From Candidatus Saccharimonadota bacterium (GTDB lineage Bacteria; Patescibacteriota; Saccharimonadia; Saccharimonadales; Saccharimonadaceae): 64,000 nt of DNA. Both the position numbers and the translations under genes were made by a program. The stretch spans positions 33,096 through 97,095 of the forward strand of contig JAFRKK010000013.1 of the NCBI GenBank assembly GCA_017431745.1, read 5' to 3'. Below the pieces are notes generated by a model. That model saw only the letters and a program-made list of their open reading frames with translations, did not search any database and had not been told where the DNA came from. Positions 1-64,000 of this stretch are shown one piece after another (within the stretch, counting starts at the first letter, position 1; each line of letters starts with the position of its first letter).

Positions 1-1
1 C

Positions 2-619
2 CAAATCGCCAAAAGATTAAAAATCGCTGCCAAACTGGTTTCGGATGCTGATTTCAGGTTTACGACTGATACGCCAGTATGTTTGCTAAAGGAACTGAAC
101 GAGTTTGAGGAGGCTTTGAAAAGTCTAAAGATCTTCCGGTCGTCAATGGAGCCAGGGGTTTATGTCTATGATTTAGGTTACAGAGTAGATGCGGGAGATT
201 TAGTATCCTGGCAGAAGGAAGAAAAACTACTAAGGGAACGGGCGAATGAATTGGTGCTGCCAGTGGAAGTATTTCCGGGACTCAGGAATGAGTTGAAATT
301 GTTAACCTGTAAAATATACGAAGTAGTCAGAAAGATGAACACAACCGGTCGGGAACTAGTCGGTGATGGGCTAGTTGGTACCTGCTCAAAAATGTATGTG
401 AACTTTGTAGTGGCAGCAAACGGACACACCGACATGCGACAATATTTAAAAACCACGGTGAAAGATTTAAGGCTAATGGAAGCGAAGATGCTCCTCGTAT
501 CGGAACTAAGGTTAGCGACAGATAACCAGGTGTATAATCTGCTACTGAGGATTGGTAAGGCCCACCGCAAAGTAGCGGATGCGCTAGCCAAAACAGAGTC
601 AGGTGATTATGGCCACTAA
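2..619 (+). CDS. DGR accessory (Avd-like) protein, 5' truncated by window edge
   Basis: The reading frame is open back to base 2, so the protein begins outside the window; the TTG at 83 is probably internal. The C-terminal half (about 110 residues ending in AKTESGDYGH) is helical with spaced hydrophobic residues, as expected for the four-helix Avd/bAvd accessory factor of diversity-generating retroelements. In known DGRs Avd binds the reverse transcriptase and template RNA and is needed for retrohoming. It overlaps the reverse transcriptase by about 10 bases, which suggests translational coupling. The family call rests mainly on this position and the helical look; I cannot confirm it by alignment. 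Codon use (AGG, CGG, ATA) differs from the housekeeping genes to the right, consistent with transfer. Confidence 0.6.
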   Translation, partial: QIAKRLKIAAKLVSDADFRFTTDTPVCLLKELNEFEEALKSLKIFRSSMEPGVYVYDLGYRVDAGDLVSWQKEEKLLRERANELVLPVEVFPGLRNELKLLTCKIYEVVRKMNTTGRELVGDGLVGTCSKMYVNFVVAANGHTDMRQYLKTTVKDLRLMEAKMLLVSELRLATDNQVYNLLLRIGKAHRKVADALAKTESGDYGH

Positions 620-1745
620 GAAAAAGTGTCACAAAAGTTATGCCAACCAAGTGAGCCGGGCTTGGCTCCACCGTGAGTTATATCGAGCGTACTTGGCAGC
701 CAGGAAACACAAACGCCATACTAAGGACGTGTATTTATTTGAAATGAACTTAACGGAGAACTTAACGCAACTTTGCGAAGATATCATCCGGCAACGCTAT
801 CAGCCCAGCCGCAGTATTGCTTTTATCGTAAGATTTCCGGTGATAAGGGAAATTTTTGCAGCACCGTTTCGAGACCGTATTGTCCACCATTTTCTCTATA
901 ATATGTCCTATGATTGGTGGGACCGGCGGTTGATTTATGATTCGTATTCTTGCCGGATTGGCAAGGGGGCATTGCTTGGGATTTTGCGTTTACAACATTT
1001 TATTCGAAGCGCATCCGAGGACTATACTAAAGAAGCCTATGTATTAAAACTAGATATTCAGGGGTATTTTATGAGTCTGTCCAGACAGAAACTTTTTGAT
1101 AGAATATGCTGGGGAATTGAACGCCAATTTGCCGGCAACCGGAATACGGGGAATCTAATGAAATACTTATGGAAGCAAATAATTTTTGATGACCCCTGTA
1201 AAGGAGTGAGGATTCGGGGGTATTGGAGTAATTGGAGCTGTTTGCCGAGAACTAAAAGTCTATTTTACCAAAAGGCGGGGTATGGCATTGTGATTGGGAA
1301 TTTATCATCGCAGCTGCTATCGAACATCATGCTAGACCAACTAGACCGCTATATCTATTACGAGCTGGGCTATAAAAGGTACGGGCGTTATGTGGACGAT
1401 TTCTATATTGTGGTAACGGCAGAAGAACTAGCGCAGTTGAAAAAGGACATAAGCAAAATAGATATGTTCTTAAAGGGGGAGTTGGAGCTAACTTTACACC
1501 CGAGAAAACGGTATTTGCAAGAAGTACATAAAGGAGTAGAGTTCTTAGGTGCGGTGGTGTATCCGAATCATTTAGCGCCTTCAAAAAGGTTCAAAAACAA
1601 TTTTTATAAGGCCGCGGCAGAGGTAGGAATGGGGTATCGGGATGCAAACTCGATTATTTCGTACCTAGGGTTATCCAAGCATTACGATAGCAAAAAATTG
1701 TCGAAGAGAGTATTTGACTATTACGGGTGGGACTATAGTTTTTAG
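609..1745 (+). CDS. DGR-type reverse transcriptase
   Basis: RNA-directed DNA polymerase of about 378 residues. Visible motifs are AAPFRDRIVHH (84-94), the motif A aspartate in LDIQGYF (148-154), IGNLSSQ (229-235) and the catalytic YVDD (261-264), followed by LTLHPRK. IGxxxSQ in place of the usual QGxxxSP is the hallmark of DGR reverse transcriptases, which copy a template RNA with adenine-specific errors and write the cDNA into a target gene. I chose ATG 609 because AGGTGA lies just upstream; GTG 603 is possible. The gene directly follows the Avd-like frame and is followed by an Asn-codon-rich template repeat on the other strand. Codon use is unlike the conserved genes further right. Confidence in the DGR assignment is high. 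Confidence 0.93.
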   Translation: MATKKKCHKSYANQVSRAWLHRELYRAYLAARKHKRHTKDVYLFEMNLTENLTQLCEDIIRQRYQPSRSIAFIVRFPVIREIFAAPFRDRIVHHFLYNMSYDWWDRRLIYDSYSCRIGKGALLGILRLQHFIRSASEDYTKEAYVLKLDIQGYFMSLSRQKLFDRICWGIERQFAGNRNTGNLMKYLWKQIIFDDPCKGVRIRGYWSNWSCLPRTKSLFYQKAGYGIVIGNLSSQLLSNIMLDQLDRYIYYELGYKRYGRYVDDFYIVVTAEELAQLKKDISKIDMFLKGELELTLHPRKRYLQEVHKGVEFLGAVVYPNHLAPSKRFKNNFYKAAAEVGMGYRDANSIISYLGLSKHYDSKKLSKRVFDYYGWDYSF

Positions 1746-1833
1746 CTTTTGGTAATGGGGTGATTTTGGTGAGAATCAGAGGGGGCAAGGCCACCGGCCT
1801 ACCCGGCACCAGACTGCGGCTCCAGCGACACTG

Positions 1834-2037
1834 CTACTGCTGTAACACGCAACGGACTGCGAATCCGTTGTACTTGTTGTTGTTGTTCGAAGGGTTGACA
1901 CCGGTAGTATTCATGTTCAGATTGTATCCGTTCTGAGCAGAATTCGCAGTACGCGACCAGTAGTTGCCGTTGGAGCCGAGATTGTTGGCTCCACCAGTGT
2001 TGTAGTTGCCGCTAAGCAGGAAGCCAGGAGTACTGGT
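1834..2037 (-). repeat. DGR template repeat (TR), reading on the minus strand
   Basis: Read on the minus strand this encodes, in one frame, a C-lectin/FibSucc-like C-terminus containing NYWSRTANSAQNGYNLNMN, an NNNN run and GFAVRCVLQQ-stop. It is loaded with AAC/AAT codons, the mutable codons of DGR templates. An in-frame TAA (2038-2040) lies immediately upstream and no start is present, so it is not a gene. The downstream part (about 1780-1833 on the plus strand) is GC-rich and could hold the IMH*-like end. No matching variable repeat is in the window, so the true TR ends are unknown. Its orientation is opposite to the reverse transcriptase, which is unusual. Confidence 0.75.
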
Positions 2038-2040
2038 TTA

Positions 2041-2480
2041 TGCTGCTTTTAAGAGAGGCTGCCATCTTTAGTTGCGATTTTTCGGTTGAGTGTCTCTTCG
2101 CCTACATCCAACAACAGGTCAGCTTTTGAAAGCCAATTGCTGATGTTCAGATGAACGACTAAAAAGCTCAGGCACCCCGTAGAATACCTGCCTAAAGGTA
2201 TAAACCTCGCGCAGCCCTAACTCATGGCCAGGGCACATGTCAACCACATGGCTAAGCCACATGACTAGGTTATGCGTGGACGCACAAGGGCGTTCATGAA
2301 TTCTCTATTTACATGAGGCAGTCCGTTATTTAGGATGAGGCAGCCTGTCCTAATCCGGACAATCACCCCACTAGGGTAATTGTAACATAATACCCACTCC
2401 GCCTACGCTTAACCCGCGATGTGGGGGGGTTCAATTAACTGAGCAATTTGTGTAAGGGTTGAACTTTTCCCCAATCTGTG
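2041..2480. other. Intergenic region between DGR and rpsU
   Basis: About 440 bases without a convincing gene. On the minus strand a short open frame ending at about 2052 lacks a start codon and may be leader sequence of the template RNA. There are short repeats of CATGGC/CACATG type around 2222-2275 and a run of seven G at about 2424. I see no terminator with a T tract and no recognised RNA family. Confidence 0.4.
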
Positions 2481-2481
2481 C

Positions 2482-2487
2482 TATAAT
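2482..2487 (+). promoter_or_regulatory. -10 box of rpsU
   Basis: A perfect TATAAT ends 10 bases before the rpsU start at 2498, leaving room for only a 3-4 base leader. There is no Shine-Dalgarno sequence, so the transcript is probably leaderless or nearly so. Confidence 0.7.
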
Positions 2488-2497
2488 ACACCCTAAT

Positions 2498-2716
2498 ATG
2501 GCTATTAAAGTTACAAGAAAAGATCAAGGTGAAGCGAACGAGAACATCATTCGTCGTTTCAACCGCAAAGTCCTCCAGAGTGGCATGATGCCTTTGAAGA
2601 AATCGCAAATGCGCTTTACTAAACCTATGTCTAAGCGCGAGCGTCGCCTCAAGGCCATCATCCGCGAAGCGCGCAAGGCCGAAAAGACCGAACGCATCAA
2701 ATTAGGACTCAAATAA
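2498..2716 (+). CDS. rpsU: 30S ribosomal protein bS21
   Basis: A 72-residue very basic protein starting MAIKVTRKDQGE, with the family's RRFNRKVLQSG core and a C-terminal helix of Lys/Arg (RERRLKAIIREARKAEK). bS21 sits near the anti-Shine-Dalgarno region of the 30S platform and helps initiation. An upstream in-frame ATG at 2459 would add 13 residues but lies before the -10 box (2482-2487), so 2498 is chosen. It is a single gene with its own terminator directly after the stop. Confidence 0.95.
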   Translation: MAIKVTRKDQGEANENIIRRFNRKVLQSGMMPLKKSQMRFTKPMSKRERRLKAIIREARKAEKTERIKLGLK

Positions 2717-2718
2717 TA

Positions 2719-2744
2719 AAATCCCCCTTAAAAGGGGATTTTTT
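2719..2744 (+). terminator. Intrinsic terminator after rpsU
   Basis: Stem AATCCCC/GGGGATT with a short loop followed by six T, immediately 3' of the rpsU stop. Confidence 0.9.
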
Positions 2745-2782
2745 GATTGCCATATATGCTATAATATCCCTAAAGGAGTTTT

Positions 2783-3376
2783 ATGATTATACTATTTGGT
2801 TTAGCTGGTTCCGGCAAGGGCACTCAGGGCAAAGCATTATCCGAGATTTTCGGTTGGCGCTGGCTTTCCGTCGGCGAAGCCATCCGCCAGCACGGCGGCT
2901 ACGAGGAAATCATCAATAGCGGCGGCCTCATCCCTGATGAAGACGTCATCCATCTCATGGACAAGCAAATCAAAAAAGCCGAAGACGAGGGTTTTGACGT
3001 CATCTTGGATGGTTACCCCCGTGACAAAGCCCAGGCTGAATATATTATGGAGCACATGGCCGATAAGGTCGACGGTGCTATTATTCTGGAAGTTCCAAAG
3101 TCAGAATTATACGAGCGCCTTGCTCTCCGTGGCCGCGATGATGATAAGGAACGTGCCAGCATCGATCACCGCTTTGCTATCTTTGAACAAAATATTTATT
3201 CAATTTTACCCCTGTTAGAAGCGAAAAACATTCCTATCGAGCGCGTTGATGGTGTCGGCAAAATAGAAGACGTCACCGCTCGCTTAGTCAATGTAGTCAA
3301 AGAAATGAACCCTGACGCCACCGAACAGGAGCAGGATGTTAACGGCGACGATATCGAAAGGAGTTACGGTGAATAA
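2783..3376 (+). CDS. adk: Adenylate kinase-like nucleoside monophosphate kinase
   Basis: A 197-residue cytosolic P-loop kinase that transfers phosphate between ATP and AMP (or a similar NMP). The P-loop GLAGSGKGTQ is at 5-14, the NMP-binding DGYPRD at about 76-81, and the catalytic arginines lie in ALRGRDDDKERASIDHR. There is no four-cysteine zinc LID, so this is a short-LID form. The C-terminus is acidic and Gln/Asp-rich. TATAAT at 2760-2765 and an AAAGGAG ribosome site precede ATG 2783. The 3' end overlaps map by 8 bases, so the two are translationally coupled; the sec-adk-map order of other bacteria is partly kept. Confidence 0.9.
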   Translation: MIILFGLAGSGKGTQGKALSEIFGWRWLSVGEAIRQHGGYEEIINSGGLIPDEDVIHLMDKQIKKAEDEGFDVILDGYPRDKAQAEYIMEHMADKVDGAIILEVPKSELYERLALRGRDDDKERASIDHRFAIFEQNIYSILPLLEAKNIPIERVDGVGKIEDVTARLVNVVKEMNPDATEQEQDVNGDDIERSYGE

Positions 3377-4154
3377 AAACCAAATCAACATTGAAACCGC
3401 CACTCGAGCAGAAGTCGATCAGAAAACCGCCGCCATGCGCGAATGTGGCAAAATCCATGCCCAGATTTTCAAGGATTTAAAGGAATATGTGAAGCCCGGT
3501 ATGACCGGCAAGCAAATCGATCAATGGGTCAGGGAACAGATTGTAAAACACGGTGCCAAAGTAGCCTACGATATGCTAGATGATGATTTTCCGGGGGCGA
3601 TTTGTATTTCCGTCAATGACGAACTAGTCCACGGCGCCCCAACCGACGAACCATTAGAGGCAGGCGATAAAGTTTCCTTTGATTTAGACATTTTCTATAA
3701 AGGTTATTTTACCGACTCTGCCTTCACCATGTTGGTCGGCGGCACTGGTTCACCTGCAGTCAAGAAAATGATTCAAGTCACCGAATCCTCTATGTGGGAG
3801 GGAATCGAGCAGGTTAAACCTGGCGCCCATATCGGTGATATTGGCCACGCCGTCGAGAAAGTTTTGAAAAAGGGTCATCTTGGTGTAATCGAAAACTACA
3901 TTGGCCACGGCATCGGCAAAACCATGCACGAAGAGCCAGCCGTGCCAAACTATGGCAAAAAAGGCCACGGCTACAAGCTGGTCGAAGGCGACACTATCTG
4001 TATTGAGCCAATGTCCTGCCTTGGCAAACCCGCCAACTACGTCGACAAAACCGACCACTGGACCGTCAAAATGAAGGACGGCTCCATCGGCTGCCACTGC
4101 GAACACACTGTTTTAGTCACAAAAGATGGCTACGAAGTCCTAACTGTGTTATAA
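3369..4154 (+). CDS. map: Methionine aminopeptidase, type I
   Basis: Removes the initiator methionine from nascent proteins using a dinuclear metal site. Expected ligands are visible: Asp in FDLDIFYKG, Asp in FTDSAF, His in IGHGIGKTMHEEP, Glu in CIEPM and Glu in CHCEHT. GTG 3369 is chosen because AAAGGAG lies 4-5 bases upstream (3358-3364) and the frame overlaps the adk stop; the upstream ATG at 3336 would sit deep in adk. About 261 residues, normal for the family. The stop TAA (4152-4154) lies inside the TATAAT of the ftsA promoter. Confidence 0.95.
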   Translation: MNKNQINIETATRAEVDQKTAAMRECGKIHAQIFKDLKEYVKPGMTGKQIDQWVREQIVKHGAKVAYDMLDDDFPGAICISVNDELVHGAPTDEPLEAGDKVSFDLDIFYKGYFTDSAFTMLVGGTGSPAVKKMIQVTESSMWEGIEQVKPGAHIGDIGHAVEKVLKKGHLGVIENYIGHGIGKTMHEEPAVPNYGKKGHGYKLVEGDTICIEPMSCLGKPANYVDKTDHWTVKMKDGSIGCHCEHTVLVTKDGYEVLTVL

Positions 4155-4161
4155 TAAGCTT

Positions 4162-5394
4162 ATGGATAACGATAAACATTTTGTTACCGGTCTTGACGTT
4201 GGTACGGAAAACGTCCGTGCCGTCATCGCTTCAGTTGACAAAGAAGGCAAAATTGCCATCGTCGGTTTTAACGAAGGGAAATCCGCTGGCATGCGTAAGG
4301 GCATTCCGGCTAATCTCGCCGGCCCGGCTGGCGCCATCGATAAAATGCTTGGGAGTGCTGAGCGTATGGGCGGCTATGATGTTCGCTCGGCCTATGTTTC
4401 CATTAATGGCTCCACTGTTATGTCTAATCATACCGAGGGTATGATTGCTGTTGGTACCGTTGAACACGAAATTGACCAAGAAGACCTAATGCGCGTCGAA
4501 GATATCGCCGTTTCCGGTCGTATTCCTGCTAACCGCGAAGTTTTAGATGTTATACCTCTAGAGTACGCTCTAGATGGTCAGGGTGGCATCAAGGATCCAC
4601 TAGCGATGTCCGGTGCCAGGCTCGAAGTGCGCGCTTGTGTAATTTCCGCTCTCGTTCCAAACGCTGAAAACCTCAAAAAGGCGACTATGGCCGCTGATGT
4701 TAAGGCTTTGAAGCTCGTCCCCACCGCCGTTGCCGCCGCTAAGGCCGTCCTAAATGAACGCCAAAAAGAAAACGGTGTCGCCGTCATTGATTTTGGCGCA
4801 ACCACTACGTCAATTGCTATTTACGAAGAGGGTGATTTACAATATGTCGGCGTTATTCCGGTCGGCTCTAATAACATTACCAATGATCTTGCCATCGTTC
4901 TTGCCATCGATCCTGAACTTGCCGAAGAAATCAAAACCCGCTTTGTTACCGGTGATTTCAACTCCGACAAATCCCTTGCCATCAAAGTAGGGAAGAACAA
5001 AGAACGCACCTTTGAACGCAAAGAAGTCGAAGAAGTCGTCAAAGCTCGCCTCGAAGAAATCTTCTCCGAAGTCCGCAAGAAGCTAAAAGCCGCCCATTAC
5101 GACCAACGCCTCCCAGAAGGTATCATATTAACTGGCGGTGGTGCCAAAATGCGCGACATTGAAGTTTTTGCTAAATCTTGTCTCGAAGCTGCCGTTAAAA
5201 TCGGCGCCCCAGCTGGTTTAGACGGTGTCGCCGACGCTGTCGCCAAGCCTGAATTTGCCGTTTCTGTTGGCCTCGCCATCCTTGCCGCAGAGGAAAGCCA
5301 GCTAGATACCCCCATCCCAGGCAAAAAATCCAAAAAAGCCAAGAAAGCTCCATCCTCTGGTAACTTTTTGAAAAAAATCTTCAGCAAGTTTTAA
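4162..5394 (+). CDS. ftsA: Cell division protein FtsA
   Basis: An actin-fold ATPase of 410 residues that tethers FtsZ to the membrane. The N-terminus has the phosphate-1 motif GLDVGTENVRAVIA, the phosphate-2 loop is VIDFGATTTSIAIY, and the adenosine loop is ILTGGGAKM. The protein ends in a Lys-rich linker and an amphipathic helix (FLKKIFSKF), the usual membrane-targeting sequence. TATAAT (4150-4155) ends 6 bases before ATG and there is no ribosome site, so the mRNA should be leaderless. ftsZ follows after 61 bases with its own promoter-like TACAAT. Confidence 0.95.
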   Translation: MDNDKHFVTGLDVGTENVRAVIASVDKEGKIAIVGFNEGKSAGMRKGIPANLAGPAGAIDKMLGSAERMGGYDVRSAYVSINGSTVMSNHTEGMIAVGTVEHEIDQEDLMRVEDIAVSGRIPANREVLDVIPLEYALDGQGGIKDPLAMSGARLEVRACVISALVPNAENLKKATMAADVKALKLVPTAVAAAKAVLNERQKENGVAVIDFGATTTSIAIYEEGDLQYVGVIPVGSNNITNDLAIVLAIDPELAEEIKTRFVTGDFNSDKSLAIKVGKNKERTFERKEVEEVVKARLEEIFSEVRKKLKAAHYDQRLPEGIILTGGGAKMRDIEVFAKSCLEAAVKIGAPAGLDGVADAVAKPEFAVSVGLAILAAEESQLDTPIPGKKSKKAKKAPSSGNFLKKIFSKF

Positions 5395-5455
5395 AAACCC
5401 TTGATTTATAGAGAATTTAGGTGTACAATGGGTTTAAATTAAAGCGAGGTAGATT

Positions 5456-6619
5456 ATGCCAGAAGTTAAACCAACAGAGGTGGAAAGTAAAGCAAGTATT
5501 AAAGTAGTAGGTGTAGGTGGCGCCGGTGGTTCTGCAGTTGAACGCATGAAAGAAGTGGGCTTAAGTGGCGTTGAATTTGTTGCAATTAACACTGATGCGC
5601 AGGCGCTTCATCACTCTCCAGCTGATGCCAAAGTTCACATCGGCAAAGGCCTTGGCGCCGGTGGTGACCCCGAAAAGGGTCGTGAGGCTGCCGAGGAAAG
5701 CCGCGAAGCCATCGACAAGGCTCTCGACGGCGCTGATATGGTATTTATTACTCTAGGTGCTGGTGGTGGCACTGGTTCCGGTGCCGGCCCGATCGTTGCT
5801 GAGGAAGCTCGCAAGAAGGACATCCTCACCGTTGGTGTCGCGACTAAGCCATTCACCTTTGAAGGTGCTCGTCGTCGGGCCAATGCCGATGTTGCAATTG
5901 ATAAATTAGCTCGCAACGTCGACGCCCTAATCACCATCCCAAACGACCGTCTACTCCAAACTATCGACCCTCGCACCCCGCTTCTTGAAACTTTCAAGAT
6001 CGCGGATGATGTTCTACGCCAAGGCGTTCAGGGTATTTCCGAACTCATTACCGAGCACTCATTGATTAACCTAGACTTTGCCGATGTCAAAGCTATCATG
6101 AAAAATGCCGGCTCCGCCCTCATGGGTATTGGTCGTGCTAGCGGCGAAAATCGCGCCGTTATCGCCGCCCAGCAAGCTGTCGAATCCCCACTTATCGAAG
6201 TTAAAATCGACGGTGCTCGTGGCGTACTCTTCTCGGTCGCTGGTGGTTATGATATGTCTATGAGCGAAGTCCAAGAAGCTGCCGAAGTCATCACTGGCGC
6301 AGTTTCGCCTGACGCCAATATCATCTTTGGTGCATCCATCCGTCCAGAACTTGAAGACGAAATTGTCGTTACCGTGGTTGCCACTGGCTTCGATTCCAGC
6401 TATTATTCAGAACCTGAAGAAGTCGAAGAAGAACCTACCAGCAGTTTTAAAACCGAAAAACCAGCCACCGAAGCTAAGGATTTTGCCCAGGAGAGCAAAT
6501 CCAATATGTGGGATTCCATCAAAAACGAACCCGAACCTGAACCAAAACCTGAGGATGACGACGAACTTGATGTTCCGCCATCTCTCCGTGAGCGCCTAAA
6601 AGGTAAAAGGAAAAAATAA
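5456..6619 (+). CDS. ftsZ: Cell division protein FtsZ
   Basis: A tubulin-like GTPase of 387 residues that forms the division ring. It carries VVGVGGAGGSAVERM near the N-terminus, the GTP-binding GGGTGSGAGP at about 103-112, and the T7-loop region NLDFADVKAIM. A long acidic Glu/Pro linker leads to a conserved C-terminal peptide (DVPPSLRERLKGKRKK) that binds FtsA. TACAAT at about 5424 and a GCGAGG site precede ATG. The neighbour order ftsA-ftsZ-nrdR-like is compact and probably co-expressed. Confidence 0.97.
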   Translation: MPEVKPTEVESKASIKVVGVGGAGGSAVERMKEVGLSGVEFVAINTDAQALHHSPADAKVHIGKGLGAGGDPEKGREAAEESREAIDKALDGADMVFITLGAGGGTGSGAGPIVAEEARKKDILTVGVATKPFTFEGARRRANADVAIDKLARNVDALITIPNDRLLQTIDPRTPLLETFKIADDVLRQGVQGISELITEHSLINLDFADVKAIMKNAGSALMGIGRASGENRAVIAAQQAVESPLIEVKIDGARGVLFSVAGGYDMSMSEVQEAAEVITGAVSPDANIIFGASIRPELEDEIVVTVVATGFDSSYYSEPEEVEEEPTSSFKTEKPATEAKDFAQESKSNMWDSIKNEPEPEPKPEDDDELDVPPSLRERLKGKRKK

Positions 6620-6633
6620 CAAAGGAGGCGCGG

Positions 6634-7083
6634 GTGGAACACTCATTTAAAATCGGAGATAGCAAAGTTCTAGAAAGCCGCGAAACTCTAGACGGCACTA
6701 TGATTCGGCGTCGTCGCGAATCGTCCGACGGCCATCGTTTTACTACTTACGAACGGATTGAAATGCCACCCCTCACCGTCACTAAACGTAGCGGTAACAA
6801 GGAAATCTATGACCGCGACAAGTTGCTATTAGCCGTGCGCCGTAGCGTTGGTAAGTTTTTCAATTCCGAACTCGAAGTCGAGGAAGTAGTCAATAAGGCT
6901 TCTGATATTCTGTATTCTTATGGCACTGACGAAATCACTTCTAAGCAAATCGGCGAAGCCGTCCTTGATGTCCTAGCCGAAGTCAACGAAGTCGCCTACG
7001 TTCGTTTCGCTTCCGTATTCCGTGAATTTAAAACCTTGGAAGATTTTGAAAACATCCTAAAGGAGCAGAAAAAGAAAAAGTAA
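6634..7083 (+). CDS. nrdR: NrdR-like ATP-cone repressor lacking all zinc cysteines
   Basis: A 149-residue protein with the NrdR layout: an N-terminal segment with RRRRESSDGHRFTTYERIE, then an ATP-cone (VTKRSGNKEIYDRDKLL to about residue 140). NrdR represses ribonucleotide reductase genes when dATP fills the cone. The family's four zinc-ribbon cysteines are all replaced and the protein contains no cysteine at all. The arginine-rich DNA-contact strand is kept. GTG 6634 follows AAAGGAGG (6621-6628). Two NrdR-box-like sites lie upstream of nrdD at 30049-30096 in the same window, so DNA binding without zinc is plausible; the alternative is a repurposed ATP-cone protein. Confidence 0.85.
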   Translation: MEHSFKIGDSKVLESRETLDGTMIRRRRESSDGHRFTTYERIEMPPLTVTKRSGNKEIYDRDKLLLAVRRSVGKFFNSELEVEEVVNKASDILYSYGTDEITSKQIGEAVLDVLAEVNEVAYVRFASVFREFKTLEDFENILKEQKKKK

Positions 7084-7084
7084 T

Positions 7085-7339
7085 ATGCGGGTGGTATGTG
7101 TTTACAGAGAAAAACAGGATTATTCTCGTTCCGTCAACGAGTGGCTTGAGAACTTCCGCCGCCAAACCGGCCGCGTTATTGAGACTATCAACCCCGACAC
7201 CAACCCGCATTTTTGTGAAGCCTACGACATCGTAGAATACCCCACCATCATCGCACTTGGCAGTCGTGGTGACATCCGCGCCATCTGGTCTGGTCGCAAC
7301 CTTCCGCTCATCAACGAAGTGCTATATTATATGATATAA
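7085..7339 (+). CDS. Small thioredoxin-fold protein
   Basis: An 84-residue protein beginning MRVVCVYREKQDYSRSV. The beta-alpha-beta pattern and the EYPTIIAL segment, which looks like the cis-proline strand of thioredoxins, suggest a thioredoxin fold. The CxxC active site is absent (the only cysteines are in VVCVY and HFCEAY), so redox activity is doubtful. It starts one base after the nrdR-like stop and its own TAA stop (7337-7339) lies inside the -10 box of mscS. I cannot name a function. Confidence 0.6.
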   Translation: MRVVCVYREKQDYSRSVNEWLENFRRQTGRVIETINPDTNPHFCEAYDIVEYPTIIALGSRGDIRAIWSGRNLPLINEVLYYMI

Positions 7340-7346
7340 TAAGCTT

Positions 7347-8147
7347 ATGGATACATTTAAACACATCGTTGAAAACGTTTGGACTCAACGTCTTTTTTGG
7401 TCGGCCATTGTTATTTTGCTTAGCCTCTTAATTTACCGCATTATTGCTAGAGTTCTTTCCGTCAAGGAAAAGAAATCCTCCAGAATCATGAGCGACAAAA
7501 AGAATAAAACTCTAATCCGCATGCTCAAAAGTGTTGCCGCCGGTACGCTCAGCATCGTTACGGTCTTAATGGTGCTTCAGATTTATGGCGTCAACGTCAC
7601 TTCTATGCTCGCCGGTGTCGGTATTGCCAGCATCGTCATTGGTTTCGCCTTGCAAGACTCCCTCAAAGATATCGTCCGCGGCTTTGTTATCGTTTCCGAT
7701 AACTATTACGAAATTGGCGACGTCATCAAATACGGCGACAACGTTGGCCCGGTCGTTTCGGTCAGCCTCCTTACTACCCGAATCCAAGATATCAATACCA
7801 TGAATTACGTTTCCATCGCTAACCGTAATATTGACCAAGTCGAAGTTGACCCCGGTTATATTTACATCCCTATTCCTTTTCCATATGATATTAAAATTGA
7901 AAAAGCCGAGCAGGTTATTCACGACATGGTTCAAAAACTTCGTCGTCATCATGGCATCAACAGCGCCGATTATCAGGGAATCACCAAAATTGACACTTCG
8001 TCGCTTGACTATCAAATTGTCATCACTTGCGACCCAGCTAATAAGCTCCAAATTCGTCGCGACTGCCTTCGGGTTATTATGATCACTCTCGAAGAAGCAA
8101 AAATCCGCATCCCTTACCAACAGCTCGATATCCACACCAAAAAATAG
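7347..8147 (+). CDS. mscS: Small-conductance mechanosensitive channel (MscS family)
   Basis: A 266-residue membrane channel that opens under membrane tension to release solutes. Three membrane segments (about 15-37, 60-80, 85-115) end in the pore-lining helix with small-residue packing (GVGIASIVIGFALQDSLKDIVRGF), followed by the beta-domain signature YYEIGDVIKYGDNVGPV. The cytoplasmic domain ends near residue 260. TATAAT (7335-7340) ends 6 bases before ATG; there is no ribosome site, so it is leaderless. Confidence 0.92.
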   Translation: MDTFKHIVENVWTQRLFWSAIVILLSLLIYRIIARVLSVKEKKSSRIMSDKKNKTLIRMLKSVAAGTLSIVTVLMVLQIYGVNVTSMLAGVGIASIVIGFALQDSLKDIVRGFVIVSDNYYEIGDVIKYGDNVGPVVSVSLLTTRIQDINTMNYVSIANRNIDQVEVDPGYIYIPIPFPYDIKIEKAEQVIHDMVQKLRRHHGINSADYQGITKIDTSSLDYQIVITCDPANKLQIRRDCLRVIMITLEEAKIRIPYQQLDIHTKK

Positions 8148-8170
8148 CCTATTTATGGTATAATTACTCT

Positions 8171-11100
8171 ATGAAATATAGAGCAGGGAGTCGGCGAAAA
8201 GCCATTGAATATGAAAAAGCCATCACTGATTGGTGGAAGAAAAACAAAACTTTTGAAAAATCGGTCGAACAAAGACCGATTGATAAATCCTATGTTTTTT
8301 ATGATGGACCTCCGTTTATTACCGGTAACCCACATCATGGTACACTCCTTAGCTCTATTGTCAAAGATGCCGTCCCGCGCTACTGGACTATGAATGGCTA
8401 TCGCGTCGAACGGCGCTGGGGCTGGGACTGCCACGGCCTCCCGGCTGAGAATTTTGTCGAAAAACAGCTCGGCATCACTGACCGCCGTGAAATCGGCACC
8501 AAATGGAGCCTCGAAGATTACATCATCAAAGCTCGCGAATCTATGGTCGCCAATTCCGAAACTTGGCGCTCCACCATCGACCGCGTTGGCCGCTGGGTGG
8601 ACTTTGACAACGCCTACCGCACCATGAACAAGGATTTTATGGAATCCGTTTGGTGGGCTTTCAAGAGGCTCTACGAAGCCGGCAAAATTTACGAAGGTCG
8701 TAAAGTTTTGATGTATGACACCAAATTCGCCACCCCAGTTTCAAAGGCCGAAGTAACTATGGATAACGACGCCTACCAAACCGTCACTGACCCATCAGCG
8801 TACGTCAAATTTAAGTCTGATGATTTTTATTTCTTAGCCTGGACCACTACACCTTGGACCTTGATGGGCAACCGCATGCTGGCAGTGAATCCAAAGATGA
8901 CCTACGGCATTTATGACGTTAATGGCAAAAAGTTTGTCTTAGCTACTAAGCTCGCTCCTAAACTCTTTGAAGGTGCCAAACCTGAAAAAACCTTCAAGGG
9001 CAAAGAGCTCGCCGGACTCAAGTATGAATCTATCGATGGCACCACTTGTCAAGTCTATGCCGCCGATTTCGTCGGTGAAGAAGAAGGCACCGGCATCGTC
9101 CACTGTGCTCCTGCTTATGGCGAGGACGACTACGAGCTTTACAAACAGCATGAAGACGAAATCGAATTTGTTGACACCCTAGACGAAAACGGCTACTACA
9201 TTGAAGAGTATGCTAACAAACTTCACAAATTCGGTGTTCGCGACACCGACGAACACGGCATTCAAATCTGGGCTGGCAATAAGTTTATCGCTAAATGCCT
9301 AGAAGAGAAGGGAATTATTTACAAGATTGAATATATCCAGCATGAATACCCATTCAACCCTAGGAGCAAAGAGCGCATCATGTACCGCGCCTTCCCATCT
9401 TGGTTTTTCGATATCGAAGGCCAAAAACCCATGATGCTCGCCGAAAACGAGCACATTAACTGGTTCCCAGGCTACTTGAAGCATGGCCGTTTCGCTAAAA
9501 ACATCGAAGTCGCCCCTGACTGGAACTTAAGCCGTGATCGTTTTTGGGCTACCGCCATGCCAGTTTGGAAAGGCGACAAAGGCTCAGTCAAGGTTGTCGG
9601 TTCTTACGAAGAACTCGAACAACTCTCTGGCAAAACCCTCGACGATTACCACCGCCCTTGGGTAGACGAAATCGAATTTGATATCGACGGGGAGCATTTC
9701 ACCCGCATCGAAAAGGTATTGGACTGCTGGTTCGAATCTGGCTCCATGCCGTTCGCCCAACTCCACTACCCCTTTGAAAACAAGGAAAAATTCGAACAAA
9801 ATTACCCAGCCGACTTCATCGTTGAGTATGTCGGCCAGGTTCGCGCTTGGTTTTATTACGTTCACGTTGTCAACACTGCTCTTGCCGAAATCGGCGCTTT
9901 CGGCGAAAAGGCCAAAAACGGCGCTAAAAACGCCTATAAAAACGTCATTACCACTGGCACCTTAGCCGGGAATGATGGCCGCAAAATGAGCAAGTCCCTC
10001 GGCAACTACACCGACCCAAACGAGCTGATGGACCAATACTCTGCCGATGCTTTGCGCTTCCTCTTGCTTTCCAGTCCAGTCCTGTCCGGTGAAGACTTCG
10101 CTCTGCTAGACAAAGACGTCTCCGACGTCAACCGCAAACTCGCCATGATTTGGAATGTTTACGATTTCTTTACTACATATGCCGAGGTAGAAGGCCTATC
10201 ATCGGAAGATTTTAATAATACTCTTTTGAGGAGCATATTTGCCGACGGGGCAAATACGGAGCGACCGAGCCCTGTAACGACGGAACGACGAAGCGAGAGA
10301 AATTCGAATTTATTCGAATTTCCGAGCGAGGAAGTTCCGTCTCGCGAAGCAAAGACAGGAGCGAGGGAGCGTTCCGAAAAAGATGTATTATTAAAATCTC
10401 CTATGGATAGCTGGATTATTTCTAGAGTGTATGAGTTAAGGAATCAAATCACCGAAGGCATGGAGGAATACAATATCCCGAAAGCCCTAGAGAACGTCTT
10501 GCCCTTCATCGACGACCTCTCCAACTGGTTCGTCCGTCGCTCTCGCCGTCGCTTCAGCAAAAACGATAACGCTGAGGACAAAAAGCAGGCTTTCGCCACC
10601 CTTTATTTCGTCTTAGTCTATTTGTCCAAGCTCCTTGCCCCCTTCACTCCATTCCTCGCTGAAGAATTGTACCAGAAAATGACCGGCTCTGGCAATTCAG
10701 TCCACCTCTTAGATTGGCCTGAAACAAGCGAAATTGACCACGAAGTACTAAACAACATGTCACGTACTCGCCAGATTATCACTGACGCTCTCGCTCTTCG
10801 TATGCAAAAATCCGAAACCGAAGCTCAGATTAAGATTCGCCAGCCTTTGGCCAAACTCACCTATGACGGCGATAAACTAGACGATTATTATGAAGGGATC
10901 ATTGCTGACGAAGTAAACGTCAAAGAAGTCAAACACGGCAAAAACCTCACACTTGATAAAAAGCTCACCAAAGAACTTAAAGAAGAGGGAAGAGCTCGCG
11001 AAATCATTCGCGCTGTCCAGGCTGCCAGGAAGCACGCCGGCCTCCAAGTTGATGACGAAATCAAGCTCTCACTATCTTGTGACTTGCCAAAAGGCTACGA

Positions 11101-11218
11101 GAGCCTCATCAAATCCGAAACCGGCGCCAAGGATATCGTCAAAGAAGGGAATTATTCTCACGACGAAATCGCCAAGATAAACGGCGAAAACCTCACAATT
11201 TCTCTAGAGAGAATATAG
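8171..11218 (+). CDS. ileS: Isoleucyl-tRNA synthetase with an in-frame palindromic insertion
   Basis: A 1015-residue class I synthetase charging tRNA-Ile in the cytosol. It has GPPFITGNPHHGT (HIGH region), the CP1 editing domain with TTTPWTL, the WFESGSMPFAQ block and the KMSKSLGNY signature. Residues about 695-735 (bases 10257-10377) form a low-complexity Arg/Ser/Glu stretch encoded by a palindromic element, inserted between the catalytic core and the DSWIISRV start of the anticodon-binding domain. The reading frame is kept. No C-terminal zinc domain is seen. TATAAT 8159-8164 ends 6 bases before ATG. A 194-bp hairpin begins at the stop codon. Confidence 0.96.
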   Translation: MKYRAGSRRKAIEYEKAITDWWKKNKTFEKSVEQRPIDKSYVFYDGPPFITGNPHHGTLLSSIVKDAVPRYWTMNGYRVERRWGWDCHGLPAENFVEKQLGITDRREIGTKWSLEDYIIKARESMVANSETWRSTIDRVGRWVDFDNAYRTMNKDFMESVWWAFKRLYEAGKIYEGRKVLMYDTKFATPVSKAEVTMDNDAYQTVTDPSAYVKFKSDDFYFLAWTTTPWTLMGNRMLAVNPKMTYGIYDVNGKKFVLATKLAPKLFEGAKPEKTFKGKELAGLKYESIDGTTCQVYAADFVGEEEGTGIVHCAPAYGEDDYELYKQHEDEIEFVDTLDENGYYIEEYANKLHKFGVRDTDEHGIQIWAGNKFIAKCLEEKGIIYKIEYIQHEYPFNPRSKERIMYRAFPSWFFDIEGQKPMMLAENEHINWFPGYLKHGRFAKNIEVAPDWNLSRDRFWATAMPVWKGDKGSVKVVGSYEELEQLSGKTLDDYHRPWVDEIEFDIDGEHFTRIEKVLDCWFESGSMPFAQLHYPFENKEKFEQNYPADFIVEYVGQVRAWFYYVHVVNTALAEIGAFGEKAKNGAKNAYKNVITTGTLAGNDGRKMSKSLGNYTDPNELMDQYSADALRFLLLSSPVLSGEDFALLDKDVSDVNRKLAMIWNVYDFFTTYAEVEGLSSEDFNNTLLRSIFADGANTERPSPVTTERRSERNSNLFEFPSEEVPSREAKTGARERSEKDVLLKSPMDSWIISRVYELRNQITEGMEEYNIPKALENVLPFIDDLSNWFVRRSRRRFSKNDNAEDKKQAFATLYFVLVYLSKLLAPFTPFLAEELYQKMTGSGNSVHLLDWPETSEIDHEVLNNMSRTRQIITDALALRMQKSETEAQIKIRQPLAKLTYDGDKLDDYYEGIIADEVNVKEVKHGKNLTLDKKLTKELKEEGRAREIIRAVQAARKHAGLQVDDEIKLSLSCDLPKGYESLIKSETGAKDIVKEGNYSHDEIAKINGENLTISLERI
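10257..10377. repeat. Palindromic element inside ileS, in frame
   Basis: Nested inverted repeats: GAAATTCGAA (10299-10308) with TTCGAATTTC (10313-10322); GACGGAAC (10279-10286) with GTTCCGTC (10334-10341); CCTGT (10271-10275) with ACAGG (10355-10359). The unpaired bulges carry GAGCGA-like words in the same orientation on both arms. The encoded peptide is unlike the rest of IleRS. It resembles the concept of Rickettsia palindromic elements inserted in proteins. Confidence 0.8.
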
Positions 11219-11412
11219 TATAAAACCTATTTTAAGTGAGCATTTGACGAACCCAGTTAATTTTTACAACTTTTCCTCATCCGAGGCGAGTAAAGTTGCC
11301 GAGCGAAGCTGAAAGCTTCGCGAGCTAGCAACTTGATCGAGACGAGGATGGAGTGAAACGTTGTAAAAACTAACATGGCGTGAGTTCAAGCGCGAACGAA
11401 AAATAGGTTTTA
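11219..11412. repeat. Long palindromic element after ileS
   Basis: A 194-bp imperfect hairpin starting at the ileS stop. The outer arms ATAAAACCTATTTT (from 11220) match in inverted order about 11399-11412; inner pairs are GTTAATTTTTACAAC against its near-inverse at about 11360-11375, GTTGC/GCAAC and GAAGCT/AGCTTC. Bulges hold GAGCGA, GAGGCGAG and GCGTGAG words. A weak extension reaches the last ileS codons (AGAGAGAA on both sides). Its sequence words recur in the element at 29818. Confidence 0.8.
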
Positions 11413-11469
11413 TGTATGTTTTTCTCTCTGTTAATTTGACAAATCGTAATAATTAAAGCATAAAAGGTA

Positions 11470-11498
11470 TTGACAAATTAGCATAAGTGTGCTACAAT
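11470..11498 (+). promoter_or_regulatory. Strong sigma70-type promoter
   Basis: TTGACA (11470-11475), 17-base spacer, TACAAT (11493-11498). It drives the 75-residue protein at 11558. Confidence 0.85.
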
Positions 11499-11557
11499 GA
11501 AAACAAGTTAAAAAATAAAATAAAAAAATTAACAAATAAAACAAAAAAGGAAACAAA

Positions 11558-11785
11558 ATGACACAAACTCAAAACGACACCGAAGATATCAAACTACCAA
11601 AAGAAGTTATCGATTCCGAATGGAAAGACGATATCGACTATGAACCATATGAAGACGAAGGAACCTACGTTTCGCCAGATAGCATTAAGAAGGAAACAAT
11701 CGCCAAAATTAAGCGTTCACCCATCAAACTGTCCATCCGTAATCTGGTAGATTGGAATAAAATTGATAAACAGCTCGCAGCCTAA
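11558..11785 (+). CDS. Small acidic hypothetical protein
   Basis: 75 residues, acidic N-terminal two thirds (DDIDYEPYEDEG) and a basic tail (KIKRSPIKLSIRNLVDW). No membrane segment, signal or known motif. The near-consensus promoter upstream and the A-rich leader ending AAAAAAGGAAACAAAATG suggest high expression. The region after it decays into very short frames and a terminator at 11968. I do not recognise the family. Confidence 0.7.
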   Translation: MTQTQNDTEDIKLPKEVIDSEWKDDIDYEPYEDEGTYVSPDSIKKETIAKIKRSPIKLSIRNLVDWNKIDKQLAA

Positions 11786-11810
11786 ACTAACAGGGCAAAC
11801 AAAAAATTAG

Positions 11811-11827
11811 AAAGGAGACCAATGTAA
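11811..11827 (+). other. Start-stop element with strong ribosome site
   Basis: AAAGGAG (11811-11817) is followed after 4 bases by ATG TAA (11822-11827). A second tiny frame, ATG plus three codons and TAG, begins at 11873 after AAAAAAAGGAT. This may be a ribosome-holding mRNA stabiliser or a destroyed gene start. Bases 11786-12100 hold no other coding frame. Confidence 0.4.
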
Positions 11828-11967
11828 GACAAAACAAAAACCAAAAGAATATAAAAAACTAAAAAAAGGATATGTCTATAAGATAGATACCAAATAAGCC
11901 ATAAATTATCACTAGTCACATTAAGCCAAACGATGCCATTTAAGGACACCTAACGCACCGCAAGGGT

Positions 11968-11996
11968 AGAAAACCGAACATAATGTTCGGTTTTCT
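11968..11996 (+). terminator. Intrinsic terminator
   Basis: AGAAAACCGAACA/TGTTCGGTTTTCT with a 3-base loop; a 13-bp perfect stem, with the T run inside the right arm. It ends the transcript from 11470. Confidence 0.8.
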
Positions 11997-12030
11997 GATG
12001 GTCGGCCAATTAAACATTACTATAAAACAG

Positions 12031-12059
12031 TTGACCCGTCATTAAGGTTATGTTAAACT
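12031..12059 (+). promoter_or_regulatory. Promoter of the 12101 block
   Basis: TTGACC (12031-12036), 17-base spacer, TAAACT (12054-12059), 41 bases before ATG 12101. Confidence 0.65.
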
Positions 12060-12100
12060 AAAAGCAGAAAGGTCAACAAGTAATAAAATTAATCAACTCT

Positions 12101-12430
12101 ATGGACAACTTACTCATAGATCGAGAAACCTTGGGCCGGTTTGTCGACGAACTAATTAAGAAAAAACCTTTGGCGGTTAATAACCCCGAAGAATTAAACG
12201 CTTTAAGGGAGGAATCTATCAAAAACCTTGATGATCGGATTACCCTGGCAATTTTTGGCGGGCTTAACGAACAGCAAAACGCAGAGCTAAACCAACTCCT
12301 CGATCGCCCCGACACCTCAGAAACTGAATTCCAACAATTCTTTGAGAAAAACGGCCTCAATGTTGAAGAAGCCGTCGCTAACACTGTCCGGGTTTTCGGC
12401 AGGGAATTTTTAGGAGGTGAAAATGTCTGA
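12101..12430 (+). CDS. Small conserved-looking helical protein
   Basis: 109 residues, acidic and helical, with LNEQQNAELNQLLDRPD and EFQQFFEKNGLNVEEAV. The pattern resembles small uncharacterised Patescibacteria proteins (DUF5663-like, from memory only). It has no signal or membrane segment. It ends 8 bases into the next frame, which begins at 12423 after TTAGGAGGTGAAA. Likely first gene of the block running to 15013. Confidence 0.7.
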   Translation: MDNLLIDRETLGRFVDELIKKKPLAVNNPEELNALREESIKNLDDRITLAIFGGLNEQQNAELNQLLDRPDTSETEFQQFFEKNGLNVEEAVANTVRVFGREFLGGENV

Positions 12431-12479
12431 GAATTTTAATAACCCTAGTACCAATGAACAAAACCCCAACGAATCGTAG
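12423..12479 (+). other. 18-codon frame ending in an in-frame amber stop
   Basis: ATG 12423 follows a strong AGGAGG site and encodes MSENFNNPSTNEQNPNES before TAG (12477-12479). The next codons continue in the same frame into the protein that starts at ATG 12486. The true N-terminus of that protein was probably here, with one base change creating the stop; reinitiation or readthrough could still make the protein. Confidence 0.65.
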
Positions 12480-12485
12480 GATAAC

Positions 12486-13952
12486 ATGGACACCAAGGCA
12501 GAAGCCAACAACTCCGAACCAGGCTTGGCGGACCGCATCCGAAGCAAAATGACCTTGGCTGAAATTAATGAACTTGACATCAAAAATCTCCCCGACGCTG
12601 AATACGAAGCCGTCAAGGAACGCGTCAAGCAGTTCCGTGAAACCGGTAATGCTGGCCCAATCGTAGACGAGTCCACCAAAGTAGTTGAAGAAAAAATCGA
12701 AAAAGTTGAACAAATTGAAAAAGTCGAAAAGCCCGAACTCTCACCTGAAGTTCAAGAGTTGAAACAAAAAGCCGAAAAGCATTCAGGCTTCGCCGGGATT
12801 CTTAATAAAGTCAAAGAAGTTTTGAAAGACCCAAAAACGAGGCGAAAAGTCGGTGCCGTTGCACTCGCAGCGGCCACAGCTGCCGGCGCTATCGGCTTTG
12901 CTGGCCACGAAATCACTGAAAACCTCTTTGGCAACGCTGATAGCACGCACACTGAAACCGAAGAATCCATCGAAGACAATTACGAAAGCCTAACTGGTTA
13001 TAACAAACTAGATAAATTAATCGATGGTTCATATGAACAAGACGGCAATTTAGGGTGTTTTGAATCCGAGGGTAAAGTTTCAGAGTCAGCCGTAGGTAAC
13101 CCAAGCCTCGCACTAGAAAAGATAGGCGTTGACCCAGCCAATGCTACGCCCGAAGAACGTGGCGTAGTTAGTGAGTATATGACTTACTCCATGAAATATC
13201 CAGCTGGCTTCCAGGCAATCGCATATGGTTTAGACGGTTTTGAAGGTTTATCTCTCAACGAAGCTGAGGATAAAATTGCCAATATGTCTGACGAAGAAAA
13301 AGCCGAACTCCAAAAGCAATTCCAAAAGATTTATGAGAACTCTGAGTACTCAGAAGAAATCGGTCAAGGTATGTACAAAAACCATGGTGTTGCCGAGAGG
13401 GCAGACGGCAGACACAGCTATTTCGTAGAATCGGATTTAACAGGCAAAAACATACTCGTACGTGAAACAAAACTTGAAAACGGCACCACGGTCATCACAA
13501 AAGAAAAGGAAGACTGTGCCAACATGCTAACAGAAATAGAGTATCGTCATCCAGATGGCACTACCACGGTTATCACAATCAATACCCCAGACGAACCAAC
13601 TCCAGGAAAAGGCGACAACCCAACCCCAACTCCAAGTCCAGAACCAACTCCAGGCGGGCATCCTGCTAAAAACGAAGAAGCCGAAAGAAGAAATGCTGGT
13701 TCGCGGGTAGATCAACAACCTTTAAACGAGAGCGTCACTCCAAAAACCAATTTATCTCAGGACTATGAACCAGTTCAGCAAGCCCATGAACAAGTTAGCA
13801 GCGGCAATACGGCTGGCTCAGAAGCCGAAAAGGAACAACAAGCAGCCGTCGACAATAGCGCTCAGACTCAACAAAACAACCAGGAAGCCACGTCTCACGC
13901 TGATGACACGGCGAGCGAACGCGCCAACGCATTTGAAAACGGAGATTTTTAA
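12486..13952 (+). CDS. Membrane-anchored hypothetical protein with Pro/Thr-rich stalk
   Basis: 488 residues from ATG 12486. An acidic, coiled N-terminal region (EEKIEKVEQIEKVEKPEL) precedes one membrane helix (KVGAVALAAATAAGAIGFAG, about 119-138), then an outer domain of some 230 residues, a PTPTPSPEPTP stalk and a Gln/Asn/Ala-rich tail. The layout suggests an inside-N, outside-C protein. It has no signal peptide, sorting motif or enzyme motif. It sits in frame with an upstream 18-codon segment closed by TAG, and 11 bases before the next surface-protein gene. Function unknown. Confidence 0.75.
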   Translation: MDTKAEANNSEPGLADRIRSKMTLAEINELDIKNLPDAEYEAVKERVKQFRETGNAGPIVDESTKVVEEKIEKVEQIEKVEKPELSPEVQELKQKAEKHSGFAGILNKVKEVLKDPKTRRKVGAVALAAATAAGAIGFAGHEITENLFGNADSTHTETEESIEDNYESLTGYNKLDKLIDGSYEQDGNLGCFESEGKVSESAVGNPSLALEKIGVDPANATPEERGVVSEYMTYSMKYPAGFQAIAYGLDGFEGLSLNEAEDKIANMSDEEKAELQKQFQKIYENSEYSEEIGQGMYKNHGVAERADGRHSYFVESDLTGKNILVRETKLENGTTVITKEKEDCANMLTEIEYRHPDGTTTVITINTPDEPTPGKGDNPTPTPSPEPTPGGHPAKNEEAERRNAGSRVDQQPLNESVTPKTNLSQDYEPVQQAHEQVSSGNTAGSEAEKEQQAAVDNSAQTQQNNQEATSHADDTASERANAFENGDF

Positions 13953-13963
13953 AAGGAGGAAAA

Positions 13964-15013
13964 ATGAGTAAAAATCTTACAAAAATGGTGGGCACCACAA
14001 CAAAAATACTAGCCACTACACTTTTATTGGCGAGTAGTTTCACCGGTGCCGTTTCGGCTTGGGGTCCCGAACGTACCACTTATACCAACGAACAACCAGC
14101 CGATTACGCGACCTTCAACTCTATTACTAACAATGTGGCAGTTGGCGATGAGCGCAACTTCGTTCGTGTTGGTGAAGCAGGTTCTACCGATCCATACCGA
14201 GACGAAATTGAAATTGTACCGGGCAAAGAATATGAAGTGTACATCTACTATCATAATGATGCCGGCTCAGATACTAACCAAAGTGGTTTTGGTATGGCCA
14301 CCAACACCAGGGTATCCTCAGGTTACCCAACTACATTGAATAAAGGTGACCGTGGCATGGTTAGCGGCATTATTTCCTGGAGTTATGTCACTCCAGATAA
14401 GCCCAATGACCCACAAACCGGCAAAGTTTGGGACGAAGCCTATCTCACCACCAACACAGATGGCGTAGTGCTAAAATTCAAGGCCTCTTCTGCCATCATC
14501 CATAACAGTGGTGCAGCTAACGGCTCCATTTTGCCAACTGCCTTGTTTAGCGAAGAAGGGACTCCAATTGGCTTCAACAAGCTCGCTGGCACTGTACCAG
14601 GTTGTGCTGAGTATTCCGGTCATATCACTTACACCCTAGTAGCCGAGAAAAACGAAGATTGTACCACCAACCCCGACTTACCAGAATGTAAAAACTGCGA
14701 CACTAACCCTGACCTACCAGAGTGTCAACCAGTAGACTGCACCACCAATCCCGATCTACCAGAATGTAAAGAGAAAAACTGTATCACCAACCCCGAAATG
14801 GAAGGCTGCCAGGAACTACCAAACACTGGTCCACTCGAAATCGTGATGGCAATCATCATCATCGCAGGCATTGGCGGCGGTGGCTACTACCTCTATCGCA
14901 CTAAGCGCACTTTGAAGACTGCTGAAAATGTCGTCAAAGGCGAAAACGAAATCAAACCAGAGGTTAAACCAGAAATTTCAAAGGATACTCCAACCGAAGA
15001 ATCAAAGAAATAA
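13964..15013 (+). CDS. Secreted LPNTG surface protein with Cys-rich repeats
   Basis: 349 residues. A signal peptide (ILATTLLLASSFTGAVSA) is followed by a beta-rich domain of about 210 residues, then four 12-residue repeats of the form CTTNPDLPEC (the last degenerate), an LPNTG motif, a membrane helix (IVMAIIIIAGIGGGGYYLY) and a charged tail of about 35 residues. The LPxTG-helix-positive order is that of sortase substrates, although the long cytoplasmic tail is atypical. AAAGGAGGAAAA precedes ATG. No sortase is in the window. Probably a wall or envelope protein for host contact. Confidence 0.85.
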   Translation: MSKNLTKMVGTTTKILATTLLLASSFTGAVSAWGPERTTYTNEQPADYATFNSITNNVAVGDERNFVRVGEAGSTDPYRDEIEIVPGKEYEVYIYYHNDAGSDTNQSGFGMATNTRVSSGYPTTLNKGDRGMVSGIISWSYVTPDKPNDPQTGKVWDEAYLTTNTDGVVLKFKASSAIIHNSGAANGSILPTALFSEEGTPIGFNKLAGTVPGCAEYSGHITYTLVAEKNEDCTTNPDLPECKNCDTNPDLPECQPVDCTTNPDLPECKEKNCITNPEMEGCQELPNTGPLEIVMAIIIIAGIGGGGYYLYRTKRTLKTAENVVKGENEIKPEVKPEISKDTPTEESKK

Positions 15014-15030
15014 CAGTTAACCTCTCGTTA

Positions 15031-15060
15031 GAAAAGACCCCAGCTATCTGGGGTCTTTTC
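15031..15060 (+). terminator. Intrinsic terminator after the LPNTG gene
   Basis: GAAAAGACCCCAG/CTGGGGTCTTTTC with a 4-base loop. Confidence 0.9.
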
Positions 15061-15111
15061 AAATCTGAAAAAATGTGATAAAATAGTACGAGTATTAAAC
15101 AAAGGAATAAT

Positions 15112-15420
15112 ATGAAAAAAGCAGTCATCCTCGTCGGGGGTAAGCAATACCTCGTCGAAGAAAAAGAGACCCTACGGGTGGACCTCCTCCCGGCAGGCAC
15201 CAAAGAGCTCGAACTTGACGCTTTACTCGTAATCGACGGCGATAACACAAAAGTCGGCACTCCTACGGTAAAGGGCGTAAAAGTTTCAGCCAAAATCAAA
15301 ACGCCCGAAATTAAAGGCGACAAAATCCGCGTCATCCGCTATAAAGCGAAGAAACGCGTTCACAAAGAAACTGGTCACCGTCAGAAATACAGCGAGATTG
15401 AAATCACTAAAATCGCTTAG
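15112..15420 (+). CDS. rplU: 50S ribosomal protein bL21
   Basis: A 102-residue 23S-binding protein of the large subunit. It begins AVILVGGKQYLVEE and ends with the conserved RYKAKKRVHKETGHRQKYSEIEI block. TAAAAT near 15078 and AAAGGA precede ATG. Its usual partner rpmA (bL27) is not next to it; instead a 188-bp hairpin element begins at the base after the stop codon. Confidence 0.95.
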   Translation: MKKAVILVGGKQYLVEEKETLRVDLLPAGTKELELDALLVIDGDNTKVGTPTVKGVKVSAKIKTPEIKGDKIRVIRYKAKKRVHKETGHRQKYSEIEITKIA

Positions 15421-15608
15421 AAAGCAAGAAATGCTTTTGATGGCATAATGAGATTTAGACCAGATTTCTAAATTGTAAGTTTTGCAACTCAACAATGAAA
15501 AAATGTCCCCAAGCGAACTTTAGTTCGCGAGTAAGGACATTTTTTCTTGCCTTGTGTTGCAAGTCTTACAATTTAGAAGTCCAAGCCATCAAAAACATTT
15601 CTTGCTTT
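15421..15608. repeat. Long palindromic element after rplU
   Basis: The outer arms 15421-15443 and 15586-15608 are inverted copies with one mismatch in 23. The middle arms (about 15468-15495 and 15550-15577) match at about 24 of 28. The innermost stem GAAAAAATGTCC/GGACATTTTTTC is perfect and surrounds GCGAAC...GTTCGC, so it can act as a terminator. It fills the whole rplU-parA gap except for the parA promoter. Confidence 0.85.
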
Positions 15609-15628
15609 CCAACAAATGATTAATGTGT

Positions 15629-15634
15629 TATAAT
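15629..15634 (+). promoter_or_regulatory. -10 box of parAB
   Basis: TATAAT 10 bases before ATG 15645, just outside the palindromic element; no ribosome site. Confidence 0.7.
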
Positions 15635-15644
15635 CTTAAGTATT

Positions 15645-16415
15645 ATGGCGAAGGTAATTTGTGTGACAAATCAAAAGGGCGGCGTAGGCAAAACTACCAC
15701 TGCTGTCAACATCTCTTTTTACCTCGCAAAAAACAAATTCAGAACTCTCCTAATTGATTTTGACCCCCAGGGCAACGCCACTTCCGGTCTTGGCATCGAT
15801 AAAAATGACAAGTCTCTCGGTAACACCATGACCGAAGTTCTGCTTGGCACCGCAACTCTCAGCCAGGCTATTCGCCCCACCAAGTACAAAAATTTTGCGC
15901 TCGCTCCAGCCACCCCTGAACTCGCTAACGCCGAGGTCGAAATTACCGCTCAGAACAAAAAATTTACTCGCCTGCGTGATGCTATTCGCACCGTAGAAGT
16001 AAACTACGACTATATTATCATCGACTCACCTCCATCATTGTCGCTTCTAACCGTCAATGGTATGATCGCGTCAAATTATTTACTCATTCCAGTTCAAACC
16101 GAGTTTTACGCCCTTGAAGGTGTAGCTCAATTGCTAGAATCCATGAAACTCGTAATGAAACAAGCCAACCCCAGCCTCAGACTTCTCGGCGTAGTCGCTA
16201 CTATGTACGACAAACGCACCAGCCTCTCCCCTCAGGTTTTCGCCGAAATCAAAAAATACTTCAAACAGCTTACTTTCAACACTACTATTCCTCGTAACGT
16301 TCGTGTCGCTGAGGCGCCATCCCATGGTGTGCCAGTCGGCGCCTACGATAAATTCAGCAAAGGCGCCAAAGCCTACAAAGATTTAACCAAAGAAATCATA
16401 GAAAGGACTAAATAA
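15645..16415 (+). CDS. parA: Chromosome partitioning ATPase ParA/Soj
   Basis: A 256-residue Walker-type ATPase that forms nucleoid-bound gradients to move ParB-parS. The deviant Walker A NQKGGVGKTTTAVN is near the N-terminus, LLIDFDPQGNATSGLG follows, and the Walker B-type segment is YIIIDSPPSL. The length is typical for chromosomal Soj. The stop TAA shares its last base with the ATG of parB, so the pair is translationally coupled. Confidence 0.95.
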   Translation: MAKVICVTNQKGGVGKTTTAVNISFYLAKNKFRTLLIDFDPQGNATSGLGIDKNDKSLGNTMTEVLLGTATLSQAIRPTKYKNFALAPATPELANAEVEITAQNKKFTRLRDAIRTVEVNYDYIIIDSPPSLSLLTVNGMIASNYLLIPVQTEFYALEGVAQLLESMKLVMKQANPSLRLLGVVATMYDKRTSLSPQVFAEIKKYFKQLTFNTTIPRNVRVAEAPSHGVPVGAYDKFSKGAKAYKDLTKEIIERTK

Positions 16416-17254
16416 TGGCAGGACTTGGTCGCGGTTTTGAATCGCTTATCCCTACAGAATTAATTGATGATGAGTTTGACCCCACAATCGCCGAAGATAA
16501 AAAGGAAAGCAAATTAAAAGAGATTAAACTAACTGACATTATTCGCGACGAAGAACAGCCCCGCCGTGAATTCAGCACCGAATCCCTCGAAGCCTTAGCC
16601 GCATCCATCAAGGAACATGGCGTCTTACAGCCCATCGTCGTTACCAGGGAAGAAGGTAAATATAAAATCGTCGCTGGTGAACGCCGTTGGCGTGCTTCTA
16701 AAATAGCCGGCCTTGATAAAATTCCCGCTATCGTTCGCACCCTGGACGCTCAAAACCGTCTTGAGCTTTCCATCATCGAAAACGCTCAACGTGAAGATTT
16801 AAATGCTATCGAGCTTGCCACCGCCTATGCTAAACTCCAAGCTCAATTTAACCTCAGCAGTGAAGATATCGCCGCCAAAGTCGGTAAATCTGAAACCTCG
16901 ATTAATAACACCTTAAGGCTCCTCAGCCTCCCCGATGACGTCAAAAAAATCATGATTAAAGAACGCCTCACCGAGGGAGTTATGCGCCCCCTTGTTTCTC
17001 GCGACGAAAAAGAAGTCAAAAAAGTCCTTCCCAAGATTATCTCAGAAGGTTGGACCGCTCGCAAAGTTGAACGTTATTTTGCTGAAAACAAGAAAAAATC
17101 CTCCGCTACCGCCATCAAACGGCGCGAGCACATCAAAGACGAAAATGCTCTCACCGCCAAATACAATGCGGTCGCCGAAATCAAAGGCCGTAGCCTCACC
17201 TTTCGCTGCAAATCTGGCGCTGAATTGAAAGAGTTAATAGAGAAGTTAAAATAA
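16415..17254 (+). CDS. parB: Chromosome partitioning protein ParB
   Basis: 279 residues. Begins AGLGRGFESLIP; the CTPase/ParB-box region has REDEEQPR-like RDEEQPRREF and GERRWRASKIAGL, followed by the ENAQREDLNAIE segment and a HTH (SSEDIAAKVGKSETSINNTLRLL). ParB spreads on DNA from parS as a CTP-gated clamp. I did not find a parS site. The last codons and stop (17242-17254) form the left arm of a palindromic element whose right arm is their inverted copy. Confidence 0.95.
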   Translation: MAGLGRGFESLIPTELIDDEFDPTIAEDKKESKLKEIKLTDIIRDEEQPRREFSTESLEALAASIKEHGVLQPIVVTREEGKYKIVAGERRWRASKIAGLDKIPAIVRTLDAQNRLELSIIENAQREDLNAIELATAYAKLQAQFNLSSEDIAAKVGKSETSINNTLRLLSLPDDVKKIMIKERLTEGVMRPLVSRDEKEVKKVLPKIISEGWTARKVERYFAENKKKSSATAIKRREHIKDENALTAKYNAVAEIKGRSLTFRCKSGAELKELIEKLK

Positions 17255-17319
17255 GGTTTTCAGGACCGTAAGCTTGGGCGAGCGCCCTTGAGCGTGTCCT
17301 GAAAACCTTATTTAACTTC
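17242..17319. repeat. Palindromic element overlapping the parB stop (core shared with gyrA)
   Basis: The left arm 17242-17261 includes the end of parB; the right arm 17301-17319 is its inverse apart from one bulged A. Between them, 17262-17299 is a 38-bp core (starts AGGACCGTAAGC, contains GGGCGAGCGCCC, ends GAGCGTGTCC) identical to 59567-59604 inside gyrA. The hairpin probably also terminates parB and the convergent lepB. Confidence 0.9.
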
Positions 17320-17323
17320 TTCC

Positions 17324-18004
17324 TTAAAATGTTCTAATTTTATCAAGTGGGAATAACCGCAAGATTACCGGCCCCACAATTCGGCAATAGGGAATTGTTC
17401 CAAGACCATTTCTGGAATCCCACGAATTTGAACCTTCACGATTATCACCTGACACAAACAGTTCACCTTCTGGTACTACCATATCCACCTCGCCCGAAGT
17501 ATGTTCTTTTGGCCCATCGTTTTCAGATTTCCGCCATTCTTCGTCGTATACGATTCCTTCGGTAGATTCTGCATCCGGGTAAATTTTCATTTCGCCATCT
17601 TTCACTACCACTCTTTCACCAGGGAAGGCAATTACTCGTTTAATGATATATTGGTCATTTACGTTAGATGGCACATTGCAAGTCATCGGGTTTTCCACCC
17701 CAGCCGCCTTGTATTCTGCCACTTTTTCCTCATCTTCGTTCAAAAACACAATAATCTGCCCCCGTTCTGGCACATATTCTTGCCCGGTAAAGTGTGACCA
17801 CGAAACCGCTGCACGATTCACTATCACTCGGTCATCACCGTGTAAAGTATTTTCCATTGACCCCCCCACCACGTTATACGACCGGTAAATGAAAGTATTC
17901 AAAAACAGTGTCCCAAGCACTATTGCCGCAATAAACCCGCCTAGGCTTAGCAAATCCTTTAGTAACGGGTGTTTCTGAAAAAAAGTTGGCTCCAATTCTT
18001 CCAT
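17324..18004 (-). CDS. lepB: Signal peptidase I
   Basis: A 226-residue membrane serine protease that removes signal peptides of exported proteins. One N-terminal membrane helix (GGFIAAIVLGTLFLNTFIY) precedes the catalytic Ser in GGSMENTL and the general-base Lys in YIIKRVIAFPGERV; box E is SGDNREGSNSWDSR. I chose ATG 18004 because TATAAT (18012-18017, minus strand) lies 7 bases upstream; the longer frame to 18184 runs through the divergent promoter. It serves the signal-peptide proteins at 13964, 28385 and 62329. Confidence 0.93.
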   Translation of the reverse strand: MEELEPTFFQKHPLLKDLLSLGGFIAAIVLGTLFLNTFIYRSYNVVGGSMENTLHGDDRVIVNRAAVSWSHFTGQEYVPERGQIIVFLNEDEEKVAEYKAAGVENPMTCNVPSNVNDQYIIKRVIAFPGERVVVKDGEMKIYPDAESTEGIVYDEEWRKSENDGPKEHTSGEVDMVVPEGELFVSGDNREGSNSWDSRNGLGTIPYCRIVGPVILRLFPLDKIRTF

Positions 18005-18063
18005 ACATGCTATTATACCATTTTTTAAGTTTAATTTAAATTTTTTGCTATAATATAATGTAT

Positions 18064-18846
18064 ATGGCAGATTATGTTTTAGCAAGAAAATCTCGCAATA
18101 TCGCAAGTAGTATGATTCATGTCTTTTTGAATCTTCTGCTTGGTGTGGGCGCAGTTCTAGTAACAGTTTTGTCCAACAACCCAATCCTCGGTATTATTTT
18201 AGTCCTAGCCTCAAAATGGCGTGTCTTTGCGGTGCGCGCTCGTTATTTCATGCTTAACCTCAAATCTAATCTAGTTGATTTAATCGTCGGTATTAGCGTA
18301 GTGCTAATCGCCTATTATGCCGGCCCCGAGTTCTTACCGGTAGACTTTATCCTCATGGCTTTTTACCCAATCTGGCTTCTATTTATCAAGCCTCTCTCAA
18401 ACGAAACTGCCGCCATGGTTCAATCTCTCATCGCCGTATTTCTTGGTATGTCCGCCGCCACTATTATGACTGCGAATTTAGATTCCATTGCCATCGTCCT
18501 CTTAGCCTTCCTGATTGGCTATGCTGCTAGTCGCCACACCCTCATTCAAAGCAACGACAAAGATTTCACACTTACCACTCTGGTCTGTGGGCTAGTCTTT
18601 TCAGAGATTGCTTGGCTTTGCAACTCCTGGTCCATCATTTATACTTTTGGCGCCACTGGTATTCGTATCCCACAACTCGCCATCATTCTCACCATCTTTG
18701 CTTTCGTTTATAATTATGCTCGCCGAGCCATGATTAAATATCAAGCCGATTTTCGTTTCAAGCATATTATTGGTCCAGTTATTTTTGGCGCGGCACTCGT
18801 CGCCGTAATCGTTATATTCTTTAGCAATCCAATATTTAATATCTAA
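18064..18846 (+). CDS. Polytopic membrane protein of unknown function
   Basis: About 261 residues with some seven hydrophobic segments, beginning near residue 14 and ending with VIFGAALVAVIVIFFSNPIF. No transporter or enzyme motif is evident. TATAAT is at 18049-18054. ATG 18058 would lie before the likely transcription start, so ATG 18064 (MADYVLARKS) is preferred; the transcript would be essentially leaderless. It lies 9 bases before htrA, so they are likely co-transcribed. Confidence 0.75.
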   Translation: MADYVLARKSRNIASSMIHVFLNLLLGVGAVLVTVLSNNPILGIILVLASKWRVFAVRARYFMLNLKSNLVDLIVGISVVLIAYYAGPEFLPVDFILMAFYPIWLLFIKPLSNETAAMVQSLIAVFLGMSAATIMTANLDSIAIVLLAFLIGYAASRHTLIQSNDKDFTLTTLVCGLVFSEIAWLCNSWSIIYTFGATGIRIPQLAIILTIFAFVYNYARRAMIKYQADFRFKHIIGPVIFGAALVAVIVIFFSNPIFNI

Positions 18847-18855
18847 GGAGGTAAA

Positions 18856-20046
18856 ATGGAAGAAAACTCAAAGGGCAAAATTGTTGAAGCCAAAGTTAAA
18901 GCAGAAGCTCCAGCTTGCTGTTGTGCGAAAAAAACTAGCAAAGCTCCAATGATTATTTCAATAATCGCAATACTGTTCGGTATCGCTGGTTTTTGCTATG
19001 GTTTTTTGGCTCTCCAAAGAACTGGCGCTCCTATCACCTTTTTGGGTTCAGGGACCGATGGCAACTCCGCCAATTTTACTGAGGGCTCCATTGCCGACAT
19101 TGCAAATAAAGTCTCAAAAAGTGTAGTTTCTATCGTCACCTCTACTAAGAGCATGAACCTGTTTGGCCAAAGCACTGACGCTCAAGCTGCCGGCACCGGT
19201 ATCATTGCCACCGCAGACGGCTACATCGTTACCAACAAACATGTCATTAACGGTGCTCATAAAGTCACAGTAATTCTAGATGACGGCACTACTTATGAGG
19301 ATGTTGAAGTCGTCGCCACCGACCCATTAAACGATGTCGCTTATCTCAAAATCAAAGACGTTTCAGATTTAACCCCAGCCACACTTGGTGATTCCAAGAC
19401 TATTGTCGTTGGACAACAAGTTATCGCTATTGGCAACGCGTTAGGTGAGTATCAAAACACAGTTACTGCTGGCATTATTTCTGGCACTGGCCGTTCTGTC
19501 ACCGCTTCCGATGGCACCGGCTCCAACGTTGAAACTCTTTCCGATATGATTCAAACCGACGCCGCCATTAACTCTGGCAACTCTGGTGGACCTCTCGTTA
19601 ACGCGGCTGGTGAAGTGATTGGTATTAACACTGCCACGAGCAGCACCGCTGAAAATATGGGTTTTGCCATTCCAATATCCAGCGCTAAAGGTATGCTAAA
19701 TCAACTCATTGAAACCGGCAAAGCCGAACGTGCCTATTTAGGTGTTTACGCCGTCGCTATCACCCCTGAAGCCGCCAAGGAGTATAATTTACCAGTCTCT
19801 ACCGGTGCCTATCTTTATAGCCCGTCAGCTTATTCTGCCATCGTCAAGGATAGCCCTGCCGCCAAAGCAGGCCTTAAGGATAAAGACATCATTACCGCCA
19901 TTAACGGCACCAAAGTTGGCGCTGCTGGCTCACTCTCTGACCTGATTAGCGAGTATAAACCAGGCGACACCGTTCAACTTACCGTTATTCGGGAAGGGAA
20001 GGAAACGACTGTCAACGTCACTTTGGAAGGTTATTCAGAAAAATAA
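18856..20046 (+). CDS. htrA: Membrane-anchored HtrA/DegP-like serine protease with PDZ domain
   Basis: 396 residues acting on misfolded envelope proteins. A short cytoplasmic tail with a CCCAKK cluster (21-26) precedes one membrane helix (about 31-53). The trypsin-like domain has His129 (TNKHVING), Asp160 (DPLNDVAYLK) and Ser243 (NSGNSGGPLV). One PDZ domain (about 300-385) carries the carboxylate-binding and GLKDKDIITAINGTKV segments. AAGGAGGTAAA sits before ATG. The cysteine cluster is unusual and could be acylated or bind metal. The 3' end overlaps the convergent prmC by 16 bases. Confidence 0.93.
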   Translation: MEENSKGKIVEAKVKAEAPACCCAKKTSKAPMIISIIAILFGIAGFCYGFLALQRTGAPITFLGSGTDGNSANFTEGSIADIANKVSKSVVSIVTSTKSMNLFGQSTDAQAAGTGIIATADGYIVTNKHVINGAHKVTVILDDGTTYEDVEVVATDPLNDVAYLKIKDVSDLTPATLGDSKTIVVGQQVIAIGNALGEYQNTVTAGIISGTGRSVTASDGTGSNVETLSDMIQTDAAINSGNSGGPLVNAAGEVIGINTATSSTAENMGFAIPISSAKGMLNQLIETGKAERAYLGVYAVAITPEAAKEYNLPVSTGAYLYSPSAYSAIVKDSPAAKAGLKDKDIITAINGTKVGAAGSLSDLISEYKPGDTVQLTVIREGKETTVNVTLEGYSEK

Positions 20047-20672
20047 AGGATAAACCCTCGGGTCTCACGCAGAGTGAGGCCCTTTTTCTTGGCGTAGTCT
20101 ATTATTCGTGCATGTTGACACGGGTCAGCTTCGAGTATTAAATGTTTAACCCCACGCTCCACCACCTGATCAATTAATTTATAGATTAGTTCTAGCCCTC
20201 CATTATCAGCATACAGCGCTAGTGCCGGCTCTTTTGAAAGAGCTTCTTTGTCTATCCAATCCCAGCTTTCATCAACATAAGGCAAATTCGCCGCTACCAA
20301 ATCGGGCTTTATCTTGACACCATCTAGCAAATCACTCTGCAAAAACTCTACTTCGGCCTCAAGGTTGACAGCATTCTTTTTAGCAACTATTAAAGCCTTA
20401 TCAGAAATATCTGTCGCTATCACCTTAGCTTGTGGCAATAATTGTTTCAATGTTATTGCTATGCAACCTGAACCTGTTCCCACATCTAGAATAGTTATAT
20501 CCTCTGGCAGCTTCGGTTCACTCGGCTTCACGCCTGGGAGAAATGGCTTCCCTATGAGATTTAATATCGCATCAACCATCATCTCCGTCTCCGGACGAGG
20601 AATCAGGACATCAGGGGTAACAATGTAATCCCTACCGTAAAAATCTTGTTTATTTTGCAATGTTTCTTTCAT
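20031..20672 (-). CDS. prmC: Release factor glutamine methyltransferase PrmC, short form
   Basis: A 213-residue SAM-dependent enzyme that methylates the GGQ glutamine of release factors. It shows IPRPETE, the SAM loop [13 protein letters not shown], and NLPYVDE, where the usual NPPY is NLPY. The helical N-terminal substrate domain of about 70 residues is missing. It directly follows prfA (overlap 23 bases), so enzyme and substrate are made from the same transcript. The NPPY-to-NLPY change is odd because the tetrapeptide contacts the glutamine, but other MTases tolerate it. Confidence 0.88.
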
Positions 20673-21687
20673 GATTAATCAATTCTGTCACGATATCATC
20701 GATATCCCCATCCATCACCGCTGGGATATTTGACCTAGAATAATGAATCCGGTGGTCGGTTACACGGTCTTGCGGAAAATTATAGGTTCGGATTTTTTCG
20801 CTTCTATCTCCTGTGCCAATCAAGGACTTACGAGCCTCTGAGGCGTTCTTACGTTCCTCTTCCTTCTTTTTCTCAAGTAGCCTTGTCCTTAGCACATTCA
20901 TCGCTTTGACGCGGTTCTGTTGCTGTGAGCGCTCATCTTGCATTGCCACCACAATTCCAGTAGGGAGGTGTGTAATTCGTACTGCTGAATCAGTTGTATT
21001 CACCCCCTGACCACCATGTCCGCCCGAACGATAGATATCGATCCTGAGGTCTTCTGGTTTAATTTCTAAATCCTTTTCCGAAGCCTCTGGTAGCACTGCC
21101 ACCGTCACTGTAGAAGTATGAATTCGCCCCTGTGATTCGGTCACCGGCACCCTTTGTACTCGGTGTACACCACCTTCAAACTTAAGTTGACCATAAGCCT
21201 CATCACCAGAAATCTTGAAAATCACTTCTTTCATCCCACCAGCTTCGTTTTGATTTTCAGAAATCAGCTCAAACTTCAGCCCATGCCTTTCAGCATACTT
21301 CATGTACAAACGATAAAGCTCTGCCGCGAAAAGTGATGCCTCGTCACCCCCCGCCCCTGCTCGGATTTCAAAAATCGCCGGTTTATCGTCTTCTGGGTCG
21401 CGCGGGATCAACAATTCCTCCATTTTTTCCTCAGCAACTTTGAGCTCATTTTTTAATTTTTCTGAGTCTTCTTTTGCAATCTCGCCAAGCTCCGGGTCAT
21501 TTAACAGGGAATTAGCCTCCTCTAAATTGTTCTTCATCTGTTCAATATTTTTGTTCAAATCCAAAATCTCGCGCAAAACATTCGCGCGTTTGCTTTTCGT
21601 TGCGAACTCCGGATCCGCATAAGCATCAGGTTGAGCCAAAAACTCCTCAATCCGACCAAGCTCCTCTTTAATTTTTTCTAAATCCAT
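20650..21687 (-). CDS. prfA: Peptide chain release factor 1
   Basis: Recognises UAA and UAG. 345 residues from ATG 21687. It has the anticodon-like PVT in [14 protein letters not shown] (usually PAT), and the catalytic GGQ in [11 protein letters not shown] chose [10 protein letters not shown] because TATAAT (21694-21699 on the minus strand) ends 6 bases before it; the frame extends upstream to 21708 only by crossing the promoter. The gene is divergent from tRNA-Val with overlapping -10 boxes and is coupled to prmC. Confidence 0.95.
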
Positions 21688-21689
21688 GT

Positions 21690-21699
21690 TATAATTATA
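21690..21699. promoter_or_regulatory. Symmetric divergent -10 box for prfA and tRNA-Val
   Basis: TATAATTATA reads as TATAAT on both strands: 21690-21695 forward for the tRNA and 21694-21699 reverse for prfA. The two promoters must compete for polymerase. Confidence 0.75.
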
Positions 21700-21710
21700 C
21701 CATATCATTT

Positions 21711-21787
21711 GGGCTTTTAGCTCAGTTGGCTAGAGCGCAGCATTCACATTGCTGAGGTCAGAGGTTCGAGCCCTCTAAAGCCCACCA
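21711..21787 (+). tRNA. tRNA-Val (anticodon CAC)
   Basis: Acceptor GGGCTTT/AAAGCCC, D stem GCTC/GAGC, anticodon stem CAGCA/TGCTG with loop TTCACAT, T arm AGAGG-TTCGAGC-CCTCT, encoded ACCA. Reads GTG. Confidence 0.95.
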
Positions 21788-21794
21788 GAGGTAA

Positions 21795-21860
21795 AAACGA
21801 GAAAAAATCTAAAGCTTGCTTTAGATTTTTTGAATTGGCGCTCTGGCAGCGCCCTCGTTT
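21795..21860 (+). terminator. Compound hairpin after tRNA-Val
   Basis: Outer arms AAACGAG/CTCGTTT enclose two hairpins: AAAAAATCTAAAGC with its inverse (a terminator with T6) and GGCGCT/AGCGCC. The nested layout resembles the palindromic elements elsewhere in the window. Confidence 0.7.
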
Positions 21861-21921
21861 ACGCGGACCACGACCTATGCTACAATATAACAAAGGAGCA
21901 AATACCTAGAAAACTTGTCTT

Positions 21922-23034
21922 ATGAAAAATAATCGCGAAAAAACAGTAGTCAAAACCAGTGTTATCAGCATTTTAGCAAACCTAGTGCTTGTAGGTTTTA
22001 AGGCCACAGTCGGTTTGTTATCAAACTCCATTGCAATTATCACAGACGCCGTAAACAACCTCAGTGATGCACTATCTAGCATTATTACGATTATCGGCAC
22101 CAAGCTAGCCGGTAAAGCGCCAGACAAAAAGCATCCCTACGGCTATGGACGCATTGAGTACATTACTTCGCTCATCGTTTCGGCTATCGTGCTTTACGCT
22201 GGTGTTACGGCGTTCATTGAGTCTGTAAAAAAGATTATTTCGCCAGAAGAAGTAGATTACAACGTTACGACCCTAATCATTTTAATTGCTGGTATTATCG
22301 TTAAGTTTGCGCTCGGGCTATATGTTAAGAAAAAGGGTCGCGCTATCAAATCCGATTCTTTGGTCGCCAGCGGGGCAGATGCCTTTAATGACGCGATTCT
22401 TTCAATTTCGGTTCTCGCCTCAGCAATTATTTATATGATTTTTAGTGTCAACATTGAGGCATATGTAGGCGCGCTGGTGTCGGTGTTTATCATTAAAGCT
22501 GGCCTAGAGCTCGTCAAAGAATCGATCGACAACGTCCTCGGCACGCGCATAGAAAGCAGTCTAGCTAAATCAATCAAAAAAGAGGTCCTCAAGGAAAAAG
22601 AGGTCAAAGGCGCGTTTGACCTAGTGCTGCACGACTACGGCCCAGACAAATACCTAGGCTCGATCCACATTGAAGTAGACGACACGCTGACCGTAGCGGA
22701 TATCGATAAAATTTCCCGCCGCATCACAAAGCAAGTAGCCGAAAAATACGGTGTGATTTTGCATACTATTGGCGTTTATTCCATCAACACCAAAGATAAA
22801 AATATCATTGAAGCTAAGAAAAAAGTCGAGAAAATTGTTTTTGCCCACAAAGATATTTTACAAATGCACGGCTTTTTCCTAGATACTAAAGATAAAACAC
22901 TTAGCTTTGATATCATCATTGATTTTAAGGCCAAAAATCGCGAAAAAAATTATCAAGACATCTACGACGCAGTTCAAAAAGAATTCAAAGGCTACAAAAT
23001 TACCATCACACTAGATGTAGACGCGAGCGACTAA
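21922..23034 (+). CDS. Cation diffusion facilitator (Zn/Fe/Mn efflux)
   Basis: 370 residues in the cytoplasmic membrane, exchanging a divalent metal for protons. Six hydrophobic segments; metal site A residues are in TDAVNNLSDAL (first pair, D-x3-N-x2-D type) and SGADAFNDAIL, and HPYGYGRIEYI is the family hallmark after helix 2. The C-terminal cytoplasmic domain (about 210-370) carries His residues (HDYGPDKYLGSIHIEV) and is longer than the minimal CDF tail. A start preceded by TACAAT near 21880 is used. Confidence 0.9.
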   Translation: MKNNREKTVVKTSVISILANLVLVGFKATVGLLSNSIAIITDAVNNLSDALSSIITIIGTKLAGKAPDKKHPYGYGRIEYITSLIVSAIVLYAGVTAFIESVKKIISPEEVDYNVTTLIILIAGIIVKFALGLYVKKKGRAIKSDSLVASGADAFNDAILSISVLASAIIYMIFSVNIEAYVGALVSVFIIKAGLELVKESIDNVLGTRIESSLAKSIKKEVLKEKEVKGAFDLVLHDYGPDKYLGSIHIEVDDTLTVADIDKISRRITKQVAEKYGVILHTIGVYSINTKDKNIIEAKKKVEKIVFAHKDILQMHGFFLDTKDKTLSFDIIIDFKAKNREKNYQDIYDAVQKEFKGYKITITLDVDASD

Positions 23035-23088
23035 CGGTCATACAGTTGTTTCGTTTGCTCAGAAGATAATGCGTGCTATAATTTAACC

Positions 23089-23508
23089 ATGAGCACTAAA
23101 TCTAATAAAACCAATTCACGTATCAAAACTAACACCGCTTTGCTTTTTATTATGAGCGTAGTTTTCGGAGTCATCACCTTCACTACGGCCTCACAGATTT
23201 ACAAAGCTTCTAACAATTTCCAGCCAGTTTCCGACGCTCCTGGCCTATGCTTTGACGAAACCAAGACCGAAGGCTCATTCGTCCGCGACAACTCCTACAT
23301 CTGCCTCACCATGGCGGACGAAGACGGCAACCCTCTCCCCGTTACCGACGATAACGAATACGCTTTATTCTTTTACGATCGCCTTACTCTGACTTCGCTC
23401 GTCCGCTCCGGCGACCACATCGCTCTCATTATTGCCATCGGTTCCATGCTCACCCTCGCCGGCCTCGTCACCACTTTTGTCTACTGGAACCACAACAAAG
23501 CTAAATAG
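23089..23508 (+). CDS. Two-helix membrane protein, unknown
   Basis: 139 residues: membrane helix about 19-40, an outer loop of some 65 residues with two cysteines (GLCFDE, YICLTM) that could form a disulfide, and a second helix about 105-130. TATAAT (23077-23082) ends 6 bases before ATG, so the mRNA is leaderless. No family recognised. Confidence 0.75.
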   Translation: MSTKSNKTNSRIKTNTALLFIMSVVFGVITFTTASQIYKASNNFQPVSDAPGLCFDETKTEGSFVRDNSYICLTMADEDGNPLPVTDDNEYALFFYDRLTLTSLVRSGDHIALIIAIGSMLTLAGLVTTFVYWNHNKAK

Positions 23509-23560
23509 TTGCTTTTTCTCTTCCTTACGAGTATACTATAATTCAATATAAGGAGGAAGT

Positions 23561-24349
23561 ATGCTAACACCATCAGAAATTGCTGCAAAAACTATTGAGA
23601 CAGGAAAAGCCAAAGCTAACCTACCTTGGTGGAAGATGATTTTACTGGGTATCTTTGCTGGCATGTTTATTGCCTCGGCTGGTGTGGGCGCTACTTTCGG
23701 TAACGTCTACGGTGGCAAAATCGCCGGTGCCTGTATTTTCACCGCTGGCCTCGCTATGGTGGTGGTAGCCGGAAGCGAACTTTTCACTGGTAATAATCTC
23801 ATGGTTATGGCCCTTTTTAATCGCAAAATCAAACTTCACCAACTCCTCAAAAATTGGCTTTTTGTCTTCTTAGGCAATTTCATCGGAGCACTATTCGTCA
23901 CTATGATAGCAGTAATTAGCGGAGCTTTTGATCAAATCCCAGATACTGTAGTCGCCACCGCAAATGCTAAAGTCAATCTCGGGTTTTTCGAAGCACTTCT
24001 AAAAGGCATCATGTGTAACTTTCTCGTATGTATTGCAGTCTGGATGGCTACCGCCGCCAGCACCGTCACTGGTAAAATCACCGCCGTATTCCTGCCAATT
24101 ATGCTCTTCGTCCTCTGTGGCTTCGAACACTCCATCGCCAACATGTTCTACATTCCAGCCGGCATAATTACTGGCGCAATCAACGGCATTCCAGCGCCCA
24201 CTATCACCGAGTTTCTGTTAAACAACCTTCTCCCTGTTACCCTCGGCAACATCATCGGCGGCGCTATTATTGTCGCTGGCGGCTACTACCTCGCCTACCA
24301 TCCATCAAAACCAAAATCCAAAGACAAAAACCAACCATCCATGTTATAA
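23561..24349 (+). CDS. Formate/nitrite transporter family (FocA/NirC)
   Basis: 262 residues, six membrane helices, a pentameric aquaporin-like channel for small monovalent anions. FNT hallmarks include GVGATFGNVYGGKIAGA, the SELFTGNNLMVM segment, and GIMCNFLVCIAVWMA; the HSIANMFYIP segment carries the central His. AAGGAGG lies before ATG. The stop TAA (24347-24349) is inside the TATAAT that drives the next gene. In a fermentative, anaerobic cell with class III RNR, formate export is a sensible role; that is inference. Confidence 0.9.
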   Translation: MLTPSEIAAKTIETGKAKANLPWWKMILLGIFAGMFIASAGVGATFGNVYGGKIAGACIFTAGLAMVVVAGSELFTGNNLMVMALFNRKIKLHQLLKNWLFVFLGNFIGALFVTMIAVISGAFDQIPDTVVATANAKVNLGFFEALLKGIMCNFLVCIAVWMATAASTVTGKITAVFLPIMLFVLCGFEHSIANMFYIPAGIITGAINGIPAPTITEFLLNNLLPVTLGNIIGGAIIVAGGYYLAYHPSKPKSKDKNQPSML

Positions 24350-24359
24350 TAAAAAGCAT

Positions 24360-25268
24360 ATGAATAAAAAAGTTGGTGGAGCGAAAGTAAAAATAATTAT
24401 AGGCGGAATTTTGTTAGTTGGCGTTGTAGCTATAGTAGCAGTACTGTTGACGATAGGAAAAAATAATGAGCGACCATCGGAAATTGGCATAACTACCGCG
24501 GAAACTACTAAAACTGTCAAAACTCCTAAAAATACTGATAACGATAGCCAATCAGCAGGCGATTCATTTGCCGAACCAAAGGGTGTTTCCGAAACTACCA
24601 AACCGGAAAACCGCGCCCAATCCAAACGCAATCGCCAGCCGTCTAAAGAATCATCCAGACAAGCATCTACTCAGTCAACGGCCAACGACGACCAAACCGA
24701 CAGCTCAAGCCAATCTGCAAATTCAGAATCAGCAAATAATGATTCAAGCGATAACAATTACGCAGAAGCTGAAGAGGTTAGATCTCAGGAGGAGCTCGCA
24801 AGAATGCAAACACAAGGTCAAGCGATTAACCCTAGCAATAGCTACCCCTGGAAAGATAACTGTCCGGCAGAAAACGAAAATTCTACTGCTCGCCTCATCA
24901 ACGGGTATCCTGCATGTCAATGCACTAGCTATGTAGCTTGGAAAACGCTTGAAACTTTTGGAATAACTCTTCCTAATTGGGGGGATGGGAACTTTTGGGA
25001 CGTTGCGGCATCGGCCAATGGTTACTTAGTGAATAATACTCCTACAGTCAACTCCATCGGCCAAATCAAAAATAGCAACTATGGGCATCTATTCTGGGTA
25101 GAACAAGTTCTTCCAGACGGTTCCGTTATGATCACAGAATACAACAACCTGCTCTCTACTTATCAGCTCACAGGTGATAGTCACACACAAGATTTTGGCG
25201 CAATGATTATCCCAGCGCAAGCAGCTGCAAACTACAGATATATACACCCGAACCAACGAGTTTGGTAG
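24360..25268 (+). CDS. Membrane-anchored CHAP-domain peptidoglycan hydrolase
   Basis: 302 residues: N-terminal membrane helix (IIIGGILLVGVVAIVAVLLTIG), a Ser/Thr/Asn/Gln-rich linker to about residue 150, then a CHAP domain. The catalytic Cys is in ACQCTSYVAWKTLE, the His in NYGHLFWVEQV, followed by the acidic/Asn residue in MITEYNN. Such enzymes cut amide or cross-bridge bonds in peptidoglycan. ATG 24360 is chosen since TATAAT is at 24345-24350; a longer frame starts inside the transporter gene. It could act on the cell's own wall or on the host's. Confidence 0.88.
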   Translation: MNKKVGGAKVKIIIGGILLVGVVAIVAVLLTIGKNNERPSEIGITTAETTKTVKTPKNTDNDSQSAGDSFAEPKGVSETTKPENRAQSKRNRQPSKESSRQASTQSTANDDQTDSSSQSANSESANNDSSDNNYAEAEEVRSQEELARMQTQGQAINPSNSYPWKDNCPAENENSTARLINGYPACQCTSYVAWKTLETFGITLPNWGDGNFWDVAASANGYLVNNTPTVNSIGQIKNSNYGHLFWVEQVLPDGSVMITEYNNLLSTYQLTGDSHTQDFGAMIIPAQAAANYRYIHPNQRVW

Positions 25269-25297
25269 CAGTCCATAAAGTGATATAATATATATAA

Positions 25298-25993
25298 ATG
25301 TTAGAGTTAAAAAACATTAGCTACGAGGTCAAAGGTGGGTCTAGGGACAAAATCCTAGACCATATTTCGCTTCGCATCAAAAAAGGCAGTTTCACAGTCA
25401 TTACTGGCCCCAACGGTAGCGGTAAATCCACTCTCGCCGATATTATTATGGGCGTCAAAACTCCTACTAATGGCAAAATTTTTCTAGAAAATAAAGACAT
25501 CACCGACCAAACCATCACCGAACGCGCCGAAAATATCGCCTACTCCTTTCAACAACCAGTCAAATTCAAAGGCATCACCGTTTATGACCTTCTAAACATC
25601 GCTAGTGGAGAATTAATCGCACCTGAGGAAGCTGGGAATCATTTAAAAAATGTCGGTTTAATCCCCAAGGATTATCTCACAAGAGAAATAAACGACAAGC
25701 TTTCTGGTGGGGAATTGAAGCGTATCGAAATCGCCTCCGTGCTCGCCCGTCCTGCTAAACTCTTCGTTTTTGACGAACCCGAAGCCGGTATCGATCTCTG
25801 GAGCTTTGATAATCTCATCAAGGTTTTCAAAAAACTCAAAAAAGAGCAAAAAACCATCATTATTATCTCCCACCAAGAAAAGATTCTAAAACTCGCCGAC
25901 GAAATTATCATCCTTGAAAAAGGAAAGATTAAATCAAAAGGTACTCCGAACACTCTTCTAAAGACCATCACAGGAGAAAACCATGGAGCTTAA
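25298..25993 (+). CDS. sufC: SufC-like ABC ATPase of Fe-S cluster assembly
   Basis: A 231-residue soluble ABC ATPase. Walker A GPNGSGKST, signature LSGGELKR, Walker B LFVFDEPEAGID (the SufC-typical EPEAGID instead of EPTSGLD), H-loop ISHQEK. SufC drives conformational change in the SufB/SufD scaffold. TATAAT 25284-25289 lies 8 bases before ATG. It overlaps the next gene by 11 bases. Confidence 0.93.
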   Translation: MLELKNISYEVKGGSRDKILDHISLRIKKGSFTVITGPNGSGKSTLADIIMGVKTPTNGKIFLENKDITDQTITERAENIAYSFQQPVKFKGITVYDLLNIASGELIAPEEAGNHLKNVGLIPKDYLTREINDKLSGGELKRIEIASVLARPAKLFVFDEPEAGIDLWSFDNLIKVFKKLKKEQKTIIIISHQEKILKLADEIIILEKGKIKSKGTPNTLLKTITGENHGA

Positions 25994-26921
25994 CGATTAC
26001 GAAAAAGAGATCTTCTGCACAGTAGCCGGTACCACTAGCGGCGATGATTTTGAAATCCCAGCTGGTGCCTACAATTTTCGCGTTAATGGCAAATCTGTCG
26101 GCCGAAACTCCACCAAAAACATCGACGTGAAACCTAAAACCGACAAATCCGGCCTCGACATCACTATCAAACCAAACACCAAAAACGAACAAGTCCACAT
26201 TCCCGTCGCCATCAGCGCCACTGGTATCAAAGAAGCAGTTTATAACGATTTTTACATCGGCGATAATGCCGAAGTTACCATCATCGCCGGCTGCGGTATC
26301 TATAATTGTGGTCCTACCGATTCGGTCCACGACGGCATTCATCGTTTTTACGTCGGCAAGAATGCTAAAATCAAATACATCGAAAAGCATTACGGTTTCG
26401 GTCCCGGTAGGGGAGGGAAAATTCTTAACCCCGTCACCGAAGTCCACCTAAAAGATAATTCCGAAGCTATTCTAGAGCTTGAACAAATCAAAGGTGTCGA
26501 CTCCACTATTAGAAAAACCACCGCCGATCTCGATAAAAACACTAAACTCATCGTCAAAGAGCGCTTATTCACTCACGGACGTCAAACTGCCGAATCAATC
26601 TACGAAGTAGCATTAAACGGCAAAGACTCCACCACCGACATCGCCTCTCGCTCCATCGCGCAAGACTTATCTAAACAAACTTTCAAAGCCACCATCATCG
26701 GCAACAACAAATGCCGTGGTCACTCCGAATGCGATGCCATCCTCATGGACGAAGCCGAAGTCCACGCCATCCCCGCTCTAGACGCTAAAACTAAAGATGC
26801 TGAATTAATCCACGAAGCCGCCATCGGTAAAATCGCTAGCGACCAAATCAAAAAACTCATGACCCTCGGTCTCACCAAAAAACAAGCCGAATCAAAAATC
26901 ATCAACGGCTTCCTCCGTTAA
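25983..26921 (+). CDS. SufB/SufD-like scaffold, single copy
   Basis: 312 residues with the right-handed beta-helix of the SufBD family: repeating short strands such as VTIIAGCGIYNCG and NTKLIVKERL, and the conserved NNKCRGHSECDAILMDEAEVHAIPAL with a Cys near the site where SufB builds the cluster, then the C-terminal helices HEAAIGKIASDQIKKLMTLGL. It is shorter than E. coli SufB (about 495). No second SufB/D, SufS, SufU or SufE is nearby, so one protein may replace both subunits. B versus D cannot be settled here. Confidence 0.85.
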   Translation: MELNDYEKEIFCTVAGTTSGDDFEIPAGAYNFRVNGKSVGRNSTKNIDVKPKTDKSGLDITIKPNTKNEQVHIPVAISATGIKEAVYNDFYIGDNAEVTIIAGCGIYNCGPTDSVHDGIHRFYVGKNAKIKYIEKHYGFGPGRGGKILNPVTEVHLKDNSEAILELEQIKGVDSTIRKTTADLDKNTKLIVKERLFTHGRQTAESIYEVALNGKDSTTDIASRSIAQDLSKQTFKATIIGNNKCRGHSECDAILMDEAEVHAIPALDAKTKDAELIHEAAIGKIASDQIKKLMTLGLTKKQAESKIINGFLR

Positions 26922-26933
26922 AACTCATCGATA

Positions 26934-27992
26934 CTATTTCAATTTCAGATCTGGGTTTCGCTTCAAAAGTTCCACCACCATTTCCATAGATCGTTTTGTC
27001 AGCTCACCCTGTAATTCAGAAACTACCGTCACAGCCTTACCCGCATCTTTAGAAGAAGCTCCACAATGGTAAATTACTTCACCCTTAACCCCATAATCTA
27101 CAACAATAAACCTATCGTGCATCACTTTACAAGTTTTCACAAACCTAATATTCGCGTCAGGGAATTCACGCTTAAAATCCTCAAAGTCGTTCTTATGAAG
27201 ATAGTGTCCGATATTATCACTAAAAACAATTATCTCTACGCCGCTTTTCGCTTTTGCCAACAACCTCAAAGTTTTCATATCTATATAATCGTCAATAATA
27301 TACAAACTCTTTTTAGCTTTGCTGTAGATTTCTTGGTATACTTCCACTGCTTTTGCCGGCTCACCGTTCATCAATAAATACTCATGCGTTTCAACAAATT
27401 TATTAAAATCTAGCATAATCGGCGATATCTCATTTCGCATTATCGTATTGTCTAATTTAGCCTCCGCATCAGCAATTCTATTGTTCATTAGTGTAATTTC
27501 TTCTTCCACCTTGCCGAGGCTCTTACTATTTTCCGCCACAAGGGCCATCATTTTAAGCTGTTCGCGCTGATCTAGCAAAAACCGATTTTCTGTGATATAG
27601 TCCTTCATTGCCTTAAATAACCGGATTAGTGCTCGGCTCTGCGTCACTGCTAGCTCACCGCGCAGCACTGTCATTAGCATATAAATACCTTGTTCAGTAA
27701 AAGCATAAGGCAGATACTTATAATGTTCGCCTCTCCCAGTTTTTAAGGTCAAAAAATTTGACCTTAAAAACTCTACAAGCTCTTCATGGGTTAACCGGAA
27801 CATAAAATCTTCGCCCTCGAATTTTTCAATATTATTCTTCACCTGCTGATTGAATGCCTTTGTTGTATACCCGTATATCTCCGCCAGGTCATAATCTAGC
27901 ATCACTTTATACCCACGGATATTATAAATCTTATCTCTCAGTATCTCATTATTGACTATTGTGCCCACCACCTTTTCCGTATTTTTTGTCAT
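26934..27992 (-). CDS. ORF6N-domain DNA-binding protein with C-terminal PLD-like domain
   Basis: 352 residues. The N-terminal ORF6N domain (RGYKVMLDYDLAEIYGYTTKAFNQQVKNN) is a phage-type DNA-binding module. After a coiled region (about 150-195) the C-terminal part resembles a phospholipase D-like fold: YIIDDYIDMKTLRLL and the HxKxxxxD-like MHDRFIVVD, with Arg in place of Lys. Only one such motif is seen, so it may dimerise or be inactive. Common as a stand-alone gene in mobile DNA and in Patescibacteria. It is preceded by the shared promoter block at 28044-28061. Confidence 0.85.
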   Translation of the reverse strand: MTKNTEKVVGTIVNNEILRDKIYNIRGYKVMLDYDLAEIYGYTTKAFNQQVKNNIEKFEGEDFMFRLTHEELVEFLRSNFLTLKTGRGEHYKYLPYAFTEQGIYMLMTVLRGELAVTQSRALIRLFKAMKDYITENRFLLDQREQLKMMALVAENSKSLGKVEEEITLMNNRIADAEAKLDNTIMRNEISPIMLDFNKFVETHEYLLMNGEPAKAVEVYQEIYSKAKKSLYIIDDYIDMKTLRLLAKAKSGVEIIVFSDNIGHYLHKNDFEDFKREFPDANIRFVKTCKVMHDRFIVVDYGVKGEVIYHCGASSKDAGKAVTVVSELQGELTKRSMEMVVELLKRNPDLKLK

Positions 27993-28020
27993 AGCAATCT
28001 CCTATTTTAATTGATAGGGA

Positions 28021-28061
28021 ATTATAAGCACGAAACCCAAATTTTACAACCCCCCACTAAA
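28021..28061 (-). promoter_or_regulatory. Shared-motif promoter of the ORF6N gene
   Basis: On the minus strand TTTAGTGGGGGGTTGTAA (28061-28044) supplies the -35 TTGTAA; 17 bases later TATAAT (28026-28021). The same 18-mer precedes comM and the 62329 gene in the same orientation. Confidence 0.8.
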
Positions 28062-28148
28062 AAACAGGGAAGCATAACCCACTTCACCCCTGTAAAAATC
28101 TCAAACCGCCTAGGCTTAATTAGATATTACCATCATCAAAAAATTCTC

Positions 28149-28176
28149 TTGATTTTTTGTATTGATACTTTATAAT
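28149..28176 (+). promoter_or_regulatory. Promoter of the structured RNA/surface gene
   Basis: TTGATT (28149-28154), 16-base spacer, TATAAT (28171-28176). Confidence 0.7.
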
Positions 28177-28181
28177 AAGAA

Positions 28182-28351
28182 GTGGAACGTATGAAATAAT
28201 AGTTGAATCGATATTTTTATATCAGATGATTCACAGAAAAATAGGCGTCATTAGGGCGTGTCTGTGAATCGATTCGACCAACAGTTCATGCGTTCCACCT
28301 AGTGGCGCCTTTTTATATGTACGCCTTTCATGTTAAAAAGGTGCCACTAGG
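28182..28351 (+). ncRNA. Structured leader or small RNA upstream of a surface gene
   Basis: Begins at the expected transcription start. A rod closes between 28182-28195 and 28285-28298 (GTGGAACG/CGTTCCAC plus TATGAA/TTCATG), with inner pairs GTTGAATCGAT/ATCGATTCGAC and TCACAGA/TCTGTGA. Then 28298-28315 and 28334-28351 form an 18-bp hairpin with one mismatch. A third, competing hairpin (GCG-CCAC/GTGG-CGC followed by CTTTTT, 28290-28314) looks like a terminator. This could be an attenuator, or a stand-alone RNA. No known family is recognised. Confidence 0.6.
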
Positions 28352-28384
28352 AAGATAAAAGGCAAATTAAAGTGAGGTAGCTTC

Positions 28385-29731
28385 ATGAAATTAGTTAGAA
28401 AAAAATTATTAGCCCTATTCATAATTTCATTATGTATTGTTGGAGTTAACCATGTCTATGAGGATGTTTCCGCCGAATTCTACGAAGGTAGTGTAGGCAT
28501 CTCATTTACGCTTAATCCTACTATTAATGTCACTGTTTCAGGAGATTTAGTTATCTCTAACCTCACTCCAGGAGACTATAAAGATAGTAATAACATTACA
28601 GTTACTACTTTATCAAATAGTATAGCTGGTTACAGTCTCTATGCTAATACAGGCAGTAGTAGCAACAATAGCAACGAACTTAGAAAAGATGGTACTAGTA
28701 CTACCAATAAGTTCACTAGTATCACCACAGATGTAGCCTCATTATCAGACTTTACTGACAATACTTGGGGCTATTCTTATTGTAATGTCTCTACTAACTG
28801 TGCTACCAGTACTAATTGGACTAACTATTCTTATTTACCTAAATACTCTGATAGTAACGATAAACTCCTTATTGCTAATAACACTAATACTACTACCAGC
28901 CTAGAATTCAAAATCGGAGCCAGAGCATCCACTAATCAAATAGCTGGAGAATATACTAATATCATTAACTTCATAGGTATAGCCAACCCTAACCCACAGC
29001 CCATCTATATGCAAGATATTACATTGGCAGGGTGCCAAAAGAATGTAGGCACTAGTGGCAATCCAGCAAATATAGGCGATAACGTCACAGTAGTAGATAG
29101 AAGAAACGGCAATATTTATACAGTAAGATATATTAATGGTGAGTGTTGGATGACTCAAAACTTAAGAATCACCGGCACCATCACGGCCACTGATTCTAAT
29201 TTCACCGGAGATAGCTTCAACGTATCACAGTATAGCCTAGATGCTAATGATGCATCCTACGCTAACCATTGTGACTCAACCAATAGTTTTAACTACGCTT
29301 GTGCTAAAGACTCAAACAGCGACACTACTGGTGTATGGTATAACTATTATGCTACTACGGCGGGAACGATAGCTACAAGTTCAAACACAAACCCAGCCAC
29401 AGAAGATATTTGTCCGAGCGGGTGGCATTTACCCAGTGGGCCAAATACAACAGTTGATACTGATATTAATAAGTTAATTGGCAATACTACGAGTGGTTCT
29501 CAAGATGCTACAGATGGCCTGATTGCTTTTGAAGCAGTCACCGGAGGATACTATAATAACGACGGCATGGTTCATAGCACTGGGTACGGTTATTATTGGC
29601 AATCTACTGCCGCCACTGATGTTAGGTACCGTCATATTTTACGCTATAATAGTTCCAATAGCCAATTCATTGGTGACAATAGTGGCGGCCGTCAAATTGG
29701 AATTTTCGTCCGCTGTATCAAATCTTCTTAA
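28385..29731 (+). CDS. Secreted protein with FibSucc/C-lectin-like C-terminal domain
   Basis: 448 residues. Signal peptide (LLALFIISLCIVGVNHVYEDVSA) then a Ser/Thr/Asn-rich beta domain to about residue 205, then a domain with VDRRNGNIYTVRYINGECWMTQNL, DICPSGWHLPS and a C-terminal GYYWQSTAATDV...GIFVRCIKSS. These are hallmarks of the Fibrobacter succinogenes major paralogous domain, a lectin-like fold used as a DGR target. The C-terminus matches the layout of the peptide encoded by the DGR template at 1834-2037 (YW-S/R-TA...G-F-VRC) but the DNA differs, so it is a relative, not its variable repeat. It has no anchor. GTGAGG precedes ATG. Confidence 0.85.
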   Translation: MKLVRKKLLALFIISLCIVGVNHVYEDVSAEFYEGSVGISFTLNPTINVTVSGDLVISNLTPGDYKDSNNITVTTLSNSIAGYSLYANTGSSSNNSNELRKDGTSTTNKFTSITTDVASLSDFTDNTWGYSYCNVSTNCATSTNWTNYSYLPKYSDSNDKLLIANNTNTTTSLEFKIGARASTNQIAGEYTNIINFIGIANPNPQPIYMQDITLAGCQKNVGTSGNPANIGDNVTVVDRRNGNIYTVRYINGECWMTQNLRITGTITATDSNFTGDSFNVSQYSLDANDASYANHCDSTNSFNYACAKDSNSDTTGVWYNYYATTAGTIATSSNTNPATEDICPSGWHLPSGPNTTVDTDINKLIGNTTSGSQDATDGLIAFEAVTGGYYNNDGMVHSTGYGYYWQSTAATDVRYRHILRYNSSNSQFIGDNSGGRQIGIFVRCIKSS

Positions 29732-29817
29732 ACTCAAACTCAGCTCAATTTTTTAGCATAAAAATAATTTGTTATGTGTTTTGGCGGGTGGCCACACGTG
29801 TTTTGAAATAGTCTATA

Positions 29818-29994
29818 AGAACTCCAAACTGAATTTTTCTGAGCATTGAACGAACCAAGTAATTTTTGGTGATTTTTAGAAAATTCCTGAGCGAGACCCC
29901 CGTCCGGCGTGAGACGAAGGAATTTTCGTTAAGAAAATCACTAAAAATTACTTGACGTGAGTGAACCGCGAAGAAAAGTTTAGTTTGGAGTTCT
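29818..29994. repeat. Long palindromic element before nrdD
   Basis: Outer arms AGAACTCCAAACT (29818-29830) and its inverse (about 29982-29994); inner arms CAAGTAATTTTT plus GTGATTTT against AAAATCAC plus TAAAAATTACTTG; innermost AAAATTCCT/AGGAATTTT. Bulges contain GAGCATTGAACGAAC, GAGCGAGAC and GTGAGTGAAC. The words GAGCATT-GACGAACC and AATTTTT are shared with the element at 11219. Bases 29732-29817 hold no gene. Confidence 0.8.
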
Positions 29995-30042
29995 ATTAAC
30001 AAAATCTGCAACAATTTCCACAAAAATTAAGCATAAAAAGTC

Positions 30043-30096
30043 TTGCAATTCCATATTTAGTGTTGTATACTTGATACCAGACACCAAATATAGCGT
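30043..30096 (+). promoter_or_regulatory. nrdD promoter with two NrdR-box-like sites
   Basis: TTGCAA (30043-30048), 17-base spacer, TATACT (30066-30071). Box-like sequences TTCCATATTTAGTGTT (30049-30064) and ACACCAAATATAGCGT (30081-30096) resemble the NrdR consensus (ACAC-AT-rich-GTGT). Their centres are 32 bp apart, about three helical turns, as in known tandem NrdR operators, and they bracket the -10. Confidence 0.65.
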
Positions 30097-30133
30097 CATA
30101 CATAAAAATTTGAACAAACTAAAAGGAGGTAAA

Positions 30134-32332
30134 ATGTTCAAAAGAATCGTCAAAAGAGACGGCAAAATCGTAAAATTTGATCCCGAAAAAATCACTGAGG
30201 CCATCGCGAAAGCCGGCCTTGCTACCGAAGAATTCAAATACGACCGAGCCAAAGCCTTAACTGATAAAGTCATCAACCGTGCCGACGAAGAGATTACTAC
30301 ACGTACTCCTAATGTCGAACAAATCCAAGACATCGTCGAAGAAGTTTTGATGGAATCCAGTTTTAAAAAGACTGCCAGGGAATACATTCGCTATCGTCAG
30401 GAACGTTCACGCCGTCGCGAAGCTAAATCTGATCTCATGATGATTTATCGCACGATTAGTCACGCTGACGCCTCTGAAGATTCTGACGTTAAAAGAAGTA
30501 ACGCCAACGTTGACGGCAACTCTGCCATGGGTAAAATGCTTCAATTTGGTGCGGAAGGTTCCAAAGTTTTTGCCAAATCATTATTACTTCGTCCTGATAT
30601 CGCTGCCGCTCACGATAACGGTGATATCCATATTCATGACCTAGATTTTTATGCTACTGGTACTTTGACTTGTTGCCAGTCTGATCCGTTCGTATTGTTT
30701 GAAAATGGCGGCTTTAACACCGGTCACGGCCACCTCCGCACTCCGAACTCTATTGGCTCTTATGGCGCTCTCGCTGCCATCCTCCTTCAAGCCAATCAGA
30801 ACGAACAACATGGTGGTCAATCCATCCCGAATTTTGATTATGCTATGGCTCCGGGCGTCAATAAATCATTTAGAAAAGCCTTAAAACGCAACCTCAAAAA
30901 ATACAACAAATTCGCCGGTAAGAAACTTGACCTCGAAATTAAAGATTCTTACGAATACGGCAATGATGATAAATTGAAAAAAGCCAAATGGCCAAAGGAA
31001 GTCATCGAGGCCTCAAACGAAGATGTCGAACGCGAAACTCTCCAGGCCATGGAAGGCTTCGTCCATAACCTCAACACTATGCACTCTCGTGCCGGTGCTC
31101 AGGTGCCATTTACCTCAATCAACTTCGGTACTGACACCAGTCCAGCTGGTCGCTTAGTATCAAAATACTTGCTTGAAGCTACTGCTAATGGTCTCGGCAA
31201 AGGCGAAACCCCAATCTTTCCAATTAGCATTTTCAAGGTCAAAGAAGGGGTTAATTACAATCCAGAGGATCCAAACTACGATCTCTTCAAACGTTCGATG
31301 GAAGTTTCTGCTAAGCGCTTGTTCCCGAACTTCTGTTTTATCGATGCTCCGTATAATCTCAAGTATTACAAAAAAGGCGACTATCGCACTGAGATTGCTA
31401 CCATGGGCTGCCGTACGCGCGTCTTTGCCAGTATCTTCCCAGAATCCGACGGCATCGTCACTGGTCGTGGTAACTTATCTTTCACTACCATTAATCTAGT
31501 ACGTATCGGCATCAAACACGGTATTTGTTTGAAAGAGCGCAAAGAAGCCGACTGGGATGGTTTCTATCACGAACTAGATGAAAAACTCGAGCTCGTCAAA
31601 GATGAACTCCTAGAGCGCTTCGAATTTCAAGCTAACCAGCACGTCCGCAACTTCCCATTTCTCATGGGGCAAGGGAACTGGTTTGGCTCCGAAAAACTCG
31701 GTTGGAATGACACGTTAAGAGACGTTATCAAACACGGCACTTTGTCTATCGGCTTTATCGGTCTCGCCGAGACCCTAGTCGCTATGACTGGCAAGCATCA
31801 CGGCGAAGATGAAGACGCTCGTGAACTTGGCCTTGATATCATCAGCCACATGCGTGAGAAATGCGACGGCTTCAGCAAAAAATATAAACTCAACTTCAGC
31901 CTTCTCGCTACTCCAGCCGAAGGTATCGCTGGTCGCTTCACTAAGATTGACCGCAAAGAATTTGGCAAAATCAAAGGCGTCACAGACAGGGAATTTTACA
32001 CCAATTCCTTCCACGTGCCAGTTTATTACCCAATCAGCGCTTTCGAAAAGATCGAAATCGAAGCTCCATATCACAATCTCTGTAATGCGGGCCACATTAC
32101 CTATATCGAACTAGATGGTGACCCATCACAAAACATCGCTGCCTTTGAATCAGTCATCCGTAAAATGCACGACGAAGGTATTGGTTATGGTTCCGTGAAT
32201 CACCCAGTTGACCGCGACCCAATCTGTGGTTTCTCCGGCATCATCACTGGTGATCGCTGCCCGCACTGTGGCCGTCTCGAAGGCGATGTCCCGTTCGAGA
32301 AAGTTTGTAACTGCGCGAAAGGTAATGCATAA
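30134..32332 (+). CDS. nrdD: Anaerobic (class III) ribonucleoside-triphosphate reductase
   Basis: 732 residues making dNTPs with a glycyl radical. The N-terminal ATP-cone (FKRIVKRDGKIVKFDPEKI) senses dATP; the barrel has GTLTCCQSDPF, NQNEQHGGQSIPNFDYAM and MGCRTRVF. The C-terminal zinc cysteines are in ICGFSG and CPHCGRLEG, but the usual RxxGY glycyl-radical loop after them is not visible; the protein ends FEKVCNCAKGNA. ATG 30134 follows AAAGGAGGTAAA. The stop overlaps the nrdG start (TAATG). Confidence 0.93.
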   Translation: MFKRIVKRDGKIVKFDPEKITEAIAKAGLATEEFKYDRAKALTDKVINRADEEITTRTPNVEQIQDIVEEVLMESSFKKTAREYIRYRQERSRRREAKSDLMMIYRTISHADASEDSDVKRSNANVDGNSAMGKMLQFGAEGSKVFAKSLLLRPDIAAAHDNGDIHIHDLDFYATGTLTCCQSDPFVLFENGGFNTGHGHLRTPNSIGSYGALAAILLQANQNEQHGGQSIPNFDYAMAPGVNKSFRKALKRNLKKYNKFAGKKLDLEIKDSYEYGNDDKLKKAKWPKEVIEASNEDVERETLQAMEGFVHNLNTMHSRAGAQVPFTSINFGTDTSPAGRLVSKYLLEATANGLGKGETPIFPISIFKVKEGVNYNPEDPNYDLFKRSMEVSAKRLFPNFCFIDAPYNLKYYKKGDYRTEIATMGCRTRVFASIFPESDGIVTGRGNLSFTTINLVRIGIKHGICLKERKEADWDGFYHELDEKLELVKDELLERFEFQANQHVRNFPFLMGQGNWFGSEKLGWNDTLRDVIKHGTLSIGFIGLAETLVAMTGKHHGEDEDARELGLDIISHMREKCDGFSKKYKLNFSLLATPAEGIAGRFTKIDRKEFGKIKGVTDREFYTNSFHVPVYYPISAFEKIEIEAPYHNLCNAGHITYIELDGDPSQNIAAFESVIRKMHDEGIGYGSVNHPVDRDPICGFSGIITGDRCPHCGRLEGDVPFEKVCNCAKGNA

Positions 32333-32898
32333 TGGAGCGACGCGGCCCCAGATCGAATTTTGCAAGCTCTCTTGATAGGATTTCCCGTCAGTTAGATACT
32401 CCCGAGGGCTACATTCGCTTGAGTGGGCCCTTGGAGCACGACAACATCGTCAACGGCGATGGTCTTCGCGCCGTCCTCTGGACTCAAGGCTGCCCTAACC
32501 ATTGCCCCGGCTGCCAAAACCCTGAGACTTGGGATTATGAAGCTGGCTATCTCGCCAAAATCGACGACCTTAAAAAAGAGCTCAAAACTTTCAAAGGCCA
32601 AGCTGGACTCACTTTCTGTGGCGGGGAACCATTTGTTCAGGCAAAAGCCTGTAAAGAAATCGCCGACTGGTGCCGCAAGGAACTAGGTTGGAATGTTTGG
32701 AGTTTCTCGGGCTTTACTTACGAAACAATCAAAGAATATAGTAAAGAACCATGGGAATTCCTCAAATCTCTCGATGCCCTAATCGACGGCCCCTTTATCT
32801 TGGCTCAGCGTGACCTCAGCCTTAAATACCGCGGTTCTAAAAATCAGCGTCTTTTACATTTAGAACAAGGCACCGGAAAGATTTTATCAATTGAATAA
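32332..32898 (+). CDS. nrdG: Anaerobic RNR activating enzyme (radical SAM)
   Basis: 188 residues. Generates the glycyl radical of NrdD from SAM with a 4Fe-4S cluster held by a CxxxCxxC motif in QGCPNHCPGCQNPETW (CPNHCPGC). The GGEPF motif (FCGGEPFVQ) contacts SAM. ATG 32332 shares a base with the nrdD stop, so the pair is coupled. An N-terminal extension of about 20 residues precedes the core. Confidence 0.95.
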   Translation: MERRGPRSNFASSLDRISRQLDTPEGYIRLSGPLEHDNIVNGDGLRAVLWTQGCPNHCPGCQNPETWDYEAGYLAKIDDLKKELKTFKGQAGLTFCGGEPFVQAKACKEIADWCRKELGWNVWSFSGFTYETIKEYSKEPWEFLKSLDALIDGPFILAQRDLSLKYRGSKNQRLLHLEQGTGKILSIE

Positions 32899-32931
32899 TT
32901 TTTGATATAATAGAACAAACGTGGAGGAATA

Positions 32932-33792
32932 ATGGAAAACGAAAGTACCAATGCATTTACCATCATGCCGATGAATCAAAAGATTTCATTAAATCCCGGC
33001 GAGGTTTACGAAGGGTACATTACAATTATTAACCCTTCCTATGCTACTGAGGACTTCGTTTACAAAGCAGAAGTTACTCCTTATAGTGTCGCTGACGAAG
33101 AATACACCGCCGACCTCCTAAGCGAATCCGATCGTACTGCCATCTCCAAATGGATTACAATCGAAGAGCCTACCGGTAGTGTCAAACCTAATGAATCTAA
33201 GGAAATCAAATTTACCATTAAGGTCCCCCAGAACGCCCCTGCCGGTGGCCAATATGGCACCATTGCCGTTTCCTCCAACCAAGATTCCTCGAATGCTAAT
33301 GGCGTTTCCGTCCAAAATGTCTTTGAAATTGCTAGCATCATTTATGCCGATGTTGCCGGCGAAACTGTTCATGATGGCGAAATTTTAGAGAATAACGTCC
33401 CTAGTTTTGTTCTAAACAATCCAGTTAAAATCACTGCCATGCTCACTAACAAGGGGAATGTCCACGAGACGGCTATTTTCACTATTACAGTATCCGATGT
33501 TTTTACCGGCAGAGTCATCTTACCTACTGAAGAGAACACGGGTCGCTATTCCGAAGTTATTATGCCAGAAACCACTCGTTACGCCGAACGCGAGGTTAGT
33601 GACCTCCCGGCTCTTGGCGTTGTTAAAGTTACTCAAACTATTGATTACAATGGCCAAACCTCCACCACCGAAAAACAAATTATTATTTGTCCAGTTTGGT
33701 TTATGGCTTTAGTGCTCTTGACGCTAGCATCAATTATTGCTGCGGTAGTTATTATTGTCAAAAAACGCCACCGCAAGGGAATTGTTGTATAA
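32932..33792 (+). CDS. Surface protein with beta domains and C-terminal membrane helix
   Basis: 286 residues. Two Ig-like beta regions (about 15-135 and 140-250) like those of DUF916-type wall proteins (NPGEVYEGYITIINPS; FTIKVPQNAPAGGQYGTIAV) end in a membrane helix (FMALVLLTLASIIAAVVIIV) and a basic tail. No N-terminal signal peptide is visible from ATG 32932, although the domains look extracellular; the GGAGG site fixes this start. A truncated 5' end is possible. The stop TAA (33790-33792) lies in the relA -10 box. Confidence 0.75.
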   Translation: MENESTNAFTIMPMNQKISLNPGEVYEGYITIINPSYATEDFVYKAEVTPYSVADEEYTADLLSESDRTAISKWITIEEPTGSVKPNESKEIKFTIKVPQNAPAGGQYGTIAVSSNQDSSNANGVSVQNVFEIASIIYADVAGETVHDGEILENNVPSFVLNNPVKITAMLTNKGNVHETAIFTITVSDVFTGRVILPTEENTGRYSEVIMPETTRYAEREVSDLPALGVVKVTQTIDYNGQTSTTEKQIIICPVWFMALVLLTLASIIAAVVIIVKKRHRKGIVV

Positions 33793-33799
33793 TAAATAT

Positions 33800-35278
33800 A
33801 TGAACCGCATTGACCATGCTGTCGAGATAGCTAAAAGTGCCCACAAGGGCCAAGCTCGCAAAACCGGCGAACCTTACATTATCCACCCTCTTGCCGTCAA
33901 AAAAATCCTTGAAGAATGGGGCATGGATGATGACACCATTATCGCTGGTATTTTGCACGATACCGTTGAAGACACTGATCTTACTCTAGAAGACATCAAA
34001 AACGAATTTGGTGAAACAGTCGCCTTCCTAGTTGATGGTGTTACTAAACTTTCCACTGCCCGAAATGGCATGCGTGATATTGACACCTATCTTCCAGCCA
34101 CTAAAGATAACTTCTTAAGATTAATGATTGCTCTAGGTGACGACATCCGAGTTCTAATTATCAAACTTGCCGACCGTCTTCATAATCTTCGCACTCTCTC
34201 CGCTCTCCCACCGGAAAAACAAAAGAAAATTGCCAAAGAATCTCTTGAGGTTTTTGCTCCGCTCGCCGACCGTCTTAACATGGGGCTCCTTCGTGTCGAG
34301 ATGGCAGACCTTGCCTTCAAATACGTCGACCCCAAACGCTTCGATGAATTAAAGAGTTTGATCGAAAAACACAACAAAGAAGCTGAAAAATCCTTAACCA
34401 AGATTAAATCCGAAATTTCTGCCGCCTTGAAGAAAGAAAAAATCGAATTCTCCATCTCGGGCCGCGTGAAGTCGGTTTATTCGCTTCACAAAAAACTTGC
34501 CAAGCATAATCAAAACATCAACGAGATTTACGACCTTACTGCTCTTCGTATCATCGTAAACGATATTACCGATTGCTATTTGACTCTTGGCATCATTCAC
34601 TCACTCTATATGCCGATGAACGGTCGTATTAAGGACTATATTGCCATGCCAAAACAAAACGGTTATCAATCGCTCCATACTACCGTCATCACCAAGGACA
34701 AAAGAATCGTCGAAATCCAGATTCGCACCAAAGAAATGCACGAATATGCCGAGCACGGGCTCGCTGCCAGCTTCTATTACAACGAGCAAAAGCTCACTGA
34801 AAACTACAAAAAAGGGAAGATCGAGCATCTCCCTACCAACTTGCTTTGGATTACTGAGCTTCAAATGACCGCCGCTAAACTCCGTGAAGGGAAAAAGGTT
34901 GATCTTAAAAAGCTCAAACTCAATCTTTTCGCCGATAAAATTTTCGTCTACACTCCTAAGGGTGACATTATTGACCTTCCAGCCGGCGCTATGCCCTTAG
35001 ATTTCGCTTACCGGCTCCACTCTGAAATTGGCGATCACGTTGTCGGCGTAAAAATTAATGGCAAGATGAGCAACTTGAATAAAAAATTAGAACAGGGCGA
35101 TGTTGTTGAGATACTAACCTCAAAAAACCAGACCCCTAAGCAGACTTGGCTTGATAAAATATTTACTCCACACGCTCGTGCTAAGCTCATGCGCGCCCTC
35201 AATTTATCAGCTCGTACCGCTGCCGGCGAAACCATTGAACATCCCAAGAAAAAACGCAAACCCCGCAAAAGCTCATAA
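33800..35278 (+). CDS. rsh: RelA/SpoT-like (p)ppGpp synthetase/hydrolase without C-terminal ACT
   Basis: 492 residues. The HD hydrolase (GILHDTVEDTDLT, 40s-60s) precedes the synthetase (RVKSVYSLHKKLAKH, RIKDYIAMPKQNGYQSLHTTV) and a TGS domain (IFVYTPKGDIIDLPAGAMPLDFAYRLHSEIG). The zinc-finger and ACT domains of long RSH proteins are absent; the tail is basic. HxxxHD-type metal residues are present (SAHKG, HDTVED), so it may both make and break the alarmone. TATAAT 33788-33793 ends 6 bases before ATG 33800. Confidence 0.93.
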   Translation: MNRIDHAVEIAKSAHKGQARKTGEPYIIHPLAVKKILEEWGMDDDTIIAGILHDTVEDTDLTLEDIKNEFGETVAFLVDGVTKLSTARNGMRDIDTYLPATKDNFLRLMIALGDDIRVLIIKLADRLHNLRTLSALPPEKQKKIAKESLEVFAPLADRLNMGLLRVEMADLAFKYVDPKRFDELKSLIEKHNKEAEKSLTKIKSEISAALKKEKIEFSISGRVKSVYSLHKKLAKHNQNINEIYDLTALRIIVNDITDCYLTLGIIHSLYMPMNGRIKDYIAMPKQNGYQSLHTTVITKDKRIVEIQIRTKEMHEYAEHGLAASFYYNEQKLTENYKKGKIEHLPTNLLWITELQMTAAKLREGKKVDLKKLKLNLFADKIFVYTPKGDIIDLPAGAMPLDFAYRLHSEIGDHVVGVKINGKMSNLNKKLEQGDVVEILTSKNQTPKQTWLDKIFTPHARAKLMRALNLSARTAAGETIEHPKKKRKPRKSS

Positions 35279-35292
35279 CAAACCATTAAAAA

Positions 35293-35368
35293 TGGAGCCG
35301 TTGACTGGGCTTGAACCAGCGACCTGCTCGTTACGAATGAGCTGCTCTACCAACTGAGCTACAACGGC
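35293..35368 (-). tRNA. tRNA-Thr (anticodon CGT)
   Basis: On the minus strand: acceptor GCCGTTG/CAACGGC, D arm GCTC/GAGC, anticodon loop TTCGTAA, T arm GCTGG-TTCAAGC-CCAGT, encoded CCA. The last anticodon-stem pair is A-C. Reads ACG. Confidence 0.93.
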
Positions 35369-35458
35369 ACCCAGTGCCTTGAATATGAATTCTTGGCACT
35401 TATTCCATTATAACACAAATATGCTATAATAAATAATAACTAACCAAAGGAGATGTTT

Positions 35459-36064
35459 ATGTCAAAAACAAAAGAGCTAGCGCGGCCAATTGAAGACATT
35501 GGCGGGAGGCTAAAAGGTTCTGCTTGGATGGCAGTTTTTGAATCGCTTGCTATTGCTCTACTTGGCATTTTCTTGGTCGTCTGGCCTGATACTGCAATCA
35601 AGGTTATTGCTTATATCGCCGGTGTATTTTTTATCATCAAAGGGGCTTATCAAATCATTCTTTATTTTATGGTTAAGGGCCAAAACGATTTCTTCAATAA
35701 CGGACTCCTTACCGGTGTTGTCTCCCTCCTCGTAGGCGTCGCCGTACTTATCATGGGTGAAGAACTTGCTACTGTCTTTCGTATCGTAATTGGCATCTGG
35801 ATGATTTATGAATCGTTAACTCGACTAAACGCTGCCATTAAACTTCATGCCGCTAACATTGATGCCTGGAAATCCATCGTCGTGCTTGCTCTTCTTATGC
35901 TTGTAATTGGCATTTTTATCACTTTCTATAATGGGGCCGTCATTACCCTAATCGGCTGGATGATGATTGCGACTGGTGTTATTGGCATAATTAGTGACTT
36001 CACCTTTATGCAGTATGTTAATGATTTGGCAAAAATATTAAACAGTAGTATCAAAGATGAATAA
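35459..36064 (+). CDS. DUF308/HdeD-like membrane protein
   Basis: About 201 residues with six hydrophobic helices in three hairpins, the internally repeated layout of the HdeD/DUF308 family (GIFLVVWPDTAIKVIAYIAGVFFIIKG). HdeD is tied to acid resistance in E. coli; the role here is unknown. ATG 35459 is preferred over 35453 because the AAAGGAG site abuts the first ATG. It overlaps the next gene by 8 bases. Confidence 0.85.
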   Translation: MSKTKELARPIEDIGGRLKGSAWMAVFESLAIALLGIFLVVWPDTAIKVIAYIAGVFFIIKGAYQIILYFMVKGQNDFFNNGLLTGVVSLLVGVAVLIMGEELATVFRIVIGIWMIYESLTRLNAAIKLHAANIDAWKSIVVLALLMLVIGIFITFYNGAVITLIGWMMIATGVIGIISDFTFMQYVNDLAKILNSSIKDE

Positions 36065-36419
36065 TTTTAAAGACGACTTTATCAAAATCTACCAATCCGA
36101 ACGGGGAATACTATTCTTGATGATCGTAAATCTACTACTAGCCATTGGTTTGTTGGTTTTTTCAATTATCACACTAAACCCAAACGCTTCAGTAGTTAAA
36201 ATTGGTTACGGCGACATCGGTGGTTATCGAGATGGCACCTGGGCTAGTCTTATCGCTTTCCCACTGCTCGCCCTAAATTTCGGCATCCTGCACAATTTAC
36301 TCACGCTCCGAATTTTTAGAAAACGTGGTGGCGGCATGGCTAAGTTTTTCTTAATAACTACTTCTCTCTTAATCCTCAGTACTTTGCTGGTTCTAATTCG
36401 GTTACTTGGAGAAGGTTAA
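36057..36419 (+). CDS. Small membrane protein
   Basis: 120 residues, three hydrophobic segments (about 17-38, 62-85, 95-117). Overlaps its upstream neighbour by 8 bases and ends one base before the glycosyltransferase start, so the three form an operon. Function unknown; possibly a partner of the glycosyltransferase. Confidence 0.75.
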   Translation: MNNFKDDFIKIYQSERGILFLMIVNLLLAIGLLVFSIITLNPNASVVKIGYGDIGGYRDGTWASLIAFPLLALNFGILHNLLTLRIFRKRGGGMAKFFLITTSLLILSTLLVLIRLLGEG

Positions 36420-38045
36420 ATGCGTAAAAATCTCGAAATTCCTCAGGGCAAGCGGACTCCGCTGTACCGGTTTTTAGAAATCTTACCCGGCGCCATTTCT
36501 TACGGAGCGATCATCCTTCTTTTCGTCCTCTCTATTGTTAATCCGGTGCTCGGCGCAATATATCTCTTCGCTCTGATTGCCAGCACTCTTGTAAAGGCTA
36601 TTGGTGTAGCTTACCGTACCATTCAGGGTTACGAGGTAATTAAACGTGCCGGTCGTGTGGATTGGCGAAAACGCATGGAAGAACTAGAAAATCCCCATGA
36701 AGCCTACGAGCGGCTCCGAGACAAAGACAACAAAAGTTATCATTTTGAAGAGCATCTCGAAAATCTCAAAATGATGGCCACGATGGAAACTGAATACCCC
36801 GAGCCGTCCAAAATCTACCATGCTGTCATTATGACCGCCTACGACGAGGGAGAAGAAATCCTCGTGCCCTCTATCGAGGCCGTCAAAAACAATACTTTTC
36901 CCAGTGATCATATTATTTTCACTCTAGCCTATGAAGCACGTGGTGGGGAAGCCATGGAACAAACTGCTAAGGCTCTCGAGAAAAAATACAAAAATGTATT
37001 CAAACATTTCATGATAGTTAAACACCCTGCCGATTTGCCGGGCGAAATTGTTGGCAAAGGCCCCAACCTCACCTATGCTGGCCAAGCCCTTGCAGAATAC
37101 GTACATAAAAAGAAAATCCCAGTCGAAAATGTTATTATCACCTCTTTAGATAGCGATAATCGCATGGCCCCGAAATACCTAGATTCTGTTGCCTACGAAT
37201 TCATTACTCACCCCAACCGCCAGCGTCTTAGCTATCAACCGGTATCATTGTTCATGAATAACATTTGGGACGCCCCCGCTCCTACCCGTGTGATTGCAGT
37301 GTCAAACTCCTTCTTCAACGTTATTTCTACTATGCGCCCACACCTACTTCGCAACTTCGCCAGCCACTCTCAACCGCTCCAGGCTCTCGAAGCTATGGAT
37401 TTCTGGAGTAAACGTACCATCGTGGAGGATGGCCATCAGTACTGGCGTAGCCTGTTTTTCTTCAACGGCGACTACAGCGTGCTCCCTATCCGGATTCCTA
37501 TTTATCAAGATGCCGTTATTGACGAAACCCTCTGGAAAACTATCAAGGCTCAATTTGTCCAAGTTCGCCGCTGGTATTATGGGGCTTCTGATGTTGCTTA
37601 TGTCGGCTCTAAACTCTTCGTCAAAAAAGAAAATCGCATCGTGCCATTCTGGCAACTCTTTCCTAAATTCTGGCGCTTACTAGATGGTCACGTCACTCTT
37701 GCCATTCTCGCTCCAATCGTCGCTTTTGGTGGCTGGGTGCCAATGATTATGAATCTATCCGCTCATTCCATGATTACCTACAATATCCCCAACATCGTTA
37801 GCGTAGTAGAAACCTTCGCCTCTATTGGTTTAATCGTTTCCATCATCGTTTCGCTTCGCATGCTTCCCGAGCGCCCTGCTAAGTATCGCAAAAGCAAACG
37901 ACTTCTAATGGTTTTGCAGTGGATTTTGATGCCAGTCACCTCAATTATTTATCAGTCTCTCGCAGCTTTTTATGCTCAAACTCGCCTTATGCTAGGGAAG
38001 TACATGGAAAAATTCGACGTCACTAAAAAAGTCGTCAAAAAATAG
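36420..38045 (+). CDS. Membrane GT2-family glycosyltransferase
   Basis: 541 residues. Two N-terminal helices, a GT-A domain with MTAYDEGEEI, the metal-binding DSD in SLDSDNRMAP, the catalytic ED in TIVEDGHQYW and a QVRRWYYG motif (QxxRW), then C-terminal helices. This is the layout of processive membrane GT2 enzymes (cellulose/hyaluronan-synthase-like), so it may export a surface polysaccharide or glycolipid. No substrate can be named. Confidence 0.85.
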   Translation: MRKNLEIPQGKRTPLYRFLEILPGAISYGAIILLFVLSIVNPVLGAIYLFALIASTLVKAIGVAYRTIQGYEVIKRAGRVDWRKRMEELENPHEAYERLRDKDNKSYHFEEHLENLKMMATMETEYPEPSKIYHAVIMTAYDEGEEILVPSIEAVKNNTFPSDHIIFTLAYEARGGEAMEQTAKALEKKYKNVFKHFMIVKHPADLPGEIVGKGPNLTYAGQALAEYVHKKKIPVENVIITSLDSDNRMAPKYLDSVAYEFITHPNRQRLSYQPVSLFMNNIWDAPAPTRVIAVSNSFFNVISTMRPHLLRNFASHSQPLQALEAMDFWSKRTIVEDGHQYWRSLFFFNGDYSVLPIRIPIYQDAVIDETLWKTIKAQFVQVRRWYYGASDVAYVGSKLFVKKENRIVPFWQLFPKFWRLLDGHVTLAILAPIVAFGGWVPMIMNLSAHSMITYNIPNIVSVVETFASIGLIVSIIVSLRMLPERPAKYRKSKRLLMVLQWILMPVTSIIYQSLAAFYAQTRLMLGKYMEKFDVTKKVVKK

Positions 38046-38062
38046 TTCTAGAGGGGACTAAT

Positions 38063-38641
38063 GTGGAACGGATCACGGAAAAAAGACTGAAAAACAAACG
38101 CTTCAAACATAGCGAGGAATGTATTGTAACAGCTCTATTAATCGCAAAAGACAAACTAAATCTCAACAAAATCATTCGTATTGCCCATATTTCTCGCTCT
38201 ACTTTACATCGCCATCATGGTAATATTAATGACATTATCCCAAATTATGAAAAATATATCCTGCGTAAATGGAAAACCCGCGTCAAACACCTCTCCAAAA
38301 TTAAATCACTACCTTTAAAATTCTTTTACGAGCGCCTGCTGTCGTTCCTATTCTCTAATCGTCAAATTACCGAGCTTCTACTTAAGTATGACAACCACGT
38401 ATTTATTGAGCAATTTATTGTCACCCTAAAACCTCATATTCTCACTACTGGCAAAATCACGGATGGTGAGGTTTTTACTCTTTACACCAAAGAGACCGCC
38501 GGCCTCATCGAGGCCTGGTGTGATGACGGCTTTGATATTGACGCCATCCCGAGCGTTGTCTCTAAAATTATGTATCTAACAAATACCGCTTACGCTCGCC
38601 TTGGCCCTCTCGCCCGCTTCGATTCTTCAACTAACCGATAA
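38063..38641 (+). CDS. TetR-like transcriptional regulator
   Basis: 192 residues from GTG 38063, preceded by GAGGGGAC. An N-terminal HTH (LNLNKIIRIAHISRSTLHRHHGNINDII) matches the TetR arrangement of HTH then YEKYI; the rest is helical (ligand/dimer domain). It follows the glycosyltransferase by 17 bases and could control that operon. Confidence 0.7.
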   Translation: MERITEKRLKNKRFKHSEECIVTALLIAKDKLNLNKIIRIAHISRSTLHRHHGNINDIIPNYEKYILRKWKTRVKHLSKIKSLPLKFFYERLLSFLFSNRQITELLLKYDNHVFIEQFIVTLKPHILTTGKITDGEVFTLYTKETAGLIEAWCDDGFDIDAIPSVVSKIMYLTNTAYARLGPLARFDSSTNR

Positions 38642-38687
38642 TCTAAAACTTGGAGTTCTGGGGTCTATATGGTATAATTACTCTAAT

Positions 38688-38764
38688 GGGTCGCTAGCTC
38701 AGTTGGCTAGAGCGCCTCGTTTACACCGAGGAGGTCAGGAGTTCGAGCCTCTTGCGACCCACCA
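38688..38764 (+). tRNA. tRNA-Val (anticodon TAC)
   Basis: Acceptor GGGTCGC/GCGACCC, D stem GCTC/GAGC, anticodon stem CCTCG/CGAGG with loop TTTACAC, encoded ACCA. TATAAT at 38673-38678. Followed by a hairpin (AGAAAATAAAGAAAGAGCC with its near inverse, to about 38804). Confidence 0.95.
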
Positions 38765-38837
38765 GAAAATAAAGAAAGAGCCAAGGGCTCTTTATTTATT
38801 TTCTGATTGTTGCAAAGAGGTGAGAACTCCGAAGGAG

Positions 38838-38991
38838 TTCGAACGCGGTAGGAGTCGAATAAAAATCCCAAATTTTATTTGGGATTTTTTGAGACGACGC
38901 CCCGCGGGAATGTTTTCGAACGCGGTAGGAGTCGAATAAAAATCCCAAATTTTATTTGGGATTTTTTGAGACGACGCCCCGCGGGAATGTT
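38838..38991. repeat. Two perfect 77-bp tandem repeats, each with a terminator
   Basis: 38838-38914 and 38915-38991 are identical. Each holds AAAAATCCCAAA/TTTGGGATTTTTT (a terminator readable in both directions) and GACGACGCC. Flanks carry a partial further repeat (AGAACTCCGAAGGAGTTC; CATGACGCC). The region 38765-39134 holds no gene. Confidence 0.85.
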
Positions 38992-39134
38992 TTTCGCATA
39001 GCAAAAAACATGACGCCCCTTGACGTTTTTCTAAGTTATGACACAAATGTCGCAAAACTCAAAAATCCAAAAATCAGATTAACCCAAGTTGTGTTAAAAT
39101 GACCCCAAGTGGAGAGGAAGGAAATGGTATTTGA

Positions 39135-39794
39135 ATGCTTAAGGTGGTGGTATATGACTCAGGTTATGGCGGCGAGTTCTTTGCGGACCGGCTCGAAGCA
39201 GAGCTACCAATAATTGAGGTTATTAGAGTAATTGACTGGCGAAATGCTGAGAAAATCCAGAATAGCCCTAAGGAAGCTAGAAAAATCGCGAGAGTCGCCC
39301 TCCGTCCGTACATAGGACACGTAGATTTAATCGTCTTCGCTAACCATCTCCTTACACTCACAAGTCTTAAATTTTTCCGCCGTAAGTTCAAGAACCAACA
39401 TTTCGTCGGGCTAAATCTCAAAAAACCCGCCTCTCCACCCAAAAAAGATACAATCGTTTTAACGACTAAACCTGTCGCTAGAACAATCAACTATTATAAC
39501 TTTGTATTACATCTAAAGAAACGAGTTAAAACGTTTGCTTTGGACACCTGGCCTCTCAAAATTGACGACGGGGAATTGACTGAGCAAGAAATCAAGGAAA
39601 CGCTCAGCGATTACTTAGACAAAGACTCACGCTATCAAGAAATCTTCCTTGCTTGTTCACAGTTTTACGATTTAATTCCTGTTCTTCGAAAGCTTTTTGG
39701 CCGCAATCTTAAGATTCATGACGGTTTTAGCGATGCCTTGAAAGAGACTTGTAAAACTCTTCGTATCCGGGGAAGCGCCAAGAAGGCCAAATAG
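39135..39794 (+). CDS. Glutamate-racemase-like protein, probably altered active site
   Basis: 219 residues. VYDSGYGGEFFADRLE resembles the DSGVGG signature of MurI, and LACSQFYDLIPVLRKLF resembles the second catalytic region (GCTHYP). The first catalytic Cys region (ACNTAS) reads FANHLL, with no Cys. MurI supplies D-Glu for peptidoglycan by two-Cys proton transfer, so with one Cys this protein may be inactive as a racemase or catalyse something else. ATG 39135 is used; a start at 39124 is in another frame. Confidence 0.7.
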   Translation: MLKVVVYDSGYGGEFFADRLEAELPIIEVIRVIDWRNAEKIQNSPKEARKIARVALRPYIGHVDLIVFANHLLTLTSLKFFRRKFKNQHFVGLNLKKPASPPKKDTIVLTTKPVARTINYYNFVLHLKKRVKTFALDTWPLKIDDGELTEQEIKETLSDYLDKDSRYQEIFLACSQFYDLIPVLRKLFGRNLKIHDGFSDALKETCKTLRIRGSAKKAK

Positions 39795-39839
39795 TTTACT
39801 CACGTTGTGATATAATAGAGTAAATAAACGGGAGTTAAA

Positions 39840-41588
39840 ATGAACAATAATCTAGAAAAAATGCGGCATACCCTAAGCCATGTGCTTGCTGCGGCGGTTA
39901 GGGAGCTATATCCAAATGCTAAATTCGGTATTGGCCCGGCTATTGATACAGGATTCTACTATGACATCGATTTTGGCGATGCCAAGGTATCCGAAGCTGA
40001 CCTTCCCAAAATTGAGAAAAAAATGCGTGAAATTATTAAGCGCAAACTCCCAATGACAAAACGCGTTGTCTCCAAATCGGAAGCTCTTGATTGGGCTCGC
40101 GATAACAAGCAAGATTACAAGGTTGAATTGATTGAGGAGCTCCCCGAAAATGAAGAAATTTCCTTCTATGATATGGCTGATTTGTTTACGGATCTTTGTA
40201 AGGGCCCACACGCCAAGAATCTATCTGAAACTGGACCTTTTAAACTAATCCGCGTAGCTGGTGCTTATTGGCGAGGCGACGAGAAGCGTCCGATGCTGAC
40301 GCGTATTTATGGTGTTGCCTTCGACACCGATAAAGAGCTCGAAGAGTTCTTGAAACGTCAAGAAGAAGCCAAGAAGCGTGACCACCGTAAACTCGGCAAA
40401 GAACTCGATTTGTTCTGCTTCTCAGATCTCGTGGGAGCTGGGTTACCATTGTTCACGCCGCGCGGCACCGAACTTCGTGAATTAATGGCTAACTACTCAC
40501 TTAGCCTCCGCGGCAGGGAAGGATTTAAAAAAGTTTGGACTCCCCACATCACTAAAACCGACCTCTACAAAACGTCTGGGCACTATGCTAAGTTTGGCGA
40601 TGAATTATTTATGGTTCACTCTCAAGTTAACGGCGAAGATTTTGCCATGAAACCAATGAATTGCCCACACCATGCCCAAATTTTCGCTTCTAAGCCTCGC
40701 ACTTATCGCGAAATGCCTGTCCGCTACATGGAAGCTACCACTGACTATCGGGATGAAAAAACCGGAGAACTAGGTGGTTTGTCCCGCGTCCGTTCTCTTA
40801 CTCAAGACGACTCGCACGTTTTCTGTCGCAAAGACCAAATCAAAGATGAGGTCAAGCGCCTTGTTGGCATCGTCAAGGAACTCTATGAAACCATGGGCAT
40901 GCAAAAACTTCGGGCTCGGCTTTCTTATCGTTCAGATGAAGACAAATACCTTGGCGACAAAAAGCTTTGGGACATGGCCCAAAAGCAAATTAAACAAGCC
41001 GCAATTGATAACGGGCTTGAATACTTTGAACAAGAAGGTGAAGCCGCTTTCTACGGCCCAAAAATCGACTTCATGGCCGAAGATGCTATCGGTCGTGAAC
41101 ACCAACTCGCCACGATTCAGCTAGATTTTGTCCAACCCGAACGCTTTGGTCTTGAATTCGTTAACGAAAAAGGCGAGAAAGAGCGTCCAGTAATGATTCA
41201 TCATGCCACATTAGGCTCGATCGAGCGTTTCCTCTCGGTCTTTATTGAACATACGGGCGGCTGGTTCCCATTCTGGTGCGCTCCAGAACAAGTCCGTATT
41301 GTTACCGTCAACGATAAAGTTAGCGACTATGTGTCCGAAATCACGGCTATTCTAGATGGAATTATTTTAGAAAAACCTCTAAAATATAATGAGCTCCGCT
41401 ATACCATCGATGATTCCTCTGATTCTCTTGGCAAGAAGATCAAACGTGCTACCGCTATGAAAATTCCAGCTGTATTGGTGGTTGGGCCAAAGGATGCTGA
41501 AGAAAAAGTCGTCTCCGTTCGCCTCCGCGACAAGGAAGAAAAGGTCAAGCTCTCCGCTCTAGCTAAATTCCTATGCAAACTATCATAA
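39840..41588 (+). CDS. thrS: Threonyl-tRNA synthetase without TGS domain
   Basis: 582 residues. The protein starts directly at the editing domain (MRHTLSHVLAAAV; CKGPHAKNL), lacking the N-terminal TGS domain. The class II core shows motif 2-like RYMEATTDYRDEKTGELGGLSRVRSLTQDDSHVFC and motif 3 GSIERFLSVFIEHTGG, followed by the anticodon-binding domain. GGGAG precedes ATG. It overlaps miaA by 16 bases. Confidence 0.95.
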   Translation: MNNNLEKMRHTLSHVLAAAVRELYPNAKFGIGPAIDTGFYYDIDFGDAKVSEADLPKIEKKMREIIKRKLPMTKRVVSKSEALDWARDNKQDYKVELIEELPENEEISFYDMADLFTDLCKGPHAKNLSETGPFKLIRVAGAYWRGDEKRPMLTRIYGVAFDTDKELEEFLKRQEEAKKRDHRKLGKELDLFCFSDLVGAGLPLFTPRGTELRELMANYSLSLRGREGFKKVWTPHITKTDLYKTSGHYAKFGDELFMVHSQVNGEDFAMKPMNCPHHAQIFASKPRTYREMPVRYMEATTDYRDEKTGELGGLSRVRSLTQDDSHVFCRKDQIKDEVKRLVGIVKELYETMGMQKLRARLSYRSDEDKYLGDKKLWDMAQKQIKQAAIDNGLEYFEQEGEAAFYGPKIDFMAEDAIGREHQLATIQLDFVQPERFGLEFVNEKGEKERPVMIHHATLGSIERFLSVFIEHTGGWFPFWCAPEQVRIVTVNDKVSDYVSEITAILDGIILEKPLKYNELRYTIDDSSDSLGKKIKRATAMKIPAVLVVGPKDAEEKVVSVRLRDKEEKVKLSALAKFLCKLS

Positions 41589-42307
41589 TTCTAGGCCCGA
41601 CGGGCTCTGGTAAAACCGGCATTTCTATCAAACTCGCAAAAGCCTTGGGCGGCGAAATTATCTCTGCCGACTCCCGTGCTATTTACAAAGGTATGGATAT
41701 CGGTACTGCCAAGCCGACCAAGGAGGAAATGGAGGGAATCCCACATTACGGTCTAGATTTAGTCAAGCCAGACGAAAGATTCACGGTCGCTGACTGGAAA
41801 ACCTATGCCGAGGATAAAATCAAAGAGATTAAGTCGCGCGGTAAAACTCCAATCATTGTTGGCGGCACCGGTTTATACATTGATGCATTAATTTATGACT
41901 ATCAATTTAAAGGTCCAACCGGCGAGAAAATCGGCGACCTTGAACAAAAAAGTTGTTCAGATAGAACAGAGGTCAAAGGCGATTATTTGCTCATAGGAAT
42001 CAAATGGGGTACAGAAGAATTACGCAAAAGGTTGAAAAAACGCATCGACCAAATGTTTAACGATGATTTATACAACGAAACTAAGGATCTTGTTCAGAAA
42101 TATGGGTGGGGTAGTCAGGCTATGAAAAGCAATATTTACGAATACGCTTGGCAGTATCTCCAGGGCGAACTCACTCTAGAACAAGCCAAGGAGAAATGTT
42201 TTTACGAAGATTGGCATCTTGCCAAACGTCAGCTCACTTGGTTTAAACGAAACCGTGACATTGTTTGGCTCGAACTTGAAAAAATTTATCCATTTGTGCT
42301 AAAATAG
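41573..42307 (+). CDS. miaA: tRNA dimethylallyltransferase, short
   Basis: 244 residues. Adds an isopentenyl group to A37 of tRNAs reading UNN. P-loop GPTGSGKTGIS, the ISADSRAIYKGMDIGTAKP block and GGTGLYIDAL are diagnostic. The usual length is about 300; the tRNA-binding insert is reduced. It starts inside thrS, so is co-translated. Confidence 0.93.
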   Translation: MQTIIILGPTGSGKTGISIKLAKALGGEIISADSRAIYKGMDIGTAKPTKEEMEGIPHYGLDLVKPDERFTVADWKTYAEDKIKEIKSRGKTPIIVGGTGLYIDALIYDYQFKGPTGEKIGDLEQKSCSDRTEVKGDYLLIGIKWGTEELRKRLKKRIDQMFNDDLYNETKDLVQKYGWGSQAMKSNIYEYAWQYLQGELTLEQAKEKCFYEDWHLAKRQLTWFKRNRDIVWLELEKIYPFVLK

Positions 42308-42314
42308 ATACAAG

Positions 42315-42926
42315 ATGAGTAAAGCGGATAACACACCAACAGAAAAATTGTTTGGGAGTAAAACTAGAGCTAAGCTCCTCCGGTTATTTTTTGAAAATCC
42401 TGAAAAAAGTTTTTATGTTCGTGAGATGACTAGAGTGATTGACGAACAGATTAACTCCGTTCGTCGAGAGCTTTTAAACCTCGAGAATATCGGTGTCATC
42501 AAAAACGAAACCTTCGACAATAAAGTTTATTACTCAGCTAACACCAAACACCCGTTCTCTCGCCCACTAACTGAGATTTTCTCGAAAAAAATTAGTACAG
42601 CCCATGACAAAGACTCTAGCGAAAGTACCTGGGAAGAATACTGCCGCCCGGTTAAACACTACTTAAGAGGGCTTATTGTCACAAACCGTCTACCGGGCCA
42701 AGATGGTATCGATCTTTTGATTATCGGTAATGATAAAACCAAAAAGCTCACCCGTTGGGCCGAGGTAATCGAGAAGAAACAGGGAAAACCTATCAATTAT
42801 GTTATTATGTCGGCTGATGATTTTACTTATCGCAAATCTGTTAAGGATCGCTTCGTTGCCGAAGTCCTCGAGATGGAAATTAGTGAAATTATCGACCCCG
42901 AGAACTTAATAAAAGAACAGGAGTAA
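42315..42926 (+). CDS. Winged-helix regulator with nucleotidyltransferase-like tail
   Basis: 203 residues. The N-terminal winged helix (SKTRAKLLRLFFENPEKSFYVREMTRVIDEQINSVRRELLNLENIGVI) is followed by a domain (GIDLLIIGNDKTKKLTRW) that resembles the inactive nucleotidyltransferase of MNT-type regulators. A member of the compact run miaA to the M50 protease. Target unknown. Confidence 0.75.
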   Translation: MSKADNTPTEKLFGSKTRAKLLRLFFENPEKSFYVREMTRVIDEQINSVRRELLNLENIGVIKNETFDNKVYYSANTKHPFSRPLTEIFSKKISTAHDKDSSESTWEEYCRPVKHYLRGLIVTNRLPGQDGIDLLIIGNDKTKKLTRWAEVIEKKQGKPINYVIMSADDFTYRKSVKDRFVAEVLEMEISEIIDPENLIKEQE

Positions 42927-42927
42927 T

Positions 42928-43374
42928 ATGTTTGAAATTGAGAGCAAAAATCCAGACGAAATCACCATTATCACTAAAAACGCCACTATTAGATTTAACA
43001 TTGCTGAGGCGGCCATCGATGCCGGCCTTGCCGTTGGCAGGATTACTGGTCCTGGTGAATTTGAGATCGGTGAAGCCACAATTCGTGGTATTGCTACCGA
43101 AAGCGGCAAAACCATCTACGATGTAGAAGTGGGTGGTGTCCATACTGGTATCATTGGTAGCATTGAAGAAAATCTAGATGATCTTGTCGCCGATATTCTT
43201 TGTACTTCCTCTGTTCGCGCCATTCGCGAACTCGAGCCTAAGCTGATTATCGCGATGGGTAACGTTGACGCTATGGTCGCCGACCTCAAACTTACCGCCC
43301 GCACCGAAAAGAAGTTGAAGGTCAAAAACCTCGACAGTCTTCCAGTCGCTAAAGAGGTGGTGGTGCTAAACTAA
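42928..43374 (+). CDS. Degenerate metallo-beta-lactamase-fold protein
   Basis: 148 residues. GPGEFEIGEATIRGI, TIYDVEVGGVHTGIIGSI and LIIAMGN follow the strand order of the UPF0173-like MBL proteins, but the HxHxDH metal motif is missing. It may be a structural or regulatory remnant. It sits one base after the regulator and one base before the protease gene. Confidence 0.6.
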   Translation: MFEIESKNPDEITIITKNATIRFNIAEAAIDAGLAVGRITGPGEFEIGEATIRGIATESGKTIYDVEVGGVHTGIIGSIEENLDDLVADILCTSSVRAIRELEPKLIIAMGNVDAMVADLKLTARTEKKLKVKNLDSLPVAKEVVVLN

Positions 43375-43375
43375 G

Positions 43376-44023
43376 ATGAACCTCGATTTTGGATACGTTA
43401 TTATTGTTCTAGTTATCGTAGTAATCTCGGTGATCCTGCACGAGCTCGCTCACGGCATCGTCGCTTACTGGTTAGGGGACGATACCGCTAAAGAGGCTGG
43501 CCGTCTTACTCTCAACCCGCTCAAACATATCGACCCCTATATGTCCATTTTAGTTCCGGTGATTTTATACATCTTAAAAGCCCCAGTTTTCGGTGGAGCT
43601 AAACCAGTCCCAATCAACCCTCAGAACCTCAAATGGAAAGAATGGGGAATGGCTCTGGTAGCTATTGCTGGGCCACTCACAAATTTGCTACTCGCCTTTG
43701 TCTTTTTTGTAATCGGGCATTTTACAGGATGGCTCTACGGGGCCGGTGGTGAACTGGTAGCGTTCATTTTTACCGAATTTGTTTTTGTAAATCTTGGTTT
43801 TATGATTTTCAACATCTTACCCATTCCACCCCTGGACGGCTCTCGCGTGCTCTACGCTATCGCTCCTGATGGCTTTCGCAAAGTACTACAAAATATTGAG
43901 CGTTATGGTGTTATCATTATTTACGGGTTAATCCTTCTCTTTGGCGAGGTTTTTTCCCATCTAATGATCGGTGGCATGGACGGTTTAATCAAGTTTTTCT
44001 ACCTGCTAGTCGGCGCTTACTAG
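43376..44023 (+). CDS. Site-2 (M50) intramembrane metalloprotease
   Basis: 215 residues, about six membrane helices. The zinc motif HELAH (ILHELAHGIVAYW) and the third ligand in PIPPLDGSR are present. Cuts membrane-embedded substrates such as anti-sigma factors or signal peptide remnants. No PDZ domain, so it belongs to the minimal group. Convergent with the next gene (gap 4 bases). Confidence 0.92.
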   Translation: MNLDFGYVIIVLVIVVISVILHELAHGIVAYWLGDDTAKEAGRLTLNPLKHIDPYMSILVPVILYILKAPVFGGAKPVPINPQNLKWKEWGMALVAIAGPLTNLLLAFVFFVIGHFTGWLYGAGGELVAFIFTEFVFVNLGFMIFNILPIPPLDGSRVLYAIAPDGFRKVLQNIERYGVIIIYGLILLFGEVFSHLMIGGMDGLIKFFYLLVGAY

Positions 44024-44027
44024 TCTT

Positions 44028-44735
44028 TCATAAGCTCCATTCAAATTCAGAACTCTCGGCATCCACATGTCCACTCACCACCTTACATTTGAAAATTCTC
44101 TCTAAAAGTTCAGCTAACTCTATTGCGGCCTTATCTACCTCTTTGTCGTTTAGACCCTTAAACCCGTCAATCGGAAAGAACACATATTCAGTCTCAGCGG
44201 TAATTTTACCGTTTTCACTTTGGCGCCAAGCCCAACGACGAGTCCTCACCTCGTTGCCAACCAGATACGCTACTTCATCATTATCTAGCTCCTCCGTCTC
44301 GGTTGACCCCATCGGCACAAAGGTATCACCATTCCGTACATACCTCAGCTCAATATCTTCATCGCTTCGTCCTAAATCATGCGTTCCCATCGGTAAAGTA
44401 TGCTTCAAGGAGGTCGCATTATTAAGATCTACCAAAGGGTTGATGCTTGGCAGTTTTTTGCCCTTAGCTATCCTCGTGAACAGTGCCTCTACTGAACACT
44501 GGAATTTATTGGGGTTCATTCCGAGCATCCTAAAAGCCTCTCGATAGGGAACAATTGACTCATCCTCTTTTACCTTTTTATTTAAGAAACGCTCCTCTGC
44601 TAGTTTTAAAGAATCTTTCAGCAGGTGGTCAATTTCTGGATACTTTTTAGCATTATCCACCCCTTTAGCTACGACTACTCCCACGTATAAGTTAGGTATT
44701 TTCTCAAATATAGTTTTTTCAATCTTAAACTTCAT
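44028..44735 (-). CDS. B3/B4 tRNA-binding-domain protein
   Basis: 235 residues. A free-standing relative of the B3/B4 domain of PheRS beta (EAFRMLGMNPNKFQCSVEALFTRI; LVDLNNATSLKHTLPMGTHDL). Such proteins may edit or bind mischarged tRNA or amino acids. Alone on its strand. Confident on family, not on function. Confidence 0.85.
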   Translation of the reverse strand: MKFKIEKTIFEKIPNLYVGVVVAKGVDNAKKYPEIDHLLKDSLKLAEERFLNKKVKEDESIVPYREAFRMLGMNPNKFQCSVEALFTRIAKGKKLPSINPLVDLNNATSLKHTLPMGTHDLGRSDEDIELRYVRNGDTFVPMGSTETEELDNDEVAYLVGNEVRTRRWAWRQSENGKITAETEYVFFPIDGFKGLNDKEVDKAAIELAELLERIFKCKVVSGHVDAESSEFEWSL

Positions 44736-44786
44736 TCTTTTATCCCTATTAATTCAATAATTATATCATGGCCAACTAAAATATGA

Positions 44787-44792
44787 TATAAT
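44787..44792 (+). promoter_or_regulatory. -10 box of the structured leader
   Basis: TATAAT, placing the transcript start near 44799, at the first base of the folded leader. Confidence 0.7.
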
Positions 44793-44798
44793 TAAATT

Positions 44799-44953
44799 AG
44801 CCCTGTTGGCAGCATGATTTTCCTGAATAATCATGTTATAGGGATTTCGTGGCTTACACCCGTGGGTGTATCGCATAAGATTTTACCCACCTTGTAAATA
44901 TTACGGGGAAAACAGGTCGGCAGGGTCCTAGATTTACCAAAAAGGTGGGTATG
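44799..44953 (+). promoter_or_regulatory. Candidate riboswitch/leader RNA hiding the ribosome site
   Basis: TACCCACCTT (44884-44893) is exactly complementary to AAGGTGGGTA (44942-44951), which covers the ribosome site and first base of the start codon. Other stems: CATGATT/AATCATG (44813-44819, 44829-44835), TACACCC/GGGTGTA (44855-44861, 44864-44870), GCCCTG/CAGGGT (44800-44805, 44921-44926) and a competing CCTGTT/AACAGG (44802-44807, 44911-44916). Not a riboswitch class I recognise. Confidence 0.6.
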
Positions 44954-45796
44954 AAACAGAGGATACGTGTAGTAGGATTGATTAAAAACGAAGAGGGGGT
45001 TTTAGTTTTTAAGCGTAGCCGGGGCCGCAGTGAGTCGCCGGTTTTTTGGGAGCTTCCCACTGGTAAAATTAAATTTGGCGAACAGCCAGAAGAAGCAATG
45101 GTTCGTTCACTCGCTGAATACACTGGATTAAAAGTCAAAACCCTCAGACTAAAAGACGTCATCACCTTTCTCGCCCCCGAAGGCTCTAGCCAGCTCAGTA
45201 ACCTTTATATCGTTTACGAACTAGGGATAACTGATAATATCAAGCCTAGTCCCAAGGAACGTTATACTGCTTACAAATTTGTCAAAGACTTTAGTAGTTC
45301 AAATGTTAAACTTAACGAAACTTCTCTTTCTGTTCTCGAGATCGAAGAAGGTAAAATCACCGACCGAGTTTCACCTCGCGACACTGCCAACGCTGTCACC
45401 ATTAATGTGGATGGCGCCTCTCGTGGTAACCCTGGTCCATCAGGTATTGGGTATTGTATCCATGATGAAGCAGGGAACATCATTGAAAAAGGTGGCGAAT
45501 TTATTGGCTTTGCTACCTCGCGTGTGGCTGAATATCATGCCATGAGAAAGGGGATTGAGCGCGCTACTGAACTAGGCTATAAATCTGTGCGGTTTATCTC
45601 TGATAGTCTCATGGTGGTCAACCAGCTAAACGGTATTTTTAATATTAAAAACCAAGACACCACCCCTATTTATCACGACATCGAGTCAAAACTTGATCAG
45701 TTTGAAGCAGTTTCATTCACTCATGTCCCCCGTTCTGAAAATACCATAGCAGATCACGAGGCAAACGAAGCCATTGATAAGATATTGCGAAAATGA
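44951..45796 (+). CDS. Nudix hydrolase-RNase HI fusion
   Basis: About 281 residues. The N-terminal Nudix domain has ELPTGKIKFGEQPEEAMVRSLAEYTGL; the GX5EX7REUXEEXGU box is degenerate (second Glu pair altered). The C-terminal domain is RNase HI-like: INVDGASRGNPGPSGIGY, AEYHAMRKGIERA, FISDSLMVVNQL and HVPRSENTIADHEAN carry the D-E-D-D set. It might sanitise nucleotides and remove RNA primers or R-loops. Its ribosome site is sequestered in the leader. ATG 44951 is chosen over GTG 44945. Confidence 0.88.
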   Translation: MKQRIRVVGLIKNEEGVLVFKRSRGRSESPVFWELPTGKIKFGEQPEEAMVRSLAEYTGLKVKTLRLKDVITFLAPEGSSQLSNLYIVYELGITDNIKPSPKERYTAYKFVKDFSSSNVKLNETSLSVLEIEEGKITDRVSPRDTANAVTINVDGASRGNPGPSGIGYCIHDEAGNIIEKGGEFIGFATSRVAEYHAMRKGIERATELGYKSVRFISDSLMVVNQLNGIFNIKNQDTTPIYHDIESKLDQFEAVSFTHVPRSENTIADHEANEAIDKILRK

Positions 45797-45819
45797 ACCG
45801 ATTATGGTATAATTATACC

Positions 45820-46371
45820 ATGTCAGCGAAGAAAAAACAGTTAGATATCATCGGTGCAACCGAACATGTTACTATTGGTAGCTATAAAAATATCCCTGCC
45901 AAGATTGACACCGGCGCCGACTCGTCTTCTATTTGGGCCAGCCATATTCAGGTTGATAAGGATGGCACCTTACTTTTTCATTTATTTGACACAAAAAGTC
46001 CATTTTATACCGGTGAAGATTTCAAACGCACCGACTATAAAGTGGCTGTGATTCGCAACTCCTCGGGGAAAGAAGAAATTCGTTATCGTACTCATCTTAA
46101 AGTCACTATTGGCGGCCGCACTATTAAAGCCTTATTCTTCCTCTCTGATCGTAGTCGCAATAATTTCCCAATTCTAATTGGTCGTCGCACTATTTCTGGC
46201 AAATTCTATGTTGATGTTTCCAAAAATCACACTCCAATACCCTCCAAAAACCCCAAAACTAAGATTATCCAGCGTCGTCTTCAAGAAAACCCATACGAAT
46301 TTCATCAAAAATACATTAAAAAACTCTCCGGTAATCCCGATAACATAAAGCTTAAAAGAAAGGAGCAATAA
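45820..46371 (+). CDS. RimK-associated retropepsin-like aspartic protease
   Basis: 183 residues. The IPAKIDTGADSSSIWASHI segment has the DTGA active-site signature of the retropepsin fold (PF05618-type, RimB-like), and FPILIGRRTISGKF is typical of the family. In other bacteria it cuts poly-glutamate tails that RimK adds to bS6. TATAAT (45808-45813) ends 6 bases before ATG 45820; the ATG at 45793, overlapping the previous stop, is an alternative. Followed directly by rimK. Confidence 0.88.
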   Translation: MSAKKKQLDIIGATEHVTIGSYKNIPAKIDTGADSSSIWASHIQVDKDGTLLFHLFDTKSPFYTGEDFKRTDYKVAVIRNSSGKEEIRYRTHLKVTIGGRTIKALFFLSDRSRNNFPILIGRRTISGKFYVDVSKNHTPIPSKNPKTKIIQRRLQENPYEFHQKYIKKLSGNPDNIKLKRKEQ

Positions 46372-47280
46372 ATGAAAATCGCAATACTTTCTAACGGTAA
46401 CGCCAATTATTCTACTAAACGCTTAGTCGAAGAGGCCGAAAAACGTGGCCACGATGTTAAGGTCATCAAGTACAAAAATTGCTATTTGGCTCTAGATGAT
46501 AAGCATCCCGATGTTTATTATAAGGGCAAAAAGCTGACGGGTTTTGATGCGATTTTACCACGTATTTCTAATAGCATGACTCGTTATGGCTGCGCCGTGG
46601 TTCGTCAGTTTGAGATGCAAGGGGCTTATACCGCTTCTTCCTCTGTAGCTATTACACGTTCACGCGACAAATTGCGGGCTGCCCAAATTCTTGCTAAATA
46701 TGACGTTGACACCCCTAAAACACTTGTTTCACGTAATACTTCTGATATCGATGATTTATTAGAGCAGATTGGTCTCCCTGTTATCATCAAATTAGCTAAG
46801 GGGACTCACGGCAACGGCGTAATTTTAGCCGATACTAGAAAAGCCGCCAAATCCGCTTTGCAGGCTTTCTACCTCTATAACGAAGATGGTACCAACATCT
46901 TATTGCAGGAGTATATCAAAGAGTCTGCCGGTACCGATATCCGTGCTTTCGTGGTAGGGAATCAAATTGTTGCTTCAATGAAACGAGCTTCTCTCGATGA
47001 CGACTTTCGTTCTAACCTTCACCAGGGCGGCGAAGGCACCCCTATTAAGCTTACGTCCGAAGAAAAGAAAACTGCCTTGAAGGCGGCTCGTGCCATGGGG
47101 CTTCATATTTGCGGTGTTGATTTGATGCGTTCAGAGCGCGGACCTCTTGTATTAGAAGTGAATGCCTCACCAGGCTTCGGTATTGAAAAGGTTACTGGCT
47201 GCGATGTCGCCTCTAAAATCATTGATTATATCGAGAAAAACGCCAAGCGCCGTCATACTAAAGACAGAATCGGGGCCTAA
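46372..47280 (+). CDS. rimK: RimK-type ATP-grasp ligase
   Basis: 302 residues. Lys/Gly-rich ATP-binding region (IIKLAKGTHGNGVILADT), AFVVGNQIVASMKRAS and VLEVNASPGFGIEK are ATP-grasp motifs. RimK adds glutamate to the C-terminus of ribosomal protein bS6; no rpsF is in the window. AAAGGAGCAATAA precedes ATG. Paired with the retropepsin. Confidence 0.93.
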   Translation: MKIAILSNGNANYSTKRLVEEAEKRGHDVKVIKYKNCYLALDDKHPDVYYKGKKLTGFDAILPRISNSMTRYGCAVVRQFEMQGAYTASSSVAITRSRDKLRAAQILAKYDVDTPKTLVSRNTSDIDDLLEQIGLPVIIKLAKGTHGNGVILADTRKAAKSALQAFYLYNEDGTNILLQEYIKESAGTDIRAFVVGNQIVASMKRASLDDDFRSNLHQGGEGTPIKLTSEEKKTALKAARAMGLHICGVDLMRSERGPLVLEVNASPGFGIEKVTGCDVASKIIDYIEKNAKRRHTKDRIGA

Positions 47281-47285
47281 TATGA

Positions 47286-47291
47286 TATAAT
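47286..47291 (+). promoter_or_regulatory. -10 box of rnpB
   Basis: TATAAT immediately after the rimK stop, a few bases before the RNA. Confidence 0.7.
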
Positions 47292-47294
47292 TAA

Positions 47295-47630
47295 GTGGAG
47301 CCCGAAAGGCAACCGCTTTTTATAAGAGGAAAGTCCGGGCAACATAGAGCAAGGTAGTCGCTAACGGCGACCGTCCGTAAGGATAGGGAAAGTACCACAG
47401 AAACTATACCGCCGGCTTGCCGGTAAGGGTGAAAAGAGTGGGGTAAGAGCCCACATTATACGGTAGCGATACAGTATAAAGGCAAACCCTACCTGTTGCA
47501 AGGAGTGCTATTAGCCTCTGCTCGAGGACGCACGCTCACCGCTAGAGTGCTATAGCAATGTAGTGCCAAGATAGATGGTTGCCAGCTATATTTCGTAGCT
47601 ACAGAACCCGGCTTATAGAAGGCTCATTAT
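47295..47630 (+). ncRNA. rnpB: RNase P RNA (type A)
   Basis: The ribozyme that matures tRNA 5' ends. Conserved P4 strands GAGGAAAGTCCGGGC and ACAGAACCCGGCTTATAG, P1 GAGCC/GGCTC at the ends, and the GTGAAAAG-type J regions are all present. About 335 bases. Confidence 0.95.
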
Positions 47631-47664
47631 CAAAAACCCACCGTTCAAGCGATGGGTTTTTGTT
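47631..47664 (+). terminator. Terminator of rnpB
   Basis: CAAAAACCCA...TGGGTTTTTG hairpin, probably serving rpmB from the other side too. Confidence 0.85.
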
Positions 47665-47682
47665 TAACTAGAACAAATTAAA

Positions 47683-47916
47683 TTATTTGTTCGCTTTTTT
47701 CTCGGCTTTTGCCCGTTGTGCTGGTGATTCAATCAAACCTTTTTTCTTCAAAGTTCGAAGTGCCGAAGTAGAAACATTACATTTCACTTTTTTGCCGTTA
47801 ATCACTAGGGTTCTCTTCGATACGTTCGGCTTAAACACCTTTCGGGTATGGCGCTGTGAGAACGATACGTTATGGCCATACATCTTGCCTTTGCCGGTAA
47901 TTTCACAAATCGCCAT
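47683..47916 (-). CDS. rpmB: 50S ribosomal protein bL28
   Basis: 77 residues, starts MAICEITGKGKMYGHNVSFSQRHTRKVFKPN, the family pattern; Cys residues of zinc-type bL28 are not arranged as a ribbon. Last gene of infC-rpmI-rplT-rpmB; rpmB in this position is unusual, since it is normally with rpmG. Starts 1 base after the rplT stop. Confidence 0.95.
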   Translation of the reverse strand: MAICEITGKGKMYGHNVSFSQRHTRKVFKPNVSKRTLVINGKKVKCNVSTSALRTLKKKGLIESPAQRAKAEKKANK

Positions 47917-47917
47917 C

Positions 47918-48265
47918 TTATTTCTCCTTTATCGTGTTAACAATTTTCTTAAACGCCTCAGGATTATTTACAGCGAGATCAGCCAAAACCTTGCGGTCAA
48001 GATTGATATTCTTAGCTTTCATCCCTGCAATTAGTTGTGAGTAGGAAACACCAAGTTCTCTAGAAGCATTGTTGATGCGAGTAATCCAAAGGGAACGAAG
48101 GTCGCGTTTGCGATTTCTTCGGTCACGATAGCTATAAGACAAAGCCTTAATCACGCCTTGCTTACCCAAGCGGTAACTGCGGCGACGATAGTGCTGCATG
48201 CCATTAGTTTTATTCAGCATTTTCTTGTGTTTTGCGTGGGCTGCCACGCCTCTCTTAACTCTCAT
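47918..48265 (-). CDS. rplT: 50S ribosomal protein bL20
   Basis: 115 residues, RVKRGVAAHAKHKKMLNKTNGMQHYRRRSYRLGKQ and the LWITRINNASRELGVSYSQLIAGM core. Binds 23S early in assembly and often represses its own operon. Confidence 0.96.
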   Translation of the reverse strand: MRVKRGVAAHAKHKKMLNKTNGMQHYRRRSYRLGKQGVIKALSYSYRDRRNRKRDLRSLWITRINNASRELGVSYSQLIAGMKAKNINLDRKVLADLAVNNPEAFKKIVNTIKEK

Positions 48266-48267
48266 GA

Positions 48268-48462
48268 CTAAACCCCCAATGATTTCTTAATGTTTTTTGC
48301 AATTTTGCCTTCAATCGTCGCAGCAGTTTTCATGTTGCGCTTTCTGGCTTTAGATTTTTTGGCGAGGATGTGGTTGCCGAAAGCTCTCTCTCGTACCAAT
48401 TTCCCCGAACCGGTCACCTTGATTCTTTTCGCGGTGCCTTTATGCGTCTTCATTTTTGGCAT
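48268..48462 (-). CDS. rpmI: 50S ribosomal protein bL35
   Basis: 64 residues from [22 protein letters not shown]. The frame is open to 48510 but the AAAAGGAAAA site and family start put it at 48462. Two bases before rplT. Confidence 0.95.
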
Positions 48463-48534
48463 AATAGTTTTCCTTTTATTTATAGTTAATATTGTCCCCC
48501 AAAAGAGCAATCGGGAAGCCGTGGAAGTAGGAAA

Positions 48535-49053
48535 TTACTTCTTCCGTACTTGCACCGATAGGTTACGCCCGTTCATTTGCGGTTTTCCCTCGACAACCAC
48601 ATCTTCACCGAGTAGCCCAGTTACCTTATTCAAAAGTTCTGGCCCCAGTTCTTTATGTGCCATTTCGCGGCCCCTAAAGATAATCATAATCTTCACGCGG
48701 TCGCCATCATCTAAGAAAGAACGCATCTTACGGACTTTGATGTTAAGGTCGTTGTCGGAAATTTTGAGACCAATTTTCATCTGTTTTAACTCAGACTGTT
48801 TTTCCCGAGCCTTCTTTCGATTTTTAGCCTCTTCCTTCATCTTTTGGTATTGATATTTACCCCAATCGATGATTTTCACGACCGGCGGGTTGGCGTTAGC
48901 GGCAATTTCCACTAAATCCACTCCCTGTTCATTCGCCAGAAGTTGAGCCTCACGACTAGACATAATGCCCAGTTGCTCCCCATTAGAACCGATAACGCGG
49001 ACCTCGGCATAACGAATCTCTCCGTTCAACTTAGTCCGTGATTGCTTTTTGAT
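48535..49053 (-). CDS. infC: Translation initiation factor IF-3, non-AUG start
   Basis: About 173 residues. Has the N domain with RVIGSNGEQLGIMSSREAQLLANEQGVDLVEI and C domain KIGLKISDNDLNIKVRKMRSFLDDGDRVK. No ATG fits: AAAGGA lies just before two ATC codons (49056, 49053), and I take the second. infC uses AUU or AUC in many bacteria, letting IF-3 repress its own synthesis. On this strand a promoter TTGTAT-N17-TATAAT precedes it. Confidence 0.92.
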   Translation of the reverse strand: MKKQSRTKLNGEIRYAEVRVIGSNGEQLGIMSSREAQLLANEQGVDLVEIAANANPPVVKIIDWGKYQYQKMKEEAKNRKKAREKQSELKQMKIGLKISDNDLNIKVRKMRSFLDDGDRVKIMIIFRGREMAHKELGPELLNKVTGLLGEDVVVEGKPQMNGRNLSVQVRKK

Positions 49054-49141
49054 GATAGTCCTTTCTTCTCTTGAATTAAACTGATAACCATTATACCAAA
49101 TTTCAAGGGAAAATACAATAGTTTTATCCCGGAAAATATGA

Positions 49142-49147
49142 TACAAT
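49142..49147 (+). promoter_or_regulatory. -10 box of the rod RNA
   Basis: TACAAT, divergent from infC; no good -35. Confidence 0.5.
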
Positions 49148-49153
49148 TAAAAT

Positions 49154-49265
49154 GCGAAACTATATTTGTTAAATAGCACTAGTTGAACCTATAATGCGGC
49201 TATTTACGCTGTTTGTTCAACTAGAGCAAATATAGTTTCGCGACTAAGTAAATAGTCGCATTTTT
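49154..49265 (+). ncRNA. Rod-shaped RNA with its own terminator
   Basis: GCGAAACTATATTTG (49154-49168) pairs perfectly with 49227-49241; inside, CTAGTTGAAC (49179-49188) pairs perfectly with 49215-49224. GCGACTA/TAGTCGC plus ATTTTTG (49240-49265) is a terminator that shares 2 bases with the rod. Next comes the ribosome site of the 49292 gene. It resembles the 28182 RNA in layout. Confidence 0.6.
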
Positions 49266-49291
49266 GTTAAATGCGCTTAAAAGGAGGTAAA

Positions 49292-50401
49292 ATGGAACAA
49301 TTTCCAAATAGTAACTCAGAGAATATAAATCGGGAACCAGCCGATGCGGGCGAAGACAAGCCACTTTCGTTTTCTGAGCATATGGCGAAAAAACAAAACT
49401 ACGAACAGGCCCTCAAAGAAGCCCAAGATAACGGCACCTTGCCGGAGGGTGTGAGGGACGCCCAGGATTATCAGGAATATTTGGAAGAAAACCAAGCCCG
49501 CGAAGCCGAGCAAGATAAAGCTAACAAAGAAGCTCGTGCAGAGTATGACGAACATTGCAAAAGGTTAATTGCCGAAGTATTAGACATCAAAGACCCAAAA
49601 GATAAAAATATGGCAATCGCAATGTTGCCAACTCTTACATCAGGAAAAAACATTTGGGGCAGAGAAGACCTAAAGGTATCTCAAGACTGCCAAGACGTTT
49701 TCTTAGAATATATCAATCGCGACGAAAAAGACGTGTCGATAGAAGGATTCATAGTCGAGCGAGTGGAAGATACAAATAAGAGTGAGCAAGACCGTAGGAA
49801 ATATCAAATTTTCCCACTAGACCAAGCGGTGGATTCAGAAGAATTCGCTGAAATACAGGCTATTAACGACGACAGCCCTGAAGTCGCTGAAAAAGAATTG
49901 GAAAAAATGCTCGCAGAGAAAAATCTTGGAGACTTAGTTAGCTATGGCTTTGAGAGTTACGGGCGTAGGTATACTAAACACTTAGAAGTTGATAGCCCGT
50001 TTACGTGGGAGCCAAATGATTTCGTCGAGCGCCCCGCGTCAGATAGAGGGATAATAGTGTCAATGGCCAAAGATATAATTAATCAAATTGACGGCAATGA
50101 TCCAAACGTTACAAAACAGCGGTATCTAAAAAACAAGCTCACTGTCATTGGACAATTGTATAATGGAAAATATTTTGACAAGCAGCTCACAGATATTGAG
50201 GATTATCTTATTCAAACCATCACTGATGATGCGAATGGCAACAAGGAAAAAACCGACATAGGCAATGTCATACGTACATCCGCTATCCTTGAAATATCCC
50301 GTAAATTTAGCGGTATGCGACATAGATACGTTTTCATGAAGAAATATCAGCAAGCCGACGGTCAAGCAATCCTCGATAATTTCAAAAACAATCAACAATA
50401 A
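49292..50401 (+). CDS. Hypothetical soluble acidic protein
   Basis: 369 residues from ATG 49292, after AAAAGGAGGTAAA. Charged, helical N-terminal 100 residues (coiled-coil-like EALKEAQDNG...EENQAREAEQDKANKE), then a mixed domain with IWGREDLKVSQDCQDVFLEYI and a C-terminal helical region (TSAILEISRKFSGMRHRYVFMKKY). No signal, no membrane segment. Not recognised. Ends with a terminator at 50408. Confidence 0.75.
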   Translation: MEQFPNSNSENINREPADAGEDKPLSFSEHMAKKQNYEQALKEAQDNGTLPEGVRDAQDYQEYLEENQAREAEQDKANKEARAEYDEHCKRLIAEVLDIKDPKDKNMAIAMLPTLTSGKNIWGREDLKVSQDCQDVFLEYINRDEKDVSIEGFIVERVEDTNKSEQDRRKYQIFPLDQAVDSEEFAEIQAINDDSPEVAEKELEKMLAEKNLGDLVSYGFESYGRRYTKHLEVDSPFTWEPNDFVERPASDRGIIVSMAKDIINQIDGNDPNVTKQRYLKNKLTVIGQLYNGKYFDKQLTDIEDYLIQTITDDANGNKEKTDIGNVIRTSAILEISRKFSGMRHRYVFMKKYQQADGQAILDNFKNNQQ

Positions 50402-50407
50402 TCAAAA

Positions 50408-50456
50408 AAGTAGCCATTGGCCCTCCGCTATCCAGCAGTGGGTCAGGCTACCTTTA
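50408..50456 (+). terminator. Terminator after 49292 gene
   Basis: GTAGCC...GGCTACC stem with a structured loop, then TTTAAT. Also serves the convergent nuclease gene. Confidence 0.7.
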
Positions 50457-50467
50457 ATACTATTCTA

Positions 50468-50872
50468 TCAAAACCTTCTTTTGGCGTCAAGTAGTTTGCC
50501 GTCTTTTGTAATAATAAGCAGGGTTTTGATTTTTGTAGTATCACTCCACTTTATTAATTCTTTAAGATATTTTCGAGAGTCAATAATACTAAGCCGTCTC
50601 AAGTCAAAAATAATGTGTTCAGATTGCTTCTGTGCTTTCTTAAAATTGTACTCAAAGGAAGTTTTACTGTATATTTTAGGGCTTTTTGTCTCCCATTTTC
50701 GACCTTTCATAAAAAAATCTGGATCATGAATCCCTTTGATTGCTCTCGGCTTGATGAAAATAATATCAAAACCTAAGCGCGCAAAATATTTAGCAGTTTC
50801 ATATTCGTGTTTCTCTGGCGGATAGTATAGCGCGGAAATATCAATTTTTCCGGGTTTAATATGCGCTTTCAT
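50468..50872 (-). CDS. CdiA-C-like (PD-D/ExK) nuclease domain protein
   Basis: 134 residues. HDPDFFMKGRKWETKSPK fits the PD-(D/E)xK core of the CdiA C-terminal tRNA nuclease family (D...ExK). ATG 50872 overlaps the comM stop as TGATG, so the two are co-translated. No immunity gene is visible. It could be a captured toxin domain, or an enzyme used in DNA uptake with ComM. I favour the PD-(D/E)xK nuclease fold; substrate is unknown. Confidence 0.75.
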   Translation of the reverse strand: MKAHIKPGKIDISALYYPPEKHEYETAKYFARLGFDIIFIKPRAIKGIHDPDFFMKGRKWETKSPKIYSKTSFEYNFKKAQKQSEHIIFDLRRLSIIDSRKYLKELIKWSDTTKIKTLLIITKDGKLLDAKRRF

Positions 50873-52386
50873 CACCGCCTCCGGTAGGTCAACGCTTCGG
50901 CGAGATGTTTTGCCAGAATTAAATCAGAAGCATCCAAATCGGCAACTGTTCGTGCAACTTTGATAGTTTTAAAATATGAACGAGCCGACAAATTTAATTG
51001 TTCAGATGCCTGAGCCAGTAGCTTTTCTGCTGCCGGCTCTAACTTCAATTGTTGCGAGACTTCAAATGACGAAAGGGAACTGTTATACACTCCATCTTTG
51101 CCGTAACGTGCTTTTTGGCGCGCAATTGCCTCTGTTATAGTATTTTTTACAACATTATGCTCATGGTTACTATCAGGCAAAGACCTCCGTAAATCTTTAT
51201 TTTCGACCCTTTCAACCACCACGTTCATATCTATGCGGTCAAATAGCGGCCCCGAGAGTTTTTTCTGATAGTTTTGAATTTGTAACTCCGTGCACTTGCA
51301 TTCGTGTGTTGGATCACCTAGGTACCCACAGGGACAGGGATTCATTGTGGCGACCAACATAAAATCCGCCGGGTACTTTGTTTTCCGATTAGCCCTCGAA
51401 ACCGTGATTATCTTATCTTCCAGTGGTTGCCGGAGCGCCTCTAGCACTGGCCGTTGAAATTCCGGTATTTCATCTAAAAATAAGACGCCTTTATGTGCTA
51501 GCGATATTTCACCAGGCATTGCCCCAGCTCCACCTCCAATAATCGAGGTCGCACTTGCCGTATGATGCGGGCTTCTAAAGGGGCGCGCCTCAACAATCTC
51601 GCCCGTTGCTAGCCCTGCGATCGAATAAAGTTTAGTTAAATCTATCTTCTCCTCCATCGTTAGCTCCGGTAGTAAATTGGCCGCTGCCTTTGCCAGTAAT
51701 GTTTTACCCGCCCCTGGCGGACCGGAAATTAGAATATTATGATGTCCGGCGATTGCGATTTCCATTGCTCGTTTTGCTTGTTTTTGCCCGCGTATATGGT
51801 CCAAAATCGGCCCAGGAGGGCTATTTTCAGCCGTTTTAGGTGTCTTTTCTAGCTCACTTGCCATTGGTAGAATAAATTGACCTTTCAGCGCTAAAAATAG
51901 CTCTTGCAAAGTAGCTACACCATAGACTTCTATATTCGGAATTAGGGCCGCTTGGGACAAATTTCTAATCGGCACATATATTTCCTTATATCCAGCGCTT
52001 TTTGCCGTCTCTATAATATTGATGACGCCTTTTATCGGTTTCACCTCGCCATCTAATGACAGCTCCCCCACAAAAACTTTCCCCCTGGTATCGCTTCTGA
52101 GCAACTGGCCAGAGAGCACCAGCACCGATAACGCAATCGGTAAATCTAAGTACGACCCATCCTTCGGTAAATCTGCCGGCGCCAAATTGATTGTTACTTT
52201 TTTGTCAGGGAAGGAAAACTCCGAATTCACGATTGCACTACGCACTCGCTCCTTCGCTTCGCTGATAGTTTTGTTTGCCATACCTACGATATTAAAAGCT
52301 GGTAATCCTCGATTCATGTCACCTTCGACTTCGACCAGCTTACCCTCAAAGCCATAAGGCACCACCGCGTGTATTTTACTTATCAT
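50872..52386 (-). CDS. comM: ComM/YifB-type Mg-chelatase-like AAA+ ATPase
   Basis: 504 residues. An N-terminal Lon-protease-like domain (IVGMANKTISEAKERVRSAI; GSYLDLPIAL), Walker A SGPPGAGKTLLAKA, Walker B VLFLDEIPEF, a zinc-like CPCG...C-x-C and the Mg-chelatase C-terminal domain. ComM is a hexameric branch-migration helicase that widens D-loops during natural transformation. The start ATG 52386 is 6 bases after a TAGTGT -10, so leaderless. Promoter carries the shared 18-mer. Confidence 0.94.
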   Translation of the reverse strand: MISKIHAVVPYGFEGKLVEVEGDMNRGLPAFNIVGMANKTISEAKERVRSAIVNSEFSFPDKKVTINLAPADLPKDGSYLDLPIALSVLVLSGQLLRSDTRGKVFVGELSLDGEVKPIKGVINIIETAKSAGYKEIYVPIRNLSQAALIPNIEVYGVATLQELFLALKGQFILPMASELEKTPKTAENSPPGPILDHIRGQKQAKRAMEIAIAGHHNILISGPPGAGKTLLAKAAANLLPELTMEEKIDLTKLYSIAGLATGEIVEARPFRSPHHTASATSIIGGGAGAMPGEISLAHKGVLFLDEIPEFQRPVLEALRQPLEDKIITVSRANRKTKYPADFMLVATMNPCPCGYLGDPTHECKCTELQIQNYQKKLSGPLFDRIDMNVVVERVENKDLRRSLPDSNHEHNVVKNTITEAIARQKARYGKDGVYNSSLSSFEVSQQLKLEPAAEKLLAQASEQLNLSARSYFKTIKVARTVADLDASDLILAKHLAEALTYRRR

Positions 52387-52392
52387 GAGCAC

Positions 52393-52432
52393 ACACTAGC
52401 ACAAATTTTGCATTTTACAACCCCCCACTAAA
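52393..52432 (-). promoter_or_regulatory. Shared-motif promoter of comM
   Basis: On the minus strand TTTAGTGGGGGGTTGTAA (52432-52415), a 16-base spacer and TAGTGT (52398-52393). Weak -10, which suggests activator dependence. Confidence 0.75.
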
Positions 52433-52538
52433 ATTTTCCAAAACCAAAAGCTAGAATCGCCACCAGTCAGCAACAAGCCTTATGAAATGCTTGTGGAAAA
52501 CTCCACCAAAAAAATACAAAAATTGTTCAAAAAATGTA

Positions 52539-52567
52539 TTGACATTAGCATTTTTAGGCGCTATAAT
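52539..52567 (+). promoter_or_regulatory. Consensus promoter of a small RNA
   Basis: TTGACA (52539-52544), exactly 17 bases, TATAAT (52562-52567): the best promoter in the window. Confidence 0.85.
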
Positions 52568-52573
52568 AGGGGT

Positions 52574-52682
52574 AGCTTCTGAATAAAAAAATTATACAGA
52601 AGGTCAAAACAAAAATTTAGCCAAAATAACTCCACACTCTACAAAGAAGACCGGTTTTCCTCGCAGTTACCGGTCTTCTTCT
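52574..52682 (+). ncRNA. Candidate small RNA
   Basis: About 109 bases between a perfect promoter and an intrinsic terminator (GAAGACCGG 52646-52654 / CCGGTCTTC 52670-52678, then TT). A first hairpin CTTCTG/CAGAAG (52576-52602) is present. No coding frame and no SRP, 6S or other motif that I recognise. Confidence 0.65.
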
Positions 52683-52698
52683 ATGTTTCAACATCAAA

Positions 52699-52725
52699 AA
52701 ACCGCCAAGATGGCGGGTTTTAGCA
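52699..52725 (-). terminator. Terminator of tmRNA
   Basis: On the minus strand AAAACCCGCCATCTTGGCGG and T6; directly 3' of the tmRNA. Confidence 0.85.
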
Positions 52726-52731
52726 CGAATT

Positions 52732-53083
52732 TGGTGGAGCTGCCGGATACTGCCTCCGGGTCCGAAATACCACCTGGTTACAATTCTACGTGCGTAGTTT
52801 TCTGTTTTATCTTGGCTCATTCTAGTAGCTGCAGAAAACGAAACTGCTAGACGCCATGGCTAATTTTCGTGTCATTTTGCGCCACTCAAACAACCTTAAT
52901 CCCGTTATATGATAATTTCAGCCCTACGGAATCTCAAACTGAAACCAGCCTATTAGTATTAGGCATAAGCCGGCATGTAAGCTACATGCGCGGTTTTCGT
53001 GTTTTTAGCACTTATTAATACTTACGGTATTCAATCGGCACGCCTTGTAACTGTTAATATCCCGTCTAAGCTTGATCAGCCCC
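52732..53083 (-). ncRNA. ssrA: Transfer-messenger RNA
   Basis: One-piece tmRNA of 352 bases for ribosome rescue. Acceptor GGGGCTG/CAGCTCC with encoded ACCA, tRNA-like GGACCCGGAGGC region. The tag frame 53009-52959 reads AKNTKTAHVAYMPAYA then TAA. Promoter TTGTAT-N17-TAAAAT (-10 at 53100-53095) lies upstream. Confidence 0.92.
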
Positions 53084-53130
53084 AACTGTTGTTAATTTTA
53101 CCATAACAGCTTACAAAATACAATAGGGAG

Positions 53131-53364
53131 CTAATTCTATTTAATCTTCTAACATATAATAGATTTGGCCCGTTGTAATCTCCATCAATTTTCCAGTGCG
53201 CGAGCGTCCATCCTGAGAAGGTTTTAATACAGTGCGGTGATAATTGGAAAGAGCCAACTAGCTAAATAGAAAATGATGTAGGTTGAGCATAAGACGCGAG
53301 TGCCTGACGAAAATTGTGGGAGATTACAACTGCCCAAGTCAGTTAGAAAATTAAATAGAATTGG
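53131..53364. repeat. Long palindromic element upstream of tmRNA
   Basis: The outer arms 53133-53153 and 53342-53362 match in inverted order at 20 of 21; a second pair (about 53162-53207 and 53292-53340) includes GTTGTAATCTCC/GGAGATTACAAC and ATTTTC/GAAAAT, with GCGCGAGCG and GACGCGAGTG bulges. Central 80 bases are unpaired or weakly paired. Confidence 0.8.
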
Positions 53365-53504
53365 TTTCCATTTTGCATATTGTTGTAAATATTACAACAA
53401 AATGAACAACAAATTAGAACAGGGAAGAATTGGGAAGCATGTTGTGGAATTTACATCAATAAAACTGAACAAATCTATTGCATTTTTATACTTTTTATGC
53501 TAAC

Positions 53505-53582
53505 ATGGAAACAGTCGAGATGACTCAAACAAAAACTAAAGAAAAAAGGCAGATTAACAAAATGAATAAGTTCAAAACGTAA
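53505..53582 (+). CDS. Possible 25-residue basic peptide
   Basis: METVEMTQTKTKEKRQINK is the start of a 25-residue Lys-rich peptide, downstream of a promoter-like TTGCAT-N17-TAACAT (from 53479). No ribosome site. It may equally be an RNA leader. Low confidence. Confidence 0.25.
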   Translation: METVEMTQTKTKEKRQINKMNKFKT

Positions 53583-53583
53583 A

Positions 53584-53653
53584 TTTTGGCGGGCGAAAAG
53601 GTAATTTCTAGCCATAAATTACACCCTAGGAATTACCTAGAGCTCCGCCAAAA
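53584..53653. repeat. Two-part hairpin
   Basis: TTTTGGCGG/CCGCCAAAA outside and GGTAATTTCTAG/CTAGGAATTACC (one mismatch) inside, with GCGAAAA and TAGAGCT bulges. No T run. From 53654 to 53880 I see only short hairpins (CTTCACT/AGTGAAG near 53740) and C/G runs. Confidence 0.65.
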
Positions 53654-53902
53654 GCGTAGAGCGCATTGCCAAATCTCTTATTAGTACATTTTTAAAAAGC
53701 ATAAACAAGAGTAAGAGAAAACAGCAGTAAGGACACATGCTTCACTCTTAAAGTGAAGCGGTCAAAAAGGGAAGGCGGATCTGGGCTCAGGTCAATAGTT
53801 AAGATTTTAGGTACCCGATAGCCCCCGCCCCCTCCAAGAAATTCTCAACACAGGGGGGAAAATGGCCTTGGGGGATTCAACTAGTTATGATACAATAAGG
53901 TT

Positions 53903-54256
53903 ATGAAACATAACCGTATTACACTCAGCTTAGGTATTATTGGACTCGCAGCTTTAATTCTAATGCTGAATCTATTGTCTCCGTCGGATATTGGGCCGCT
54001 AGGGGTTTTATTATTTTTTACAACGGTTTATGTAACAATCTTTGGCTTCATCACTTTCTTGATGGAGTCTTTTTTAAGGATTGCTTTTCGGCGCGAAAAA
54101 CTGCGGAATAAGGACTATCTCTACTCTGCAGTCCTTTCGTTTGGCCCGATTATGTTTCTGATGGCTCGCTCTTTCGGCGCGATTTCTCTCTGGACCACCG
54201 CCTTAATTATCATTTTCTTAATTTTAGCGGAATTTTTAGTCAAAAAACGCGTATAA
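53903..54256 (+). CDS. Small membrane protein
   Basis: 117 residues, four hydrophobic segments. TACAAT (53891-53896) ends 6 bases before ATG. Adjacent to the VirD4-like operon but with its own promoter. Function unknown. Confidence 0.75.
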   Translation: MKHNRITLSLGIIGLAALILMLNLLSPSDIGPLGVLLFFTTVYVTIFGFITFLMESFLRIAFRREKLRNKDYLYSAVLSFGPIMFLMARSFGAISLWTTALIIIFLILAEFLVKKRV

Positions 54257-54273
54257 TGTGGTAAAATAAACAT

Positions 54274-54777
54274 ATGGACTATGGTCGTACTAATCTACCA
54301 GATAATTCGCCAGTGTTTTCTACCCCTGATAGTTTTGAAGCCAACGATAATCTTGACCTCACTAATCCAGAAACTAGCTGGAACCAGCCAGTTTCAATCG
54401 AGCACAACAAAAAAGCTCTCGGCAGCGAAGCCTTGGCAAATTCGCTCGAAATGCCTCCCTCACCAGAGCAAGAGCTTGGTAAGCCCATACCTTATTCGAC
54501 AAATCTCGACCCTATCACCCAACCAGCGAACGATATGGCCTCAGATGCCGAAATCGCTCAAAAAGCCCTCGACATAAAGCCTGAACCCATTAAAACTACC
54601 GAATATCTAAACGATGAAGGAATTAAGGCTGTCGAAAGTCTAAACGAACGACTCATGCAAGGCGAAATTTCTCTCGACGATTACTACGACTTTCATCAAG
54701 ATATCACAGAGGCAAACCTTCAAAATTCCTTTGACAGAAAAATAGGAGAAAAAACAGAAGAGAAAGAGGCTGAATAA
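54274..54777 (+). CDS. Acidic hypothetical protein upstream of VirD4-like ATPase
   Basis: 167 residues, Pro/Asn/Glu-rich, no membrane segment; C-terminal helical part (EGIKAVESLNERLMQGEISLDDYYDFHQDITE). TAAAAT (54262-54267) ends 6 bases before ATG. Its stop shares a base with the next start (TAATGG), so it probably works with the ATPase, perhaps as a chaperone or adaptor. Confidence 0.75.
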   Translation: MDYGRTNLPDNSPVFSTPDSFEANDNLDLTNPETSWNQPVSIEHNKKALGSEALANSLEMPPSPEQELGKPIPYSTNLDPITQPANDMASDAEIAQKALDIKPEPIKTTEYLNDEGIKAVESLNERLMQGEISLDDYYDFHQDITEANLQNSFDRKIGEKTEEKEAE

Positions 54778-57401
54778 TGGAAACTTGGGTGGTAGCATTA
54801 ATCGTGGTTGCGGCAATAGCTTTACTTTTAGCCATCATTTTTGGTACCAAAATCAGTAAACTCAGAAAAGCCAAGCGATACGAACGTGGTCTTAAGATGG
54901 TGCCACTCTTAATTCATCTTCCACCTACCACTGAGGATATCGAAGCTGGGAACCGTGATGATCGCGATGTTTCTAACGAAGCTATCTCTAAAGCTCAGGT
55001 CATGTATTCCATCCTCGCCTCTACTACTACCAAAGGGGTCAAAACCAAGCTTTACGGCGAACGCCACTTCTCCTTCGAAATCATTGCCAAAGATGGCCTT
55101 ATCAGGTATTATGCGATTGTCCCGGCCGTTCTAACAGAGACGGTTCGCCAAGCCATTCAATCCGCCTATCCCACTGCCAGAGTAGAAGAGAAAAGAGAAG
55201 AAAATATCTTCAGGGGTGGAGGCGGGATTAATGCTGTCGCAGGCGCAGAACTTACTCTAAATAAAGAATCATACCTCCCTATCGCCACCTATGAAGAAAC
55301 CAAACGAGACGCTCAAATGGCCTTGCTTAATGCGCTAGGCAGTGTGGGTAAGGGCGAAGGAGCTACTGTACAAATTCTTTTTCGTCCTGCACAAAAAAAT
55401 TGGTCAGAAAAAGCCAAGCAATACATTGACAACCTTCAAAAAGGCAAAAAGCCCAAAACCGTCGGCGGGAACCTCGGTGATTTTGCTATGGACCTTATTA
55501 AAGCCCCCTGGGAAGTACCTGGTGAGCACGAAAAAACCGAACAAACCACTCTTTCAAGCATCAAACAAGACGAAATTGCCGCTATCACTAACAAGATGCG
55601 CTACCCAACTTTTGAAACCCTAATCAGGGTAATTGCTAGCTCCGCCTCTGAGCCTCGCTCTCAAGCTATTATGGGTGGCATCGTCAGTAGCTTCTCTCAG
55701 TTTAACTCTCCTGAGCTCAATGGCTTTAAAGTTAATACTCTAAAAGAACCCAAAAAACTAGTCATCGACTACACCTTTCGGTTTTTCCCAGTTCGCATTA
55801 AAAATAACATCTTAAACAGCGTCGAGCTTGCCTCTATCTTCCACCTACCGGAGCAAAACGCCATCCCAACCTCTAGTGTTGAACGTCAATTGGTTAAACA
55901 AGTCGACGGCCCGGCCAAGCTCGCCACCGAAGGTCTCTTCCTTGGTACAAATGAATACAGAGGTAACAAAAAACCCATCTATCTCCAAGAGAAAGACCGT
56001 CGTCGTCATATGTACGTCATCGGTCAAACCGGTATGGGTAAATCTGTTTTCCTCGAGAATCTCGCCTTCCAAGATATGTGTGACGGTCGTGGATTTGCCT
56101 TCATTGACCCTCATGGTGACGCCGTGGAAGCATTATTGAAGCGCGTCCCAGAGGAACGTATCGACGACGTTATCTATTTCGACCCTGCCGACATCGAACA
56201 CCCCGTCGGTATGAACATGTTTGAGTTTACCTCTGAAGACCAAAAGGACTTTATCGTTCAAGAGGGGATTAGCATGCTTCAATCGCTCTTCGACCCTCAG
56301 AATCAGGGCTTCTTCGGCCCTCGCGGTCAGCATATGTTCCGAAACGCCGCGCTTCTTTTGATGTCTGACCCTGCTGGCGCCACTTTCATCGACATTCCTC
56401 AGTGTTTCACCGACCCCGAATTTGTCAAATCAAAACTCAAATATGTCACCGACAAAGCCGTCTATGACTACTGGACTAAAGAGTTCCCAGCGTCACAAAA
56501 AAGTAACGATGCCGGCGAGGTTATTACCTGGTTCTCTAGCAAATGGGGGCCATTCCTTGCCAACACCATCATGCGAAACACCCTCGGTCAAATCAAGTCC
56601 GGTTTTAATATCCGCGAAATCATGGATAATAAGAAAATCTTCCTCGTCAACCTTTCCAAGGGGCGCCTAGGTGATATCAACGCCAACCTACTCGGTATGA
56701 TTTTCGTCATGAAATTCCAACAGGCAGCCATGAGCAGGCAAGACATCCCTGAAGATCAGCGTCAAGATTTCTGCCTCTACGTCGATGAGTTCCAAAACTT
56801 TGCCACTGATTCATTTGAATCTATTCTCTCAGAGGCTAGGAAGTATCGCCTCAATCTTATCGTGGCTAACCAGTTTATGACTCAGCTAACCGAGAAAATT
56901 CGGGAAGCCTTACTCGGCAACGTTGGCACCATTATCTGTGGGCGCATTGGTATCACCGATGCAGAACTGATGGTGAAGGCCTTCACCCCCACGTTCACCG
57001 CTGAAGATCTCACTAAAACTCCTAACTTTGCTGCCGTCACTAAGGTAATGATGTTTGGTATGCCATCCGCTCCATTTACGATGAGTCTGCCTGCTCCAAT
57101 GGGTGAGGCCAACGAAGACCTCATGAAAACTCTTAAAGTATACTCCGCTACTAGGTTTGGCAAAACCCGCTCCGAAGTTGAGCAGGAAATTGAAGCTCGC
57201 TGGTCTACCGCCGAAAAAGCTAAAGGTAGTGAAATTGGCGGCGCCGAAGGCATTAAGCCCCAAAACGCCACAGAAGCCCCACAGGCGCCTTCAGCGCCCA
57301 AACCGCTTATGGATACGTCTCCAGCCCCAAACCCCTCTTCTAGCGGCTCTGAAGCCCCTCAGAACGGATTTTTGGACGGCTGGCTAAGCCAGAATAAATA
57401 A
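54777..57401 (+). CDS. VirD4/TraG-like type IV secretion ATPase
   Basis: 874 residues. One N-terminal membrane helix (VVALIVVAAIALLLAIIFG), an outer-facing or accessory domain to about 400, then an AAA/HerA-like ATPase: Walker A GQTGMGKSVFLENL, PHGDAVEALL, Walker B DFCLYVDEFQNF, and the sensor-like NQFMTQLTEKIREALLGNVGTIICGRIG. The Pro-rich tail looks like an unstructured interaction region. It resembles VirD4-type coupling proteins. In Saccharibacteria it may secrete effectors or DNA toward the host. Other T4SS parts are not in the window. Confidence 0.85.
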   Translation: METWVVALIVVAAIALLLAIIFGTKISKLRKAKRYERGLKMVPLLIHLPPTTEDIEAGNRDDRDVSNEAISKAQVMYSILASTTTKGVKTKLYGERHFSFEIIAKDGLIRYYAIVPAVLTETVRQAIQSAYPTARVEEKREENIFRGGGGINAVAGAELTLNKESYLPIATYEETKRDAQMALLNALGSVGKGEGATVQILFRPAQKNWSEKAKQYIDNLQKGKKPKTVGGNLGDFAMDLIKAPWEVPGEHEKTEQTTLSSIKQDEIAAITNKMRYPTFETLIRVIASSASEPRSQAIMGGIVSSFSQFNSPELNGFKVNTLKEPKKLVIDYTFRFFPVRIKNNILNSVELASIFHLPEQNAIPTSSVERQLVKQVDGPAKLATEGLFLGTNEYRGNKKPIYLQEKDRRRHMYVIGQTGMGKSVFLENLAFQDMCDGRGFAFIDPHGDAVEALLKRVPEERIDDVIYFDPADIEHPVGMNMFEFTSEDQKDFIVQEGISMLQSLFDPQNQGFFGPRGQHMFRNAALLLMSDPAGATFIDIPQCFTDPEFVKSKLKYVTDKAVYDYWTKEFPASQKSNDAGEVITWFSSKWGPFLANTIMRNTLGQIKSGFNIREIMDNKKIFLVNLSKGRLGDINANLLGMIFVMKFQQAAMSRQDIPEDQRQDFCLYVDEFQNFATDSFESILSEARKYRLNLIVANQFMTQLTEKIREALLGNVGTIICGRIGITDAELMVKAFTPTFTAEDLTKTPNFAAVTKVMMFGMPSAPFTMSLPAPMGEANEDLMKTLKVYSATRFGKTRSEVEQEIEARWSTAEKAKGSEIGGAEGIKPQNATEAPQAPSAPKPLMDTSPAPNPSSSGSEAPQNGFLDGWLSQNK

Positions 57402-57421
57402 ACTTAAAGCAGGTGAGCACT

Positions 57422-57468
57422 AAAGCAAACCGCGAGGACAGGACTCGTCCATAACCCTTGCTTTTTTT
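57422..57468 (+). terminator. Terminator after VirD4-like gene
   Basis: AAAGCAA/TTGCTTT enclosing CGAGGAC-AGGACTCGTCC, then T run. The GAGGACAGGAC words are like the parB/gyrA core. Confidence 0.75.
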
Positions 57469-57516
57469 GTTTTTAAGGTGTATAATAGGGAAAGAATATT
57501 AAAGATGAGGTAAAAA

Positions 57517-59502
57517 ATGGCTGACAAAGCTGAAAATTATGATTCGTCCGAAATTCGGGTATTAGAGGGACTTGAGCCTGTTCGGCTCCGCCCAGGCATG
57601 TATATCGGCTCCACTGGTTACGATGGTTTGCATCACCTAATCAAGGAAATCGCCGACAACTCCATCGACGAAGCTATCGCCGGTTTTGCTAATAGAATCG
57701 ACATTACTATTTTAAAAGACGGCGGCGTCCGTATTGATGACAATGGTCGTGGTATCCCTGTAGATATTCATCCTAAAACTAAAAAATCCACTCTTGAAAC
57801 AGTCCTTACCGTTCTTCATGCTGGTGGTAAATTTGGTGACGGTGGTTATAAGGTATCGTCTGGTCTTCACGGCGTCGGTTCATCTGTTGTGAACGCGCTT
57901 TCTACTGGTATGATTGCTGAAGTTTATCGTGATGGTAAAACTCATCACATCGAATTTGACACCGGTAAACCTACCACTGAACTACAGGTTACTAAGGGTA
58001 GTCCTCGTCCATCCGGTACCTCAATTACTTTTTACCCAGACCCGGCTATTTTTAAGGAAACTACCACTTTTGACTATAACTGGATCTCTAATTACGCTCG
58101 CCACCAAGCTTACCTCACTAAAGGAGTCTTAATTACCGTTACTGATGAACGCACCGGTGCCCACGAATCTTTCTATTTCGAAGGAGGCATCAAAAGCTAC
58201 GTCAAACGTTTAAACCAAGGCAAAGAACTCCTCTCTGATGACATTTTCTACGTCGAAAAACAGGTCAATGATTCAATGGTTGAAATCGCCCTTCAGTACA
58301 ATGATAGCTTCGCCGAAACCATGAAGCCTTTCGCCAACAACGTCTTGACCCCAGATGGTGGCATGCACGTGGTCGGCTTCCGCACTGGTCTCACCCGTAC
58401 TGTCAATGACTATGCTCGCAAAAACGGCCTCCTCAAAGAAAAGGAAGACAACCTCACCGGCGATGACATCAAAGAAGGTCTTACCGCTGTTGTTCTAGTT
58501 AAACTTCCTGACCCACAGTTTGAAGGCCAAACCAAAAATAAGCTTGGTAACCCCGAAGTTCGTGGTTATGTCGATAAAGTCATGACCGAATATTTCGGCT
58601 ACTATCTCGAAGAAAACCCGGCCATCGCTAAGAAAATTATCGGTAAAGCCACTCTCGCTGCTCGGGCTCGTAAAGCCGCTCGTGCCGCCCGTGATAATGT
58701 TATCCGGAAAGGTGCTTTCGAAGGCCTCAATCTTCCGTCTAAACTAGCCGACTGTTCCTCTAGAAACAGGGAAGATTGCGAATTATTTATCGTCGAGGGT
58801 AACTCTGCTGCCGGTTCCGCCAAGGAAGGCCGCAATCCTCAGATTCAAGCTATCTTGCCTCTACGCGGCAAAGTCCTCAACACCGAACGCGCCAGACTAG
58901 ATAAAATGCTTGCCAATCAAGAACTCGTTTCCCTGATTAAGGGGCTTGGCGTCGGCATTGGCGATCAGTTCAACATCGATGGCCTCAGATACGACAAAAT
59001 CATTTTCATGACCGATGCCGATGTCGACGGTCTTCATATCGCGACTCTTCTGATGACTTTCTTCTTCCGCTATATGCCACAAGTTATCGAGGACGGCCAC
59101 GTTTATTTGGCCAAACCACCGCTATTTGGCCTCATTAAAGGTACCGGTAACACTCGTAAAATTGACTATGTATATGACGAAATTGCCCTCGAGAACAAAC
59201 TCACCGAAAAGATTGAAGAACGCAAAAAAGCCGGCACCAAAATCGACGAATCTCAGGAGAGATTCAAACAAGCCGGCTACACCGCCCAGCAGCGCTTTAA
59301 GGGGCTTGGCGAAATGGATGCTAAGCAACTCTGGGAAACTACTATGGACCCAGAGAACCGCATTTTGGTTAAAGTCCACGTTGATGATGCCGAAAAAGCT
59401 GACGCTGTGTTCACGAAGCTAATGGGAGATCAGGTCGAACTCCGTAAAAACTTCATCCAAGCTGGCGCCGCATCTGTTAACCTTGATGATCTGGACTTCT
59501 AA
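57517..59502 (+). CDS. gyrB: DNA gyrase subunit B
   Basis: 661 residues. GHKL ATPase motifs EIADNSIDEAIAGF, DDNGRGIPVDIH and GGKFGDGGYKVSSGLHGVG; TOPRIM region IVEGNSAAGSAKEGRN and MTDADVDGLH; C-terminal KGLGEM. ATG 57517 follows GATGAGGTAAAA and TATAAT 57481-57486. Adjacent gyrA completes the enzyme that adds negative supercoils. Confidence 0.96.
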   Translation: MADKAENYDSSEIRVLEGLEPVRLRPGMYIGSTGYDGLHHLIKEIADNSIDEAIAGFANRIDITILKDGGVRIDDNGRGIPVDIHPKTKKSTLETVLTVLHAGGKFGDGGYKVSSGLHGVGSSVVNALSTGMIAEVYRDGKTHHIEFDTGKPTTELQVTKGSPRPSGTSITFYPDPAIFKETTTFDYNWISNYARHQAYLTKGVLITVTDERTGAHESFYFEGGIKSYVKRLNQGKELLSDDIFYVEKQVNDSMVEIALQYNDSFAETMKPFANNVLTPDGGMHVVGFRTGLTRTVNDYARKNGLLKEKEDNLTGDDIKEGLTAVVLVKLPDPQFEGQTKNKLGNPEVRGYVDKVMTEYFGYYLEENPAIAKKIIGKATLAARARKAARAARDNVIRKGAFEGLNLPSKLADCSSRNREDCELFIVEGNSAAGSAKEGRNPQIQAILPLRGKVLNTERARLDKMLANQELVSLIKGLGVGIGDQFNIDGLRYDKIIFMTDADVDGLHIATLLMTFFFRYMPQVIEDGHVYLAKPPLFGLIKGTGNTRKIDYVYDEIALENKLTEKIEERKKAGTKIDESQERFKQAGYTAQQRFKGLGEMDAKQLWETTMDPENRILVKVHVDDAEKADAVFTKLMGDQVELRKNFIQAGAASVNLDDLDF

Positions 59503-59511
59503 GGAGGAACT

Positions 59512-62070
59512 ATGAAAGACGACACTAACAACAAACAAGCAGAAAGCCCGATGGATGCGTCCTCCGAGGACCGTAAGCTTGGGCGAGCGCCCTTGAGCGT
59601 GTCCGAGAAGGATGCATCCGAGGGCTATAAAGATGGTTTAGAGATTAAACCAGTCGAGAATACCATGGAGGACTACTTCCTCCGTTACTCCATGTCCGTC
59701 ATTGTTGACCGCGCCCTCCCTGACGTTCGTGATGGCTTGAAGCCTGTTAACCGCCGCATCCTCTACACCATGAACAAAAATGGTTGGAAGGCTCCTCATG
59801 CCACAGTAAAATCCGCTCGTATCGTCGGTGATGTCATGGGTAAATACCACCCTCATGGTGACTCCTCTATTTACATGGCGATGGTCAACCTCGCCCAGCC
59901 TTGGAAAATGCGCTACACTCTTATCGAGGGTCAAGGTAACTTCGGTTCCATGGATGGTGATGAGCCAGCTGCTTATCGTTACACTGAGGCTCGCATGGAC
60001 AAGGTTGGCGCCGAGCTTCTAACTGATATCGAGAAGGATACCGTAGATTTTCGTGATAACTTTGATGGCACCGAGCAGGAACCAGTAGTTCTACCAGCCG
60101 CCCTCCCTAACATCCTCTTGAACGGTCAGATGGGTATTGCTGTCGGCATGGCCACTAACATTCCCCCGCACAATCTTGGAGAATTAGTTGATGCTACTGT
60201 CGCTCAGATTGACAACCCGGATATCACCCTTGATGAATTAATGAAGCACGTCAAAGGCCCAGATTTTCCAACTGGTGCTGAAGTTTATGGCGGGGCACCA
60301 ATGAAACAGGCTTATGCCACCGGTAAAGGCTCTGTAGTCATTCGCGCTGTTACTAATATCGAAGAACGTAAAAATGGTCGCTATAACATCGTAATTACAG
60401 AGGTACCTTACGGTATGAGCAAGGAAGGCTTCATCGAGAAAGTTCGCGAACTTGTCCTCGCCAAAAAGCTAGACCACATCGCTGATGCTCGTGACGAATC
60501 AGCTCGCGGCAAAATCCGTATCGTAGTAGAACTCAAAAAAGACGCTTTCCCGAAGAAAATTCTCAACCAACTCTATAAAATGACTGGTCTCCAGACTGCT
60601 TTTCACTACAATATGCTAGCCCTAGTCGATGGCGTTCAGCCTCGCATCCTCGGACTCAAGGAAATCCTAGCTGAATTCATCAAACATCGCCAGGTAGTCA
60701 CTAGGCGCCGTACTGAGTTTGAATTGAAAAAAGCCAAAGAGCGTGCCCATATCCTCGAAGGTTTGAAAATTGCTCTCGACAACATCGACGAGGTTATCGC
60801 TACTATTCGCGCCTCCTATGATGACGCCGACAAACAGCTCATGAAGAAGTTTGGCCTCTCTGAGATTCAGGCCAACGCTATCTTACAAATGCAACTACGT
60901 CGTCTCCAGGGGCTAGAACGTGATAAGATTGAAGACGAGTTGAAACAGCTTCATGAACTAATCAAAAAGCTAGAAGCTATTCTCGCTGACGAGAAAGAAA
61001 TTCTCCGCGTTATCAAGGAAGAACTTCTCGCTCTCAAGGAAAAATACGGTGATGAACGCCGCTCTAAGATTATCAATCACGAAGTTGGTAAATTCTCCGA
61101 AGAAGAACTCATCCCTGAGGAAGAAAGCGTTATCTTACTCACCTCTGAAAATTATATGAAACGCGTCCCGCAGACTGATTTCCGCAAACAAAACAGAGGC
61201 GGTAAGGGTAAACGCGGTATGACCACTAAGGAAGAGGATGTTATTGCTCAGATTCTTACTGCCAATTCACATGATTATCTGTTATTCTTCACTAACCAGG
61301 GAAGATTATTCCGTTTGAAAGCTTACGAAGTTCCACAGGCTTCTCTGGCCGCTAAGGGTACGGCTGCTGTCAACCTGCTTAACATGCATCCCGAGGAAAA
61401 AATCACCGCTATCATCAAACAGGGTGATGCGGGCGCAGACGGCTATCTCTTTATGGCTACTAAAAAAGGTACCATCAAAAAATCTGCCATCAAAGATTTC
61501 TTCAATGTCAGAAGCAACGGTCTTATTGCCATTAAGCTCGACGCAGGCGATGAACTTCGCTGGGTCAAAGAGACCACCGGTGACCACGATATCGTTATCA
61601 GCACTTCTGCTGGCCAAGCCACCAGATTCAATGAAACAGAAGTTCGCGCTATGGGCCGCGCCGCCAGAGGCGTTCGTGGTATGCGTCTCCGTCCAAAAGA
61701 CGAAATCGTTGGCATGGATGTCATTACAGACCCTAACCAAAAACTTATCGTAGTTTCAGCTAACGGTTACGGCAAGGCTTGTTTAGTTTCCAACTTCCCG
61801 CCTCATAAGCGTGGTGGTGTCGGTATCAAAGTTGCCGCTATTACCGCTAAAACCGGTCCAATCGTTGCGGTGCACACCTTAGATCCATTAGCTAAGGAAG
61901 TCATTATGATGTCGACAAAAGGCCAAGCTATCCGTGTCGCAATGAAAGAAATTCCGACTCTCGGCCGCGCTACTCAGGGCGTTCGCATCATGAAAATGTC
62001 CGACGGCGATACCGTAGCTTCTATCGGTATAGTCTTACCTGAGCCTGATAGTGATACTAAAAACAGTTAA
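59512..62070 (+). CDS. gyrA: DNA gyrase subunit A with palindrome-encoded N-terminal insert
   Basis: 852 residues. The catalytic Tyr is in AAYRYTEARM; PDVRDGLKPVNRRILY is the winged-helix region, and a GyrA-box-like QNRGGKG (canonical QRRGGKG) supports gyrase rather than topo IV. Residues about 14-37 come from a palindromic element whose 38-bp core equals that after parB. AAGGAGGAACT precedes ATG, 9 bases after gyrB. The conserved core begins near residue 50, so the insert lies in a tolerant N-terminal tail. Confidence 0.96.
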   Translation: MKDDTNNKQAESPMDASSEDRKLGRAPLSVSEKDASEGYKDGLEIKPVENTMEDYFLRYSMSVIVDRALPDVRDGLKPVNRRILYTMNKNGWKAPHATVKSARIVGDVMGKYHPHGDSSIYMAMVNLAQPWKMRYTLIEGQGNFGSMDGDEPAAYRYTEARMDKVGAELLTDIEKDTVDFRDNFDGTEQEPVVLPAALPNILLNGQMGIAVGMATNIPPHNLGELVDATVAQIDNPDITLDELMKHVKGPDFPTGAEVYGGAPMKQAYATGKGSVVIRAVTNIEERKNGRYNIVITEVPYGMSKEGFIEKVRELVLAKKLDHIADARDESARGKIRIVVELKKDAFPKKILNQLYKMTGLQTAFHYNMLALVDGVQPRILGLKEILAEFIKHRQVVTRRRTEFELKKAKERAHILEGLKIALDNIDEVIATIRASYDDADKQLMKKFGLSEIQANAILQMQLRRLQGLERDKIEDELKQLHELIKKLEAILADEKEILRVIKEELLALKEKYGDERRSKIINHEVGKFSEEELIPEEESVILLTSENYMKRVPQTDFRKQNRGGKGKRGMTTKEEDVIAQILTANSHDYLLFFTNQGRLFRLKAYEVPQASLAAKGTAAVNLLNMHPEEKITAIIKQGDAGADGYLFMATKKGTIKKSAIKDFFNVRSNGLIAIKLDAGDELRWVKETTGDHDIVISTSAGQATRFNETEVRAMGRAARGVRGMRLRPKDEIVGMDVITDPNQKLIVVSANGYGKACLVSNFPPHKRGGVGIKVAAITAKTGPIVAVHTLDPLAKEVIMMSTKGQAIRVAMKEIPTLGRATQGVRIMKMSDGDTVASIGIVLPEPDSDTKNS
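59553..59619. repeat. Palindromic element inside gyrA
   Basis: Core 59567-59604 identical to 17262-17299; flanks GGATGCGTCCTCCG (59553-59566) and 59605-59619 form inverted arms with small mismatches. Read in gyrA frame as SEDRKLGRAPLSVSEK. Confidence 0.9.
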
Positions 62071-62075
62071 AAACG

Positions 62076-62158
62076 AAATTAAAACTGGAATTCACTTCCA
62101 GTTTTAATTTAGAACTTGTTTTCTTTTGCTGAACTTTTCTTTCTTAAAAGAAAAGTTC
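62076..62158 (+). terminator. gyrA terminator and second hairpin
   Basis: AAATTAAAACTGGAA/TTCCAGTTTTAATTT (62076-62110), then GAACTTTTCTTT (62131-62142)/AAAAGAAAAGTTC (62146-62158). Confidence 0.85.
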
Positions 62159-62224
62159 AAGGAATTTAAGCCTAGGCGTTTTAGCTAAAACTCCAGAGGT
62201 GATACCACTTAAGCTCGTTAAAAA

Positions 62225-62266
62225 TTTAGTGGGGGGTTGTAATTTTCTCTGAAATATGCCTATACT
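62225..62266 (+). promoter_or_regulatory. Shared-motif promoter of the repeat surface protein
   Basis: TTTAGTGGGGGGTTGTAA (62225-62242), 18-base spacer, TATACT (62261-62266). Confidence 0.8.
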
Positions 62267-62328
62267 CCGGCAAAATTAATAATAATCGCGTGTTTTGTAA
62301 CACCAGACGCGCGATTGAAAGGAGTTTT

Positions 62329-63828
62329 ATGGCAAAGAAAACGCCCCTCATTCTATCAACTTTAACCTTGCTCGCTAGTGGCTTGGCCCCTGCGTCAGTT
62401 TGGGCAGAAAACACATATTCTTTTGAAGGCCCCTGGTCATTTGACGAAATGATGTCGGTCGAAAGCGAAATTCAGCCTATCATTGACGAGGTTTGTCCTT
62501 ATGAGACTTGGCCCGAAAATTGCGCCCAGCGCTACACTATTGATCGGTACGCCGAAGCCCCAATTTATAATAGAGTTGTAACTTTCGAGGATGCTCAATT
62601 CCATATTCTGTCGCTAGATTCTAATCCCAGTAACGGCAAAACCACTATCGAGTACTACTTTAACCCCGAAAACTCTTACGAAAAATATACTAGCCCAGTC
62701 AGAACAGATTACGGGAACGTTTTACGGAAATATTTTGATCCAGCCTTTTACACTCACACTATTCACAGAATCCATATTTATCAATCCGAAACTGGCTATT
62801 CTGCGGGATCACTTGATGAACCGGGGTTTAAAACGCTTTACTTTGGGACTAAATCTGAAGGCGAGGAAAGTCTACTACCGGCCAACCAAAAAGGCACCCT
62901 CGAGATTGAGGAAGTTTCGTTTGATCCCAAATACCGGCGATGGATTTTCATTGACTTCGAAGACGAAAACGGACGCATCCATAGAAACTGGATTGATTTT
63001 TCTGGTTGTCACCAAGGTGGCGAACTCTGTAAAATGCAATATACCAAAGATATAGCGCAGGCGCTCTTGGTCAACAAGCCCACTTACGAAGAAGGCTACG
63101 CAGACGGCTACAGGGATGGGCTAGCAGATGGCCAAAACGCTGGCTATACCGCTGGGTTTGAGGACGGGTATATTAATGGCGAGAATGATGGCTACGATTC
63201 GGGTTTCATCGACGGGATTGAAACGGGGCGCACCGAGGGGTACAATAACGGCCACGAAGACGGTTACAGTGAGGGGTACAACAGCGGTTTAAATCAAGGC
63301 CGAATCGAAGGCTATGAGTACGGACGCATGCTCGGTCGCGATGAAGGATACACCGACGGCTATAATGATGGTCTAAACGATGGCTACGCGGAAGGCCAAG
63401 ATACCGGCTATCATACGGGGTATGACAATGGTTACAATAATGGTTACAATAATGGCTACACCTCTGGCTATAATGCAACTAGTCATAACGCTGAAGATGA
63501 TGAGAATTCTGGTGATGATGCTGCTAATAACACCGATGATTCCAGTGCCGAAGGGAACGACCCCTCCACTGATAACACTACAAACACCAATCAGGCGACA
63601 AATGGCGAGATTTCCATCAATAACACCAATACACTCAGTGTAGGCTCTGAACTTGCCAGCAGTATCAAATCCAGATTTTCAGCTAAAACGCCAAATACCG
63701 GCTCTCCCACTGGGGAAGAGCGCTCCATTGAGCTTCCATGGTGGCTAGGTGCAATCTTTGCCATAGGTGTAATAACTGCGATTTGGCTTTTTATCCCAAA
63801 TCACAAAAAAACTAACAAAAAGTCCTGA
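62329..63828 (+). CDS. Surface protein with Gly-Tyr/Asp repeats and C-terminal anchor
   Basis: 499 residues. Signal peptide (ILSTLTLLASGLAPASVWA), an N-terminal domain to about 250, then about 130 residues of four-residue repeats (GYxDGYxxG, Asn/Asp-rich), a Ser/Asn/Thr-rich linker, a TPNTG-like motif, a membrane helix and a Lys tail. The YxDGYxDG repeat looks like the helical Yae1/deca-GX3 repeats, which form alpha-helical hairpins. AAAGGAG precedes ATG 62329. Under the shared 18-mer promoter. Candidate host-contact protein. Confidence 0.82.
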   Translation: MAKKTPLILSTLTLLASGLAPASVWAENTYSFEGPWSFDEMMSVESEIQPIIDEVCPYETWPENCAQRYTIDRYAEAPIYNRVVTFEDAQFHILSLDSNPSNGKTTIEYYFNPENSYEKYTSPVRTDYGNVLRKYFDPAFYTHTIHRIHIYQSETGYSAGSLDEPGFKTLYFGTKSEGEESLLPANQKGTLEIEEVSFDPKYRRWIFIDFEDENGRIHRNWIDFSGCHQGGELCKMQYTKDIAQALLVNKPTYEEGYADGYRDGLADGQNAGYTAGFEDGYINGENDGYDSGFIDGIETGRTEGYNNGHEDGYSEGYNSGLNQGRIEGYEYGRMLGRDEGYTDGYNDGLNDGYAEGQDTGYHTGYDNGYNNGYNNGYTSGYNATSHNAEDDENSGDDAANNTDDSSAEGNDPSTDNTTNTNQATNGEISINNTNTLSVGSELASSIKSRFSAKTPNTGSPTGEERSIELPWWLGAIFAIGVITAIWLFIPNHKKTNKKS

Positions 63829-63835
63829 AAAACCA

Positions 63836-63886
63836 TTGACATTGCTCGCAGCTTTTGATAAAATGGGGACAGTCTAAAGCTGCGAG
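63836..63886 (+). promoter_or_regulatory. rRNA operon promoter with inverted repeat
   Basis: TTGACA (63836-63841), 17 bases, TAAAAT (63859-63864). An 11-bp perfect inverted repeat CTCGCAGCTTT (63845-63855)/AAAGCTGCGAG (63876-63886) spans the spacer and the start region. Confidence 0.85.
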
Positions 63887-63982
63887 TACTTATTTTACTA
63901 GTCTTTAGAAATAGTTTAACAATTTAGTTGTGCAATTAATCATCGTCAGTTTTTAATTTATGTTGAGTTTTCAAATTCAACT

Positions 63983-64000
63983 TTAATGGAGAGTTTGATC
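63983..64000 (+). rRNA. 16S rRNA, first bases only
   Basis: AATGGAGAGTTTGATC is the 5' end of 16S rRNA; the rest is outside the window. Confidence 0.9.

What the first reader, a model, noticed from the sequence alone, without database searches (positions are those of the whole stretch)
59553..59619. A 38-bp palindromic core inside gyrA is identical to one at the parB stop, but the arms differ
59567-59604 equals 17262-17299 base for base, while the arms differ and match each locus (parB-derived arms at 17242/17301, gyrA-specific arms at 59553/59605). In gyrA the element is translated. A conserved core inside locus-specific inverted arms suggests a mobile hairpin that extends its stem by copying the flanking DNA, or selection for stems around a mobile core. 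It recalls Rickettsia palindromic elements, but those carry their own arms.
Basis: partly seen in the sequence, partly recalled or inferred. Interest (0 to 1): 0.85.

Follow-up and report, generated by a model that had tools for sequence, protein, structure and literature searches.

The report
Mobile hairpin cap, host-copied stem
The same 38-letter DNA hairpin cap sits inside gyrA and beside parB here and recurs in Saccharibacteria, bifidobacteria and a few other genomes, each time on a stem of different local sequence, and at some sites one side of that stem is likely an inverted copy of the neighbouring gene made when the cap arrived, which would make it an unusual kind of mobile DNA.

Summary
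In detail: window 59567-59604 and 17262-17299 are identical and the arms differ. The core is a dispersed structured element: 15 copies in this 744-kb genome, matches in 63 of 174 genomes of the genus, copies in Bifidobacterium and a Kaiserbacteria MAG, but only 1 of 313 genera in a phylum sample. Two base pairs covary in 168 and 161 of 171 copies, one of them a loop-to-strand pair. In 144 of 153 copies it caps a local stem of about 28 pairs. In gyrA and other genes it lies in frame (RKLGRAPLS). At four gene-end sites, 11 of 14 relatives with a short empty site keep one arm as host sequence and mostly lack the other, its inverted copy. Against this, two relatives at parB favour the other arm, and the two closest empty sites lack both arms. 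Other cap families occupy the same gyrA, priA and murB sites in relatives. I favour a mobile cap whose stem is made by fold-back copying of a flank (0.45) over whole hairpins moving with drifting arms, or caps entering ready-made hairpins. No enzyme, and no prior description in my searches, was found.

The parts
59567..59604 (+). 38-bp core (cap) inside gyrA; closing pairs GGAC 59568-59571 with GTCC 59601-59604; inner hairpin GGGC-GAGC-GCCC
   Evidence: identical to 17262-17299; model R1 hit 59563-59610, 67.4 bits
59554..59567 (+). gyrA-specific left arm, partner of 59605-59618 (four mismatches)
   Evidence: inverted repeat read; folds as a stem
59605..59618 (+). gyrA-specific right arm; GA.GA tandem mismatch next to the cap
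59512..62070 (+). gyrA; the insert lies in frame (SSEDRKLGRAPLSVSEKD) upstream of the conserved part, which begins at residue 48
   Evidence: NCBIfam gyrA match from residue 48; ORF
17262..17299 (+). 38-bp core (cap) 3' of the parB-family gene
   Evidence: model R1 hit 17258-17305, 72.4 bits
17240..17262 (+). left arm: C-terminal codons and stop of the parB-family gene plus 8 nt; aligned to host sequence (15-25 of 25 bases) in five of seven relatives with a short empty site, 7 and 3 in the other two
   Evidence: sequence; stem found de novo
17300..17322 (+). right arm: inverted copy of the left arm; aligned in only 3-6 of 25 bases in five of those seven relatives, but in 25 and 23 in L252 and L254
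   Evidence: sequence
16415..17254 (+). ParB-family partition protein gene whose end forms the left arm
   Evidence: ParB_N and HTH_ParB
17324..18184 (-). convergent signal peptidase I gene beyond the right arm
   Evidence: Peptidase_S26 / sigpep_I_bact on the same ORF in L003

Best explanation
The 38-bp core is the conserved, structure-forming cap of a dispersed hairpin element that likely spreads as a cap and likely receives its stem on arrival by fold-back copying of one host flank. Shown: copies are dispersed, absent at orthologous sites in relatives, near-identical in the cap, different in the arms, and structurally constrained in both. Shown in 11 of 14 short empty relatives at four sites (dus/murD, parB, a CDP-alcohol phosphatidyltransferase gene, L138): the left arm aligns to host sequence better than the right arm, which is its inverted copy. 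Inferred: a 3' end at the target is extended through a copy of the cap (template switch or an incoming single strand), the cap's end pairs back on GGAC/GTCC, the polymerase copies the host flank just made for about 25-30 nt, then returns to the original template. Inferred: later template switches inside the hairpin keep the arms complementary, flip the cap and perhaps replace it with other caps. Insertions in genes persist where the one open sense frame, or an antisense frame, keeps the protein in register. Untested: the enzyme, transcription, and any benefit to the host.
For: Empty sites: of 27 relatives fetched at 4 loci, 14 have at most 50 nt between aligned flanks (cut-off set by me after seeing the rows); in these the left arm aligns in 229 of 350 bases (157 identical), the right arm in 84 of 350 (64 identical); left is favoured in 5 of 5 at dus/murD, 4 of 7 at parB, 1 of 1 and 1 of 1 at the other two. 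At dus/murD the left arm encodes EARKIIS, also encoded in element-free L260, and host sequence resumes after cap plus inverted copy (by eye). Arms complementary in 141 of 153 copies beyond the 99th percentile of re-paired arms; about 28 pairs, quartiles 26-30, n=144. Cap covariation 168/171 and 161/171; covariation score 0.420 against 0.142 +- 0.019, 0 of 500 shuffles. Cap flipped on a stem that looks homologous at two loci: L125 vs L070, and L134 vs G026/G137 (by eye). Of 36 intragenic copies 20 sense and 16 antisense; 19 of 20 sense in one frame.
Against: At parB two of seven short relatives (L252, L254) align to the right arm instead and L251 to neither. Counting all 24 of 27 relatives with acceptable flanks, including those with 60-290 nt of other DNA between them, the contrast shrinks to 462 against 272 of 600. 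At the closest empty sites essentially neither arm is present: G131 vs L070 (0/25, 0/25) and vs L125 (6/25, 0/25), and Bifidobacterium G972 vs L136 (0/25, 0/25) (matched flanks 97-100% identical for G972), unless these are losses or whole-region replacements. At L001 six relatives give no consistent side; at murB the alignment is weak. Strict cap conservation across phyla and the narrow stem length suggest a dedicated recognising factor, which I did not find. Isolated non-canonical stem pairs are G.U 71 against A.C 37, a mild strand bias that a purely double-strand process would not give.
Confidence: 0.45

Rival explanations
1. The whole hairpin, arms included, moves as a unit (a small palindromic mobile repeat), and the arms then diverge fast by compensatory change, so that only the cap still looks shared.
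For: Both arms are new at the two closest empty sites. 32 of 81 changed stem pairs in 20 ortholog comparisons are double changes that restore pairing. Many copies share the stretch next to the cap (TTTTGAGGAC...GTCCGAAAA).
Against: At dus/murD, the phosphatidyltransferase gene, L138 and, less consistently, parB one arm aligns to the pre-existing end of the host gene, which an imported arm would not match. Copies in one genome with identical caps have unrelated arms.
Confidence: 0.25
2. The cap inserts into the tip of hairpins that already exist, mainly intrinsic terminators, so stems are local because they were there first.
For: In Bifidobacterium, 9 of 11 cap-free relatives at three cap sites have a plain hairpin with a stem of 11 or more (some with mismatches; no shuffle test) in the fetched stretch, and L443 shares the ten stem-base letters GAAGCCCGGC with the capped L062. 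Plain hairpins also lie at the parB site in L250, L252 and L259 (13, 8 and 18 pairs) and at L310 (by eye).
Against: In five element-free relatives at dus/murD (L260, L262, L263, L264, L267) only short or imperfect hairpins are found, best score 6.5 (L260: 14 pairs with mismatches). About half of the Saccharibacteria-group copies are inside genes and 9 of 33 intergenic ones are between divergent genes. Headless gyrA relatives have a significant hairpin in 1 of 5.
Confidence: 0.18
3. It is a functional structured RNA or DNA-binding site kept by its hosts, not a mobile element; the long stem only needs to pair.
For: Strong covariation; some Bifidobacterium hairpins are conserved across species while nearby flank changes (L062 group).
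Against: Presence/absence at orthologous sites, both orientations inside genes, patchy range: 1 of 313 genera of the phylum sample but also another phylum. No Rfam family above its gathering score.
Confidence: 0.09
4. Ordinary coding sequence of GyrA that happens to resemble a parB-side palindrome.
For: It lies in frame in GyrA.
Against: 0 in 100 shuffles; 106 of the 120 listed GyrA homologues lack it; non-coding copies elsewhere.
Confidence: 0.01

Closest known systems
Rickettsia palindromic elements (RPE)
   Same: Palindromic, dispersed, translated in frame inside conserved proteins; also intergenic (passages of PMC2229807)
   Different: RPE are 105-146 bp with terminal inverted repeats; here about 40 nt in the middle are shared and the arms are local. 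Different phyla.
REPINs mobilised by RAYT transposases
   Same: Short hairpins, many copies, compensatory changes in the pairing part (passages of PMC3116915)
   Different: In REPINs two conserved regions flank a less conserved spacer; here the middle is conserved and the ends vary. Y1 transposase family not found in the own genome; in 6 of 113 genus genomes, of which only G116 carries the cap.
Quasipalindrome template-switch mutation
   Same: A nascent strand used as its own template makes an inverted repeat more perfect (passages of PMC7202029); the proposed way of making and keeping the arms
   Different: Known events adjust an existing imperfect repeat; here a conserved cap is present at the tip of each.
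Repetitive hairpin-forming elements of organelles (sponge mitochondria, Volvox)
   Same: Repetitive hairpins or palindromes in organelle DNA (search listing only, PMC2800124 and PMC2670323)
   Different: Not read further; host-derived arms not compared.

Membership tests
Rickettsia palindromic element | in-frame insertion in conserved proteins | tested here: met
   19 of 20 sense intragenic copies in one frame; GyrA, MurB, and PriA (antisense) identified. Translation itself not tested
Rickettsia palindromic element | element-specific terminal inverted repeats | tested here: not met
   arms differ between copies with identical caps
REPIN / RAYT system | conserved REP sequences at both ends | tested here: not met
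   conserved part is the centre
REPIN / RAYT system | RAYT (Y1_Tnp family) in the genome | tested here: not met
   PF01797: no match in own genome; 6 of 113 genus genomes, one of them (G116, weak match) a carrier of the cap
MITE | terminal inverted repeats of a transposon plus target-site duplication | tested here: not met
   no shared ends; target duplication judged only by eye in the alignments, none consistent
intrinsic terminator | 3' of genes, hairpin followed by a T run | tested here: inconclusive
   several copies lie at gene ends, but 9 of 33 intergenic copies of the Saccharibacteria group are between divergent genes and 36 of 69 are inside genes; T run not scored
Rfam RNA family | match above a gathering score | tested here: not met
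   none at the element in the window; in 12 loci two miRNA-precursor families overlap elements far below gathering (MIR3444 38 of 80 bits at L060; MIR2646 26 of 245 bits at L006), taken as chance long-hairpin matches
template-switch palindrome | one arm pre-existing, other arm its inverted copy | tested here: inconclusive
   favoured in 11 of 14 short empty relatives at 4 loci, not at L070/L125 and L136, unclear at L001 and murB

The most novel reading that the evidence does not exclude
A new class of mobile DNA that consists of a hairpin cap alone: unrelated structured caps (this one, a three-way-junction cap with 17 copies in the same genome, and others) spread between sites and across phyla, build a stem of about 28 bp from whatever host DNA they land beside, flip on it and replace one another, and are read through as protein when they land in genes.
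Probability: 0.28. Interest if true: 0.92.

Novelty: new variant of a known kind. Interest (0 to 1): 0.77.

Why it matters
Known small palindromic repeats such as REPINs are recognised by their conserved ends. An element with a conserved tip on host-made arms would explain how hairpins can arise and be kept at many places in a genome, would be easy for ordinary repeat finders to miss, and would be a natural case of fold-back copying. In this Saccharibacteria genus, with genomes of mostly 0.5 to 1 Mb, it sits inside conserved proteins (GyrA, PriA, MurB). The sharing of the cap between Bifidobacterium and Saccharibacteria, which can live in the same guts (recalled), points to exchange between phyla.

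Tried and rejected
Looked for a linked mobile gene: ORFs of 90 aa or more in 114 loci were clustered; the 15 clusters printed look like ordinary genes (an ABC ATPase, an aminoacyl-tRNA synthetase-like protein and the like, labels recalled), none like a transposase. Y1 transposase: no match in the own genome; 6 of 113 genus genomes, of which G116 (weak match) has three cap matches and the other five none. Other enzyme families were not searched. Phage, plasmid and viral collections: no match. Rfam: none above gathering.

Head swap on a conserved stem: at the L125 locus G143 has another cap, but since its arms contain the same host gene end, independent insertion explains it as well, so I do not claim it; only the flips at L125/L070 and L134/G026 are called homologous, by eye. 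Idea that headless gyrA relatives keep a bare stem: significant in 1 of 5 (L198, 3 of 200 shuffles), dropped. G.U against A.C: 185:145 with a loose stem definition, 71:37 with a strict one; neither resembles a strongly RNA-selected helix nor a symmetric process, left open.

Selection of rows: one search left out 9 of 153 copies with weak stems, one. One search used 20 ortholog comparisons that I picked, partly from the 62 pairs, partly from later loci or likely pairs not in that list (L061/L115, L103/L151); L060, L062 and L140 serve more than once, so they are not independent. My first empty-site count used 10 relatives chosen by hand (191 against 30 of 250); on checking I ran all 27 fetched at the four loci: 24 have acceptable flanks, 14 of these a short empty site. 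That weakened parB, and I lowered the main odds from 0.50 to 0.45 and raised the whole-hairpin rival from 0.22 to 0.25. In some searches unclassified Patescibacteria loci (L142, L148, L155) were counted in the group called Sac; the single sense copy out of frame is one of them (L155). Genes were called as longest open frames.

Full report
What is there. The 38 bases at 59567-59604 and 17262-17299 are identical, and the bases beyond differ on both sides. In the window there are only these two copies, by pattern with up to 3 mismatches (0 in 100 shuffles) and by a covariance model. The gyrA copy lies in the N-terminal extension of GyrA; the family profile begins at residue 48. The parB copy lies between a ParB-family gene and a convergent signal peptidase I gene.

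The family. The own genome (744,470 bases, 13 contigs) has 8 copies at up to 3 mismatches and 15 by model R1 at E 0.001. Each of the 8 has its own arms. A 24-base inner core (up to 3 mismatches) occurs in 63 of 174 genomes of the genus, with 0 hits for the reversed control in the rows shown, and in a family sample in 29 of 295 genomes, 2 of 61 genera. By the model at E 0.01, 8 Bifidobacterium genomes have 4 to 26 copies each and the Kaiserbacteria genome 6. In a phylum sample 3 of 379 genomes, 1 of 313 genera, match; in an order sample around Bifidobacterium 4 of 248, all four listed in the genus search; both with stricter filters. No match in viral contigs, phages or plasmids. This patchy range across phyla suggests horizontal spread; I built no tree.

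The cap is structured. In 171 distinct copies, core positions 9 and 16 pair in 168 (G-C 87, C-G 81) and loop position 13 pairs with strand position 24 in 161 (G-C 95, A-T 66). In the pattern these positions could vary independently between two letters each, so the pairing is not an effect of that search. Both loop-pair states occur in Saccharibacteria and in Bifidobacterium (2 of 39 G-C). On 24 chosen sequences the covariation score is 0.420 against 0.142 +- 0.019 for shuffles, 0 of 500, and no slid register comes near; the number of further pair types does not exceed shuffles (198 of 500). Next to the closing GGAC/GTCC an A.G mismatch is common (66 of 171 at positions -8 and 31), often part of a GA.GA tandem, and then come the local arms. 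No Rfam family matches above its gathering score.

The arms. Beyond the cap-derived bases the two arms are complementary in 141 of 153 copies above the 99th percentile of arms re-paired between copies. The paired length is about 28 with quartiles 26 and 30 (n=144 of 153). In 20 ortholog comparisons, 375 pairs were unchanged, 32 changed on both sides and still pair, 6 changed on both sides and do not, 13 became G.U, 19 broke on one side, 11 were restored by one change, 6 fell in gaps. So pairing is kept, by selection or by copying.

Where the arms come from. I searched the genus with flanks of 7 own copies and of 10 copies from other genomes, and fetched short stretches. At dus/murD the left arm of the own copy encodes the end of Dus (EARKIIS); L260 without the element encodes the same residues; what is new is the cap and an inverted copy of that arm, after which host sequence resumes (by eye). 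For a fair count I aligned all 27 relatives fetched at dus/murD, parB, the CDP-alcohol phosphatidyltransferase gene and L138. Fourteen have at most 50 nt between aligned flanks; in these the left arm aligns in 229 of 350 bases (157 identical) and the right arm in 84 of 350 (64 identical). Left is favoured in 5 of 5 at dus/murD, 4 of 7 at parB, and in the single relative at each of the other two. At parB L252 and L254 favour the right arm and L251 neither. With all 24 relatives that have acceptable flanks, including those with long unrelated DNA between them, the figures are 462 and 272 of 600. Other loci are less kind. At L089 and L134 the right arm aligns better (8-13 of 25 against 0-4, except L310 with 12 against 16). 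At L001 and murB the result is mixed or weak. At the two closest empty sites, G131 against L070 and L125, and Bifidobacterium G972 against L136, essentially neither arm is present. These could be losses or replacement of the whole stretch, but they could equally mean that hairpins arrive with both arms.

Flips and neighbours. L070 and L125 are the same intergenic site in related genomes with the cap in opposite orientation on a similar stem; L134 against G026 and G137 shows the same, with a longer cap. In Bifidobacterium, 9 of 11 cap-free relatives at three sites have a plain hairpin with a stem of 11 or more in the fetched stretch.

Inside genes. Of 69 Saccharibacteria-group copies with enough flank, 36 are inside open frames, 20 sense and 16 antisense; 19 of the 20 sense copies are in the one frame without stops. 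Carriers include gyrA, murB (sense) and priA (antisense). The GyrA site is a hot spot: of the 120 homologues listed, 14 carry this insert type, 36 other recognisable insert types (B/E 23, F 6, D 5, G 2; types named by me from peptide motifs), 70 none recognised (a stricter motif gave 12). The DNA of several of these also folds as a long hairpin with a different cap. The B/E cap, searched by its conserved 25-base hairpin at up to 2 mismatches, is in 78 of 113 genus genomes and has 17 copies in the own genome, and it too sits on stems of local sequence in the loci I folded. The priA and murB sites carry further caps in relatives.

Mechanism and choice. One process that makes an inverted copy of a flank beside a conserved tip is self-templated synthesis from a folded 3' end, as described for quasipalindrome mutations (PMC7202029, passages). 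I therefore favour a mobile cap with fold-back copying, at 0.45, because host gene ends form one arm at dus/murD and, with less consistency or fewer relatives, at three other sites. Whole-hairpin movement with fast compensatory change (0.25) and insertion into ready-made hairpins (0.18) remain open, and the truth may mix them. What moves the cap is unknown; the Y1 transposase of REPIN systems was not found in the own genome and in only 6 of 113 genus genomes.

Prior art. Searches of the open-access library listed no description: 'palindromic element' with Saccharibacteria, a core string, and wider combinations (listings of the best 10-15 only). RPE and REPIN papers were read as passages only; in a stem-loop family survey the terms I looked for do not occur (PMC2267715). 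Subscription papers and preprints are not covered, so absence in print is not established.

Noticed in passing
own genome, 17 places, none in the window: A second cap family (CGAGCCCCGTAACGACGGG.GCGAG, three-way junction) on local stems, in 78 of 113 genus genomes.
   Followed up: partly
window 15463-15581: Long hairpin with a different structured tip (GTCCCCAAGCGAACTTTAGTTCGCGAGTAAGGAC); a similar stretch lies in G138 (L253).
   Followed up: no
window 29856-29954: 21-bp stem around a 57-nt structured tip (TTCCTGAGCGAG...GACGAAGGAA).
   Followed up: no
window 49154-49241 and 28182-28298: Further long inverted repeats with tips of 55-58 nt, not classified.
   Followed up: no
L087 (about 160 bases from its cap), L145 (within 150 bases of its cap), L197: A sister cap with AAGACTTGG in place of AAGCTTGG, in both Bifidobacterium and Saccharibacteria.
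   Followed up: no
L244, L398, L096, L137, L150: A second conserved internal loop further down the stem (GGGTG...CAGGACCC), 7 of 207 copies by a simple motif, also seen in other caps at priA and murB sites (L243, L247, L248).
   Followed up: partly
L079 6834 and 7095: Two caps 261 bp apart in Bifidobacterium erythrocebi with identical repeated flank pieces and slightly different arms.
   Followed up: no
G026:C14 (L305), G137:C1 (L306), G152:C2 (L302): Longer caps with an extra hairpin (starting GCCCCTTGGGACGC) between core and closing strand.
   Followed up: no
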